A stretch of DNA of 64,000 nt from assembly GCF_921293095.1 (NCBI RefSeq), contig NC_060251.1:61211585-61275584 (forward strand), given 5' to 3'. Origin of the DNA: Ischnura elegans (taxonomy: Eukaryota > Arthropoda > Insecta > Odonata > Coenagrionidae). Position 1 is the first letter of the stretch; every line of letters begins with the position of its first letter. The notes beneath the pieces are model-generated. The model saw nothing but the letters and a program-made list of their open reading frames with translations. It was not told the origin of the DNA and ran no database searches. Below are positions 1 to 64,000 of this stretch, piece by piece. A program made the translations under genes and the position numbers.

Positions 1-2689
1 CATAAGAGCAAAGAAGTGAGGATAAGCTTGCAGTGCATTCCAGGATTTGCAAGATAGAAAGAGTACGTGCCAATCATCAAAGGAAAGGAGGGTGAGAAGG
101 AGATAGCAGAGGAAATTAAGGCATGAGAGCTACAAAGATCATCAATTGTACAGCACATAAAATGCACCACCATTCTGCGACAAGCGTGAAATATGCTTGG
201 AGCAGATATTCCATTACAACTTCAGTGGCAGAAAAAAAGGGCAATATATATATAACTTTCCTTCATCCCTTCCTAAGGTTGATATAATATCATAAAGGAA
301 ACCAATTTTCCTGCAGAACAGTAAGTGGTGGCAAAAACCTTGTTAGGATACTTTTTCCCCCATAGTACATACATTATTCAATCCAGGGTGAAAGAAAACA
401 TGATACTCCAAAATGTATCACAACAAAGAGGAAGTACAGTACAGTAAAAATATACCAACAGCATAAGTTTCTGAGGAGGATACACACTTAATCATGCTAA
501 TGATATATGCATAGATTTACTGAGGAAAAGATGACATGGTAAAACTAAAAGAGCTTACAATCCACTTTTTTCACCACTATGTGCTAAATGCTTGACAGAA
601 TAAATTAATATGTAATATAGGGATATACACGACATTATATACATATCTGAATCACACCGTTTAATAAGAGCTATGCACGTGTAAATCAAGTATTATCTCT
701 AAAATGTATATATGAATATAACTGCTAGTTATTTTTCATTACTACGGCTAAATAGGTAATCTCAAGATTTCTGCCGTTTTTAGGATATTTAATTATGCAT
801 TTATGATATCAAATATACTACAGCCATCCAGAAAAATTCCAATGATTCATGAAAAATGTAAATAATTATATATTTAAATCAATCTTGTGAATGAATTACA
901 TACATAATTTCAAATGGTGCACATTATGCAAGACACATAAAATATAAATCAAATCATTCGATGTATGACATACAACCTTTCACGAGCGAAACATATTTTA
1001 GGTGATACATCTTCAAAACATTGAAACCATTTAAGTAACCAAATAAAATGGTTTAACCGTATGTGAATATACAATGCCTTTGTATAAGATTTGGTAGGGT
1101 TTCATTACACAAACAATGGTCACAACATCTGATTATATGATAATCAAGGACACTCAGGTTTACCGATCTGCTACCCATTGCCATTAGTGCCACCCATTCC
1201 ATTTTCACAGCACAAGAGAACTGCATAATTGAGTTGGCAAAGGTAACCTAAGTTAAGAGGCAAGCATTTTTAAAATAAAAATATCATAGAGTACAAATAG
1301 TCATCAATGGCAAAACATATTCCTGAGATAAGATCCATTCCTTTGTAAATGAGGACATATTTAATAAATAAAATATATAATATATATAATCATTAAAGCC
1401 AATGTAATGACATAGAGCAAAAATTAAAATAACTATCTTCTGCTGTAAAAAGGAGCAAAGACAGCTAAGGATGTGACTCTAGTACCTTCATTCGGATGGG
1501 TAGTTTTACATTAATTCACTAGTAAAAGACTACTCTTTTTCATTTTTGTACTAAACCATCTTGTTTTACTCTTGAGATCATGATTACTAAACCTTATGAG
1601 ATCAAAATTGACATAGATTAAGGAAAAGGTAACTGATATACTAAAAAATCATCACATCTGTACAGAAACCAAGCCAGAGAGCCGATTCTCCCTGGGGTTG
1701 CATTGACTTGAATTACCACTCATTCGTCTAAAATCCTTGAGAGAGTGATGAACAGGTACACATAATTTCCTAGGGGTCATGGTGTATGAATAAATGTTTT
1801 TAATTAAATTTGTGGTTGCACAAGGAGTAAGTCACGTGTGACCAATAGATGGGCCAAGCTGCAAGGAACATGTTTATTTGGAAGGGATAAAGATATTATT
1901 GATTGCCGTGCAAAGAGATGCAAATCCTCCAATAAATTTTATTCTGTCCTTCATAACAACTCTGAATATTTTACTCTACATGAATTATATTCCTAACAGG
2001 GCCTTAGTTTTTGTAACTTTTAACTATTGCAAAAAGAAATCATTTACATTCGTCATGAAGTAAACACACCCATAAACCAACCACAACAAAAAAATATATA
2101 GCCAAAAGAATTCATAGAAAGGATACCTAATTAGTCTGCCATACTATTACTTTCTCATAGGAGCAACCAAACAAAGCCCAAACCTTGGATGACAAATACA
2201 TATCTATGTTTTGCACCTCAATTTGACACTCAAACACCTCTTTATTCATACACAGCATAACCCCATTCATTCAATGACTTTATTTACATATCTTCTGAGT
2301 ACTAAGAATTACACTGTCTAGGACATTTTACAGGAGAAAATTTAATGCACATTTTGAATGATGATGACGCACAGCAAAAATTACTTTGCTTAAGAGTCAA
2401 GTGGGATAAAAAAATGTAAAAATAAGATGAATTAAGGTGAGGTGTTACAAACAAGGCTTCAAGTGAAATTTAGGAATGAATAACCTAATGCCAATTAAAG
2501 AAGGAAGTATAATTTTCGAAACTGGTTTCTCATTTTGATAAGGCAACCACCAAAATGGTATGTGCCAACCTGACAGAAGCCAAGCTGTGAGACTTACTCT
2601 TATGTGATTGTCACAAATAGTAGCACTGCCAGAGCCAGCACTTTCATAGTGGAGAAGTTGTTTTACGTAGAGATATGATCTCCATAATA
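1..2689. other. non-coding AT-rich sequence downstream of the BTB-ZF gene
   Basis: Only short frames (longest 61 codons) with no recognised motif and no clear repeat ends. No gene supported. Confidence 0.5.
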
Positions 2690-3373
2690 CAGTGAAACCT
2701 CTATGTAGTGAACCTCTTTACATCATAAACCTCCATACTTCATACCACTCCTATGGTCCCATCATATTTACAAGTAAATTTATATAGGCAAACCTCTTTG
2801 TAGTGAACCTCTTTATCTCGTAAAAACCTCCACTTATCATACCAATGAGACACCCCCAAGGCGGCCTAACTACCTCCGCAAATCATACCAAGACAACTAG
2901 AGACCATTAATGCAGCCACGATTGCGTACATGGAATGAAATTTTCAGCGATAAATGTTCTTATAGACCTTTAATATGCTGTAATTTTCACGTTAATCATT
3001 ATTTGTGGCCATGTTGTTCCATATGAGAGCATACCTAGCAGTAAATAAGAAAAAAGGTATCCAACTATCCTATAATCATTTTAAGTGACTGTTGAATAAA
3101 CAGAGATCACATCGTTTTCTCTCGAATCATGGTGAAAATCACGTGATAGCGCTCACTTTGTGTTATCATTAAATAATAATTATATGTTCACTAATATGTA
3201 CATCCATGTTTATTTAAATGCATAAATATAATAGTTTAAAAGACAGTATTGCCTTTCATTTGCAAAGGATATGAAATAGGTGCCTATCACTGAAACCTCT
3301 CTATAGTGAACCTCCATTCATCACATTACCCAAATTTTGGTCCCCTCCATTATGATACAAAGAGGTTTTACTG
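2690..3373. mobile_element. pogo/Tigger-like MITE, copy 1
   Basis: Bounded by TA dinucleotides; ends CAGTGAAACCTCT and AGAGGTTTTACTG. The sequence is the same along its whole length as the copy at 43413-44108. The motif AGTGAACCTC recurs at both ends. Non-coding, 684 bp, downstream of the BTB-ZF gene. Confidence 0.88.
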
Positions 3374-3628
3374 TATAACGTTCACAATGAAATTGGCTAT
3401 GGGCACCAGGAACGTCAACATGTGCGAAAATTGTCAATGGCTTTAGTCTTACTTGTGACAGAAAAAACATTCTCTCCCCAGTTGATGATTGCCTATTCGA
3501 AAAAAAATTAACTGAAATTTTATTCCCTGATTCAAATAGACATTTGGTTAACCATTTCTTAATTCCAAAACAAACCAGAAAAAAGACCCTAGAGTAGCCA
3601 GAAACTTGCTTTGAGGAGTGCTTGGGAT

Positions 3629-3747
3629 CAGTGCCAGATCCAGGGGGGATTAGGTGGGGAGTTTGGGAGGTAAACTCCCAGCAGTAATAGGGGTCCAAAC
3701 AAAATTACTAATTTTTCTTGGATAGCCCCTCTTTAGATCCACCACTG
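3629..3747. mobile_element. short hAT-type MITE, 119 bp
   Basis: Ends CAGTGCCAGATCCAGGGGGG and GATCCACCACTG, the common CAGTGGCGGATC type. The flanks CTTGGGAT and TTTGGGAG match at 6 of 8 positions, consistent with an aged 8-bp duplication. Confidence 0.6.
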
Positions 3748-3810
3748 TTTGGGAGGTATGTGGGTTGTCTGTAATGATATTTTGATGTCGATTTGCCACA
3801 TCGAAAACCA

Positions 3811-3816
3811 TTTATT
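3811..3816 (-). terminator. candidate polyadenylation signal of the BTB-ZF gene
   Basis: AATAAA on the minus strand about 365 nt past the stop codon at 4181. It is the nearest canonical hexamer downstream. Use is inferred only from position. Confidence 0.35.
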
Positions 3817-4180
3817 ACATTAAATCAGCTATACATTTTGTTTCCATAATGTCCAAGTTAAATTCACACTTAGTTAACGGCATGTATATTCTGAAATGTT
3901 ACTACATACATCGAAAAATTGTATGGCAGAAGATAGAGGTGCTATGGCTACCACACTCCTCAGCAGATATACAGCGGACAGTCACCACATCCTTGACTTC
4001 AGTTTCCCAGGGGAGGAACCGGGCCTGGCTATGTGCCTGACCTGGATCTACTTTTTTAGGCACACTCTACCAGAATAATGGCTACAAACATCAGAGTGTA
4101 CATTAAAGTGTCTCGAGTAAAATGCCCTTGAGTGTATGTATGGCACATCTCCAAAAATCCCTCCATCACAGTTACTCATG

Positions 4181-7100
4181 CTACGCTTTCTCTTCCACTT
4201 GCGAGGGGCTCACTATCTTCCCATGAAGAGTGCGCATGTGACGAATCAGATTGCTTTTCACGTTGAAGCCTTTGTGGCATACATCACATTCAAATGGCTT
4301 CTCCCCAGTGTGTGTTCTTATATGGATGAGAAGCGATGCATTCGAGTAAAATCTTTTTGAACACGATGGGCACACATGAGTCCGATGACTCATCGAGGCA
4401 CCCTCTCCTCCAGATCTCCATTGCTGCCTCGCCTTCCGTGAGTTTCGCCACGGGTCAGGATCTGGACAAGATTACCATACCACACAAAAATTACGAATAT
4501 TAGTCAGAATATTCAGAGAAATAGGACAAATAATTGACAGGTACCTACCACCTTTTCTGAAGAAACATGGATTAATGAATGTGGAACAAGAAGAAACGGG
4601 AGAATTTCTACATGGCCATTTACAGGATTAATGTCCGAGAAATGTATGTGTGAAGATAATTAAATAAAACCTATTAGGTGATTAAACTTAAGAAATCTTT
4701 TTTGTAAATGAAAAAGAGAAGTTTAAGTAGCTCTGACACTAACAAATATTTTGAAATATGATTTTTCCTCTGCATAATTCTCAATTTTTTCTGACTCAAT
4801 TTTCTGAAAGCATATATTAATTCACCAATACAAATCTGCTTAAAGAGGATGAAAAATCCACAGAGGAAAAATCATTTGCCTTGACCGGGATTCCAACCAG
4901 GATCTCCCAATTTCCAGTCGAGTGGTTTAGCCAGTTAAGACACCTAGGAGTCATTCTCCTCAGCGGAAATTTGAGGACTACAGTGGACTAGGTGGTGTGG
5001 ACTGTTGAGCCTATGATGCGACAAGTAGTCCAAATTGTGCAAACAGCACCACAGCTTGAGAACAAAGCCAGAACTTTGAACACATAGAGGTGTTTGCTCT
5101 TGACTGCGCACTCGACCAGAAATCGGAAGATCTAAATCCCAGTCAAGACAAATGATTTTTTCTGTGGATTTTTCACACAATTTGTACACTGCGGGTGACA
5201 CTATAAATTTATCACCATGGCCAGTCCCAGGATACTTAAATTATCTGTTCAAATATTTAAAACCAACAATGAAAAATAGTTCATTTCAGAGAGTCATGCT
5301 CTCGTGCTTCCTCACTCACTCCATCCCTTTAGAGACAAGCCAACCTTAGAAAATCCCCCAACCCAGCCAAATACTGCTACAAATTTTCATTTCCTCACCC
5401 ATTCCAATCCCACTGCATTCCAATTCCCACCTCTCACAACTTCCTTCCTCTGCACCCGATTATTCTACACCAGTAGTTCCCAACTGATGGTACCTGACAA
5501 ACCAGTCAGGGGTGCACCGAAAATAATCGGTAATGGCAGATGCAATGAACTATGTATCTCTTAACCAGGAAATATGTATACATATTACATGGGATATTTC
5601 AAAAAGTTTCTATTTACACAATTATTTATAACTAAAAGTGTCACCTACCCGTGATGAAATTAAGTAATAAAATGTGTACGTTACATTTTTAGGGGTAGCA
5701 TTAGTTATACACATATATAAAGGGGGACGCGAGGAAAAAATGGATGGGAAGCAAGATGTAACAATTTTAATAAACCTATCTTGCCTATTAAACATTGTAA
5801 CTAAACCTTGCTAAATGTGATTCTTTTATTAACCATGAAACATCTGACTGCAACTTGAGAATATTTAAGGTTGACTAAGGGTTATTTTTAAAAAAATTGA
5901 GGACTTTTGTAAGATATGGAAGGGGACTCATTTGGAAAGTAATTCCACTGTAATGACTTGGTGAAATTAATTAGTTTGAAAGTTGGCTTCACATGATCTA
6001 CAATACAACTAAAATTCATCGAGACAAAACTAGTCCATATAAAATTCAGACAAGACAATACAATTTATAAAGTTAATCCAACTTAAAAATGTATACTTCT
6101 TGCACTAATGAAATATGCATACCGTTTGGCAACATGGAAGGAGGATGTGTCTTCAGATGCCGAACCCAAGCTGCGGCCGAGAGAAATGTTTCTGAGCAAA
6201 AGTCACACGTCAGAGGCATAGTCTGCCCAAACTCCTCATCTTCCTCCTCTTCAACGTCCAACATCTCCACTTCAGTTCCTGACTTCCCCTCCATTGCTCC
6301 ATATTCTCCATCCCCATCATTGGATAATTCAATGTCCTGAATGCCAAGAAAATATCATGCTATAGTATGTATTTTTAGAATTAAATTTTTAGAAATACAT
6401 ATACTCATACACAGTCAATAGGGTGGTTTCCTATTATTTTTTTATTGCCTAAATCGAAAGATAAATACTCCTGGAGTACGTATTTCGCGCTTTTAGATTT
6501 TTAAATGACGATATCTATTTTTCGCGATTAAATGAAAAGTGAAAATTTTCAAGCGCGCAAAAACGCGACGCGTAAGTAGGAAAGTCCGTGCGACGCATTT
6601 CTGGTTCCCCCTCTCTCCTTGTGAAGTGACCTTGATCGAGGCTCTGAGCGCTGATAGGACGCAGGATGCTAGCGGATAGCTGAGTACCTTGCTGAATGGT
6701 AGCGCTTGGCTTAAAAAAGGTTTATTAATACCTTATCAAACGAAGAAAACTTTCCGACCTTAGCCAGTTTTAATAGGTGATTATTAAGACATGTTTCCCT
6801 GAGCTCTGTGCCCCATGCATGCATTGGTAACCTCAGACGATGTATAACTCCTATCCTCTCGTGTAGAAACTAGGTCCCTGTGACGTCACGCGGAGTGGAA
6901 TCGCATGGGCGCCAATCTGGCCTTTTTCAAATGAGGATAAAATTTGACCCTTGCCATTCATCTAAACCGGTATTTCTAAAACCAAATAATTTGTGTATTA
7001 TGAATACACTAATGGTGGGTAACGAATCGCAATCAATGCCTATCGTTTTCTTTGATGAAGGAAACTACCCTATTATTTACTGGCAAATAAAATGCTATTC

Positions 7101-10100
7101 TCCATTTTTTTGAAGAGAATAAGGTTGTGTATACACTCTGCTCAATCTTTGGGGCTGAGCGGGTTTGACTAAAGCAAGTGGGGGTGAGCGGAGGGAAAGT
7201 TTCTCAACTTGACTGTGACTTTCCCTTTGCCAATCAGAAGACAGCAGGTTTAGCCTAGCACTTGCAGTCGCTCTCAGATCTCCATTGTGTAAACATCGTG
7301 AATCTCCTTGTTGAGCCGTGTTGCCAAACCTCACGCATTCTCCTTGTGTGTCTTTAAGTATGCCTTTCACCAATAGTACCGCATTCAGCATGGTTACTAA
7401 AAATGTCCTGGGCTTCTGTGCAGGGATTGCCCTCAATCCCCTCCAAATGAGTGGTTACATTGACTCTGTGACAGGCCCAAAATACCTGTGGCCACATATG
7501 GCTCACACATTTTCAGTAATAAACAAGAGTGGCAATGTAAATTAGGCAATGTTAAGTTCGCTCCTGCTCTCTCTCTCTCTCAATACTACCCCTCCACCAT
7601 CAGCAAGCCCTCTGAGAGTGTCTGGGCTCTCACAAAGCCACTCTCCCCCACTTGCATTAGCCACACCCACTCACCTGAAATCATTAAGTGAACAGTTTAT
7701 AATTCACCAGTAGATAATTGAGCAGTTCTAATAGCTTGGGGCCAATCTGTGAAGACCAACTCAATGCTGTTGAGTCCAAAGTAAATAACTTTAAGAAGAA
7801 AATAATTTAAGCTTGAAAAAACTTACTTGAAAGTAGAGAAGTGCAAATAGTATCCACGAGTACTCGAATACCTCGAATACTAGAAAGTATTGGATATCCG
7901 AGGTCTCGAATAATTATGCTAAAGGTACGCTCTCAAATACTTTGAATTTCACGCCGTATACTGTCGCACACTGTCGTTGGTAGTTGACTCGGAAAATTGT
8001 AAAGAACTCAAGTCGTTTAGTGCATGCAGTGCCGTTTTAGGCAATTTGACGAACTACATCAAATTCGCGGATTAGAGCGGTGAAAGGAGTCCGACGTGGG
8101 GAACCAAAAATGATTGGGTGAAAAAATACGAAAATCCCCGGAATCCCCCACCAGGAGAACCTCAGTGCCGTGGGATAGCAACCTTAGGGCATTTCCCACG
8201 ATCCGCTATCCCCCTCTACTCAGCACTCGCCTCACCCACTCTGACACTTTCCCCTTCTCCGAAATCAAACAAAAGGTCCCAGCTCGTGCAGGGATCATAT
8301 TACTAAGACCTTAGCTTCGAAAAAAATATCAAGTTACACGAGAATAATAAAAACGTGTTTCACGCCCTCCCCTCTTTTCTCACCCACTGACCTTTTTCGG
8401 CCTACCTGCTTCGTAGTTCCCAGTTTCTGGAGGTCAACTGCTGTATGAATCACCTATTAGCCAAAAAGGTGTCTAACTATGACTTTTGGCAATTGATATT
8501 ACCCCTTTATTGGATTGAAATATTAGTAATGTGGTCGTAATTTAAAAAAGAATAAGACCAAATGCGACGCATTTCTGACTTTATTTAAGCATTTTACGCA
8601 AGGAAATAAATCTCAAAATACGACGGAGACTTAGCATTATGGTGAGACTCGATATGTCCAGCAGACCTTCTCGGAAGTTGATTCAGTATTTTTTTCCGAA
8701 AACATAAATCAAGTTACAATTTATCAGTTGTGCTATAAACCTCTATTGTTACAGTCACAGACGAAGGGATATTTTCTCAGGATATTTGGTTTCTCCCTCC
8801 TAGAAATTCGAATTCATCTTCTTATCTTGTGAGAACTTCCAAAGATGGACCGAAAATAAGTGAAGAAAATCCAGTGGAGAAGCACGTGTATTTTGCAAAA
8901 CGCCTCAGATTGTCCGCTAGCACTTGACAGCAGGAGTGGGGGTAAAGCGAGCTACCTGTTGAAAGTAAGAAGTTGGATGAGGCCGAGTATCAGATGGGCG
9001 TGCCGCTGAAATGGCGTTTGTTAGATAAGAAGGTATACATCAGTCAGAAATCCATTGAAGCAGTGTAAATGCCGAGATAGCATGCAATCATTTTTCACGA
9101 GGTGGTGTGTCCCCTTAGAATATTTGAAAGAGATGTTAGTTGAATCAACTATATCTTGTGTTTCCTGCTGCATAGGCAATCTAACGATTTGATCGTTGCA
9201 TTATTCTTCCTCATAGAATAATCCTCCAAGGTCGTTAGTATATTAATTGCGTTTGTTTGGTTTCGCTTATAGTAGGGCCCGCCCGCCTTGTGACGGTGCG
9301 GGAATCCTCGTCCCTTCCCTTCCTTCCCCGTCCTTTCCCTGGAGGTGTCGTCGGGCTCTCATCGCGGCGATGCCTCCAATCCTTTTTTCCTGTCTGTCCT
9401 TCCCCTCTCGAGAGGCACGGGCGTATAAGTCTCAGACTTGGTTCCCGGTCCTCGAGTTGTATCCTCGCGGGGCCCGCCCTGGGACCCCCGAACCCACTGC
9501 TGCATAGGCAACCGAGTCAAACATTCCCGCATTCATCGTTTAGCATTCGAGGCATTCAAAATTCGAGGTATTCGAATATTCGAGCAATGATTTAATATTC
9601 GAATTCGATATTCGAGTTCGAGAAATCTGCTATTCGACCCATCTCTACTTGAAAGCTTATAAAAAGGATTTTTAATTGGGTAGTGAAAATTTAAAAATGT
9701 GTATTAAAATTGAAATAGGATTCGTTTGATTGTGCATATGTACCCAGAAGAAAGTTGAATAATTACTTCATTGTAAAGCATGCAATTGAAAATGCATTTG
9801 GATCTGAAAATATCTGAAGATCCGACACCTGAAATCAAGTAATAAAAAGAATCCTGAATAACAAGAAATAAAAAAAATCCGGGATCCGACCACCCCTAAA
9901 TTCAATCGCTGCTAAACAACAAGATGTCTCAGATACATGCCAAAACCAGCTTCATAAAAATGTTGAACACGCCAAAGTTTTCAAATGAAGTAGAAAAATT
10001 CTGAGAGGAAAGAACTCCTTCATAAAATCCGATTTCATATGGTAATCACTTCATTGATATGCAGCTTCAATTTAAAAAATACAAAATGAGATTTGTAAAT

Positions 10101-13100
10101 ACAATTGTCCACATTTTTTCAATTCATAATAGTATGTGTGTCTACTTACACTTTCATAGAAGGAAAAGTGGCAAAATCAACATCTTTACACTCTCATTGC
10201 ACCCAGTCAACAAGGGCCATGAACTAGTTGACTTCAAAACAAGCACAAAAACATACCATAAATAAAGAGATCATGTACTTGATATAGTTAGGATATGATA
10301 AATGATATACAAGTATCAAATATATTCAAAACATAGTCAAACTTTCGTAAATTTGTTCTGAACTCTGCGATTCATAACCAGGGAACTAGGCAGCAAGGTG
10401 ATTTGCATATTCCATTTGTACTCAACAAAAAAACCACTTACAGCTATAGATTTATGAGCTTAAGGCTACATAACAAGCTCCCAAAGAAGCCAAACAATAC
10501 TACGAGCGTGATGGCATTTAAGAGCAAGGTTGAAGACTCCTGAATACTACTACACGTAACAACGTCAACCATAATTCAGGATATAAATGTTAAATACTTT
10601 ATATTGTCTCAATGCTTTTAGTTTGTAACAGTATTTAACATACATTGCAATGCATGTATAACGCTAGTTATCTGTAAAATAGAATACATTATTATTATTA
10701 TTGTGGTGACCATAACTATTCAGAGGTACTCACAGGTTTAATGGTGACATGCATTGGAGAGAAAACAGATGGTGAGGCCATACGAGGGGGAGCGGAGTCT
10801 CTCGACCCTTCACCATCCCACCAGCTGTTTGTCTTGAGGGAGCTTCCTCTCTCCCTCCCTTCAACACCCGCTTCCTCTTCCCCCTCATCCTCATCAATTG
10901 GCTCCTGCTTCACAGTGACCAAACGTGGCTCACCTTCCCCCTTTCCAAAAAAAATTATATTACATACATTACTACAAACAGGGAAGAACTAATAAAAATG
11001 CTATCTCCACTTCCCAGACCAAAAGAAGAAATTGCAAAATAATTTTGAAAATGTAATAATGTGAATAATAATGAAAATTAATAAAGATGTACTTAAAAAA
11101 TAACGGACTACAAATAAGATAACACCAACTATTTTAAGTTAATTGAAATATGGATAACAAAGAAAAATGATGCTTGTTTAAAATGTGTACACAATTTTAT
11201 CATCTAAGAATGAAAAAAAGACTTCAGGTGCTATCTACTGACAAAACTTGGGAGTGTGAAGATAGAAAAGTCTATTCAATTTCTCTCCAGCTTTTGCAAA
11301 ATATAGTTGGTGCTGAAAGATGTTTTTCATTTTTATATACTTCAGTGCAGTTCAATTGATAACCCACAAGAACTTCACACACACAAAAACACAGTGAATC
11401 AACTCAGAAGGTATTTAGGACATGGTAATGAGAAAAATGTTTGTTTGTCTCAACATACCTAAAGCTTGACTTCAATGACAAGCATTGACAAAAAAAAACT
11501 TAGTGAACTTCACTTAAATAGCTAGTATACTATGACTGGCGTACTGTGGTACATTATTACAAATTTTAAAACAGGTCAAGAGAGATCCAATTAAAAACAG
11601 TTCAACATTTTCAGCTGGATAAAATGAAATGACTTAACACATTCAATGCAGGCCCGGATTTTCAGGAAAGACATCAAAATCGGCCATTATAATAAGAAAG
11701 AAAAACAGAGGGAGGTTTCCGCACCATAACTTCCATTCAAATACTGCTTTTTTACAAATGGCGCACAAGTTTTGAAAGAGGGAAGATTGCTGAAGGCCAT
11801 ACACATGATCGGACGACTCAGAAGTGTATAGTAGTCCCTTACGGAGGCGGAGAAAGGGCTCCCGGCTCTTGAACAATTGAATTCAATTAATGTGCTCCGC
11901 ACTGAATGTGTTTAAATTCAGAATAAAAAAAACTTTGATTTCAATGAATTCTTATTTTAAGAATATATTACTGTTTTCAATTATTTTGCAAAGTTTCAGT
12001 GCAGATTTCTACACTGAACTGAGGGCAGTATTGTGTAACAAGTCTTGGACTAGACACACATCTTAGATCAAGACAAGATGAGGCTAAGACAAGATGAGGC
12101 TGGAACTTACATTGTTCACATTTTCCGCAGGATGTGATTGAGGGCCTTCCTCAGCAGCTCTCTTCTCTTTGTAGATTGAGGAGTGCTTGATCTTTCCACT
12201 GATTAACCTTTTGAATTTTCTTTGAATGGTGCCACGTTGGGAGGAATCATCGGAACTTGTTCCTTGCGCAGAAAAATTACTCTTACTACTCCTAACATCC
12301 TTGATTCTGAGTTCAGAGTGCCTACCATTCTCAAGTACATTATCCACTAAACCATCAACAATCCTGTCCTTATCCACAGACAGTGAAGTGAATCCTCCGG
12401 AGCCATTCTCTGAAGGAGGATTGGGACTTGATGAAGTATTGAGGGGATCCCGTTCATCATGGCCGCTATCTCCTTTACAAAGACCCCTTATCTGAAAATG
12501 AAGAAAGAAGAGCTTCCTATGAGCTGAATTATTCTATGTAGTAGAAACACTTTTAATAGCAATGTTAGCTCTTCAGTAACACATTCACTTAATCTTTTGC
12601 CTGTAAATGGTTCTGCCAGTATATCCTGTGCAGCATAGAACTGAAAAATACCAGGATTTTTGTATCAATTCCCCCAACACTTTGATGACGCCACTAACTC
12701 TAGATAAGCAGGCAGCAACTTTTTTAATTTTCAAGTTATGGGAAAATTGCTGAGAGAGGAAGACCAATGGGTAACATAAGCATCCAATAGTTCAAGAAAA
12801 TAAATATAAGTCTACAGGTCTCCAGATAGGCACAATGCTATTGGCACAAAGGAATTGGCAAGCCCTTGCCAGAGACTTAAACGTAAATACTTAAGAAATG
12901 CCTAAGAACAGCCTTGGAATGCCTCCCTTGACATTGGCTTTAGTACATTTTATAGAAGCCGCAAATGCTCAGTGAGAAGGCATTGTTATGGGTGATAATA
13001 ATTTCTCTGGTTATGTTTTTTGCTAAATATGTCGCAATAGGTAAATCCCCAAATGAACATTAACACCTTGAGTGCGGCATGATGTGATATCACGTCATGG

Positions 13101-16100
13101 TGCGCTATCCCCTAGTGCTGATGACGTGATATCACATCATGTGTACCCCTAGCGTTCCAGCCCTCTGTAAGAGCTCTGTTCAGTTCTACTCTGACCTTTT
13201 TCACCCCTAAGTTGCTCAGTGGGGATCTAGCAGCGCCTTTGTGAACACCGCCTCAAGCAACCTTTCCTGGGAGGATCGGGAGAAATATTTTTCTTTTAAC
13301 TTAAGGTAAGCCAAACTCCATTCATTTTCCCCCCTGTATTGTATGCTTTTATTTTTATTTATTTCTATTAATGCGTGAGTATGACAAATTATATTTGAGT
13401 TTTATTTTACAAATCAAAAGTATTTACTCTCTGGAACTTAATTAGGTGTGTTTATTAATTTTATATTCTGTTTTTATTATGTTTAGCGAGATTATAAATA
13501 TTTTTTTTTCCATCCTTCCTTTTTTCTTCTTGCGAGTCTAGTATTTTTCAAACGTTTATTGTCTGACTTTAATAAGTTTTATTCAATTAATACATGAAGT
13601 ACTGTGATTAGTTAAACTTTAATAAAAATTTGAAATAGCCAATACATTTTATTTATGCAACGTAACATATCTCTAACTTTTGCGCCCTTCCCTTGTTTGT
13701 CAGTGCAGTGTCCTAAGCAGTGAGGCGATCGACAAGCGGCAATATTACGAGTGAGAAGAAAATTATTCATGGAAAAAGTGTAAGTTATTAATAACATTTA
13801 TAGTTGATATATGTATATTATGCACCTATAAACATTCTTAAAATAATTGCAAATAATTGTTTGCACATTATACCATGGCTTGGCGAAGAAGAGATTCTTA
13901 GGAGTTGCTTTATAAAACTACTTTTATTCTCTCGATAACAGTGAAATCAATGGCTTATGGGTGCTCTCCATTCTTAGTCTCACCACTGTAAACATTTAGT
14001 TCCTATAGATAGTTTTACATAAGTAAAGCTGTTTGTAGCATTTCAGCTTTGGCCTATTTCACCGAGAGTGTTTATTTTTATCCTGTTATTTATCGGAATT
14101 TTTACAAAAATATAAAATGTAATTATTGCAGATGGTATGGAAGCGAGGAGTAAAACAGAAAATTTTGCATGTTGGCCTGTAGTTGATACCGCATCCTGTT
14201 ATTTATCGGAATTTTTACAAAAATATAAAATGTAATTATTGCAGATGGTATGGAAGCGAGGAGTAAAACAGAAAATTTTGCATGTTGGCCTGTAGTTGAT
14301 ACCGCCTGAAAGAGGTGAAATTCCCTATTCATCAGCCTCTGCCGATGATCAGCAGTCTTCGACCTCACATCAGGACCTGCAGCCATCGATGTCGAGGGAG
14401 GTAACCTCCGCAAGGACACAAACATTTCCTTCCGAGCTCTCTGCCTTCTCTAGGTGAATGTACAGGAAGGAGGAATAGTGGGAGCTCCTAGAAGAGAGCG
14501 GGATCCGGCATTCTCTGAAGACTCTGAGTTAGAAATTAGCAAGGAGGAGGGTGGAGATTTCCCTTAATAAATTCCGTCTTTCTGTCATTAGATCCTTTAT
14601 TCTTCCATCCTACATTCCTTATCCCAAGCCACTTTTACCATCAATATCTCAATCTCACTTCCCTGAACTCATCCAAGAGGAAGGTGGCAGAAAGAAGTAT
14701 TGATGGTGCAAGTATTGCACTATTGTGGTGCAAGCACTCTTGGGTGTAGGAAAGAGACCGCATATATCTACACTGGCTGTAAGGATTATCCTCTACTCTG
14801 TCCTGAGCTTTTTTCTTTCTTTCATAAGAAGGCATAAATAGTATTATATACTTTAGTATCATATATTGTAAATAGTATTATAGGTTAAATATATTGTTAT
14901 AAAATTTGTGAGAGCGGTATTTCCAACATTGGTAAAACATACATGACTGCATGTCGTTGTGTATAATATATAACTTGGAATTGGTCATCATTTCGATTGT
15001 ATTGAATTTGTTTTGGGTAAAGATAATATTTTTTCATGTCATATGATTCCTTTTTTCAATAGACTAGGGCTTTTACATAAATAAGAAGTAACTAGAGATT
15101 TCCAAGCACCATGGAATTAATCTTTCCCTCGTGTAATTAGAAAGAAAACGCCATTGTTACTTTCGGTAATCAGGTACGTAATAAGGGGCATAGATGCTGC
15201 AAATCTATTCCTAGCAATACATATTATTGAATGGTTTACTCGAATTAACATTATTATGCACCAAATGAAAAAATATTATTGCGGTAAAAATTTACATAAT
15301 TTTCAGATTTTTGCAGAATATTCGCAGTAAGAACCGCGATACGTGGCCTAAATGAAGATTACTTGTGAGATGCTTGCTTGCAAATACTATTAGTTCCAGT
15401 TTTTATGTATTAATATTCAACTCGGTCACATCATATTGCAAAAATATGTTATTGAGTTGAGTTCAGAAGATAGTAATGAGGAAGTTATGGGTAGATTATT
15501 TCTGTTTCCACATCCATTTTTATTGCGGCAACGGAGTCTATAACCCAATGACCCAAAAAGGACACCTATCAGCAAAATCTTTCCTCATACCTTCCCCATC
15601 ATTTTGATGTGCCGATGGCACTCCCAAAAAAGCTATTCCTAGTTCTTACAAGCGGACCGACTAAATCTTACTATCACTCATCTCCGTACCCACTCCAACC
15701 TTAGAACAGCCAGCAGGAGTGGTGCACGTCAAGAGACACCCTAATACACCGTCGGAAAATAATCTCAAAAGCCGAGTGCCACCCATCTCAAGAACCTGCA
15801 GTGAAGGGAATACATAATGGTAGGTGAAAACCATTTTTGTTAAATATCTGATGCTTACGGGTGGTCGTATGGGAAGAAAGGAATTGGAGCTGAAAAAAAG
15901 AAACTAGTAAAGGAATTTGTGACGAGAATAGTAGCTTGAGAAGAAAATGTAGAAATTCTTCGATATTATAGCACCCTACCCCGATACTTAGGATTACTAG
16001 TACAAGGAATATGCGGAAATATCTTATGCAGAATTACCATCCCAATGAAACAGCAGTTCACGGCGATTCCTTGTACTTATAACTTGCATTACATCCATCT

Positions 16101-19100
16101 AAACCAAAAATTTCCCTATGGCAGTGGCAAAATACCAAAGGCGATACCAGTAGAACATTAAAAATTCATTTTCCTCGTATTTTTTTGGATACATAGGGCA
16201 GAAAAAAGCATTGAAAGAAAACGGTGGCATGGGGTATGCAACCCGCATCACGTGCCTATCCTGCTGTGCGGGTGACGTGATATCACTGGGTCATTCCACG
16301 TCAAATCACCCGGAAATTTTCAAAATGACACCCACCGACTCGGATTTTAATGAAATTTTTGTCACTAGCTACTATCACCTATCTAATGACCCATGTAAAA
16401 TATTTCCTCTCTCACTCTCATAGTTTGCAAGATATGAGGAGTCAAAGTTTGATATGTTTGCTCAGAAGTGGCGCTAGTGGGAGTCAAATTCCAGAGTGCA
16501 GGGCACAGCGTAAAAATTCATAACTCAGAAACCACATAATATATTTGAATGAAATTTTGACCCCTTGTCTATCCAAGTGCATAGCTTCCATAGTAATGTC
16601 TTTTATTCCCCTTGCATTGTTATGTTAGCCAAAATGATGTCAACAGTTGTTAATTGACCGATTTTTTTAGCTCAAAAACATTACTTCATATTTTCAGAAT
16701 TATCACCAAAAGGCAGAGCAGTTAACTCATCCAATTTTTTTTTAAATTGAAGGTTAATATGTGCTCCAATATACTGTGAAATAAAAATGGTGGTGTTTTG
16801 ACTGCCACTATGAGTATTTCAGGTTTTACTTTTTTTTCTGCCCCCGTGAGAGGGATTTTGGACACGTACTGTAAGACAATAAGTATAAGTGTATCCATAC
16901 CTTCATGAGGATATATTTGAAATATTGGTCAGTAAATCTAAGACCAAACATGTAGTCTAGTGAATGTGGCTCTTGTTCATACAATTTTTTTAATAACAAT
17001 ACTTGGCTTGTGGCAGCTGAGGGGAAAAGAGTCCAAATGGCTCAGAAATGTGAAATGATGCTTTTTCCTGGAATTTACCCATTTTTTCAAGTGTTTAGCA
17101 TAGGGACAAATTGGTATCAACATACATTAGACTCTTACTGTGCATTAAGAGGATAAATGGAAATACTTATTTAAATAAAATTATTTAAATAATACACTTC
17201 AATGTGTTTAAGGCATCTCCCAAACATCTCTGGAGGCTCTCTCGGGCAACTAAACGCTTTACAATACCACCAATTCCATCACATGGGGATTTTCCATATG
17301 GGTGCATAAATTTCACTTTCACATCATGTTCTTCCTCGTGTTTAGAAATCACTAATCCAAAAAACCAGTGGTCATCATAAGCACATGCAATGTTCAAGTT
17401 TGTTAAGATCTGTGAAAAAGTGATTAAATGAGTCCCACTGAACTGGAGTTGTACAAAGTTAGCCTCACTTTCACAGAAGAAGTATGGTCTTCCAAACCCT
17501 TGGTGATGGAAGAGCTGGCAGAGCAATTGTATTACTTATAGATATGCAGCAGGCTGTCATCAATATCCACATTCCTTGATGGCAACTGGAGTATTAAATT
17601 TCTATTTCACTGGGAGAGATAATGCTGACATTATGTGCCACATTGTTTTCTCCCCTGCCTCACATATGATTGTATTACATGACAAACTTGAGAAGGTAAT
17701 ACAATCCCACCTATTCAGCATCACTTTTCAGTGTTATTCCATCTCCCCAAGGAATAAGAGAATTAAGTGCAACCTCTACATTAGGAAGAATAAAATGTTA
17801 CAATGTATCACAGTGAGGGCATGATAAATCAAAATAGATTCTAGGGTACCACTTTTAGTCTTCTGCCAAATCTTCTTGTGTGAAGATGCTCCATGGGTGT
17901 CCAAGTTTATTCTGTGTGTACGATCCGTGTATTTTTACCTGTACATTAATTGTGTGTGCAATGAGTTAGGCGAAGCTGCTCATTGTGAACTTCAACATTA
18001 AAAAAGGTTGGTGTCTCCACTATGATTCAAAATGAGCAAATTTTTTAACTGTGCAGCATCGAAAAGTAACTGCATCTGATTGCCTCAAAAAAACCTACAC
18101 ACCAGTGGTGCAACTGAACAAAATTGAGATCATTAGTATACTTGAAAAACAGCTGTTATCTCTCAGAAGTGGTGTACCTGGGGAAGTCCTATCCAATGTC
18201 TGCGAACATCACAGAATATACTATTTGAAAAAGTATGAAACCTACCAAATATATTGTCTTGATCCTTTTAACAGCAACAAGAAGAAAATATCAAAATCAC
18301 TGAGAAATGTAAGTCTTGAATTTGCAGAAAAGGCCTGTAAACTCCCAATTCTTCGGAAATTAGTGCCAGGAATGAAAATATGCCAGCCATGTAGGGAGGA
18401 AGTACAGAAACACTCCAGGTTTGGAAATGAGCTTTCCGATGTTGAAGAAGTAGATAGTGACAGCAATGATAGTATTTTGAATTTTGAAACAACAGTATCC
18501 CAAGAAAAATCAACTGAGCTACTTAACAGAACGCTGCAAGATAGAGAGGAGTCACCTTTACAATTTCATGGCATATCATCTCACAGAAGGTCAACCTACG
18601 CTAAAAGGAAAGTAGAGTCAGCATGCAGTAATTTTAAAAGGAAAGTTAAAAGAGTTCTTGATAAAGAATTATCTCCAGAAAAGGATGACCCAAAACTGCC
18701 AAAAGAACTACTTCAGAAAGTTCATGATATGGATGTGCTCATAGACTTAATCAAACAAAAAGTTGACACATCAAGCACTCATCAAGGAAAGGTACATCTG
18801 TTATCATTGGTACCAACTTCATGGAGCAGGAAGAAAGTAATGGAAGAGTTTCATGTGAGTGAGTACACTGCCCGCCAAGCAAGAGAACTTTTCAGAGACA
18901 ATGGAAAATTGGCTGCACCTGAATTGAGAAAAGGGAAGGCAAATATAAAACATTACAATTAGTTAGGACTTTCTATAAAAGTGAAGAGTACTCCAGAATG
19001 ATACCTGGAAAGAAAGATTCCATTAGTATCTCCAAAAATGTACATGTTCAGAAGAGATTATTACTTGCTAACTTGAAGGAATTGTATTCCACTTTTAAAT

Positions 19101-22100
19101 TTGACTTCCCCAGAATTAAAATTGGCTTTTCTAACTTCTGCAACCTAGGTCCAAAATGGTTTGTGGTAGCAGGTTCTCCTGGAACGCATTCAGTGTGTGT
19201 TTGCACAAGTCATTAAAATGTCAACTTACTGCTTAATGCCTGTAATATAGAGGAAACAAGCCAGGACCTAATTGGTTATTTAGTGTGCTCTAGAAAAAAT
19301 AGGGACTGTATACTGCGACATTGCTCTCAGTGTCCTTCACGTGAAAAGTTGAAAAGCTTACTGCTGAAAAAGCTTGAAGAATGTGACCCCGGAGATGAAG
19401 TTTCATACAGTCAGTGGGTTTCCCGTGACAGATCTCAACTGGTGAACTTCACTGCGACATTTGATGAGTACTGATTAACTTTAATTGAAAGAGTGGAAAA
19501 ACTGCTGCCCCATTCATTTATTTTGAAGGTACAGGCAAACTACCTTAAGCAAATGAAAGAAAATCTTGGACCCCATGATGCAGTTGTTCTCCTTGACTTC
19601 AATGAGAACTACTCATATGTTATCAAAGATGAGGCACAAGGGTATCACTGGACAAGGGATAGTTGTACGGTACACCCTGTTGTGATTTATACTCGAGATC
19701 ACCTGACTAAACAGCTTATTATTTCCAGTTTATGCATCTTGTCAGATGATTTGGAGCATGATGTAGCTTTTGTTTATGAAACCCAAAGAATAATATTTTG
19801 CTTTGTGAAGGAAAATTTTACGTGAGTCAAAAAATTGAGTTACTTTAGTGATGGTTGTGCAGGACGGTACAAGAACTGCAAAAAATTTCTCAATCTTTGC
19901 AAGCATTACCAGGATTTCTCTTTAATGGCATCATGGACATTCTTTGCTACAAGCCATGTAAAATCCCCATGTGATGGAATTGGTGGTATTGTAAAGCGTT
20001 TAGTTGCCCGAGAGAGCCTCCAGAGATGTTTGGGAGATGCCTTAAACACATTGAAGTGTATTATTTAAATAATTTTATTTAAATAAGTATTTCCATTTAT
20101 CCTCTTAATGCACAGTAAGAGTCTAATGTATGTTGATACCAATTTGTCCCTATGCTAAACACTTGAAAAAATGGGTAAATTCCAGGAAAAAGCATCATTT
20201 CACATTTCTGAGCCATTTGGACTCTTTTCCCCTCAGCTGCCACAAGCCAAGTATTGTTATTAAAAAAATTGTATGAACAAGAGCCACATTCACTAGACTA
20301 CATGTTTGGTCTTAGATTTACTGACCAATATTTCAAATATATCCTCATGAAGGTATGGATACACTTATACTTATTGTCTTACAGTACGTGTCCAAAATCC
20401 CTCTCACGGGGGCAGAAAAAAAAGTAAAACCTGAAATACTCATAGTGGCAGTCAAAACACCACCATTTTTATTTCACAGTATATTGGAGCACATATTAAC
20501 CTTCAATTTAAAAAAAAATTGGATGAGTTAACTGCTCTGCCTTTTGGTGATAATTCTGAAAATATGAAGTAATGTTTTTGAGCTAAAAAAATCGGTCAAT
20601 TAACAACTGTTGACATCATTTTGGCTAACATAACAATGCAAGGGGAATAAAAGACATTACTATGGAAGCTATGCACTTGGATAGACAAGGGGTCAAAATT
20701 TCATTCAAATATATTATGTGGTTTCTGAGTTATGAATTTTTACGCTGTGCCCTGCACTCTGGAATTTGACTCCCACTAGCGCCACTTCTGAGCAAACATA
20801 TCAAACTTTGACTCCTCATATCTTGCAAACTATGAGAGTGAGAGAGGAAATATTTTACATGGGTCATTAGATAGGTGATAGTAGCTAGTGATAAAAATTT
20901 CATTAAAATCCGAGTCGGTGGGTGCCATGCCTGGGTGAACTGACATGGAATGACCCCACTTCATAAATAAAATAAATTCATAGCTAACAAATTAGAGCCA
21001 AGAAAATTTTTTCATTATTTTTCCCAGCTCTTTTGGCACCCATGCATGCGTTTTGCATTAAAAAACGACAGCTGCACCAGGGGACCATTTTGAGTTTTAC
21101 ATGGTCAGCATTGAAAGTGTTAATACTGTATTAACAGGCTGTCTTCAGACGTTTACCTTTAAGTGCTTTGTTGTAATCAAGTGAAAGTTTTTGATGCTTT
21201 ATTTTTGGCATTCTGTCGTCTCTTTTGAAAGGTGTGCAAACCCCGTAAACCCTGATCGACTCTGAGACCTCATGTTCTGGAGGATTGAATCAGCTGAGGT
21301 TCACGGTGTGTTTTCCATGGATTTCTGCTCAAGTATCAATAGTTTATTTTTGAGAGAAGTTGGTCAGCAGCAAGAAAGGGAAGATTCAATCCAAAATATT
21401 TGAAGGAAATCAATCGATTCGGCTATTACTTTGTGAAAATCCATGTTGAAATGAAAATACACAACCCTGGTAACTTTCCACTGGAAAATTATTTATTGGT
21501 ACCAGAGAAAAGTTACCAAGGTTGTGTATTTTCATTTCACATCTGCAGGACTTTGATAAAGGCCATTAAATTTTGAGCCATTTGTGTCTGCATTTCATGT
21601 TTGTGTTTCCTAGTCCTAGCAAATTAATCCCCACACAGTAATTTCCCAAAATTTATCTACAGGGTCAGCAACATATGTATTTGGTTTCATGTGGACGCAA
21701 TGGGATGGTCCCAAATGAGGATGTTACCTCAATGCTTAACAATAGAGCAGGCAACGCCTGAAGGAACATTATACTTAAGCATCTGTGAAATGCCACTGGA
21801 ATGCAAGATAAACCCTTATCTCCTGCCTAAGTATTGCATTGCTCAGCGAACAATCACGAAATGCTATTAAAGACATCGTGGAGAACATTCAACGAAACCC
21901 AAAGAAACCTCACCAAGATAAAAAACATTCACGGAATGCTAGGGAAACAATTGGAAATTTTAACATACGCTCACAGAATGCCTGATGCATTTACGTTTGT
22001 GCTCATTTAACACCTACTTTGGGAATAGCTCAACAATAACAGCACTTTATGGAAGCTTTAGAAAACATATCAGGAATGCATAATTTGCTGTCTCAAAAAC

Positions 22101-22890
22101 CACAAGGATAGACAGGAAACAGAATTCTGAGTGCATGCATATTTCACATTGAGTTTAGCCTCTTAAAGCAACTAACTTTGCTCTTCCTGAAAAAGCTCAA
22201 GAAAGCACAACATTACCAAAGCATAATGCGGTATTTAAACAGGAAAGATCTTGTGAGTTTTTGAGGACATTTACTCAAGTTTGTTCCATATTTATTTGGA
22301 TACGATAACTGAAGGAAATCAAAGTTTGAAACCGGGATTTAACAATTGGTAATACCTGCAAAATTTCTCCGGCATGAAGCACAGACACCAGCTGATCGTG
22401 CGGTACCTCTGCTGTCCCTGTGTAAATGAAGCGCAGGAGAATTCGAAGGGCTGAGGATCCTATTCCTGGTGGCAATATCACAAGGGGATGAGAATTTGGC
22501 GGAGGAGACACGTGGGCTGTAACGCTGGAGTGAGCTCGGGGAGGCCACAACGTAGAGCATGTTTCAGAGAGCAATCGATTTAAGTATGGGCTGCATGCTG
22601 ACAGTATAACTCGATGTGCACGAAAGAAAGCAGAGGAATTACCCAAGGATTCTCCTGAGGAAGGAATAAGCCGGAAATAAATAGGTTGAAGAATATAACA
22701 AGCTAGAGTGAAGGACTAAGACTGAGCTCGTACCATTTGTCTCTTCAATGTCAGTTGCTGACACAGCTAACGTTACGTCCGCAAAAGCCTCACTAGCTAA
22801 TAAGGAGGATAAAGCGTCATTTAAAGTTGATCTATGACTGTGCCACTTCAGGTGAAAATTCGACTCTTCGGTATCCGCGACCACTGACAT
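4181..22890 (-). CDS. BTB/POZ-C2H2 zinc-finger transcription factor, 6 coding exons, 512 aa
   Basis: Predicted nuclear DNA-binding regulator of the arthropod TTK-type BTB family. Coding exons, in transcript order: 22890-22734, 22654-22356, 12491-12111, 10940-10734, 6336-6123 and 4461-4181; all have GT/AG borders and compatible phases and total 1539 nt with stop TAG. Residues about 11-157 form the BTB domain (FHLKW start, FADVTL, RAHRVILSACSPYL, FIYTGTAEV, GEILQIRGL); the dimerisation core is split across three exons. Residues 158-390 are low-complexity, with a SUMO-type VKQEP motif (K290) and an acidic run before the fingers. Fingers: C392/C395/H408/H412, C450/C453/H466/H470 and C478/C481/H494/H499; fingers 2 and 3 are joined by the canonical TGEKP linker. 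The BTB domain carries an extra Ser/Pro-rich insertion before the VILPPG strand. A 5'UTR intron is possible (acceptor-like site near 22938). The orthologue cannot be named. The exon model is firm; exon 4's acceptor (AG before 10940) has a weak pyrimidine tract. Confidence 0.9.
4859..5173. mobile_element. fold-back element with tRNA-like arms
   Basis: Inverted arms of about 60-70 bp: CCACAGAGGAAAAATCATTTG at the left and CAAATGATTTTTTCTGTGG at the right. On the minus strand the left arm has a B-box-like GGTTGGAATCC following a TGGCTAAACC segment, so it looks tRNA-derived. The interior is non-coding. In BTB-ZF intron 5. Confidence 0.55.
6417..7074. mobile_element. MITE with AATAGGGT ends, copy 1 (CpG-rich)
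   Basis: Terminal inverted repeats AATAGGGTGGTTTCCT and AGGAAACTACCCTATT. About 660 bp, non-coding, homologous throughout to 32140-32815. It keeps CpG-rich words such as GCGCGCAAAAACGCGACG. No target duplication could be fixed, so the superfamily is left open. BTB-ZF intron 4. Confidence 0.8.
7834..9647. mobile_element. non-autonomous hAT element, 1.8 kb, TSD CTTGAAAG
   Basis: Starts TAGAGAAGTG and ends CCATCTCTA, flanked by perfect 8-bp copies of CTTGAAAG at 7826-7833 and 9648-9655. Both ends are rich in TCGAATA/TATTCGA words, giving subterminal inverted repeats. The interior is far richer in GC and CpG than its surroundings (especially 8100-8420 and 9270-9510). No transposase motif was seen in six frames; the longest frame is 112 codons of arginine/proline-rich sequence. 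It lies in BTB-ZF intron 4. Confidence 0.88.
10455..10703 (+). mobile_element. LINE 3' end with (ATT)n tail
   Basis: A plus frame reads LRLHNKLPKKPN, then MAFKSKVEDS and stop, the conserved end of Jockey/CR1-type proteins (NxLPxxI ... FKxKLK). About 150 bp of AT-rich 3' leader and an (ATT)5 tail follow at 10688-10703. It lies in BTB-ZF intron 4, antisense to that gene, right beside exon 4. Confidence 0.6.
11638..11911. mobile_element. TTAA-flanked (piggyBac-type) MITE, ~274 bp
   Basis: TTAA at 11634-11637 and 11912-11915. Left end CACATTCAATGCAGG; right end reversed ACACATTCAGTGCGG. These resemble the ends of the large piggyBac-like element at 13064. No coding content. BTB-ZF intron 3. Confidence 0.65.
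14081..14305 (+). repeat. 113-bp tandem duplication, two near-perfect copies
   Basis: Copies at 14081-14193 and 14194-14305 are identical base for base as far as read. Each contains a splice-acceptor-like TTATTGCAG followed by ATGG and a 15-codon frame. It lies inside the piggyBac-like element. The identity implies a recent local duplication, or an assembly artefact. Confidence 0.9.
17185..17526 (-). pseudogene. rearranged transposase C-terminal fragment in the left inverted arm
   Basis: The 113-codon minus-strand frame joins two transposase pieces. Its last 34 residues, from SPCDGIGGIVKR to CII, are identical to the end of the plus-strand transposase because the arms are inverted copies. 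The part before it (CAYDDHWFFGLVIS, DVKVKFMHPYG) resembles the downstream C-terminal domain of this transposase family, so domain order is reversed from normal. This marks a rearrangement junction at 17293, exactly where arm identity ends. Confidence 0.65.
17527..18050. other. transposon interior, nothing assigned
   Basis: Between the left-arm fragment and the transposase start. Short frames only, with no recognised motif; likely 5' leader and promoter of the transposase. Confidence 0.4.
18051..20068 (+). pseudogene. broken DDE-type transposase of the 4.67-kb transposon
   Basis: Would cut and paste the element. Frame A, 18051-18962, starts at Met and holds an N-terminal Cys/His module (CEHH ... 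CxxC near residues 46-117), an acidic linker, and a helix-turn-helix-like block PTSWSRKKVMEEFHVS. A single frameshift near 18940 moves the homology to frame B, which continues with EEYSRMIPGKKDS, GFSNFCNLGPKW, GTHSVCVCT, LLDFNENYSY, YFSDGCAGRYKNCK and FFATSHVKSPCDGIGG. Frame B is interrupted by stops at 19214, 19472 and 19823; the first replaces a Gln usual in the family. The D of LLDFNENY and the D of FSDG are likely catalytic. The protein ends prematurely in the right inverted arm (ending CII), so the normal C-terminus is missing here. Confidence 0.8.
21447..21539. repeat. 31-bp near-perfect inverted repeat (hairpin)
   Basis: Arms 21447-21477 and 21509-21539 pair with one mismatch, loop about 31 nt. 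The right arm is followed by CTTTGATAAAGGCC, seen near 3' parts of some insect retroelements. BTB-ZF intron 2, just outside the piggyBac-like element. Confidence 0.75.
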
Positions 22891-23585
22891 GCTCGAAACA
22901 CTACTTCCAACAATTTGTCACTTAACTCCTTGTCCAGCTAAAAATACAAATCAAAACATAGTCAGGAAAAACCCAGCATTTGAACGAAAAATAAATGCTT
23001 ACAAACATTCACCATGAAGTGATCTACGCTTTAAAACTCATTTATCGCCTATTTTCTAAGAAAACATCTTACAATATCCAAATTTCAGTATTCGACCCTT
23101 TCAAACAGTGGCATATCCAAGATTTGATTGACGGAATCGATCGATTTTAAGGGCAACATGGATCGATAGATTTTTTTTATTGAACTGACCAATCATATCT
23201 CACATCCAAATCCATCGATTACTTTCTGCTACCATTCCAGCGCTGTTGGTGCGTTAACTTTTGCTTACTTAATCGTTTCTGTTTGTTGAAGAAGGATAAT
23301 TGGCATTTTTATGAAACGATTCGTGAAATTTTTTTAAATAAAAGAGGACAAAAAACTTGATCACCCATTGTATTTACGCTTTTCAAGTGATATTTCCAAT
23401 GAATTTCGGTCTTTCGGCGCCTTTGTCGTATTTTATCGTATTCAAGTATTTTCTCCATTACTTACAAGATGGCAGCACTGTGTTAAACATCTCGATCCGC
23501 AAAAGTGGATCTGCCCACTTTCAGCCAGTAGAAGTATATTATGTAAAATTTTAAGTTTTCTGTTGAGATATTCATCTCTCTCATT
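22891..23585. promoter_or_regulatory. divergent promoter region between BTB-ZF gene and vimar
   Basis: The 695 bp between the two start codons must hold both promoters or their 5' leaders. Four ATCGAT hexamers lie at 23136-23141, 23140-23145 (overlapping), 23162-23167 and 23214-23219; ATCGAT is the core of the insect DRE (TATCGATA, bound by DREF), common in broadly expressed genes. AAGATGGCAGC at 23466-23476, 110 bp before the vimar ATG, resembles a YY1/Pho site. No convincing TATA box was seen. Shared regulation is inference. Confidence 0.55.
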
Positions 23586-26500
23586 ATGGCAGGTAAGAAT
23601 CCTTCCATAAGGCTTGCATCTGTGCAACCTTTGCCTCCTTGATTGGGCTTAATAATTTCCAGAGGAGTTGACAGTTTACATGGGTCGCTCCTGATTGATA
23701 ACAACATTGTATTCATGTTTTGATTTTCACCCGAATTCGTAATGGTTGTATAATGTGTCATGTCTATTTTCCATCCTTTCATTTTTTATACTCGTAGATG
23801 AACTCGGGAAAGGACTGGAAAGTCTATGTTTAGCTGTTGAGAAGAAATCTGACAATATTCATGTTGTACTCGAATCTTTGATATCTACAATACAGAAATC
23901 TGGTGATGGTGAGTAATTTATGTCTTAGGTGATAATTACTTTTCCGGCTCACAGCCGTATTATGCTGTGTTTTTATATTATATTCTGAAAGGTTACTACC
24001 TACGTACAGCGAATTTTACTTGGTCCAGCCTAGTGATACAAATTAAATTTTTGTATATATATCCCACTATTTGGTTCAAAGTATAGATTTGGGTATCAAG
24101 ACCCAGTATATCTGAATATTTGGCGTTAAGTGTCTCAAATTTAATGTATATATATTCATTGTGTAGGAATAAATCATGTATTGAATGCGTTTCTTTCTAC
24201 ACATTATGAAGCCCTGAAATTCACAGAGTAGAAATTAGTTACTATAGACGTGACGTACAGAGTTTCATAAAATCATGCATAAAAGGCTTCCACGTTTAGA
24301 TTATTTTTATGTATGTCTTTGTACGTTCAAATGATTTAATTTCCTAGTGAATATACAAATTCACCGACCAATTTAAGCCAGGAACTAATTTTTAAATAGA
24401 AGAGTGAAATTAAAACCAATTTTTAAATAGATATTATTGAAAAAGGTGGTTATAGGGGATCATGTTGCCGCCTCGCCAATCTGTTTTCATTATTGATAAT
24501 TTCTTTGGGGCTTTTTTTATGACTTAATTTTCTGTCATAATACTTTTTCCTCCCACGTTTAATCACTTACGTTTTTTCTTTTCGGGGCTAAGAGTAAAGA
24601 AATATTCCAGGGTAATGCTTATTCTATCAACTTTTTCAAATTCTAATATTCCTTATTGTTTTAAGTCTTTTTTACCTTTTCAATTAATTGGATTGTTTCC
24701 GATGCCCTATATTTACAAGATTCATTATTTGAATGGCCTGCTACTCATAAGTTTATACATTTGACCTATTTTAAAGCCACACCCTTAAAGTATGTTGGCA
24801 ACCTTTTACTATTGCTTCAAGGCCTGTATTTCAGTTATGGAAGAGAATGTCTAAGGAATACTTAATGCAGATTTTTTTTAATCATGCAAATTACCTGTAA
24901 CACAATGATTAGGTAAACATGTTTGAAAGACGGGACAAGCATTAAATGTTTGGACTTCCACAGGTATTTTATAGCCAAAATTAGCCAAATGGGTTTAGCC
25001 GTTTTCGAGTGTTTGCGAGAAGAACTGCAATTGATTTATGGGTCATTCCATGTCAGTTCATCCAGGCATGACACCCACCGACTCGGATTTTGATGAAACT
25101 TGGCAGTTTTCATCCTTCCATGTAGGAATAAAACGGTGTAAAATATTTCTTGGCTATCTCTAATAGTTTTTTTTTTCACGGCCATTTGAAGTTTGGGTGA
25201 AACTGCAGTTTTTCAATGAATGCGGTCTCACTTGTACCTCCAGGGGGAAATAATTTGTCTCGGCCATAGTTTTCATCCGGTTCTTATGAAGTTTGCAGGT
25301 TTACTATAGAAGTCATGAGGATTCCAAAAACTAATTGATAAATATCCTAAGGGATATTGGAAATTCTCTAAACTCATATGTTTCATAAGATTTAAGAAAA
25401 TTTTGTGTCAAAAACATGGTTCTATAAAACATCAAATTTTGACCTGAGGCAATATCTGAATCAAGCTAAATTATTTTTTCTAATATTCCTTAAAGTATGA
25501 CCTGTAAAAATAAAATTCATGGCTTTTTGCTTGCTTTGTTGTTAAAAAAAATTTTATGTAAAAAAATCCCTTTTCACGACTCTGGTAGTCAAGAGTTGGG
25601 TCCTCCTTCAAGTGTGATGAAATGCTTGTGTTAACTGTTTTCTATATCTGAGAAAATATTTACAACCTGAATCTAGTACATAATAAGTTAAAAAATTAAA
25701 ACATTTTTTATCTGCAGGTTGTTTTTCTCCCGATAAGAAGAATATATTTTTGAAATAGAATATTTTAAGGAATTCATAGCACTTACCCATCATTGCTGTA
25801 GATAACTTGATTGTTGCTTTATAAAACACATCAAAATACATGGTACATGTCAATACAAGTTAACTTTCTCCATTTTGTATTGACAAAAAACTTTAGAATG
25901 TGTTTGAACAAAAAGGTTTGCAAAGTACTGGATAAATATTTCCTTCCAGAGCATGATTCAGAAGTTATTGATAAAGCAAGTGATATGGATGTGCTAGTTG
26001 GGTTACTAAAAGAAAAACTGGTGACAGCAGGCAGTCGGGGAGAGATAATTCAGCTACTAACACTAGCTCCGACTTCATGGAGTAGGAAAAAAAGTAGCCA
26101 ACGAATTTAATGTTAGTGAATACACAATTCGCCAAGCTAGGGAACTTATAAGAATGAAAGGCATCATAGCCATACCAGATCCAAGGAGGGGCAAAAACAT
26201 AGAACAAACTGTAGTGGACTTAGTTCAGTCATTTTACCAAAATGACGAGTATTCACGCCTTATGCCAGGAATGAAAGATAAGAAAATAAATGTATACATA
26301 GATAGATACAAAGGTGACGTGAAGTTCACCGGGTCATCTAGTTTGTTATAAAATAGACTTATTAAAATCCATCCTATCTCCTGGGTACTTCTCTGGCATA
26401 TGGCACTCAGTTCCTTTTCTTCTGCTATTCCCTGGTACACCATCTCGTTTCATACCCAATCTGTTTATTTGATGTACGGGTTTAGATTACAAAAACTAAA

Positions 26501-29500
26501 AAACTCAACATATATATTTTTAATAATGCTAATTTTTCTATTAAACTGTGGTGCAAATGTCACCTAACTAGCATATGTAGAGTCCAGCTACAAAACTAAT
26601 TTGCCTTAATATCTCTAAAAGTGATATGGTTATATAGCCAAATTTCATTTTTAACATGATCCTTATCCAATAAACCTAAATACAGTTTTTCTAACATTTA
26701 CACTCTATTAGCAATTAAATAGTTTGCCCCGCTGCCATAGGAACCTTAAGATAATTTTGAATTCACAAATGTAATAACCAGAAAATTTATTGTGAAAAAC
26801 CTTTTTTCAACAATCCCTTAAGATTATTGATAAGGATAGGGGAGATATATTTTGAATGTTGCACAGAAATGACAATTACTTCATTTTTCAAAGAAACTTC
26901 TAGAAGATGTTACTTGTTCAGATAGAGAAGCTACACATTCTGCCATCAATTCCTCACAAAAGTTCTTAACTCAGAGATCATTAAAACCTAATGATTGAAG
27001 CCATGCATCTCATCAAGTTGGTGTCCACCAAAGCAGTGAAAGCTATGATTTGATGCTGGTCGTTCATATGATTAAGAAACCAGTTGAGTCATTTATTGCG
27101 TACTCCTAGGCAATTAAGGTTTAAACCACACTGTGGAAAAAATGCTTGAATTGAGAACAGCTGACCTGAGAGATTTTTCTTGGATTTCTCCTGAGGAAAA
27201 ATTGAAAAACAGACACAGAGCTGTACTTGAGTGCCCTCCACTAAGCATGCAAGCAGGTATCGGACAGTCTCCAAAAATTCTCCATCACTGCCAATACTTG
27301 ACCTCGGACCATAGGGTGAGAAGCCAACACCCTAGCCACGACACCAAAGTAATTGGTTGAAACAAGAGACTACCCACAAGCTCACTAGGAAGTTACTTCC
27401 TTCTGTGTACATTTCCTAAAGGATGTAGTCAAATCTGGATGATTTTCGCAATTTAATTTAATGATATGCTGATAAAGATGTCTTTCATTGTGTAGAAACA
27501 TTTCTATTGAGACAAGGAGAACCAATGCATACCATGTGCGTGCACTGTGGCATGAAATTATCGCGAGGAAATGCTAAATCCACCTCACCATACTGAAGTA
27601 TTTTTGGGTGACACACAAGTCAGTATGCGATGAGAAAGTGACAAAAATCAGGGAAAACGTGCGCGAGGAAAATTTGAATTCAGTTGATGGCAGTGGGGTA
27701 GCCAGGAATTTTGTAAGAGGGGGGGTCGAAAACCAGGGGGGGAAATTTTTTAAACAACATGGTACAAAGAAGAGGGTTTCAAATTAATTTTAACACCCTT
27801 CTAATTGAAAAAAAAAACTTCATTTTTCAAAGAATGATTATTTTCATTATTTATATTTATTCCATTCAAATTCATGATTTTTTCAATATTTTGTTTCCTT
27901 TTATGAAGGAAATTAATTGTGTTTTTATGTTTTGGGAGATCCAGACCCCCCGGACTAACCCCTCTCGCTATGCCACTGGTCAGTGGTTTATCAGAAGATT
28001 TTTCCTATTTTCATTTCCAAACCCAAGCGTAATAGTTTAGGTCTTGAGCATGTAAAGATGTTTTTTAAAAAAAAACAACTTGAAAGCCTATAAAAAAAAT
28101 ATTATTATAAAAATTATATTATTAATATAATTATTAATATTGATTATATTATTTTTATAAAAAAATAAAAGCCGTTCCGAATGCGGATCCGAAAAAAAAT
28201 CCTGGATCCGTCCATCCTTAGTATATAGGTATAAACCAACTACAATATCTACGGTTTTAAGCACTTGTATTCAAGAACCCAGCATTTTAGGCTGTATGAT
28301 GCGCAATGGTGTGATTGCACGTTACTTGCCTGCACAAAAGTTTTACGTTCATTGTTTCAGAGTGTTGTGGATGGCTTGATTGTGCCAGATAATCCCAGGA
28401 TTGCATACCTCTATGACTCCATTCTAAGTAACTTGGTATGATGCGTTTCTTTGGTGCAGTGTCTGGATTATGGTTTCTGTCGTTCCACAGCGATTTGATG
28501 CATCGTCCACTGATCACATCACTTTACATTGTGCGATACACAGCCACATATGTGTGGTTTAGGAAGCGACTGCCAAAAATCATTTTGCAATTTTTTATTT
28601 GCAAATTCAAGTGCAGATACTCTAGTTAAGATGAAATGAATCTTGTGACTTGCAAAAAGAAAAATCTTTTGCTTTAAGCATATGTATGCAAGAATTGTGC
28701 TGTGGGTGCATGATGCACAAAGGTACGTTACTTGCCTTTATGACAGCTCCATGGTTAATGTTTCACAGCATTGTGGATGACCTGATTGTGCCTGATGCTC
28801 ATAGAACCGCATCTTACTACAACTGCCTCTCGAGCAACTTAACATTAAATCTGCTGTTTGACACAATGTTCTGAATGTTGTTTCTTTCATCGCACAGCGA
28901 TGTGAGGCATCAATCAATGTCGTACAATCCCAGATCTTTTATCATGTTACTACAACATGTATGATGTGACTTGCAGCCAAGTATGAGTGGTTATTTTAAA
29001 CAAGGGTCAATTTTGCAATATTTCATTTTCAAAATTACATTAAAATAGGTAAGTTAAGGCAAATGTGCATCATACCCCTCTGTAAAATAGCACTGATACG
29101 AAACGAAAGCTGTACGTAAAGGTGCAAGTGGTAATTGTGGGGCTTTTTCCTTCACCTTCAGATATAATGAATGGTCATTATAGCGAATGATTTTTCTGGG
29201 CATTCAATGTGAGAACTTGTTAAACTGAGGTTCATCTGTGCCAAGAATAAGTAGCTCATAGTATTTGAAGAGAAAGGGAAGATAATAATTCTATCGAAAT
29301 AGATATGTAATAGGTTTCATGGTTTTCAATAAGTTGTGAGTTATAAGTGATTTGTTTTCTATCAACTTGTATCTGTAATAATATCTGCTCAATTCCTGGT
29401 AGTTGGTCAATATTTTTGGAAATTAATAATTAAAATAGTATTTCTTTAGCCAGTGCTTTGGTTTTTATTGAAACTATCATCAGTGCTACAAAAATTACTT

Positions 29501-32500
29501 TTTTCACCCCTTAATGCAATCCCTGAATTGAGGGAAGAAATAAAATCTATATGAAGCTCCAGTGATGGTTTTAATAATACTGAATTTTTTTGTTCATATA
29601 ATGGTATTGAATTACATATTATGTACATAATAAGAAAGACCAACCATTGAGAAGAAAGAACATATTATTATACTTCAGCGCTATAATCATTAATATCTTG
29701 ATCTCTTTGATGTTTAGTTTTCTCATGCATTTGTCTTTTTTCTATAGTTGTTAGCTTGCATGCATTTTCATTTGTTGCTAAACTTAAAAATTAATTTACA
29801 GCCTTAGGTGGACCAACCTTGAACACCCTTCTGGACCAACTGGGAATAATCCTAGCTAGCTCACGCAAAGGCCTTCAATCAATTGAAGCAGCAAAAGCTA
29901 TTGCTGAAGTAGCCAAGTGCGATGCTGGACGAGATGCATGCCTGAAGCACCCTACTCTAATAAATGCTTTGCTCGCCTTACTTTGCCTTCCGGAGACACC
30001 AGTCTTGGAACAGGAAGCTGCTTCCACTCGTTCAACCCTCACCCAAGCCTGTCGTGCCCTGGGAAACATATGTTATGAAAATCGTGAGTATTTTAGTCAC
30101 ATTATTTTGGATTATGTTTATGAGTGGACTTTCATGTATTTTATTTAGAGTATAACTTTTGAAGACCAATGACATCGTATTGTAGATATTATGTCATGAG
30201 TTTTCTGATACTACATAAATGTTGGTTCAGCTAATTTTATTGTGTTTATTTATTTAAAATTTATTGTTTCATTAACTGATATTTGTCTCTCTCTTGATTT
30301 ATTTTAGAGGATGGAAGAAAGCTCATTTTGGAATCAGATGGTCTGGCAATACTGGTGAATGTTCTCAAGTGGTCTATAACTCCTCCCAAGGGCAAAAGTA
30401 GTTCTGGGGAAGCCTCTTTGAGCAGTGAAGCTCAGTGGGTTGCTGCATCAAGACAATTGAGAAATGTCTCTGCTGGATTTCTCATGAATCTTCTAATAAA
30501 CCAAGAGGAGAAGCAGAAGAAGGTGATCTATAGTATACCCTCATGTATTCCGTAAAATATATGCCTGGTAATTTAATAAAATCTATTATTATTTCAATTT
30601 TGTGCATTTCAGACCCTGGAAATGGGTATATTGGATATACTCTGTGCCTTCCTTGAATTAGATGCTGGGGATGAGGAAGTTACCAATCATGTATTACTTA
30701 TCGTTGGCCTGCTCACTGATTGTGGTATGTTACATACTTCTCGGTGCAAGCACACAGTAGACCCCCACTTGATGATGTGTTAACTTGGCAATATATTCTT
30801 TTTAATATCTACTTGCCAGGATTTTTTAAAGTTACTGATGTTATTTAAAAAAATCATTTGTCTAGAGTAAATTTTACTACCTTAAATTTTTAATATTTTA
30901 AATCATTTGCTTCCATTATTTTTTAAATCTCTTTCACATGCCTCTCAGCGCACTGATATTGGTGCAGTATGACCTATTGCTCTCAAAGTACTATGCTAGT
31001 TAACGATTAATTTCTTATTGTGATAAGGCTTAAGACTAAATGTCATCTTGAAGTTGGGTTCTACTGTAAATTTTTTCTTCCATGTAATTTCTTAAACCTG
31101 GTTTATGAATTAATAATTTTCAGTTTATAGAAAAAGAGTGAGAAAAATGGAAATGCAGTGAATAATTTTGTTTGAGAAAAAATTTGTTTAAAATATTGTT
31201 TCATGCAATATTTTAACATAAAGCTGCTTTCATTTTTCATTCCTTGTCATGAAAAAAAATACCTTGATTTTGGCACATCCATGTCTTTGAAGTCACTTAT
31301 TTAGAATTTTACAATAGCTTTGTAAATTATGATCTATTCTTGGGTATTGTACTTGCATTTAGTCTTTCACTTTCAAATTTGTCTATATATATGGCACAAC
31401 TTCTCTGAACAAGAACCTAATCCCAGCAAGCACCTGCTATCCTGACCAGTTTACTTTGCATTTTTAATTTTATCAAAAACTAGGGTTTCAGTTATAATTA
31501 ATGTGCCCTTCCATTCTTTAATTAGTTATTATTTTAACTCTATAGTCAGCTGATTGTGAATTAGAAGTCAGTTAAATTATCTTTTAATGCATTTTTTGAG
31601 GGATGAAAATTTAACTTTTATTTGCATTCATACAGTATTTCAAACAGAAGTACATTGTTAAATGTAAAAGGGTGTCAGTACAGCTGCATAACTGTTGAGA
31701 TTGTGTACCTAGCCTCTGCAACTCTCTGGGTGGAAAATTATCCAAAGAGAAACAAGAGCTTCAGACCCTAAATAGAGACTTAACGAGCGGGTATTACTCA
31801 GCTGTGTAACATATTCTAGCCTATGTAGTTGAAATTTACTATGTACATATATGCAGTATAACCTCCAACTTATGAAGTTGAAGGGAGCAAAATTTGTGCA
31901 CTTTTATGTGTCAAAGGGTTTATAACAGGTTGGTTGTATTCCAGTGGTGTGGGCTGTATGCATTTATTTCCAGGCAGCCATGTGAATATCCTTAAAAATA
32001 TAATATCACACCACTCACTTTCTTTGCCTGAATTGAAGGAGAAAAAGTGGGTCAAAATTCAAATATGCACAATGAATTTGCATACCCAAGATAGGATTTT
32101 TAGGTATCCACCTGAGACACTGAAAAATGAAGTTGATTCAATAGGGTGGTTTCCTATTTATTTTTTATTGCATAAATCGAAAGATTATTACTCCTGGAGT
32201 ATGTATTTCACGCTGTTAAATTTTTAAATGACAATATCTATTTTTCACGATTTAATGAAAAGTGAAAATTTTCAAGCGTGCAAAAACGTGATGGCTAAGT
32301 AATAATGCTGGGAAAAGCCCGTGTGACATCTGGCTGCTGCTGTGTGAGGCCACCTGGGTGCGAGGCTATGAATGCAGCTACGATGCAGGCTGCTTGCTGC
32401 CGAGAATGGCAGTAGCGTAGAGTACCCTGCTTGCAGGTAGCGCTTGGCTTATATAAGGATTATTAATACCATATCAAACGAAGGAAGCTTTCTGACCTTA

Positions 32501-35500
32501 GGCAGTTTTAATTGGTGATTATTAAGAGATGTTTCCCTGAGCTATGTGCCTCATGCATGCATTGGTATTCTCAGATGATGTAAAACTACTACATATCTAC
32601 TCGTATAGCATCTAAGTCTCTGTGATGTCACGTGGAGTGGCATCGCATGGGCGCCAATCTGGCCTTTTTCAAATGAGGTTAAAATTGACCATTGTCATTT
32701 GTCTAAACTGCAATTTCTCAATACAAATAATTTTTACATCATGAATAGACTAATGTTGGGTAATGAATCGCAATCAATGCCTATTGTTTTCTTTGAAGAA
32801 GGAAACTACTATATTACTATGCAGCAATAACTATCTGGTATTTAAGTTATTGACCAGGTGATTATCAACAATGAATCACTACACCAATTAAACAGTCCAA
32901 ACCCTTTGCCACCCCACCCATCCTTCACTATGTTATTGCTGAGGTTAACAGGGTCCAATTCCACTACAGAAGAAATTTTTTTGACTTGCATATTTGGCTG
33001 ATGCTGTTTTTCTACTGGTAAATTAGTCTCATTCCATGAAAGAGGGAATGAGTTGCCTTTAAGGAGGGAATCAGTGATGTTAAAAATTTTGGAGAACTAG
33101 ACGAGGGAATTTAGTTATGGAAAGAGTTTGGCGTCAGTCCATAGTCAGGTTACATTGGGAAAAGCATCTTCGGCATCTTGAAATTGGGGTGGGTAGAGAC
33201 CTTGACTTGCATTCATTGATTAGCAGTGAAGCAAAAAATGGGTGTGAGAAATCAGAGATCCCACTCAACCGTGAAAACCTTAAAACCATGAATAAGCCGT
33301 GAATTTCGTCTACAGTGAAAAAACCTGGGAATAGCCGTGAATTTCATCATAAAACCTTAGAAATTTCTCAAACTTGATTGTAGAACTACGATAGTCAGAT
33401 TAAAAGAAAAATCGTTATTTCGATCATGTTTCAAGGCTGAGTCACGAGATACCGTTCACGCATTTATCTGCACACGTGTATTCGAAGTGCAAATATCAAT
33501 TGGTCCGTGTGCCATGACAGCACATTGACCTTAAGCCTACGATTGGAAGACATTAAACCTGACAAAAAATCAGGCACTTCTTCACTTCCCTGCCACCTTG
33601 CTCACTCCATTTTCCCACTCACACCTTTTAGCCGGGCCTGAATTTTCCCAACGTCATAAGAGATAGCACTGCGTTTGTTACATTTTTAGTTAACGTGCGG
33701 CCGATAATGGTTACGTGATCAATATTTCTGCCTAAAATGCCTCATCTACAAACTGTGAATTTGATGACATTAATACTGTAAAAACCTGGAAAAAACCGTG
33801 AATTTTATAATTTAGTTAGAGTGGGAACCCTGGAAATCCTCCATTAATGTGATGGAAGAATGGTACCCATCATTATTCTCTTGCCTCTGTTGAAGTTAGG
33901 GTGGTTATTGACCTTGACTTGGATCAGAGACGCAGAGACTGAACAAAATGGGTAAAATGAGAGAGCTATGCCAAAGGCTGTTGTACCCACAGCGGAGGGA
34001 TTGAAGACGTTGGCAATTGCTGGATTATCTCCTTACCTTTCAGTGGAGAGTTGGAATTGAAGTTTGTCAGCCATGAGCTACCTGTGGGAAGAATGTTGTA
34101 AAGTGTTTAAATTTTAAAAGTAGCAAAATTTTTTAATCCAGGTGGCCCAATTTTCATGGAAGGTGAAACATTTTGGCTATGAAATTGGACTTTCATGATT
34201 GACGTAAAAATTTGACATTTGTCCATATGGAGATAGCACAAACATAAATTTCTGAGCTTGATCATGTTCAGTTGCTATTGAGCAAAGGCGGGAACAATAC
34301 CAATTTTGGTGTATGTTTTGTGAAGGGAAGAAGGGAAGTCAACAATAAGTTTAGGTTGAAATTGTTGCCATGCTGTTTAAGATTGCCTGATTTGGTTGCT
34401 CCTTCTATTTCCATGTGTGATTTGTGAACTAATGGACTTGGTAAAATAGTGGTGAAATCACACTTAGGGACTTGCTATGTACATACTTAGTCAAAGAATG
34501 AAACAGTGGTTTCACTAATTGGTGGTTCACTTGCAGTTTTTCCGTACATGTTGAATCAGGACTGGAAGAGAAGTTCATTAATTAATTTTAATTCATAAGA
34601 TAGAGGTTGGTAAATTAAAGGTTCTACTACAGTGATGTATTTTTTTAGTAACTTCATTTTTATTAAGCTAAATATCATAAAGTTAGGTATTTGTTATCTC
34701 CATTGCTGGTGTTCTAATCCTAATTACATGCATGCTTTATCGCCTTGTGTGTGAACTAGAAATTCACAGATATATGTGTATTAAAATATGGTAAATATGG
34801 AGATTTTTGGTTTGTGTTATTGGGTAGGCTATAATTTTTTAATTATGCTTTCTCTCCAGATTCAGAAAAAGAGTTAATGAGTGAGCGACTGTGTAGAGCA
34901 GTTGTTCATGTACTTGGAGTATCCGAGTCTCCAGAAGTCTGTGAAATGTGTCTTGATTTGCTGCATGGGCAAGCAGAAAATGGTAGGTTCAAGTTTTTAT
35001 TATGCTAAATTCAAAAAGTTTTCTTTTCTGAAAATCATCATTTGTATCATAGATTCATATTTTGCTAATCATTACTTACAATTAAGCTTGAGCTATGCAG
35101 AGGATTCCTAATGAGTCTCAACAGATTTGTTAATGGCAAAGAATAGTAGCCGGAGGAGTGTTAAGAATTATTTGACAAAATATCTATCGAAGAGTTTATT
35201 AACTTAGTTAGCATATAATTTTGCCTTATTTTTTATGTTTTTCAGAAACTGTGAAAGTGCATTTGGCTCACGCGGGACTATGTGAGACTTTAATAGGTCT
35301 ACTAAAGAAGCATCAGCCTCTGTTATCTGAAGATGATGAGTCTCGTAATTTGATGAAGGTGGCCTGTGATCTCATTGTGCTTATTCTTACTGGAGGTTTG
35401 TGGTTTTTATTTCTCTTTCATTAAATACTTTCTTGTTTCATTTGAATTTTTGATGTTCTGACACTACCTTCCTAATAATTGTAGTTGCGAAGTTGCAAAG

Positions 35501-38500
35501 TTCATTGCCTATCATTCTTCAGGTATTGGCATTGAGTCCTGCCTGGACTTGTTGGGCAGCATGGAGAATAGGTAGAGTCACCACCCGTTAATGGGCATGC
35601 CATGGTCATAATATCTTCCATGTTCAGTAAAACCTCCATACAATGAATTTGTTAGGACTGAAAAATCATGACTTTGCTGTAGGGAGTTTTGCTATCACCA
35701 CATCAGTTTCAATCTGTGATTTCAAATTGAAGTGATTGCTTTCCTCAACGATCCAGGTCTATGATTCTTTGCGTACTTTAGTTAGTCTGAAATTAAAGGA
35801 CCACAAAAAGTTATTCCTGTGGATTATGTATTTTCAAAGTGCTCTATGGTTTTGCTGAATATTTTATTTTATTTGTGGAGGGCAACAGTAAATAGCAATT
35901 GATTGTGTCATACTGGCGGCTATCTTCAACAGTTTTGCTCGAAAGAGTCCATATTACCATTAAGATTGACAAAATAAAATGAATGGTTGGAATCTCATTG
36001 CGATGCACACACATTTTTATGTTCAAGACCGATATTTACAAGATATTTTTGACAAGAAGATGTAAGTTAGATGGGTTGAGTTGTGCACCCAAGTAAATAT
36101 GAGGCTGTTGACAATGCACTGATGTCACAATGGCTATCACACATTCCTCTGCTTGCCCTTTATGAAAGAGGCAGCCCAATATTTATTGCACTGTTTGCGA
36201 TAAAATCCTTTCTTTGATCCATTCAAAGGTCAGTCTCCACAGAGAAACTCTGGAAGAGCAGATGTTTGTTTCTCTTGGCAGTTCTTCAATTGGTGAGCGA
36301 GATTATCCCATCTCTGGGAATGAGCATCATGTGATATTGTTATGTAGATATCATGTAATCAATGTTATGACATTGGGAATGCTAGTAGAGATTGTGTTAA
36401 TTGAAGGATCTTTATCTGCTGTTATTTACCATAAAACGAGAAAGAGGTTTGACAACTAAATTAAGGTTAGGAAGAAAATTATATCGCTCATATTAATCAA
36501 AACATCGCTGGTGATGATCAGTGGTCATGTCTTTTCAAAATTATATAGAACAGTGCTAGCAAACAAGCGGTGGGAATTCCTTATTGATAATGCAGGGGCT
36601 AGTTTTTTCCTATAGCTCCTGCTTGGTTGAAAAAGAAAGTTTCTTTCGTTGCACATTTTTGCAGCTATTTATAAAAATTCTACCCTTGTATCCTTCAACC
36701 CAATATCTCTTGAGGTTCAAACCTTGGTAATTTTAACCAGTCCCAGCAATGCAACTTTCCCTACTGCCATTTATCCTGCAGAGAGGTGCCATAATCCAGA
36801 GGTGGATTGAGGTGGGGAAAGGTAAGTACTCCTCCTCCTCCTACCCCATCCCTTCCCCTTAATTTTTGGAAAAATTGATAAAATGTAAACTCTAGGTTGT
36901 TTTTTCAATCTAGGTTTTTTTTATTTCACCACCATAACAAACAACTCGCGGCTGAGCTTAAAGCCACCGAGTGCGTCCACCGGGTTGCGGATGGTGGGTC
37001 GACCTTTAGATATAGAGGTTAGCTGCGAGATAAGCGAGTTCTCTCGTCGAATAAGCAGTCGTGGACAAAAAGCGGCGGTATTCTGAGGGGGTATTGGGCT
37101 ACCCTTGGGTAAGGTAGTCCATTTAAAAGATACCAAAACCTGTGAAGATACCGTGACTTGGCGACTGGGGGCCGCCAATAATTATGCCTCTCATCACCCG
37201 GGGGAGAGGGCAGCAGCTCTTCTTCACATGTGCGAAGGTGGAGACCATACTGGTTGGTACAGCGACACACATTCCACTACGGGCGTGGTAACATTTACTT
37301 TAACGGCTGTAGTACTGCGATGTGGAAGGCAAGGGGAAACCACCACATTATCATCCCGAGGAGTCACAGCTACTCCACTCAATTTATTTAATGACATGAT
37401 GGAATTCTCTCGGGTAAAATATTCCGGAGGTAAACTAGTCCCCCATTCGGATCTCCGGGCGGGGACTACTCGAGAGGGTACATCGGTCAAAAGAGATAGA
37501 ATGTTACGGATAGGAACATGGAACGTCAGATCACTTCGTACCTGCGGTAAGCTAGAGAACTTGAAGGTGGAGATGCGAAGAATGAACCTCGATGTATTAG
37601 GCATCAGCGAAATGAAGTGGCCCCAGGAAGGAGACTTTTGGAGTGGAAGCTACAGAATGATACACACGGGATCGCTAAATGGTAATGCTGGAGTAGGCAT
37701 AATGCTTAGAAAGAGTGCCGGGATGCGTATTAAAAGCTACCTGCAGTTTAATGAAAGGATAGTAATGGTGAAGATAGATACTAAACCCGTAGCTACTGTA
37801 GTGGTACAGGTTTACATGCCTACGTCAGATTATGAAGACGAAGAAGTAGAAGATGTCTACCAAGATATAGCGGAAGTTATCAAGCAGGTAAGAGGGGAAG
37901 AAAATCTTATTATTTTAGGGGACTGGAACGCTGTCGTCGGCGAAGGTCAAGACGGAATAATAACTGGGAAATATGGGTTAGGTAACCGAAATGAAAGAGG
38001 AGAAAGGCTACTTGAATTCTGCACGGAGCACAGGCTAGTGGTTGCTAACACTTTATTCAAAAATCCCCTGCGAAGAAGATACACGTGGAAGATGCCAGGA
38101 GACCGTAGAAGATTCCAAATCGACTACATTCTAGTGAAACAAAGATTCAGGAACCAGGTGAAGGATTGCAAAAGCTATCCAGGGGCAGATATCGATAGTG
38201 ACCATAACCTAGTTATGATGAAATGCCACCTTAAATTTAAAAAGTTGAAGAAAGCCGTGAAAAACATATGGCAGGTTGAAAAATTGAGGGAGGTTCAGCA
38301 TCAACTGGCTTTTAAAGAGGCTGTAGAAAATAAAATAGGGGAGGATCCGACCAACAAACCAATGGAAGAGAGTTGGAAAACCATTAGAAGTGGTCTGCAG
38401 GCAGCGGCTGAGGAAGTTCTTGGTAAAAGAAGAGTCGTAATGAAAAAACCATGGATCACGCAGGAAGTATTAGATCTCATTGAAGAAAGAAGAAAATACA

Positions 38501-41500
38501 AGGCTGCGAAAACAGAGGAAGGACAGAATCGTTACAAGAGGATAAGGAACGAAATATGTCGTAAAGCGCGGAAGGCTAGAGAAACGTGGATGAAAAGCAT
38601 TTGCGAAGACGTGCAAAACAATCTTAAACATGGAAAAGTAGAGGCCGCTTATAGGATAGTGAGGAACCACTTTAAGGAAAGGGGCGTAAGATGTAATACC
38701 CTTAGGGACAAAAACGGAGAACTATTGATTGAAAACGAAGAAAAAGGGAAGAGATGGAAGGAATATCTGGAAGATTTGTACAAAGGAAGTCGCCTCAGAA
38801 CGAATGCTATCGAAAACGAGAGGGAAGTGGATGCCGATGACATGGGAGCCCCAATTTTAAGATCGGAATTTGATGCGGCTGTAAGAGACCTCAGGATAAA
38901 TAAAGCGTCTGGCATTGATGACATTCCTGCAGAACTAATCAAAAATTCAGGAGAGAAGACGTTGAGCCAGCTATACAAAATCATTAGTGAAATGTATACG
39001 ACAGGTGAGATACCAAAGGATTTCGAGAGGAACATTATAATCCCTATTCCTAAGAAGAAACGAGCGGAGAAGTGCGAAGATTTTAGGACCATAAGCCTTA
39101 CTACACATGCATCAAAGATACTGACAAGGATCATCTATAGAAGAATAGAACGAAAAGCAGAAGAGTACTTGGATGAGGACCAATTTGGATTCAGGAAAAA
39201 CAAAGGCACAAGGGAAGCAATATTGGCCCTAAGACTGCTCATAGAAAAGAGAATGGAAAAGAACAAGCCAACATTCGTTGCGTTTGTGGACTTAGAGAAA
39301 GCATTTGACAACGTGGATTGGAGCACAATGCTTGGAATCCTAAAGGAAATTGGGGTTCTTTATAATGACAGAAGAATCATCCACAGTTTATACAAAAACC
39401 AAATAGCCGTGATAAAATCAGGGCCCAGCTGTGAAGAAGCAAGAATTAAGAAAGGAGTGCGACAAGGCTGTACATTGTCACCCGTAATTTTCAACGTTTA
39501 CATTGAAAAAGCCATTAAGGAAATCAAAGAAAAGGCATTGGGAGTGAATATCCATGGAGAAAAAATAAGCATGCTAAGATTTGCCGATGACATAGCCGTT
39601 ATAGCAGAAACAGAGAAGGATTTGAAAAATGTTCTGGTTAATATGGGTAGGGTAATGAGTAGATATCAACTGAAAATAAGCACGAAGAAAACCAAGATCT
39701 TAGTATGCAGCAGAAGAGAAGAAGTCAAGACCAACATTAAAATAGGGAGGCAAAAACTGATAGAAGTGGATGAATTCTGTTATTTGGGAAGCAAGATAAC
39801 TAGTGACGGGAGAAGCAAGAAAGAAATTATCAGCAGAATAGCCCAGGCGAAGAGAGCATTCCACCAAAAGAGAGACCTGCTTACAGCGGGAAACTTAAAT
39901 ATGGATGTAAAGAAACAATTTATAAGAACCTACATCTGGAGTATGCTCCTATACGGAAGTGAGGCATGGACAATGACCGCAGCGGAGAAAGCAAGGATAG
40001 AGGCCTTTGAAATGTGGTGCTACAGAAGAATGATGAAAATCAAATGGATCGACCGAGTTAGTAACGAGGAAGTCCTAAGAAGGGTAGGAGAGAAGAGAAG
40101 CCTCATGAAAACCTTAATAAGAAGACGGAACAACCTTATAGGCCACATCTTGAGACATGATGGCCTGATGAAGACAATCGTCGAAGGACAGACGGAAGGC
40201 AAGAATGGAAAAGGAAGACCTCGAACAAAATATATGGAACAAGTAAAGAGAGATGTGAAAGAGAAGAAATACGTAGGAGTGAAAAGATTAGCTGATAGGA
40301 GAACTGAGTGGAGAGCTGCGTCAAACCAATCCTAGGATTGTTGACCAGTGATGATGATAACAAACAATGTCTAAAAGTTTATTGCTTAATATGGGAAAAC
40401 CATTTGTCTCCACATACCAGACCATAGATACATTATTACTTATAATCAAGGCATTGTGAAAAGTAAAGTTCAGAGTGGAGGGGTTATAACACAGCGCACT
40501 CCACTACAGTTTACTCCCTGCTTATTGCAACAATATATAGGGAGAAAATTACCTGGAAAAGCTTAATATTATGTTTCTTTTACAAAAAATTGTTATAGAT
40601 GTGCACCTTTTTTCTTTTGGTCCAAAGTCCAGACTTCAGTTTTCAGATTTTTAGAAATTAGATAGGTTGGTTACAGGTGTGTTTTTACATGCATTGTAAT
40701 TGGAAGGGCCAGAACCATACAATTTGAAAATAATCAGGTTTCCGCTAAAGTTTGCTGAATGGGACTTCGTTGTATAGAGGTTTTACTGTAATTATATTTA
40801 CTCTCAGTGTATTCCTTCTTTGTATTTATGTGTTTGCATGCCTCTCAACTGCATTTCTTCACTATGGTAATCTTACAGACTCAATATTGTTGTATGAATT
40901 AATTTTTCATTAATCAAGCATTTCAGCACAGGATTGTAGAGTTCATATCCTTGTTGAAGAAAAAGGTCTTTAAAAAAATTGTTCTTAAGAAAACTTGGCA
41001 AAGTCATGAAAGTGAGTTGATTAATTTAGGGAAACTTGGAAGAAAAAAGAAATTGTGAAGAACTGGAGGATGCATGCCGTGAAAATGCAATCTTGAAACA
41101 TGATGCCTCATGTATAGGCAAGAAATAGAACTTGTGAATGGTGAAAAAGTCTTTTAGTATAATATTTCATGTGTCTTATTGTGAGAAATTGTCGGGAGAA
41201 GGTTGTATGGAAAGCTGAATAGCTTCGTAGAAGAAGAAGGGCATGATTTTAGATGAAGGGTTGGAGCTAGAAATGCCATTGGGCTACTTCAGGTTATTGT
41301 TGAGAATTACAACCAGAGGAACTACAAAGTATTCACTGTTTTCATGGATCTCAAAAAGGCTTTTGGTTGCTTTGGAAGGGATAAATCAATGGACAAACCT
41401 AAAGAAATACAGTGTAAACTTTGTGTAAAAAATGCTGTCTATACCTCTTAAAACCCTTGTTATATTTGAAGGTAAAATATGAAGCCCCTCAACTTCCATA

Positions 41501-44500
41501 TTCATCCTCACTTCCCTCTTATCTTTTGTATCTTTGCCTTTTGACAAAGGTGGAAATTGTGTTCTTGCATTTTTTGTATCTTTCTATAATTATGTGAATT
41601 AAATCTTACAATATAATAATTTTATTCTTAAAAAAATCATGTATGAGTGATACAAGATTTCTGGCAACATTTTTTTGGATCTGCAATTTTCTAGGATAGG
41701 TGTAAGATGCATCAGAGATGTGTGAGGTGGTAGAAGTCATTTTCTAGAACATCTAGCAACTTTGTGCCAGCATATGGCATAAAGTTGGAAGACAGATTAA
41801 GGAATGAGGAAGTTATGCAAAGAGTTGCGGAGTAGTGGGATGCACTTCTATGCCATTTGAAGTGGAAAATTACTTGATTTGAACATTATTTAATTTGGGA
41901 ATGTGTGTATAAGGAAGGTATACAAGAAATAGTGAAAGGCTATAGGGCTCGAGGGAAAAGATGTTAGCAAATGGGGTCACTATGTCAATAAAAAAAGAAA
42001 CAGTTGATACGAAGATACATAGAGAAAAATGTTTTACCCAATTGTTAGACCTACCATGAAGCAGGATTACGTTGATTATGATGATGAATCTTTTTGTTAG
42101 TTGTTGTGCAAATTATGGAATCTAGAAATATGAGTGGCATGATTGATTTTACGTTTTGCCCTTAATGCTAGGTAAATAATGTATTTTATTTTTTCAAAAT
42201 CTTTTCTAGACGAGAGCATGAACCACTTATATGAAGAAGGAAATGGTGAGGTATTTCAAAAAATGGTGAGGTGGCTTGAATATGATGACGAGGATTTGCA
42301 AGTCACCGGTGTTTTGGCCATGGGAAATTTTGCTCGCACAGGTATGGTTGAAATGTTTTGTATTTCACCAATCAACCCTTGATCATTATGTTTGGAAGTG
42401 TAACTTACTTATCTGTCTGTTTGAAATTTAGTTATGGAAATTGTATTTGTCAACTTTGGAAATGAATGAAATTTTGAATATGAGAGACATATGCCTGCTT
42501 AAAAAATCACTATCTGCAGTAAATCGCTTGTAATAATACTACCTCATGTCTTAGTAGTGTTTTGAATATCTGAAGGTTGGATGCCCCCTCAGTACCTATG
42601 TATATAATTCTGTACCATTATATGGCTCTCTGCAATCCTGGAATTGTGCAACAATAATAATAATAATAATAAATTTATTGGTGCCAAAAGATATGCAAAA
42701 ACATATATAGGACCCGTCAAAAAGATAAACACTTACACAAGAGATTCTGAATGAACAATACATAAAAGAATGTTACACAGTTACAACAAAACAATTAAGA
42801 ATTGAGGAATTCCTCAATAGAATAATAACAACACTCATGATGAGCATACAACCTAGGAGGAGTTCCTGTCAATGGGAATGAAAGATAAAGAGTTATATTC
42901 ATATTAGTTAATTTGTATTATTTAATTGTTCCAATATTTTGCATTGCTCTTTATCATCAGGTTTTAATTTTTTCAGGTTATAAATTTTATATTCTCCAGG
43001 CACAACAATAAAAAAACTGTGGCAAGAATTGGTATAATAGTGCTCCTTATTTCTGATCTTTTGAGTGCATATGTTACATTGTACAGTAGCGTAGTGTAGT
43101 AGGATTTTGAAATGGAGATTTTACAGGAGATTTTGGGGCCCTTCCGGGGTGTATGGAAATCACCCCAGGATAAAGGGTAGGAAATTTTGGGATTTTTGAT
43201 GGTGAAAAAACATGATTTCTAGGACTCAAAAACAGTAATTTTATATTTATCGAGGCTGTCTTACTCATTTTTAGCACTCTTTTAAAGGCTAGAGGGGGGG
43301 AGGGTTGTAACCTGGAAACCCCCCCATGGTTACACCACTATCATTTTAGTGTGGGGACTGAGCGATGTGAATTTTGAGGGAATAAGTGGTAAATTTTATG
43401 ATTAGATTGATACAGTAAAACCTCTATGTAGTGAACCTCTTTACATCATAAACCTCCATACTTCATACCACCCCTACGGTCCCGTCAGATTTACGTGTAA
43501 ATTTATAGGCAAACCTCTATATAGTGAACCTCTTTATCTCGAAAAACCTCCACTTATCATTCCAAGGAGACACCCCCGAGATGGCCTAACTACTTCCGCA
43601 AATTGTACCGAGACAACTATAGACACCATTAATGCAGCCGCGATTACGTGTATGGAATGACATTTTCACCAATAAATGTTTTGCGCTTATTTTTTTCTTA
43701 TACACCTTTAATAAGCTGTAATTTTCACGTTAACCATTAGTTATGGCCATTTTCTTCCTTATGAGAGCATACCTAACAGTAACTAAGAAAAAAGTTATCC
43801 AACCGTCATAATAATTTTAAGTGACTGTTGAATTAAGAAAGCTCACATTGTTTTCTCTCGAATCATGGTAAAAATCATGAGGTAGTGCTCGCTTTCTGTT
43901 ATTATGAAATAATGAACACATGTTCACTAATGCATGCATGTTTATTTAAATACATAAATACTATGGTTTAAAAGACAGCAGTGCCTTTCATTTCCGAAGG
44001 ATATGAAAAAAATTGTGCCTATCACTAAAACCTCTCTATAGTGAACCTCCATACATCAAACTGCCAAAATTTTGGTCCCCTCCATTACGATGTAAAGAGG
44101 TTTTACTGTATTTCCAAATTTTTTGCCCACTAGCTTTTAATGTACTAACCTGTTTAGTGAACTAGTAAATATAACACAATGTTTAAACAAATACTTTCTC
44201 AGAAATCAGAGGAGGCACTTTTTTTTTAATAACTATTGCGTAGAATGATAATATAACAGAAAAAATGGTTTACAGGATTAATGGGAAACTAGCTGGTCAG
44301 GTTTTTGTCATTCGAAGCTGTAATGGGCAGCACTAGGCATGTTAGCTATCATATCTCTGCCAGTGGCGGATACAGAAAAAAATCAAGGGGGGGCGCAACA
44401 TATCTTGAGTTGTCTTTACTTTTATCGTAATAAAAGATCACAGTCAAGTCACAGCCAAAATATAAGAAAATTTTATTTAAAATGATTGTAAACATGTAAA

Positions 44501-47500
44501 AGATAATGCCATCTTATGATATAAAAAAGTTACAATTGTGGTTTTGCAATGTTCGTCAATACGGGCGGACCCGCAAGGGGGGGCTCGCACCCCCTGCGCC
44601 CCCCATCTGTGTCCGCCACTGGTCTCTGCTGTTTTTTGTCCTTAATTAATTTTATCCTCTCTGAGTAAAGCGGGCACTTAGTGCAAACGTCAATGCAATG
44701 ATTCATGAGTACCAGTAAAAGTTGGTAGTTGTCTATCCGTAGGGCAGTAAAAAATTAGAAATGGGACTGGTCAGGTTTTGATTCCACTCATTTGACAGTG
44801 TAGGATTCAAATCAGAACTAAAGCCAAAAATAACCAATTCGGAAAAGATAGCTCAAAATCCATTTATAAAATTTTTCTAGAGCCAAATTTAAAAAGCACA
44901 ATAGAATGATTGATGCACCTAATTACTTGTGAGATAACTTGATGAGTTACTTTATGCAGTTTTCATAATAACTTTAAGAAAATCAGGAATATCTTATTCA
45001 ATGAAAATGAAACTGTTGATGAAGAAACAGGACTGAGAATCAATGCTGAGGACCAAATCAGAATTAAGGCACCAAAGCACTTGAACTAGCCCAGGAAAAT
45101 CACAATTTTAATATTCAAACACTACGTTTTTATGATTACTTCTTATTTGTTGTTATAAGTCATTATGGTTATGTATTTGGTTTTCTGTATGTAGCACACT
45201 TAAGTAGCCTCAACATGATTAGTCGCAGTAAACTTTTTTTGCAAAAATGACTATGACTAAACTTAAATTTGAGCAAAAAATGTCTTGGTTTGTCGTCATA
45301 ATGGTAATCATTTTTGTGGATCACAGAAGATGTGTAATTACATTTAAGGGACCTGTTGGAAACTAAAAAACATAATCGGACATGGATAAATAAACACTGA
45401 CATATTAGTGGGAAGATTCTTTAAAAAGTGGATTTCATTAATCAAAGTATTCATCCGTGGGATATATGTAAATATTTTCTTGAAAGATACTGTTTAGGAT
45501 TGAACTTGTGTAATGGCTTTTTGTCTTTCAAATATTGCTGTTATTAACTTTATATCCTTTAACTTAACTTTTAGTGATCAGGCAAGTATTAAAGACTGGA
45601 AGGTTATGCTGTGTCAATGTATTTGCATATCTACTTATTATGAAGAAGTTATGAATGTCCTGTTTCTAGACAAGGGTTAACTGTCTGTCATATTCTCTAA
45701 TTAGCTATGCAGCAAAGAAATCACAAAGACAAGGCAGAAGAAGGATCTGCTAATGTAAAAGCACATTATGATAGCTGGCTTTTTTCCTGACTTAGAAAAT
45801 GATTCAGACTGCCCTTTTTTTAATTTGAAGATATGGACTGCCTTAGGGGGCACATCTTATGCTAAAATGCAATATTTAAGTCTGCTATAAATGTAAGCAT
45901 AGTAAATTGTTATAGGTGTTTGAAAATGTGTTATCTTAATTATTCTTCGTATTAAGTGACTTCCTGAAGCCACAGGATGATATAAAGTTTGTGAATCTCT
46001 TTGTAAAGCATTTTTTTTTTGTTATTATAACTAGACCCAGAAACTTAAGCGTCAGTAGTCTGCTTATGACTAAGTACATACTGCAAATTGAATTTACTGG
46101 CTTTACTTGTAAATTTTGTAGCTTTAATAGAATGACTTGGTTTAATTGACAGTATAAAAATTATTTTATCTACTATATTTACTAATGTTACTCAATGTGC
46201 CGTAGAATAAAATGTAACTCTTCCTCCATGGTATTCGCCATTGTTTAAGGGAATTAATGGATTGGTAACTCATCATTTTAATGACTTTTAATGTTAGAAA
46301 ATTTTGCTTTAAGAAGCAAACATTTGCGATTTTTTTTATCATTATCTCAATAATATAATATTATGGTCATTAGTATTAGTTGTGTATTTCCAGGCTTTGA
46401 CAATTTTTAAAATATATTTTAGATAAACACTGCATACAAATGGTTCAGAAAGGTGTTGGAAAAAAGCTCTTGAACTTGGTACAAAAAAACAACACTTCAA
46501 CAGGAGATATCCGCCTTCAACATGCCTTGCTGAGTGCTCTCAGGTAAAAAATGCTCATCTAAAAATTGTGAAATTATTCTCAGAATATGTTTGTTCTCAG
46601 GGAGGTATAAATACACTCTTACTAAAAGGGAGTAGAATCACATGCCGAAAAGTATGTGAAAATGTTAACTTACCATTCGTATACATATTTCATTATAAGG
46701 TTGACATTCTCTCAGTTGATACACGCCTTACTTCCCCTTTTTATCATTACAGAAACCTTGCTATCCCACCACAGAATAAAGGTGGGTTGTTGGAAGATGG
46801 CTTGGTAGAATGCGTGCTTCCAATGGCCTCCATTCCAACATTCCCTGTTGTATTCAAGCTGCTTGGTACTTTGCGAATGGTGATTGATGGACAAGGTAAG
46901 ATTTGAAATTAAATACCGTATAAGCACATGTAAGAGTGGGATACATGTAAGAGACGTACCCCTATTTGAGCATCGAAGCTGAAGAAAAAAAATTTTCGGC
47001 ATACATGGTGTTCCAGATGTATGCCTGGACATCATGTATGATGTTGCGCACGATATGGTGGAAGTTCTTAATATTATTCAAATAAGACATTGCAATATTT
47101 CCACTGAGTTTAATTATGACACGCGTTTCGTCGATACAAAGAACATTATCAAGTGTGTTGTTTGTAATGACGAAACGTGTAGTGTCATAATATAACTCAG
47201 GGGAAATATTGCAATGTCTTATTTTACTAGTATGCCTGGACATTCGACAGTTATCAAAATTTCCTCTTTCAGTACTAAAATTTACGCGGCATTTTTTCAG
47301 CTAAATTTACGCTATAGGTATGGCGCTTGGAGATTCTTGTCCATTCGTATCGCTTTCGTATTCCTTTTTCTTCTAAATAACTCTGGAGGAACACCGTTTT
47401 GGGAACCCTTCTTGTCACCCTTGGGCAAACCGATGCTGTTTTATCTCTGGTTTTTATTTTGCACTCTCTGGCATCTGACTAAATAAACATATATTTTCAT

Positions 47501-50500
47501 GTGTGTGCAGAGGCATGAATTTTACTAATGATAGGAAAGGAGAATTAGCACAAAAAATACCTATGTATTTGCATCAAGTCATTGACTCTTGAATCAAGAG
47601 TAAAGATTTGAGTAAGCTGCTGCCCTTTCACTAAGGTTCCGATGCCATTTATGCTGCAGAATGTGTGAAACTTTGACTTGGGCCATTTTTTATTTTTTCT
47701 GTCATAGATTTTTTTTCAAGGTGATTGTGATAGGGATTTATATTTTTCATGGTAGCAAGTGGTTTACACTGTATTTTTTGTTATTTTACATGTACTGTTT
47801 GATGAGACTTTAGTCATCCTGCTGATGGAATCTGGAAGTGAAGGTGATTATTAAGTTCATCATTTTGTTTTGTGTTTCAGAGAAAGCAGCAGCAACTCTT
47901 GGTAATGATAAAGCACTTGTAGCTCGACTAGTAGAATGGTGTGCAACTGATGACCACCCAGGTGTTCAAGGAGAGGCAAACAGATTGATAGCTTGGCTTA
48001 TCAAAAATAGCAAGTAAGTATATATTATTTCCCTAATATTCTATAGTATAGATTAGTATCATGATTGTAATGTTAATGTATAGTTTGTATATTTCATGCA
48101 GAGAGGAGTGTTTATTAATTTTATTGCACTTAAAATTCTATCATAATGTATTGTACCTACCTACATTGTATGCTGCATTTGTACTCATTGTACCCACCTA
48201 TATTTATAGCTGCATTCTTCCTCTTGTTCTTCTTCTCTTCCTTCCTGTATACTGCCTATAAGTCAATACTGGTATATGTGTGATAGAGACTTCAACAGCT
48301 TTTCAACCCTGATGCCTTTAACAACACCTAACCTTGAAGGCCAAACCATATTGGATGATTTTACATGGCTCATATTGTTTGTTACGATGTTTTCAACTTG
48401 GGGATTTCCCTAGTCCATCCCAGCCTTTTTTTATCTGCTACCATCATGAATGTCTTTTGTTTAGCACATACCATGCAAACTGCCTGGCCTAAGCCTTTTG
48501 GAAGTATTTTAATTTACTATTGCTTACGCCAGTGTTGCTGTAGGCTCAATTGGAATGTGTAAGTAAGACTTTTCACCTAGTAAAATTTTTTACCACTTTA
48601 GAAGACTACATGGTAGTGCAATTATTGAGTGAACATTTAGGCAATTGAATCTAAAAGTTCACTTAGAATGTAATCAGCATTTCTTCCTGAGGCTGGTGTT
48701 ATTGTTTTAAAAATGCTTCCTTTTTATCGAAGACCACCTAAGTAATTTAGGTATAGCAATTTAATATTTATGTTGTAATCAGTGGTAATTTTGCTGTAGC
48801 ATTGTTGGTAGTGTTGCTTTCATGCTTTGACCTATAAAAATTCACTTATTTTCATTTCGTTATCTTTAAGTTACCTGTTCATTTGACTGCAAGTTTCCTC
48901 CGTATTTTATTTTTAGTGGATATTCTATGAAGAATGCCCGAGGTATTTCTCCATGAATTCCAGAAGAGATTATTTTGACGAATTTGTGATATTTTTTCTG
49001 TTACACTTTGGGAGTACAGGTAATTCATTTTATGAATTGTTGTTTTAAAGTTTTATACTTAGACATGCCCTTAGTATTTGCTATTTAATACTAGTCATAT
49101 ATTGTATATTTAATAGTTAACATGTTGCTTTATGTGTATAGTCGCAAACATATTCAATTGTAACCATTTTTGAAAACTTGACATTGATTTTCAGTTCCGT
49201 AAAATAACTTTCTGTTATACCGATGACAAACTTGAAACTTGAATTATTAACCCTTTCCCTACAAAGGTCGTGTTTCCAAGGCTTGAATTTTTCGACGCTA
49301 AATGCCGAAGGCCGTATTTTCGCAGCTTTGCGGTCAAGCATGCCAAGTGGGTCCCAAGTGCCATTAGGGTCCCTAGGCACGAGAGGTCTGACCCTTCTTT
49401 ATTGTCCGTGTGGGGATTATCTCGGCCCATTCCGGCACTTAGTGTCCCACTCAAGGAAGGTGCTCATGGTCACTTGTTTGGTTATAAGTTAGAATAACTA
49501 AAAATGTACATGTTGCATTTATTGAAAATCAATGCCAAGAATTACATTCTGGATGTTCTGCTGATCGGTTTCAAATTTTGAACGGAACTCTAGCATTCAT
49601 ATTAACAGAGTTCATCATCACCTAGAACAAATTTTGGAGACATTAAGGTTAGATGTTTAATTGTTACTTTTAAACCTTACTAGCAAATTTATAGGAGCGA
49701 TATTGTAATGATTTACATCTAAAGATATACGTTACTCTGTTAGCCACATTCTAAGTATCGATTGAAGAAATGCACTAATCTACATAAAAACAGGGAAAAA
49801 CCGAATATATCCGAAGTTAGAAGTCATTTGACGTGTCACCACCAATGAAAAGGTATAAACAAGTGAAGACTTATTGGCACAAAGTTTGTTGTCGTTGTTT
49901 TAAATCTTTTTATATGTGGAAATTATGACTTATTGTTAGATTAAGATAATCGATATTGGGTAACTTGTTAACAATGCTTATATAATGTGTGGTAGTAGTG
50001 CTCTGCCTACAGAAGCGAAAGAAACAGTATTAAAACATCGAAATACAGTTTGCATGTGATGGAGTTGTTGCTGGAATGAATTGCTGAAATTATCTTTGAG
50101 ATTGTATTTTCTATTTTTTTTAAATTGGTACCGGGTATTGCTATTTCTTCATGATTTGGTAATATAGTTGTCATTAAGTAAGTTCCATCTAAATGTTATC
50201 AATGGATGGTTATGCCATTGGCACCATTGCAGACGAAAATCACATACCATGGAATGTGAACGTAGGATTCAAAAGCAAATGTAAATGTTATATTAGAGGA
50301 ACAAGTAAGGAAATTATTATTAAAATATGGAGCTGGGAGTAATTAAAAGAAGTGTAATGACGAGGGAGTTAAGAAATCGTGATTGGATGAAATATATGTA
50401 AGTTGCGCATTCCAAGTGAGATAAAATAATTACATTCCAGCAAACATCATATTTATTTACAAATATATTCTTTTATCCTCAAGGGAATCAACAGCTGACG

Positions 50501-53500
50501 ATAAAATGAAATAAAGTTGCCTATTCCAAATGAGAGATAGTGATAACATATTCGCAGCAAACTTCATGTGTAATTATAAATATCTTTTTTTATGCCAAGG
50601 GAATCAACAACTGATTGTACTGTGAAATAAAGTTGCCTGTTCAGAGTGAGAGAATGTGATAACAATAAGGCAACCCTCATATTTAAACAAAAATATTTTA
50701 TTTTTATTTTGAGAGAATCGCCAAATGATGATTAAGTGAAATATAGTTGCCTATTCAGAGTGAGAGGAAGTCATAACATGGTGGCAAACCTCATGTTTAT
50801 AAACCAATATCTGATACGCATGTCTAGGTAACCAATTGTTGATGATGCAGTTGAATGTAGCGGCCTATTCAAAGGATGAGGAATATAAAACATTGTGGCA
50901 AACCTCATATTTACTCGTTGATGAGGGAAAACAAAATAAAATGTACAATGCGCATGTTGGAATTCATGAAACCCACTAGTCAGTGGCCATACTGATGCCT
51001 TTTTGGTGTCGGTACGGCTGCCAACGATCTCCCGTTTTCTTTTCGTTGCCGCACCGATCGAGTGCATACAGAATCGCACGACGTGTCGGTGTGATGTCCC
51101 ACCCGACGAATCGGTGCAGCATCGATCGGTTTGGAGGTACAGAATACAGCTCCCAAGCTGCATTCTCCAAGTGATGAAAAGCTTATTTTTTTTACTCTTA
51201 TTAAATTTAATATTGTTTTTGGAAAAAGTGCAAATGTTTTCCTTTTTTTTATCTAGGAGTGATTTTACTGGTGGCACTTCGGAGTGCACTCTGATGCAGC
51301 AGCTACTCATGCTGACCAGCACACCTCACAATAGACTAGAGAAGGGGATTTTGTCCCTTCATATTTATTTGAGCATTAATTTTCAACTGCTTCAAAATTT
51401 GTCCTATTTAATTATCTTGTTGTTACCTAGAATTAATCATGCTATGTTGTTCGTTTTGCACATGATTTATGATTGTTAAAGGTGTTTATCTTTTCATTTG
51501 TTTTGTAGGACTGAAAGTGTTATGAACACTATTTTGGATGCTGGGGGTCTACCATTTTTGGTTAACATGGTGACTGCAGAACATGCTGTGATGCAGAATG
51601 AGGCTCTTCTGGCTCTCACCTTGCTCACGGCCACACTGGTGTCAAAGCAATCTGTTGCTGATGGCCTTTTGAAAGCAGATATAGGCAACAGAATTGAGTC
51701 ACTTTTGACCAATGGCAGGAAAAAGAAAGATGATGCAAAGGATACCAGCATTCCAGAAGAAGTGAAAAGAGATGAAATGAAAGTATTGCAGACTGAGGTT
51801 ATTTTAAATGCCCTCACTCTAATTGGAGAGCTTATCAAATCAGGTAAATAATCTGGCTTTTTGAAATTGACTGAAAATGTTAAATATTTTCACCTCCATC
51901 CTAATTTCAAACTGCATTTAGTGGGTGTAAATGATGGCATCATCTGAGCCTTAGAGTGTAGAGTACAACAGAGATGGTATGAATTATTCTGGGAGAAACC
52001 AGGATGAAAACTTTCCGCTAAATTGAGTGTCTGTGGAAATCCACTTTTAACTGACAGTTTTGTTCAGTAGTTAACTATTTAGTGTTAAAGTTTAATTATC
52101 TTGAACAGGTTAATAATGTTACTCCATCATTATCACAAAAGTAATCTCCAATGGCAAATGAAAATAAGAATTGGTGTGTGTAATTATCCGTAGTTGCTTG
52201 ATAATATCACTAGCCGTTAACTTATAGGAAATTGTTCCATAGTATTACTCTCATTTGTGTTTCTGTATGGTATTTCCTGTTGTCCAATGTTTATTTACTA
52301 TTTCGGGGTACAATGGCACGAACATCTTCTGGAAGTCTGCTTCTTGTCATAGGAAGCTTTATACGTTGCCTTCATGTAAATGCATACTTTTATATGTAGA
52401 CCAGTGAAGGTTATAGTATTGAATATATAGTTTATGTTAAATCAAGTGATGGCATTTAATTTAACATTCAGTATATACTCAATGTTATATAGTGAATATT
52501 AAAATTACGTCTTCCATTTATTCTTTTAAATTTTGGAGGCCCATTCATGACCAGATGATATTCATTTCTTCGCTCCTACTTTATAATTTACCACTGTGGT
52601 AAGTCTGATAATACGAAAATGTACCACATCATCCATCTTATCAACAATATCCATATTTCTCATTTATTCCATTGTTTATGAAAAAAGAATTGTATATAGA
52701 CAGCTTTTGGCCTATTACACCATTGGAAAACCATGGCCACTCAATATGGCCGGGGGTTACACCCACTCAGCTTATCCCTCACTAGTGAATAGCGGAACTG
52801 TGATTTTCGGATCACTTCGTTACCTGTGACTACTACTCATCAGTAACGGTGATTCTTAACTGTGATTGCGATCACCGAGGTGAATCACTCTTAAAAGTCA
52901 TCGGTGATTTGTGGCGCTGCTATTCCTGCTACTTTGTCCAATTCCAAGGAATGAGCTCTCCTCAATAGGAACAAATAAACTTATAGAAAATTGTAAAATT
53001 AGGCAAAATATTTTTTTTTGAGGGAATAGTTATAATTCCGAGATTATATTACAATAATTAAGTAAATTTGATGTGGTAAAAGAATTGATAAGGGGCAATC
53101 ATTTTTTATACATATTTATAATTAAACCATCATAATTCAAAGCTTTAGCTGTATATTTCGCACAGAATATCTTATTTATCATAAAAGATGAATAAGACAT
53201 CCTTATTTTACTGTTGGTAGCATCATGGTAGCTGCCGAAGCTAACTTCACCGTATTCACAGTCGCAGTGATTTCGAGTATTTGGTGATTTAGTCACCGGC
53301 AGTGATTGGCTACTTCTCTTCAATCACAGGTGGCGATATATCGCATATCACATGGTAGCAGCCAGAGCTATCTTCACCGAATCCAGTGATTGAATCACTG
53401 ATCACAGTGATTTCGAATATTGAATCACCGACAGTGACTGCTATTTTTCAGTAACGGTGATTCAATCACAGTTGGCGATATATCGCTCATCACTATCCCT

Positions 53501-54408
53501 CACTTAAAGCTGAGCATAGGCAGTGTCATCTCTAGTGTTTTAATAATGCTCTGGTCCTGTTGATGGGTATCCCTTGGGTAATGGTGTCAGTTTTCTTTTA
53601 CCTTCAAAGAAATCTTGCTTTTGTTTTTATTCTCACTTTCCATTTCATCAACCATTACTTCAATACCTTAAATTTTGTTAACTTGAAAGTTCAATAATCG
53701 GAGGAGCATTATATTGCCAATTTAGTCTTCTCAAAGAGGAGAAGTGACGTACTGAGTTGCTAATAAACACCGAGGTTGAAATTTGCCTTGAAAAAATATT
53801 TCGCTTATCTGGGATTCGAGCCCCGATCTTTTGAATACACGTCAGGTATTCTACCCAGTCACACCACCAAGCCATTTTCTTGGGAGTGTATCTCAAACAG
53901 GGTTTTTAAGGCCAATCATTTTTGGTTTTTACCAAAACAGCCATTTTTAGTATATCTTAGATATCATAAGCGATTGATTTTTGAAAATAATTTTAACTTG
54001 GGCAGTGGTAGTACTGGATAGTATTATCAGATGTAAAACAAATTTTGTATCTGAGATCATGTTAACAGTCCTCGACTTTTTGCTTGGGGTAAATTTGACC
54101 CTGATAAAATGTCATTCGTGACTCACCCTATTCTGTGCCAAAACTATTGACTAAATTAGGGAACATGATTGTTCATTTTTAATCTTAGGGTTATGGTGAA
54201 CCAAACATGTTCATTACCAAACTAAGTTTGCGTTACCAGTGACTTATGTTTTTATCCTAGTGGTAATCATAAATTTGTCTTTTATTTTTCAGATGAACTG
54301 AAGGAGCACATTAAAAAAAGTGGAATAAAACAGGTGTTAAATTCTCTTACCGAAGAACGTTTGAAGAAACAAGCTCAACAGCTGACCAAGCTTCTTGATT
54401 CTGGCTGA
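23586..54408 (+). CDS. vimar: Rap1 GTPase-GDP dissociation stimulator 1 (SmgGDS / vimar), 13 exons, 659 aa
   Basis: Armadillo-repeat protein that in animals binds small GTPases with polybasic tails (Rap1, RhoA) and affects their prenylation, trafficking and nucleotide exchange; Drosophila vimar also affects mitochondrial shape through Miro. Exons: 23586-23592, 23798-23908, 29802-30083, 30308-30522, 30613-30724, 34860-34982, 35246-35395, 42210-42341, 46423-46543, 46753-46895, 47881-48013, 51509-51843 and 54293-54408. All have GT/AG borders, phases agree, and the sum is 1980 nt. Recognised by blocks shared with human RAP1GDS1: start MADEL, AKAIAEVAK, RALGNICYE, GDESMNHLYE, GVLAMGNFAR, LLSALRNLAIP, FPVVFKLLGTLRM, LVEWC and MQNEALLAL. 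At 659 aa it is slightly longer than human (about 607); the excess includes a Lys/Asp-rich insert in exon 12 (about residues 580-600). Exon 1 codes only two residues and one base. Introns 2 (5.9 kb) and 7 (6.8 kb) are TE-rich. Confidence 0.95.
25040..26350 (+). mobile_element. diverged, truncated relative of the 4.67-kb transposon (vimar intron 2)
   Basis: Starts GGGTCATTCCATGTCAGTTC at 25040, matching the right terminus of the 16288-20956 element reversed, including the CACCCACCGACTCGG block. From about 25905 a plus frame gives SDMDVLVGLLKEKL and PTSWSRKK, then a one-base shift near 26090 and FNVSEYTIRQARELIR, DPRRGK and FYQNDEYSRLMPGMKD. These match the same segments of the first copy. N-terminal and catalytic parts are missing and no right terminus was found, so the end is approximate. 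The inner left arm differs, so it is a different subfamily. Confidence 0.75.
27200..27358 (-). mobile_element. tRNA-derived SINE, copy 1
   Basis: Read on the minus strand: GTGGCTAGGGTGTTGGC (A-box-like), then GGTCCGAGGTCAAG (weak B box), then CTGCTTGCATGCTTAGTGGA. The same order occurs in the copy at 59325-59500. vimar intron 2. Confidence 0.6.
27691..27978. mobile_element. hAT-type MITE, 288 bp
   Basis: Left end CAGTGGGGTAGCCAGG, right end CGCTATGCCACTG, G-rich/C-rich inner flanks (GGGGGG and CCCCCCGG). Flanks GTTGATGG and GTCAGTGG agree at 5 of 8. vimar intron 2. Confidence 0.6.
28253..29060 (+). repeat. diverged ~400-bp tandem duplication, function unknown
   Basis: Unit A (28253-28640) and unit B (28668-29060) share ordered blocks: TTTAAGCA, TGATGC(G/A)CAA, GTTACTTGCCT, TTGTGGATG, TGATTGTGCC, CTATGACTCC/CTACAACTGC, CACAGCGAT, TTTTGCAAT. 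In each, one frame reads similarly (VVDGLIVPD and IVDDLIVPD). It is not in phase with vimar exon 2, so I do not call it an exon. vimar intron 2. Confidence 0.6.
32140..32815. mobile_element. MITE with AATAGGGT ends, copy 2 (CpG-decayed)
   Basis: Left end AATAGGGTGGTTTCCT; right end AGGAAACTACTATATT, slightly decayed. Aligns with 6417-7074 from end to end. Many CpG sites of copy 1 are TpG or CpA here. vimar intron 5. Confidence 0.8.
33258..33830. mobile_element. MITE-like repeat with CCGTGAATTT motifs
   Basis: Rough inverted ends GATCCCACTCAACC and GAGTGGGAACC. Near both ends the words CCGTGAATTT and AAAACCTGG recur. Non-coding, about 570 bp, vimar intron 5. Exact limits unsure. Confidence 0.45.
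36945..40356 (+). mobile_element. full-length RTE-type LINE retrotransposon in vimar intron 7
   Basis: A 3412-bp non-LTR element flanked by a perfect 11-bp target duplication, ATAACAAACAA, at 36934-36944 and 40357-40367. It has no poly(A); it ends in a short ATGATGATG run, as RTE-clade elements do. One ORF fills most of it. Orientation is the same as vimar. Intact ends, an intact ORF and a perfect duplication together indicate a young insertion. Confidence 0.93.
37105..40335 (+). CDS. RTE-type LINE endonuclease-reverse transcriptase, intact ORF of 1076 aa
   Basis: Replication protein of the LINE: nicks target DNA and reverse-transcribes the element RNA at the nick. Residues 1-132 precede any known domain; the functional start may be Met133. 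Residues 133-375 are an APE-type endonuclease with TWNVRSL (N140), SEMKW (E169), GDWNAVVG (D273, N275), the IDYI block and SDHN (D366, H367). Residues about 590-870 are the reverse transcriptase: FVDLEKAFDNVDW (D729), RQGCTLSP, and FADD (D828, D829). The C-terminus has GHILRHDGL and GKGRPR blocks, typical of the RTE proteins often mislabelled 'craniofacial development protein 2-like'. No stop or frameshift is present, so activity is plausible. Not a vimar exon. Confidence 0.95.
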   Translation: MGKVVHLKDTKTCEDTVTWRLGAANNYASHHPGERAAALLHMCEGGDHTGWYSDTHSTTGVVTFTLTAVVLRCGRQGETTTLSSRGVTATPLNLFNDMMEFSRVKYSGGKLVPHSDLRAGTTREGTSVKRDRMLRIGTWNVRSLRTCGKLENLKVEMRRMNLDVLGISEMKWPQEGDFWSGSYRMIHTGSLNGNAGVGIMLRKSAGMRIKSYLQFNERIVMVKIDTKPVATVVVQVYMPTSDYEDEEVEDVYQDIAEVIKQVRGEENLIILGDWNAVVGEGQDGIITGKYGLGNRNERGERLLEFCTEHRLVVANTLFKNPLRRRYTWKMPGDRRRFQIDYILVKQRFRNQVKDCKSYPGADIDSDHNLVMMKCHLKFKKLKKAVKNIWQVEKLREVQHQLAFKEAVENKIGEDPTNKPMEESWKTIRSGLQAAAEEVLGKRRVVMKKPWITQEVLDLIEERRKYKAAKTEEGQNRYKRIRNEICRKARKARETWMKSICEDVQNNLKHGKVEAAYRIVRNHFKERGVRCNTLRDKNGELLIENEEKGKRWKEYLEDLYKGSRLRTNAIENEREVDADDMGAPILRSEFDAAVRDLRINKASGIDDIPAELIKNSGEKTLSQLYKIISEMYTTGEIPKDFERNIIIPIPKKKRAEKCEDFRTISLTTHASKILTRIIYRRIERKAEEYLDEDQFGFRKNKGTREAILALRLLIEKRMEKNKPTFVAFVDLEKAFDNVDWSTMLGILKEIGVLYNDRRIIHSLYKNQIAVIKSGPSCEEARIKKGVRQGCTLSPVIFNVYIEKAIKEIKEKALGVNIHGEKISMLRFADDIAVIAETEKDLKNVLVNMGRVMSRYQLKISTKKTKILVCSRREEVKTNIKIGRQKLIEVDEFCYLGSKITSDGRSKKEIISRIAQAKRAFHQKRDLLTAGNLNMDVKKQFIRTYIWSMLLYGSEAWTMTAAEKARIEAFEMWCYRRMMKIKWIDRVSNEEVLRRVGEKRSLMKTLIRRRNNLIGHILRHDGLMKTIVEGQTEGKNGKGRPRTKYMEQVKRDVKEKKYVGVKRLADRRTEWRAASNQS
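40950..42090 (+). mobile_element. decayed RTE-type LINE copy (3' part)
   Basis: Broken reading frames still match the intact LINE at 36945-40356. Near 41280-41360 one frame gives FTVFMDLKKAF, equal to its FVAFVDLEKAF catalytic block, preceded by a GTREAI-like GARNAI. Near 41800 RNEEVMQRVAE matches SNEEVLRRVGE, and near 41935 EIVKGYRARGK matches TIVEGQTEGKNGK. The copy ends in TGATTATGATGATG at about 42086, an RTE-type tail. Stops and frameshifts are abundant. The 5' limit is uncertain. Confidence 0.65.
42652..43082 (-). mobile_element. LINE-like 3' end with CCHC-type coding relic
   Basis: On the minus strand the end is AATAAATTTATTATT followed by an (ATT)n run (42655-42672 on the plus strand), a LINE-type tail. 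Upstream, 43080-42930, a frame encodes CNICTQKIRNKEHYYTNSCH, then FIVVPGEYKIY and stop: a C-x2-C-x10-H-x5-C motif. I do not recognise the clade. A MITE cuts it at 43083. Confidence 0.45.
43083..43345. mobile_element. possible hAT-type MITE interrupting a LINE-like relic
   Basis: CAGTAGCGTAGTGTAG on the left and GGTTACACCACTA on the right form rough inverted ends around C/G-rich runs. It starts exactly where the minus-strand coding relic at 42895-43080 stops, which supports an insertion. No clean duplication was found. Confidence 0.35.
43413..44108. mobile_element. pogo/Tigger-like MITE, copy 2
   Basis: Ends CAGTAAAACCTCT and AGAGGTTTTACTG with TA on both sides. Same orientation and order as copy 1 at 2690-3373, with scattered substitutions and small indels. 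696 bp, vimar intron 8. Confidence 0.9.
44361..44621. mobile_element. hAT-type MITE, 261 bp
   Basis: CAGTGGCGGATACAG on the left and GTGTCCGCCACTG on the right, flanked by ATCTCTGC (44353-44360) and GTCTCTGC (44622-44629), 7 of 8 identical. vimar intron 8, non-coding. Confidence 0.8.
44630..46422 (+). other. vimar: 3' part of vimar intron 8
   Basis: About 1.8 kb of AT-rich sequence after the hAT MITE. No frame, repeat border or RNA structure that I can support. Confidence 0.5.
47083..47221. mobile_element. inverted pair of Penelope-like hammerhead-type segments
   Basis: Arms 47083-47132 and 47168-47221 are inverted copies (TAAGACATTGCAATATTTCC versus its complement), about 35 bp apart. Each arm carries GACGAAACG(C/T)GT followed by CATAAT and (reversed) CTCAG..GAAATATTGCAATG. 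The minus-strand reading TTGATAATG ... GACGAAACGCG resembles the decayed hammerhead core (CTGATGA ... GAAAC) of Penelope-like elements. vimar intron 10; no coding sequence. Confidence 0.5.
48014..50389 (+). other. vimar: 5' part of vimar intron 11
   Basis: Mostly AT-rich unassigned sequence. Only the CpG-richer piece near 49247-49490, listed separately, stands out. Confidence 0.5.
49247..49490. mobile_element. possible piggyBac-type end (TTAACCCTTTCCCT)
   Basis: TTAACCCTTTCCCTAC resembles piggyBac-family termini and is followed by CpG-richer sequence unlike its AT-rich surroundings. No matching right end was found. Confidence 0.25.
50390..50927 (+). repeat. ~116-bp minisatellite, about 4.6 diverged copies
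   Basis: Units begin at 50390, 50509, 50625, 50739 and 50854, spacing 114-119 bp. Each starts AAATAxAGTTGCCTATTC, continues with GTGAGAG and GGCAAACxTCAT, and ends in an AATCAAC/TGATGAT part. The last unit is truncated. vimar intron 11, non-coding. Confidence 0.85.
50950..51180. other. CpG-rich island-like segment in vimar intron 11
   Basis: Unusually rich in CpG (CGATCG, GCACGACG, CCGACGAATCG) against AT-rich flanks. Frames are open on both strands here (minus frame to 183 codons) but no domain is recognised. Possibly a piece of a mobile element or captured sequence. Confidence 0.4.
52783..53495. mobile_element. hAT-type MITE, 713 bp, TSD TCCCTCAC
   Basis: Flanked by perfect 8-bp duplications TCCCTCAC at 52775-52782 and 53496-53503. 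The left end reads TAGTGAATAGCGG and the right end, reversed, TAGTGATGAGCGATATATCG. The interior is built from repeated GTGATT/AATCAC words. The right ~270 bp hold two diverged tandem copies of the terminal unit (about 53221-53345 and 53346-53495), each ending in GGCGATATATCGC. Located in vimar intron 12; non-coding. Confidence 0.85.
53797..53890 (-). mobile_element. tRNA-like SINE head
   Basis: Minus-strand GGTGGTGTGACTGGGTAGAA followed about 30 nt later by GGGCTCGAATCCCAG, a good B box. No cloverleaf closes cleanly, so this is a SINE head, not a tRNA gene. vimar intron 12. Confidence 0.55.
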
Positions 54409-55066
54409 GATTAAATATTTCCTTTCATTTGTTATTTTTGATTGGTTGAATTAACTGCATTTAATTTGCAATATTGATATTTCTGCAAGGTTGATTTATG
54501 TGCAAATCACTAATTTATTCATTGAATCTCTCTTTGAATTTTGCTAGTCATAACCATCACTGGCTTTTGTTTTAAAGTTAATGCAATGCAATTTAATTAA
54601 TTATTAACATTAAAGTTTTGCATTGAGCATTTATGAAAGTCATATTAACTTTCAACACTCAGTTTAAGTTTTTAGGCAGCTTTACATGTGATACCTATCT
54701 AAAAAAATCCATATCTTGAAATTAGTTAATGTAGTAGTGATCCCCTTGGGTTAATAACCCTTGGTGTTCAATTATTGATGACTTAATCTACCATGTACGT
54801 ACCATTATGTATTGTTATTCCAGTTCTTCCATGCGTTTGTAATAATATGGAGAGTTAAGGGGCTTTGAAGTGTTATCTTTGGAAATTTTGTGGAAATGTA
54901 TTGCTATTAGATTGCACATATTGAAAGTACTAATTTAATAATTGTTGAATATTTAATACATTCCTGATTTAGAAGTTCCTGTATCAATACCATTGTTCCT
55001 AATTGTATTGGTGTTACTATTGTGTAAAGCTTCTCATAAGTGTTTCATGTCGTTTGACCACCTTTC

Positions 55067-55072
55067 AATAAA
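55067..55072 (+). terminator. vimar: polyadenylation signal of vimar
   Basis: AATAAA about 660 nt after the TGA, followed within 30 nt by a T/GT-rich stretch, as expected for a cleavage site. The interval 54409-55066 is read as 3'UTR. Confidence 0.6.
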
Positions 55073-56027
55073 TCGTTCTTCTTTAATGATGTGTTATCAT
55101 TTGGATCTTTGTACCATTAGTCTCGGAAATGAGAGTGCGATGATAACACCCCTTTGAAGTTACCTCTCAATCAAGGCTAACCCACGATCCTCTACCGGGT
55201 CCCGCGCACTGAATTGTGGGAGTGCCACGTATCGATAATTTCAGGCGAATGTTGCCACAGTAAGATGTGTTGCGTTACATTCATATTTGAATCATCACCT
55301 GTCATCCTGGAATAACACTTGACCATCAAAATGATCTTAAGTTGATAGGTGAGTAAATATTCAACCATTCGTGGAACGGTGATGATGACCATAATATTTT
55401 ATTGATCTCTTTTACCATTCATAACGTATTGTTTAATCAATTTATGCAGAAATATGTTGGTTAAATTGAAATATGGTCCCGAAAAATGCCATTAATTCAA
55501 TCAATGGTGAAAAGGAAGTGGTCTGTAACACGTTACGCTCGTGTCAGTTGACTGTCAGTTGTTTACAGTCAGTACATTTTTGCTCGAGGTGTCTTTTCCC
55601 GTGTTTATATTTCGTGGTAACTTGTGATATTTTGGTTCGTTTTTTCCCTCGAATTGTACTTGTATACATAAAGCAGTGCCTTGGCTATGTTAAAGTGTTG
55701 ATTTTTGCCATCATGTGTCTCATTTAATGAAGAAAATAGGTCACTGATTTGTGAACCTGTTACGACTGGGATTCACGATCGTGTAAATAATTCTTCTTAA
55801 ACCTTTTTGCTTTCCCTTTTAATATTTTATCTTTGAGGTATTTAAATGGACATATCATCTGATAATTCTAATCCACTTTTCGAGAAATTAACGCAGTATG
55901 TAGTGCAGTTCAGGAATTATAACAAAGGTAATTTTCAACTTTCAGATAAGAAAGTCAGCTGAGTCATTCAATTTCGGTACTGTGATCTATAAGGGTAATA
56001 CAGGTTGGCCAGTTTTATTAATGAGAA
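55073..56027 (+). promoter_or_regulatory. vimar / Sec24-like intergenic region
   Basis: About 950 bp separate the vimar poly(A) signal from the next start codon. The upstream gene's downstream tail and the next gene's promoter and leader must lie here. A possible 5'UTR splice is suggested by AAAGGTAATT near 55928 and an AG before 56003. No clear core-promoter motif was identified. Confidence 0.4.
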
Positions 56028-59000
56028 ATGTCAGATCCGCCTGAAGCTGGCATCTCTAGCTACAACCCGCCGGCAAAGGAATTTTCTAGTGAGTATTAAT
56101 TCATTCAAAGAAGTTATGACATTGAAGTGAAGTCCCCTTGTAATTTCCCGTTGAGTGCTTTATGTGTATAACGATCAGCGTCAGTTTTCTTGTTTTGGCA
56201 GTTTGAATATTAATGACAATTTGTACTTATTAGGTCCTATAACTAATGGACAATCCAATACCCCGAATTCTACGGGGGCTGCACATCAAGGTATAGGTGC
56301 GGGAGGAAAGTGCATTGGGGAAATTGATGCAGCTAGGCCCCTAAGCTCTCACTCCCCTAATGTAACTCAAGTAATTAAGCAACCGCCGAGACCGATGGAG
56401 GCCACGAACCCTGCCCTACCTGTGGGCCCCCAAGAAAACGCTCAAGTGAAAACCATCCAATCTAATCAAAGCTTTCCGGTAAGTAATTAGTTTTATTTCT
56501 TTTTTGTGAATGTTTGAGCAAGAATTAGCAATAATTTGTGTAGAATAATGAGTGCCAGCTGGAATGAAGTGAAACTTATTGCCACAGCTATACTCTTGGC
56601 TCTTTAATTAGTGATCTGTTCGGAAGGGTTGTCTCCAATTGAAGTCGTGGTTTTGTAAAATTAGCTCTTCGATATCTATCAACTCCTTTCAGAAATTGTA
56701 CTGCAAATCTTCTTTTTTTGTGCTGGATGACGATCAGTCACACTTGTCCTGATTTAAACAACTGTTATAGTATTTACTTATGTTTTCTCCTTCTCAATAG
56801 CGAATATTTTTTCGCTATTGTTCATTCATTGTGAGTTATTTGCTATTTATGCAGCTTATTCATTTTTTATATCATTCTCGCTTACTTCTAATAAATTGGG
56901 CGAGGTCCTTTGTCGACATAAGATACTTCCATTTTTACTTTTAATTTTACTGAAATGCTTAATTTTTACTGCTATAAATCGTGGAGGGTGAAAAATGGTC
57001 ACATATAATCTTAGTGTGAAAAAAATTATCAGGCCAGAACGATTTGTGGCTTTCGATTTTTCAGGTCAAGTGGTTTTCAGTTTAATGCAGTCAATTATTT
57101 AATTAGGAGTGTGCTGTCTCAGTGATTTATGAATGTTATTGATATGAATGAATGCATGGAGTGTGAATTTTTTGGAATGGCCATGCCCTGTTCTGTGTTC
57201 TCTGCTCAATGTGTATGACCTTGACATACATAGCAATCAATTGCCCTCATTCTGCCACTATTGGGTGTGGGAAAGTGGAAGGGAGGAGAAATGTCATTGG
57301 ATAGCCATTCTTTCATGTGGTACTAACCTCTGCTGCCACATCGTGATTTTTTGATCTTTTGATGGATGTGGATAAATATGCACACACATATGGATCACAT
57401 AAGTAAATTGCGCAACAAGCTTAGTTCAACATGCTTTCTCATAAGAAGAATCAGGAACACCGTAAATAATGATGTCTTATTGTCTATTTACTACTGTGAA
57501 TTTTATTCCCACATTATTTTCGGTATCCTATTTTGGGGTTCCTCTCCCCATGCTACTGAAATCTTCAAAATTCAGAAGCGCATTATAAGGCTGATGTGCA
57601 ATGCCCCCTAAGATGTACATTGTCTTCCACTTTAAAAAAAAACTGTGTATCCTGCCACTTTCATGCATATATATCTATGTCATTAGTATGCATGTAAAAA
57701 ATAACATTCTTCAGTATACATCAAATGACCTATACCACGGCGACAACACTAGAAATTGTAAAGACCTGCATCAAAAATTTATCAGGACTCAAAATACTTC
57801 CCTAGGTCCTAAACCTATGGGCCTGAAGATTTTTAAAGCGTTGTCGCCAGAGGTGAAAAATGAGAGTAGGACTTTGGTCTTTAAGAAGAAACTGCTGAAG
57901 TTTCTGGAAAAAAATCTATTTTATTCGGTTAATGATCTTCTGCATTTGTAACACTTAATTTATATATTCCAATTTAATTTTTATTGATTATGTATCTAAA
58001 TTGACGTGTCCTATGTTTGTATTTTGTGTACAGCCTACATATCTCTTGACAAATAAAAAATATTATTATTATCATTATTATTATTATTATGTTTTTCTCT
58101 AAAATTTGAAATCATATGATATTATCCATTGAGGAGTAGAGTATTGAAGCCAATTTAAGCATAGGATGAAATTTAAGAATAGAAGGTATGGAATGAGAGA
58201 GAGTTAGTAAGATTTTTGTGCGATTCTGTGCAGATAAAGCAGTTAAGGGTCTGATATTGAGGTTTTACGGGTTGGAAATGTTGATGGTCAGGGAAGAGAG
58301 TGAACTTATGGAGAAGTTAAAATGAACTTGGAGGAAGTGGAATGCCAAAGTGCTAGGAAAAAGTAAGAAGAAATAAGGAATTCTTGAGGTAGCGGATGAG
58401 TGGAGATGGGTTACGGCCAGAAGGAACATCCACTTCTGGTAGATGGCATGTTGAAAATCATGATGTTGGGAAGGGCACTTGTAAGCGAGGATGCAGGAGG
58501 ATGAATTGGGCTCAAGAATGAAATGGAAGAATAATAACCTCTATGCTTGACTTCTGAAGGAAATCCAAAGTATGAAGGAAGAAAGGCCTCTGTGATATTT
58601 CTCCATGCAAACCAACCTTAATTAGTAAAATATCCTAGACAGTGATGAAGATTCAAAGTAAATCAAGTGTCACCACTGAATTGTGAATGTGACATTTTTT
58701 TGTCTTTAGTTCATTGAAGAATATCTTACTATTTGTCAAATTATTTTCCTTTTCTAGGCAAGTCGTTAAAAGATAGCAATCAGTTGACTTGTGCTATGTG
58801 AATTAAACATGTGCAACCTGGCTGATATTTCTTATGTGTACACTGAGGCTGTTTCAGCACAAGTTACGATCTTGGTAAATCTTCATGCACCTCAGTATTG
58901 ATTTTATGGTCACCATATGTAGATTCTTCGGTATCGACAAAATATTTGATTGATGATGAAATTTTGAAAAATGCATCCTTTCCATCTCAAGCGTCTTTGC

Positions 59001-62000
59001 ATCCATATGCGTGATAAAGATCTTTAAAGTCAGTAATCATGTATAACTTTGCTGAAAATCTGTTTCCCCGGACTAATGCTTATTAGCCTTGAGAAAATAC
59101 TTGCTAATATTGTTCCCATATTGCAAAGAATTTGAGTGCCTTGCTGGACCATGGGGGAGTACTCAACCTCCATTGGCATTGTATTTACTTTGGTTTTATA
59201 CAGTGCGTACCTCTTATGGTAGGGCATTTAGAGGAGGCAACCAACAGTTAAAGTCATACGTAAGATTAGGGGAGGGAAGGCAGAGAGAAATCTGGCAGTG
59301 GTATTAGCCCACTTTTAATGAAAGGCACCAAGGGTACCATGGCTTAATGTCCGATCTTACCGACAGGGTGCTGTGCATGAAGTACCCTCCACAAAGCACT
59401 CAAGCAGGGATCAGGCTCTGTCTTTCAAGAAGCACCACCATCACCAGGATTTGAAAAGGCCGGGACGCCAACACTCTAGCCACCACACCAACTCAATCTA
59501 CGTGTGTACCTCTTATTTGAAATGTTAGGTTAGCTGCAGACGATCTAATTCAAATTGACATCTACTTACATAATTATCATCTGCGTTAACTCATTTTACT
59601 TCTTATTGTTGAGAAAAGGGAGACAGCTAGAAGACAGGGAAATAGATATTTTTTCTTTGGTACAAGGAGAAGGTGCTCAACTATTAATGATACTTAAAAT
59701 TACCTGTTACAATTGTCTTTCTCAGCCATGTAGTAGATAATATATTGGTATTATTCCCATCCGGATACTCATGTTAAATATATGAAGTAATGGATGGGGA
59801 TACATTTAATGATGAAGCATTTAGGTTACTTTTTTGATTTCTTTCGTCTATTTACCCCATCACTGCAGTTAATTTATTATATTCCTATGGAGTACTGTGC
59901 ATTTAAAAAAAAATCAATTTGAAGAAGGCACCAATTAGCAGCATGCATATCTATACCTATATTATGTAACGAAAGTTTGGATATTTTAAAATTTGATTGC
60001 ATTTGTAAGCTTTAAGTTACAACTGCAGAAAAGCTTGATGTATCAGTTTTTTTGTAAGTTTTAGTCACAACTTTTTTCATGAAAAAAATATCTCAGAACT
60101 GTAATCGGGTTTTCATCACGAAATAGTTGATGCTTTGACGTTTTACATTTCTTTCATTTATAGAGTCAAAGGGTTCAAGGAGGTCAACTGTCACCTAGTA
60201 ACATGCAAGTTAATTCCCAATTGTCTGCATCTCCTCAAGTAAGGCCATCATCTAGCAGTCCACATCAGAATGCAGGTTTACAAAGTGAAATGGAACTGAA
60301 GACCTCTGTTACAGGTATTTTTCAACTTTTCTATGTACCATGATATGCATAAATAGATCATTACATGTGGTTTTACTTAGTAAGTTGACCAAAGTATGTG
60401 TGCGAAAGAGCTTGTTTCTCTTGTACATGTACAGCCTGCCATTGGTCAATGCGATAATTAGATGGAATAAGGGTCTATGAGTCTTAAGCAACCATACCTG
60501 ATTTTTTTTATGGTTCCGGCAACTCATGAAATGTGTGATGTACTGTATTTCAAGAGTTTGTTTTATTTTCCTCTGCACACACGTTTTGTATAATATATGA
60601 TATTCCTTATCTTCTCTATGCAACAAAAAATGTTGGGAAAGAAAGTTTTATTGTAGGCTGTAACAATAATGGTTTGAGATGTGGTTGTCCTGAAAAAATT
60701 TACACATAGTATTCAAGTAAAGGGAGAATACCATATTTTGGATAAAGAGACACTAATCATGATGAGCAGTTGCATTTCAAACTCACTATATCAAATATAT
60801 TCCAATATTTCATTCATGAAATTACTCAAAATAGTGCTCCCTTTTAAAAAAAAAATTATTCCTTGGTGTTAGGCAACCCAAAATTCATGTGTGTATTTTT
60901 CTCTTTATGCTGTAGATATATCAATGGGAATGTTTCTCTAACCAACATCATGGCAGCAACTTCTTGATATGAGATGATTATTTTTGTTGCCTATGCTATA
61001 GCTGGTCCTTAAATTGATGGAAATAATTTAAAATGACAACCAAGCAATCATGCATCTTGTAACTTCCCCATTTCTTTTAGTAATTGTGATAAACTGTTTC
61101 CATGAATTGTATGGCATCAACTGATAAAAAACACTTAGTTATTCACGGCAGAAATGAGGAAAAATGTATGTATTGTCGATTACCTACTTGCTACAATAAT
61201 GACCTTGGAATGCACCATATTAAACATTAAATGCCTATGCCTATTAATTAAAATTAGGCATACAACTTGAGTTTTGGGGTCTCTTTTTTTGGTAGGATTT
61301 GAAAGTTTGCCGCAAAAAGTCTGGCAGGAGATATTTACAGATTTGGAAACAAAATGCCATCAGTATTATTGGCACACGTTGACAAGTTTTTCTGGGTGTT
61401 GCAATTTACAATAAAGAAAGTGTGACAAATAGATGCACCATAGTAAACTCAAAGTAGAGGTGGCAGTTTGAGGAAGTTCCAATGTGGTTTAAAAACTTGC
61501 CTCCCAAACTGCCCAGTTTGGTCTTTGTTTTTCTACTGTGAAATCTTTGTTTTTGCCTGGGAAGAAATTGAATATGAAGATTGATAAATTGAAAAAAATA
61601 GAATTGAATTGATTATGTGGGGAAGTAATTGAAGCATAAGAGAGAGACCTGTGCTAAATTTTTATAATTCCTCTAAAATGTAGCTTACAATGTAATATTA
61701 AAGGATGTGTTGCTCTAATATTGACTCTTGGAGAACTTAATTATCAATTTGTTTTTAATCACTGAATAATGTGCTAGTTATGTTAACATGTTAACTATAT
61801 CAATGCTCTTAATTGCAGGACTAGCAGCTAGTAATGGCCCTCCAGCCCCTTCATTGGACGTAGCGCATACATCTTCCATGCCAATGCAGCCTTCTACCTC
61901 CACACCTATCAAAAATCAATATTCAAATGTGCCAGGTTCATCAAGTCCAGTGCCAGGACCCGTTTCCCAATCTGCCAGTGTGCCAACCGCATCACCAGCT

Positions 62001-63362
62001 GCTCCGCATGGAAGTCTATATCCATCACCTCCCAATAGCATTCCTTCTCAGCTCTCTCCTGGACAGCAGGCGTCACCTGCTGGTTTGAAACCTCAACCAG
62101 CACCATCAAATATTCCTTTGGGCTCAGCACCTGCTCTTATTCCTGCTCAGTCATCAAGTGGTCCATTCCCAGCCCAATCATCAGGGGACCAGGCTGTTAA
62201 TAACCAGCCATCTTCTGGTCCTGTTCCCTCTCAATCCTTAGCAGGTCCAATGCCCCCTCAGCCTATGGCTGGATCAGGTCCGTTTCCTTCTTCCCATTCT
62301 ATGGGTGGTCCAATTCCTCCTCAGTCCTCTGGTGGGCCAAATCCACCACAGTTATCAGGTGCTCCATTTCCTTCGCAGTCTTCTGCAGCTCCATTTCCCC
62401 CCCAACCTCCAGGGGGCCCATTCCCACCGCAGCAGAAATCAGGGCAGTATCCTCCCCAATCATCTGCCGGTCCATTTTCCATGCAGCCATCGGCTGGGCA
62501 GTATCCATCTCAGTCCTTATCTGGTCCCCTTCCTCCACAGCTGAGCACAAGGTCCTTTCCAACCATGACACCGGGTGGCCAGTTTCCTCCCAGACCTCCA
62601 GCGGGTCCATATTATGGGCCTCAAGGCTCTGGTCCTATGCCACCACCCCAGTCCTCGGGCCCATTTTCCTCTCCATCTTCCGCCAGCGGTCCTTTTATGA
62701 GTCAGCCCCCAGGTGGTGGTCCGCCATCATCAGCCTCGTTCCCTCCTTCCATTCCGAACCCTCCAATACAGTCATCCAGTTCCTACCCTCCTTTCTCTTC
62801 TGCCACATCTCCTCCGTCGTCCTCAGCTCAGGTGCAGTCGCAGCCCTATCCCTCGTTCCCCTCCAATGCCCCTCCAAGCAGGCCACCCTTTCCCCAATCT
62901 TCCAGTCAGCAGTACACACCTCCAATGTCCCAGCCCCAATTCCCTCCCTCCTCTGCGAGTAGCTCACTCTCCAGTCCTCCTGGGCCCTTCAACTCCCCTC
63001 CTGCCTATGCACAGTCTCCGCAGTATATGTCTGGTCCTCAACCCCCTCCCTCTTTGCACCCGATTGCACCCCCTGGGAGTAGTATGCCTCCTCGTCCCCC
63101 CATGCCTTCTCAGTATCCCCCGCGTCCTTCCTTCCCACCCGCAAATCAGCCCGGCAATTGGGCTCAGGCCAATGGCATTCCTAGCCAACTCCAAGCGGAG
63201 TCCATCACTCGTCAACCAGTGCCAAGTGGTGTGCCAATGTACCAGCAAGGGTCACAGCAGATGCCTCCAGGAATGCAGCAACCGTCTGGGATGGGTGGGA
63301 GTATGCAGCAAATGCCAATGAATGATACATCACAGCTTTCGAAGAGGTACTCTCAACCACAG
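56028..63362 (+). CDS. Pro/Ser/Gln-rich N-terminal part of a probable Sec24-family COPII coat protein (partial at 3' end)
   Basis: Four exons, 56028-56088, 56234-56478, 60164-60314 and 61819-63362, splice in phase (2001 nt, 667 residues) and end at a good donor, so the gene continues past the window. Start chosen: ATG at 56028, giving MSDPPEAGISSYNPP with an ideal donor (GTGAGT) after 61 nt. The protein is wholly low-complexity: a TNGQSN segment, a basic PPRPM stretch, then from about residue 150 repeats of SGPFPxQS type and a Met/Gln-rich tail. Sec24A/B proteins have long disordered P/S/Q-rich N-termini before the zinc finger and trunk that bind Sec23 and cargo; composition, TNG-type segment and length fit. 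No folded Sec24 domain is inside the window, so other Pro-rich proteins remain possible. A uORF (56021-56044) overlaps the start. Confidence 0.5.
57366..58092 (+). mobile_element. 5'-truncated Jockey/CR1-type LINE, 3' end
   Basis: Two frames, 57366-57611 and 57601-57951, with one frameshift near 57600, encode the C-terminal region downstream of the reverse transcriptase: HISKLRNKLSSTCFLIRRIR, SHIIFGILFWGSS, IFKIQKRIIRLM, KFIRTQNTSLGPKPMGLKIF and LKFLEKNLFYSVNDLL. These blocks are typical of insect Jockey/CR1-like elements. An ATAAA-containing 3' end is followed by an (ATT)n tail at about 58058-58092. The RT core is absent. Confidence 0.8.
58130..58560 (+). mobile_element. decayed RTE-type LINE fragment (C-terminal region)
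   Basis: Broken frames near 58255-58450 read YGLEMLMVREESELMEKLK, TWRKWNAKVLGKSKKK and ILEVADEWRWVTARRNIHF. Order and spacing match the YGSEAWTMTAAEK ... RRMMKIKW ... LLRRVGEKRSL ... RRNNLIGH region of the RTE protein. Heavily mutated; borders approximate. Confidence 0.4.
59325..59500 (-). mobile_element. tRNA-derived SINE, copy 2
   Basis: Minus-strand GTGGTGGCTAGAGTGTTGGC (A-box-like), TTTTCAAATCCTGG (B-box-like), CCTGCTTGAGTGCTTTGTGG, and a tail TTAAGCCATGGTACCC seen in many insect SINEs. In the third intron of the Sec24-like gene's visible part (56479-60163). Confidence 0.65.
60315..61818 (+). other. intron before the large Sec24-like exon
   Basis: 1.5 kb of AT-rich sequence between a GT donor at 60315 and the AG acceptor ending at 61818. 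Nothing else recognised. Confidence 0.6.
62151..62610 (+). repeat. coding minisatellite, ~27-bp unit, in the Sec24-like exon
   Basis: At least 13 imperfect copies of a nine-residue unit of the form GPFPPQSSA (variants GPIPPQSSG, APFPPQPPG, GQYPPQSSA, GPLPPQLST). It lies within the fourth visible exon, in frame. Confidence 0.75.
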
Positions 63363-63942
63363 GTGAGAATCAGTGCAAATTAACTCTTATAATGGAAGTA
63401 CCCAAGTATCAGCACTAGTTGATATTCGAACTTCTCTGTTTGATTGATAGTGAAATTTGAAGACATGTGTTGTAACTCAAGCATCTAATTGGCCTAAGTT
63501 TTCAAGATATTATCAATAGAAAGTTCTAATAAAGCACCTAGACTCATGCAACATACCACAATACTGCATTGGTAATATAGCTTCTTCTTTGCTATTTTAC
63601 GAACCTGGCAACAGGAGAAGAGTCTATGCGAGGAGCTCTACTAGGTACTGGTGTTTTGATGGTTGCATATATTTAGGGGTTTTGATAGCCCTTTCTATCG
63701 ATGATATCTTAGAAGGTCCATTGGATGCTTTAGTGAAATCACGTCTTAAAATTTCATTTTCCATAACACTGCAATATTTGAACATGATCTGGTGGTGACA
63801 CTATGGTACCTTCTCTTTTAAGATTCTAACAGTGAAGTATGACAGAACTGAGTTGTTTTTTGGTTAGGAGATTTGTAATGGGCCTGATAAGATGTCTCGT
63901 AATCCTATGCATTGTGCGTTCCACCAGAGAGTTGGTTTATAG
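63363..63942 (+). other. intron sequence at the 3' edge, Sec24-like gene
   Basis: Follows the GTGAGA donor at 63363. No further exon could be recognised before the window ends. Confidence 0.5.
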
Positions 63943-64000
63943 GGTGTCCAGAGCCTGGGAAAACTGGAAGAATCAGGAATTGTGAGTGAGTTTTTAGTCC
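63943..64000 (+). repeat. start of a dispersed repeat at the window edge
   Basis: TAGGGTGTCCAGAGCCTGG followed by GAAAACTGGAAG and CAGGAATT is the opening of a repeat type common in arthropod genomes. It runs off the window. Confidence 0.4.

Follow-up and report, generated by a model that had tools for sequence, protein, structure and literature searches.

Near-identical inverted arms, two interior orientations and a two-gene palindrome in a putative foldback-like DNA transposon family of Ischnura elegans

Results

Structure of the window element

The window, a stretch of 64,000 nucleotides of the Ischnura elegans genome (contig NC_060251.1, positions 61,211,585 to 61,275,584 of the forward strand), contains a 4,669-bp element with a degenerate transposase gene between two long inverted arms (Table 1). 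The element is a genuine insertion, as 16288-20956 is bracketed on both sides by a perfect 4-bp target duplication, CACT. A sequence-only reading had described near-identical inverted arms within these boundaries, and this was confirmed. The two arms of 973 bp aligned in inverted orientation without gaps and with 3 mismatches (99.7% identity), and a core of 910 bp (16381-17290) was identical. Chance similarity of the arms was rejected, since a 973-bp inverted match of this identity is far above chance. The outermost ~37 bp, on the other hand, were strongly different, as the same reading had noticed; it had also proposed that an old terminus was left in place, and distinct tips indeed remain at the two ends. 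No tandem repeat family was found in the arms at a length of at least 25 nt or at a TRF score of at least 120.

Table 1. Positions of the parts of the window element. Unit positions are those of L060, a palindromic copy described below.
Feature	Positions	Strand	Remark
Target duplication CACT, left copy	16284..16287	.	
L tip, terminus GGGTCATTCCACGTCAAATCACCC...	16288..16324	+	unlike R tip
Left arm	16325..17297	+	inverted copy of 19956-20928
Antisense relic, C-terminal region of gene	17294..17539	-	joined to arm at ~17297
Segment X, ~300 bp	17540..17836	.	
5' region and degenerate transposase gene	17837..20047	+	L060 unit 74-2289
Right arm	19956..20928	-	contiguous with transposase gene
R tip, terminus GGGTCATTCCATGTCAGTTCACCCAGG (inward reading)	20929..20956	-	
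Target duplication CACT, right copy	20957..20960	.	

The identity between the arms ended within coding sequence, directly before a KSPCDGIGG motif, in agreement with the earlier description. The further statement that the arms include the 3' end of the transposase gene held in part: they do contain a piece of the gene, but compared with L060 this piece is internally deleted and is not the true 3' end. In antisense reading, the left arm corresponded to unit 3752-2877 followed by unit 2289-2198, and both arms lacked unit 2290-2876. The left half of the element also carried an antisense C-terminal relic that had been absent from the description, corresponding to unit 2675-2551 and 2849-2734. Segment X, which was not found in L060, was present in L034 and L061 and occurred at no fewer than 40 places among the matches listed, many of them known family elements; it is possibly the remains of an older 5' region. 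The right arm is contiguous with the gene and the other arm ends at the abnormal junction at 17297, so that copying would have begun on the gene side and proceeded to the opposite one. From these junctions we infer that the right arm served as donor when the arm was first copied, which agrees with the earlier proposal that the right end was copied onto the left.

The transposase gene and superfamily placement

The transposase gene of the window element was interrupted by stops at codons 9, 400, 486 and 603, had small deletions and lacked its C-terminal part. The window copy is therefore non-autonomous: it encodes no complete transposase, and its movement would depend on an enzyme from another copy, for which the intact genes of L060 are a candidate source. 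The codon-400 stop was found in all 27 family loci readable there (23 elements once overlapping loci were removed) and not in L061. The family founder was probably already broken. Searches of Pfam gave no family above the cut-off, including for the 867-aa protein of L060, and an HTH_23 match lay below the cut-off. The best match to a solved structure had an E value of 0.13, Rfam and a plasmid collection gave no match, and a text search of the literature retrieved no publications on the terminal motif or on the protein motif. The label "transposase" rests on the anatomy (distinct tips, target site duplications [TSDs] and a multi-copy family), on the sub-threshold HTH_23 match and on the gene product's presumed resemblance to a transposase.

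The TSDs of the family were 4 bp long and of mixed sequence (e.g., CACT, GTTA, GACT, CGTT), and they were perfect in 14 of 17 elements, L060 included. The remaining three (L033, L034 and L037) had no perfect TSD, indicating either that exchange between elements also occurs or that the sites have decayed. Long inverted arms formed much of the element, as in foldback transposons, measuring 973 bp each in the window copy and 3,739 bp in L060; arms built of internal tandem repeats, a trait not universal in that class, were not seen. Elements of the Kolobok superfamily duplicate a TTAA target, unlike the TSDs listed above. Mutator elements have a target duplication of 8 to 10 bp, as opposed to 4 bp here, and a MULE transposase domain, while the 867-aa protein matched no Pfam family above the cut-off. 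The length of 4 bp also differs from the 7-bp flanking duplication of Galileo, a P superfamily element (PMC3573991), and agrees with that of Sola2. The Sola2 elements described in PMC3627910 have AT-rich 4-bp TSDs, whereas those here are mixed, and the Sola2 protein has 888 aa, compared with 867 aa here. TSD and protein length together thus point to Sola2 membership as only a lead.

The family in the genome

We searched the genome (1.72 Gb in 110 contigs) with the left arm and with a peptide spanning the arm junction. The first search gave at least 41 matches (best 40 of 730 candidates scored) and the second at least 150 (best 150 of 925 candidates scored). Counted by hand, some 100 of the 150 listed peptide matches crossed the same abnormal junction (~17297), so the founding event would be older than the spread of the family. 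The long arms are a family-wide feature, neither recent nor private to the window copy, and the sequence-only reading, which had taken the copying to be recent and by implication a matter of this copy alone, did not stand in this respect. It had named as evidence against itself a genome in which all copies have the same evenly diverged 1-kb arms; the long arms proved to be shared by the family copies examined, but they were not evenly diverged. We grouped loci L001-L059 into 34 distinct elements. Wherever both ends were covered (17 of 17 elements, L060 included), the outer tips were one L and one R. One element, C3_118, had a second L tip and ~110 bp of element-unlike DNA buried within the R end, a configuration that outward copying past a tip would produce. 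Both interior orientations, variable arm length and a full palindrome were further features of the family that the earlier reading had not described.

Homogenization of the arms within elements

The arms were compared in 15 elements with both arms covered; L037, which has no second arm, was left out. The two arms of an element differed at 0 to 4 of ~910 bp in 14 of the 15. The exception was C3_118, with 11 differences, whose own arms were not mutually closest. The mean difference was 2.27 for an element's own pair versus 15.26 for shuffled pairings across elements, and none of 20,000 permutations was as low as the observed value. In 13 of 15 elements the nearest arm to the first one was strictly its own partner, with a tie for C5_21 and failure for C3_118. 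Private substitutions occurred on both arms in 52 cases, for which unsampled relatives could partly be the source, and on one arm in 27, 6 of them belonging to C3_118. Twenty of the 27 single-arm substitutions fell in one of the two end ninths of the arm core, outer or inner, in bins that we set post hoc. The ends of the core are where conversion should fail, and such a pattern is expected from conversion or from crossover within the arm. As judged by this comparison, the arms are homogenized within elements, which was one of the two options offered by the sequence-only reading; homogenization during transposition and in place are indistinguishable here.

Arm extension and the palindromic copy

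Arm length varied among the elements. In L035, 96 bp of further transposase sequence was duplicated onto the other side and part of the interior was replaced, and in L032 and L022 the same was seen with 240 bp. No microhomology was seen at the 96-bp and 240-bp joins. The longest arms were those of L060 (C19:1274000-1283999), a 7.57-kb palindrome whose arms differed by one mismatch and flanked a 26-nt centre. It carried two identical intact ORFs of 867 aa directed outward from the centre, a TSD of GACT, and one L and one R tip, found at the two outer ends only. Among the best 52 of 2301 candidates scored by tblastn, the only full-length, high-identity and stop-free rows were the two of L060. 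Sister ORFs were open at three places with 58% identity (C1:39,110,775, C2:964,636 and C2:115,685,672) and at a fourth (44%) among the matches listed. An abundant genomic repeat continued from the R-tip-side arm of L060 through 24 of the 26 central nucleotides. This repeat matched the R-tip side only at 39 of 40 scored places, and the full 73-nt centre was matched at 1 of the 40. Since the repeat runs on from the R-tip-side arm, that arm would be the source from which the L-tip-side arm was copied. An outward-directed pair at C2:46541156/46551883 is a candidate further palindrome.

L061 had an antisense arm of ~1.2 kb that reached unit 2551. On its other side the gene ran to unit 2184, up to another element that interrupts it at 6734. 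The C-terminal probe had a match 0.9 kb past the L061 stretch examined. From this layout, L061 may represent an earlier stage of palindrome formation. The order of events could also be the reverse, with an L060-like two-gene form as the ancestor and the window family as the remainder after deletions in one half. L060 would then fittingly be the sole source of stop-free, full-protein, high-identity rows among the candidates scored, and the window arms are co-linear with its arms except for one deletion. However, the centre of L060 derives from an unrelated repeat, segment X was retained by L061 and the window family but was not found in L060, L061 combines its antisense arm with a gene on the other side, and the intact 58%-identity sister ORFs are single at their loci among the matches listed. 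The palindrome thus looks derived, and we regard an ancestral palindrome as unlikely.

Two orientations of the interior

In 33 of the 34 family elements the orientation of the interior relative to the tips could be assigned, many of these assignments being based on one end, that is, one tip and its inner neighbour; C1_111, which had lost the relevant tip, was excluded. Nine elements were window-like and 24 had the interior inverted between the tips, a split that is not 1:1. On a tree built from one arm per element, seven orientation changes were needed, at least five of them forced by well-supported branches. With shuffled labels the mean was 8.0 changes, and 125 of 500 shuffles were as low as the observed number, indicating that the scatter of orientations is barely below random. 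C5_21, a close relative of the window copy, was inverted, and C6_27 and C3_59 formed a supported pair with opposite orientations. Furthermore, C19_76 (L022) and C4_115 (L032) shared an identical 240-bp extension junction in opposite orientations, so that the flip would be later than the extension. Orientation differed even among elements with perfect TSDs. These comparisons between different loci, as distinct from observation at a single locus, suggest that the interior flips between the arms.

Three further copies, at C7:23.7, C2:34.5 and C7:118.0 Mb, look inverted by positions alone and are outside the counts. As to the ancestral orientation, the majority of oriented copies are inverted relative to the window copy, and a relative within the window, at 25040, carries an R-like tip 5' of its gene, but the tip in that place is L-like in the element inserted in L061. 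We also considered an assembly artefact from folded-back reads, which is unlikely, as the two sides of L060 differ in their tips and carry a matching TSD, and perfect-TSD elements occur in both orientations.

Orientation differences might instead have come from exchange between elements or from end-swapping at transposition, without crossing-over of an element's own two arms. The three elements without a perfect TSD and the element-unlike DNA within one end of C3_118 are what such events could leave, but TSDs were perfect in the other 14 of 17 elements, and arms matched the other arm of their own element rather than those of other elements, which makes this origin improbable, slightly more so than an ancestral palindrome. 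Least likely is a one-off inverted duplication in the family founder, with arms inherited ever since and orientation differences due to assembly errors: it would explain the common ~17297 junction and the same internal deletion in both arms, but such arms would predate the split of the elements and yet are far closer within than between them, orientation varies among perfect-TSD elements, one identical extension junction occurs in both orientations, and arm length is variable, so that this account is largely refuted by the arm comparison in particular.

Discussion

Proposed origin and mechanism

We consider it likely that the family is a foldback-like DNA transposon of the cut-and-paste type whose arms recombine and convert within elements and sometimes copy past the arm boundary. 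Repair of a break in the element, e.g., at excision or replication, would proceed by invasion of one arm by the other. Crossover between the arms would flip the interior, and a copying tract between them would homogenize the arms. Inward copying beyond the arm boundary, followed by joining to what remains of the other side, would give longer arms and a shorter interior, and when carried to completion it would produce an L060-like palindrome whose two transposase genes are identical and stand head to head. That the tips stay different may be due to their position at the border of the converted tract, and presumably also to a need for one of each in transposition. For the window family, unit 2290-2876 may first have been deleted from the gene side of an L061-like element. 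Copying of the shortened arm onto the opposite side would then have ended at unit 2198, with a join to unit 2675 that created the fusion at ~17297, and the family would have spread with repeated flips.

More tentatively, arm recombination may be a routine part of the life cycle, maintaining two interior isomers and concerted arms and leading by repeated inward copying to the two-gene palindrome. This palindrome would be the subfamily's only intact enzyme source found in the genome, and conversion would possibly shield its gene from decay. We regard this broader reading as possible and rather doubtful. The origin of foldback arms, and of long arms in unrelated transposon families, is an unsettled question. 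Here, candidate intermediates co-exist (short extensions, one junction in two orientations and a complete palindrome), so that sequence comparison can show which events came first. The family also provides many natural copies in which flips between inverted ends can be counted, as well as a naturally occurring palindrome whose transposase gene might be kept intact by conversion.

Comparison with known systems

Composite transposons of the Tn5/Tn10 type have inverted arms with a transposase gene in each. L060 has the same arrangement, but its tips were found at the two outer ends only, and its arms are thus not separate insertion elements. The components of the family described here are known singly; their combination, the flip frequency and the two-gene palindrome appear unusual and were not found in the open-licence literature. 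A search of that literature gave no palindromic two-gene transposons and, as judged by titles, nothing on flips or isomers of eukaryotic transposons.

Inversions between the terminal inverted repeats (TIRs) of an element have been called "barely documented" and were found at 2 of 22 loci of ISWpi1 in Wolbachia, with one Tc1/mariner element in a baculovirus and Tn5 cited as earlier cases (PMC3004938). As proposed here, recombination of inverted ends placed the interior of ISWpi1 in the opposite orientation relative to the flanks. ISWpi1, however, is a bacterial insertion sequence with ends of ~23 bp, and its inversion was seen at the same locus across strains (PMC3004938), whereas the present family has 1-kb arms, a 9:24 split and at least five changes, deduced by comparing separate loci. 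One PIF/Harbinger element of Medicago has an interior inverted relative to that of a relative (PMC2213677); this is a single copy, which its authors tied to a region of tandem repeats and not to long arms.

The Tetris foldback element of Drosophila virilis shares long inverted arms and rearranged non-autonomous forms with the present family (PMC4079207). The differences are that the arms here contain transposase sequence, that no tandem repeats were found in them and that the subfamily has an intact gene. Mu killer of maize similarly combines a partial inverted duplication of the transposase gene with two copies of one end, and its ~4 kb hairpin RNA has been proposed as a siRNA substrate (PMC3440606). 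Mu killer is a rearranged MuDR derivative that silences; for the present family, known from its DNA, the siRNA or piRNA silencing suggested by the sequence-only reading would be hypothetical.

Another close description is that of Galileo, a P superfamily element of Drosophila (PMC3573991). Its 7-bp duplications set it apart, no functional transposase was found for it, its longest arms occur only in copies without a transposase ORF, and neither an interior flip nor a palindrome with two intact genes was found in the available text of PMC3573991. In Galileo, the arms are 98 to 100% identical within a copy, their length varies and inner sequence has been recruited into them, for which it was proposed that one TIR templates the repair of its partner, the tract running inward (PMC3573991). 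The family described here resembles Galileo in all three features, namely near-identical arms within a copy, variable arm length and internal sequence taken into the arms.

Related copies and nested insertions

A second element fragment related to the main element, the transposon copy with long inverted arms, was observed in the window. The fragment has an R-like tip, GGGTCATTCCATGTCAGTTCATCC, resembling one of the two outer termini of the family. After this tip comes a truncated gene that is divergent but shares its helix-turn-helix region with the gene of the main element. Compared with the end of the main element, similarity was lost gradually beyond ~130 bp.

At the genomic locus L030 (2503-2696; C3:118.9 Mb), the R end has an L tip buried in it; between this L tip and the R tip lie ~110 bp of AT-rich sequence that does not resemble the element. 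The outer tips share the target-site duplication AAAT. At the genomic locus L061, an older copy of the family is interrupted from 6734 on by an inserted sister element, which is divergent and bears an L-like tip.

Searching the genome (G000) with the C-terminal probe showed an outward-facing pair of matches, C2:46541156 (-) and C2:46551883 (+), spaced 10.7 kb apart and 90-91% identical to the 7.57-kb palindrome L060. This pair is possibly an older palindrome carrying an insertion.

Other features of the window

Features of the window by position
Feature	Position	Description
Tandem repeat	14080-14305	113-bp unit, two exactly identical copies
Element fragment	25040-26330	
Open frame	37087-40335	1,082 aa
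Open frame	61770-63383	537 aa, proline/serine/glutamine-rich; within a GC-rich stretch

Judged by eye from the sequence, the longer open frame looks like that for a protein of a non-LTR retrotransposon, combining an endonuclease with a reverse transcriptase, and the shorter one resembles the N-terminal part of a Sec24-type coat protein.
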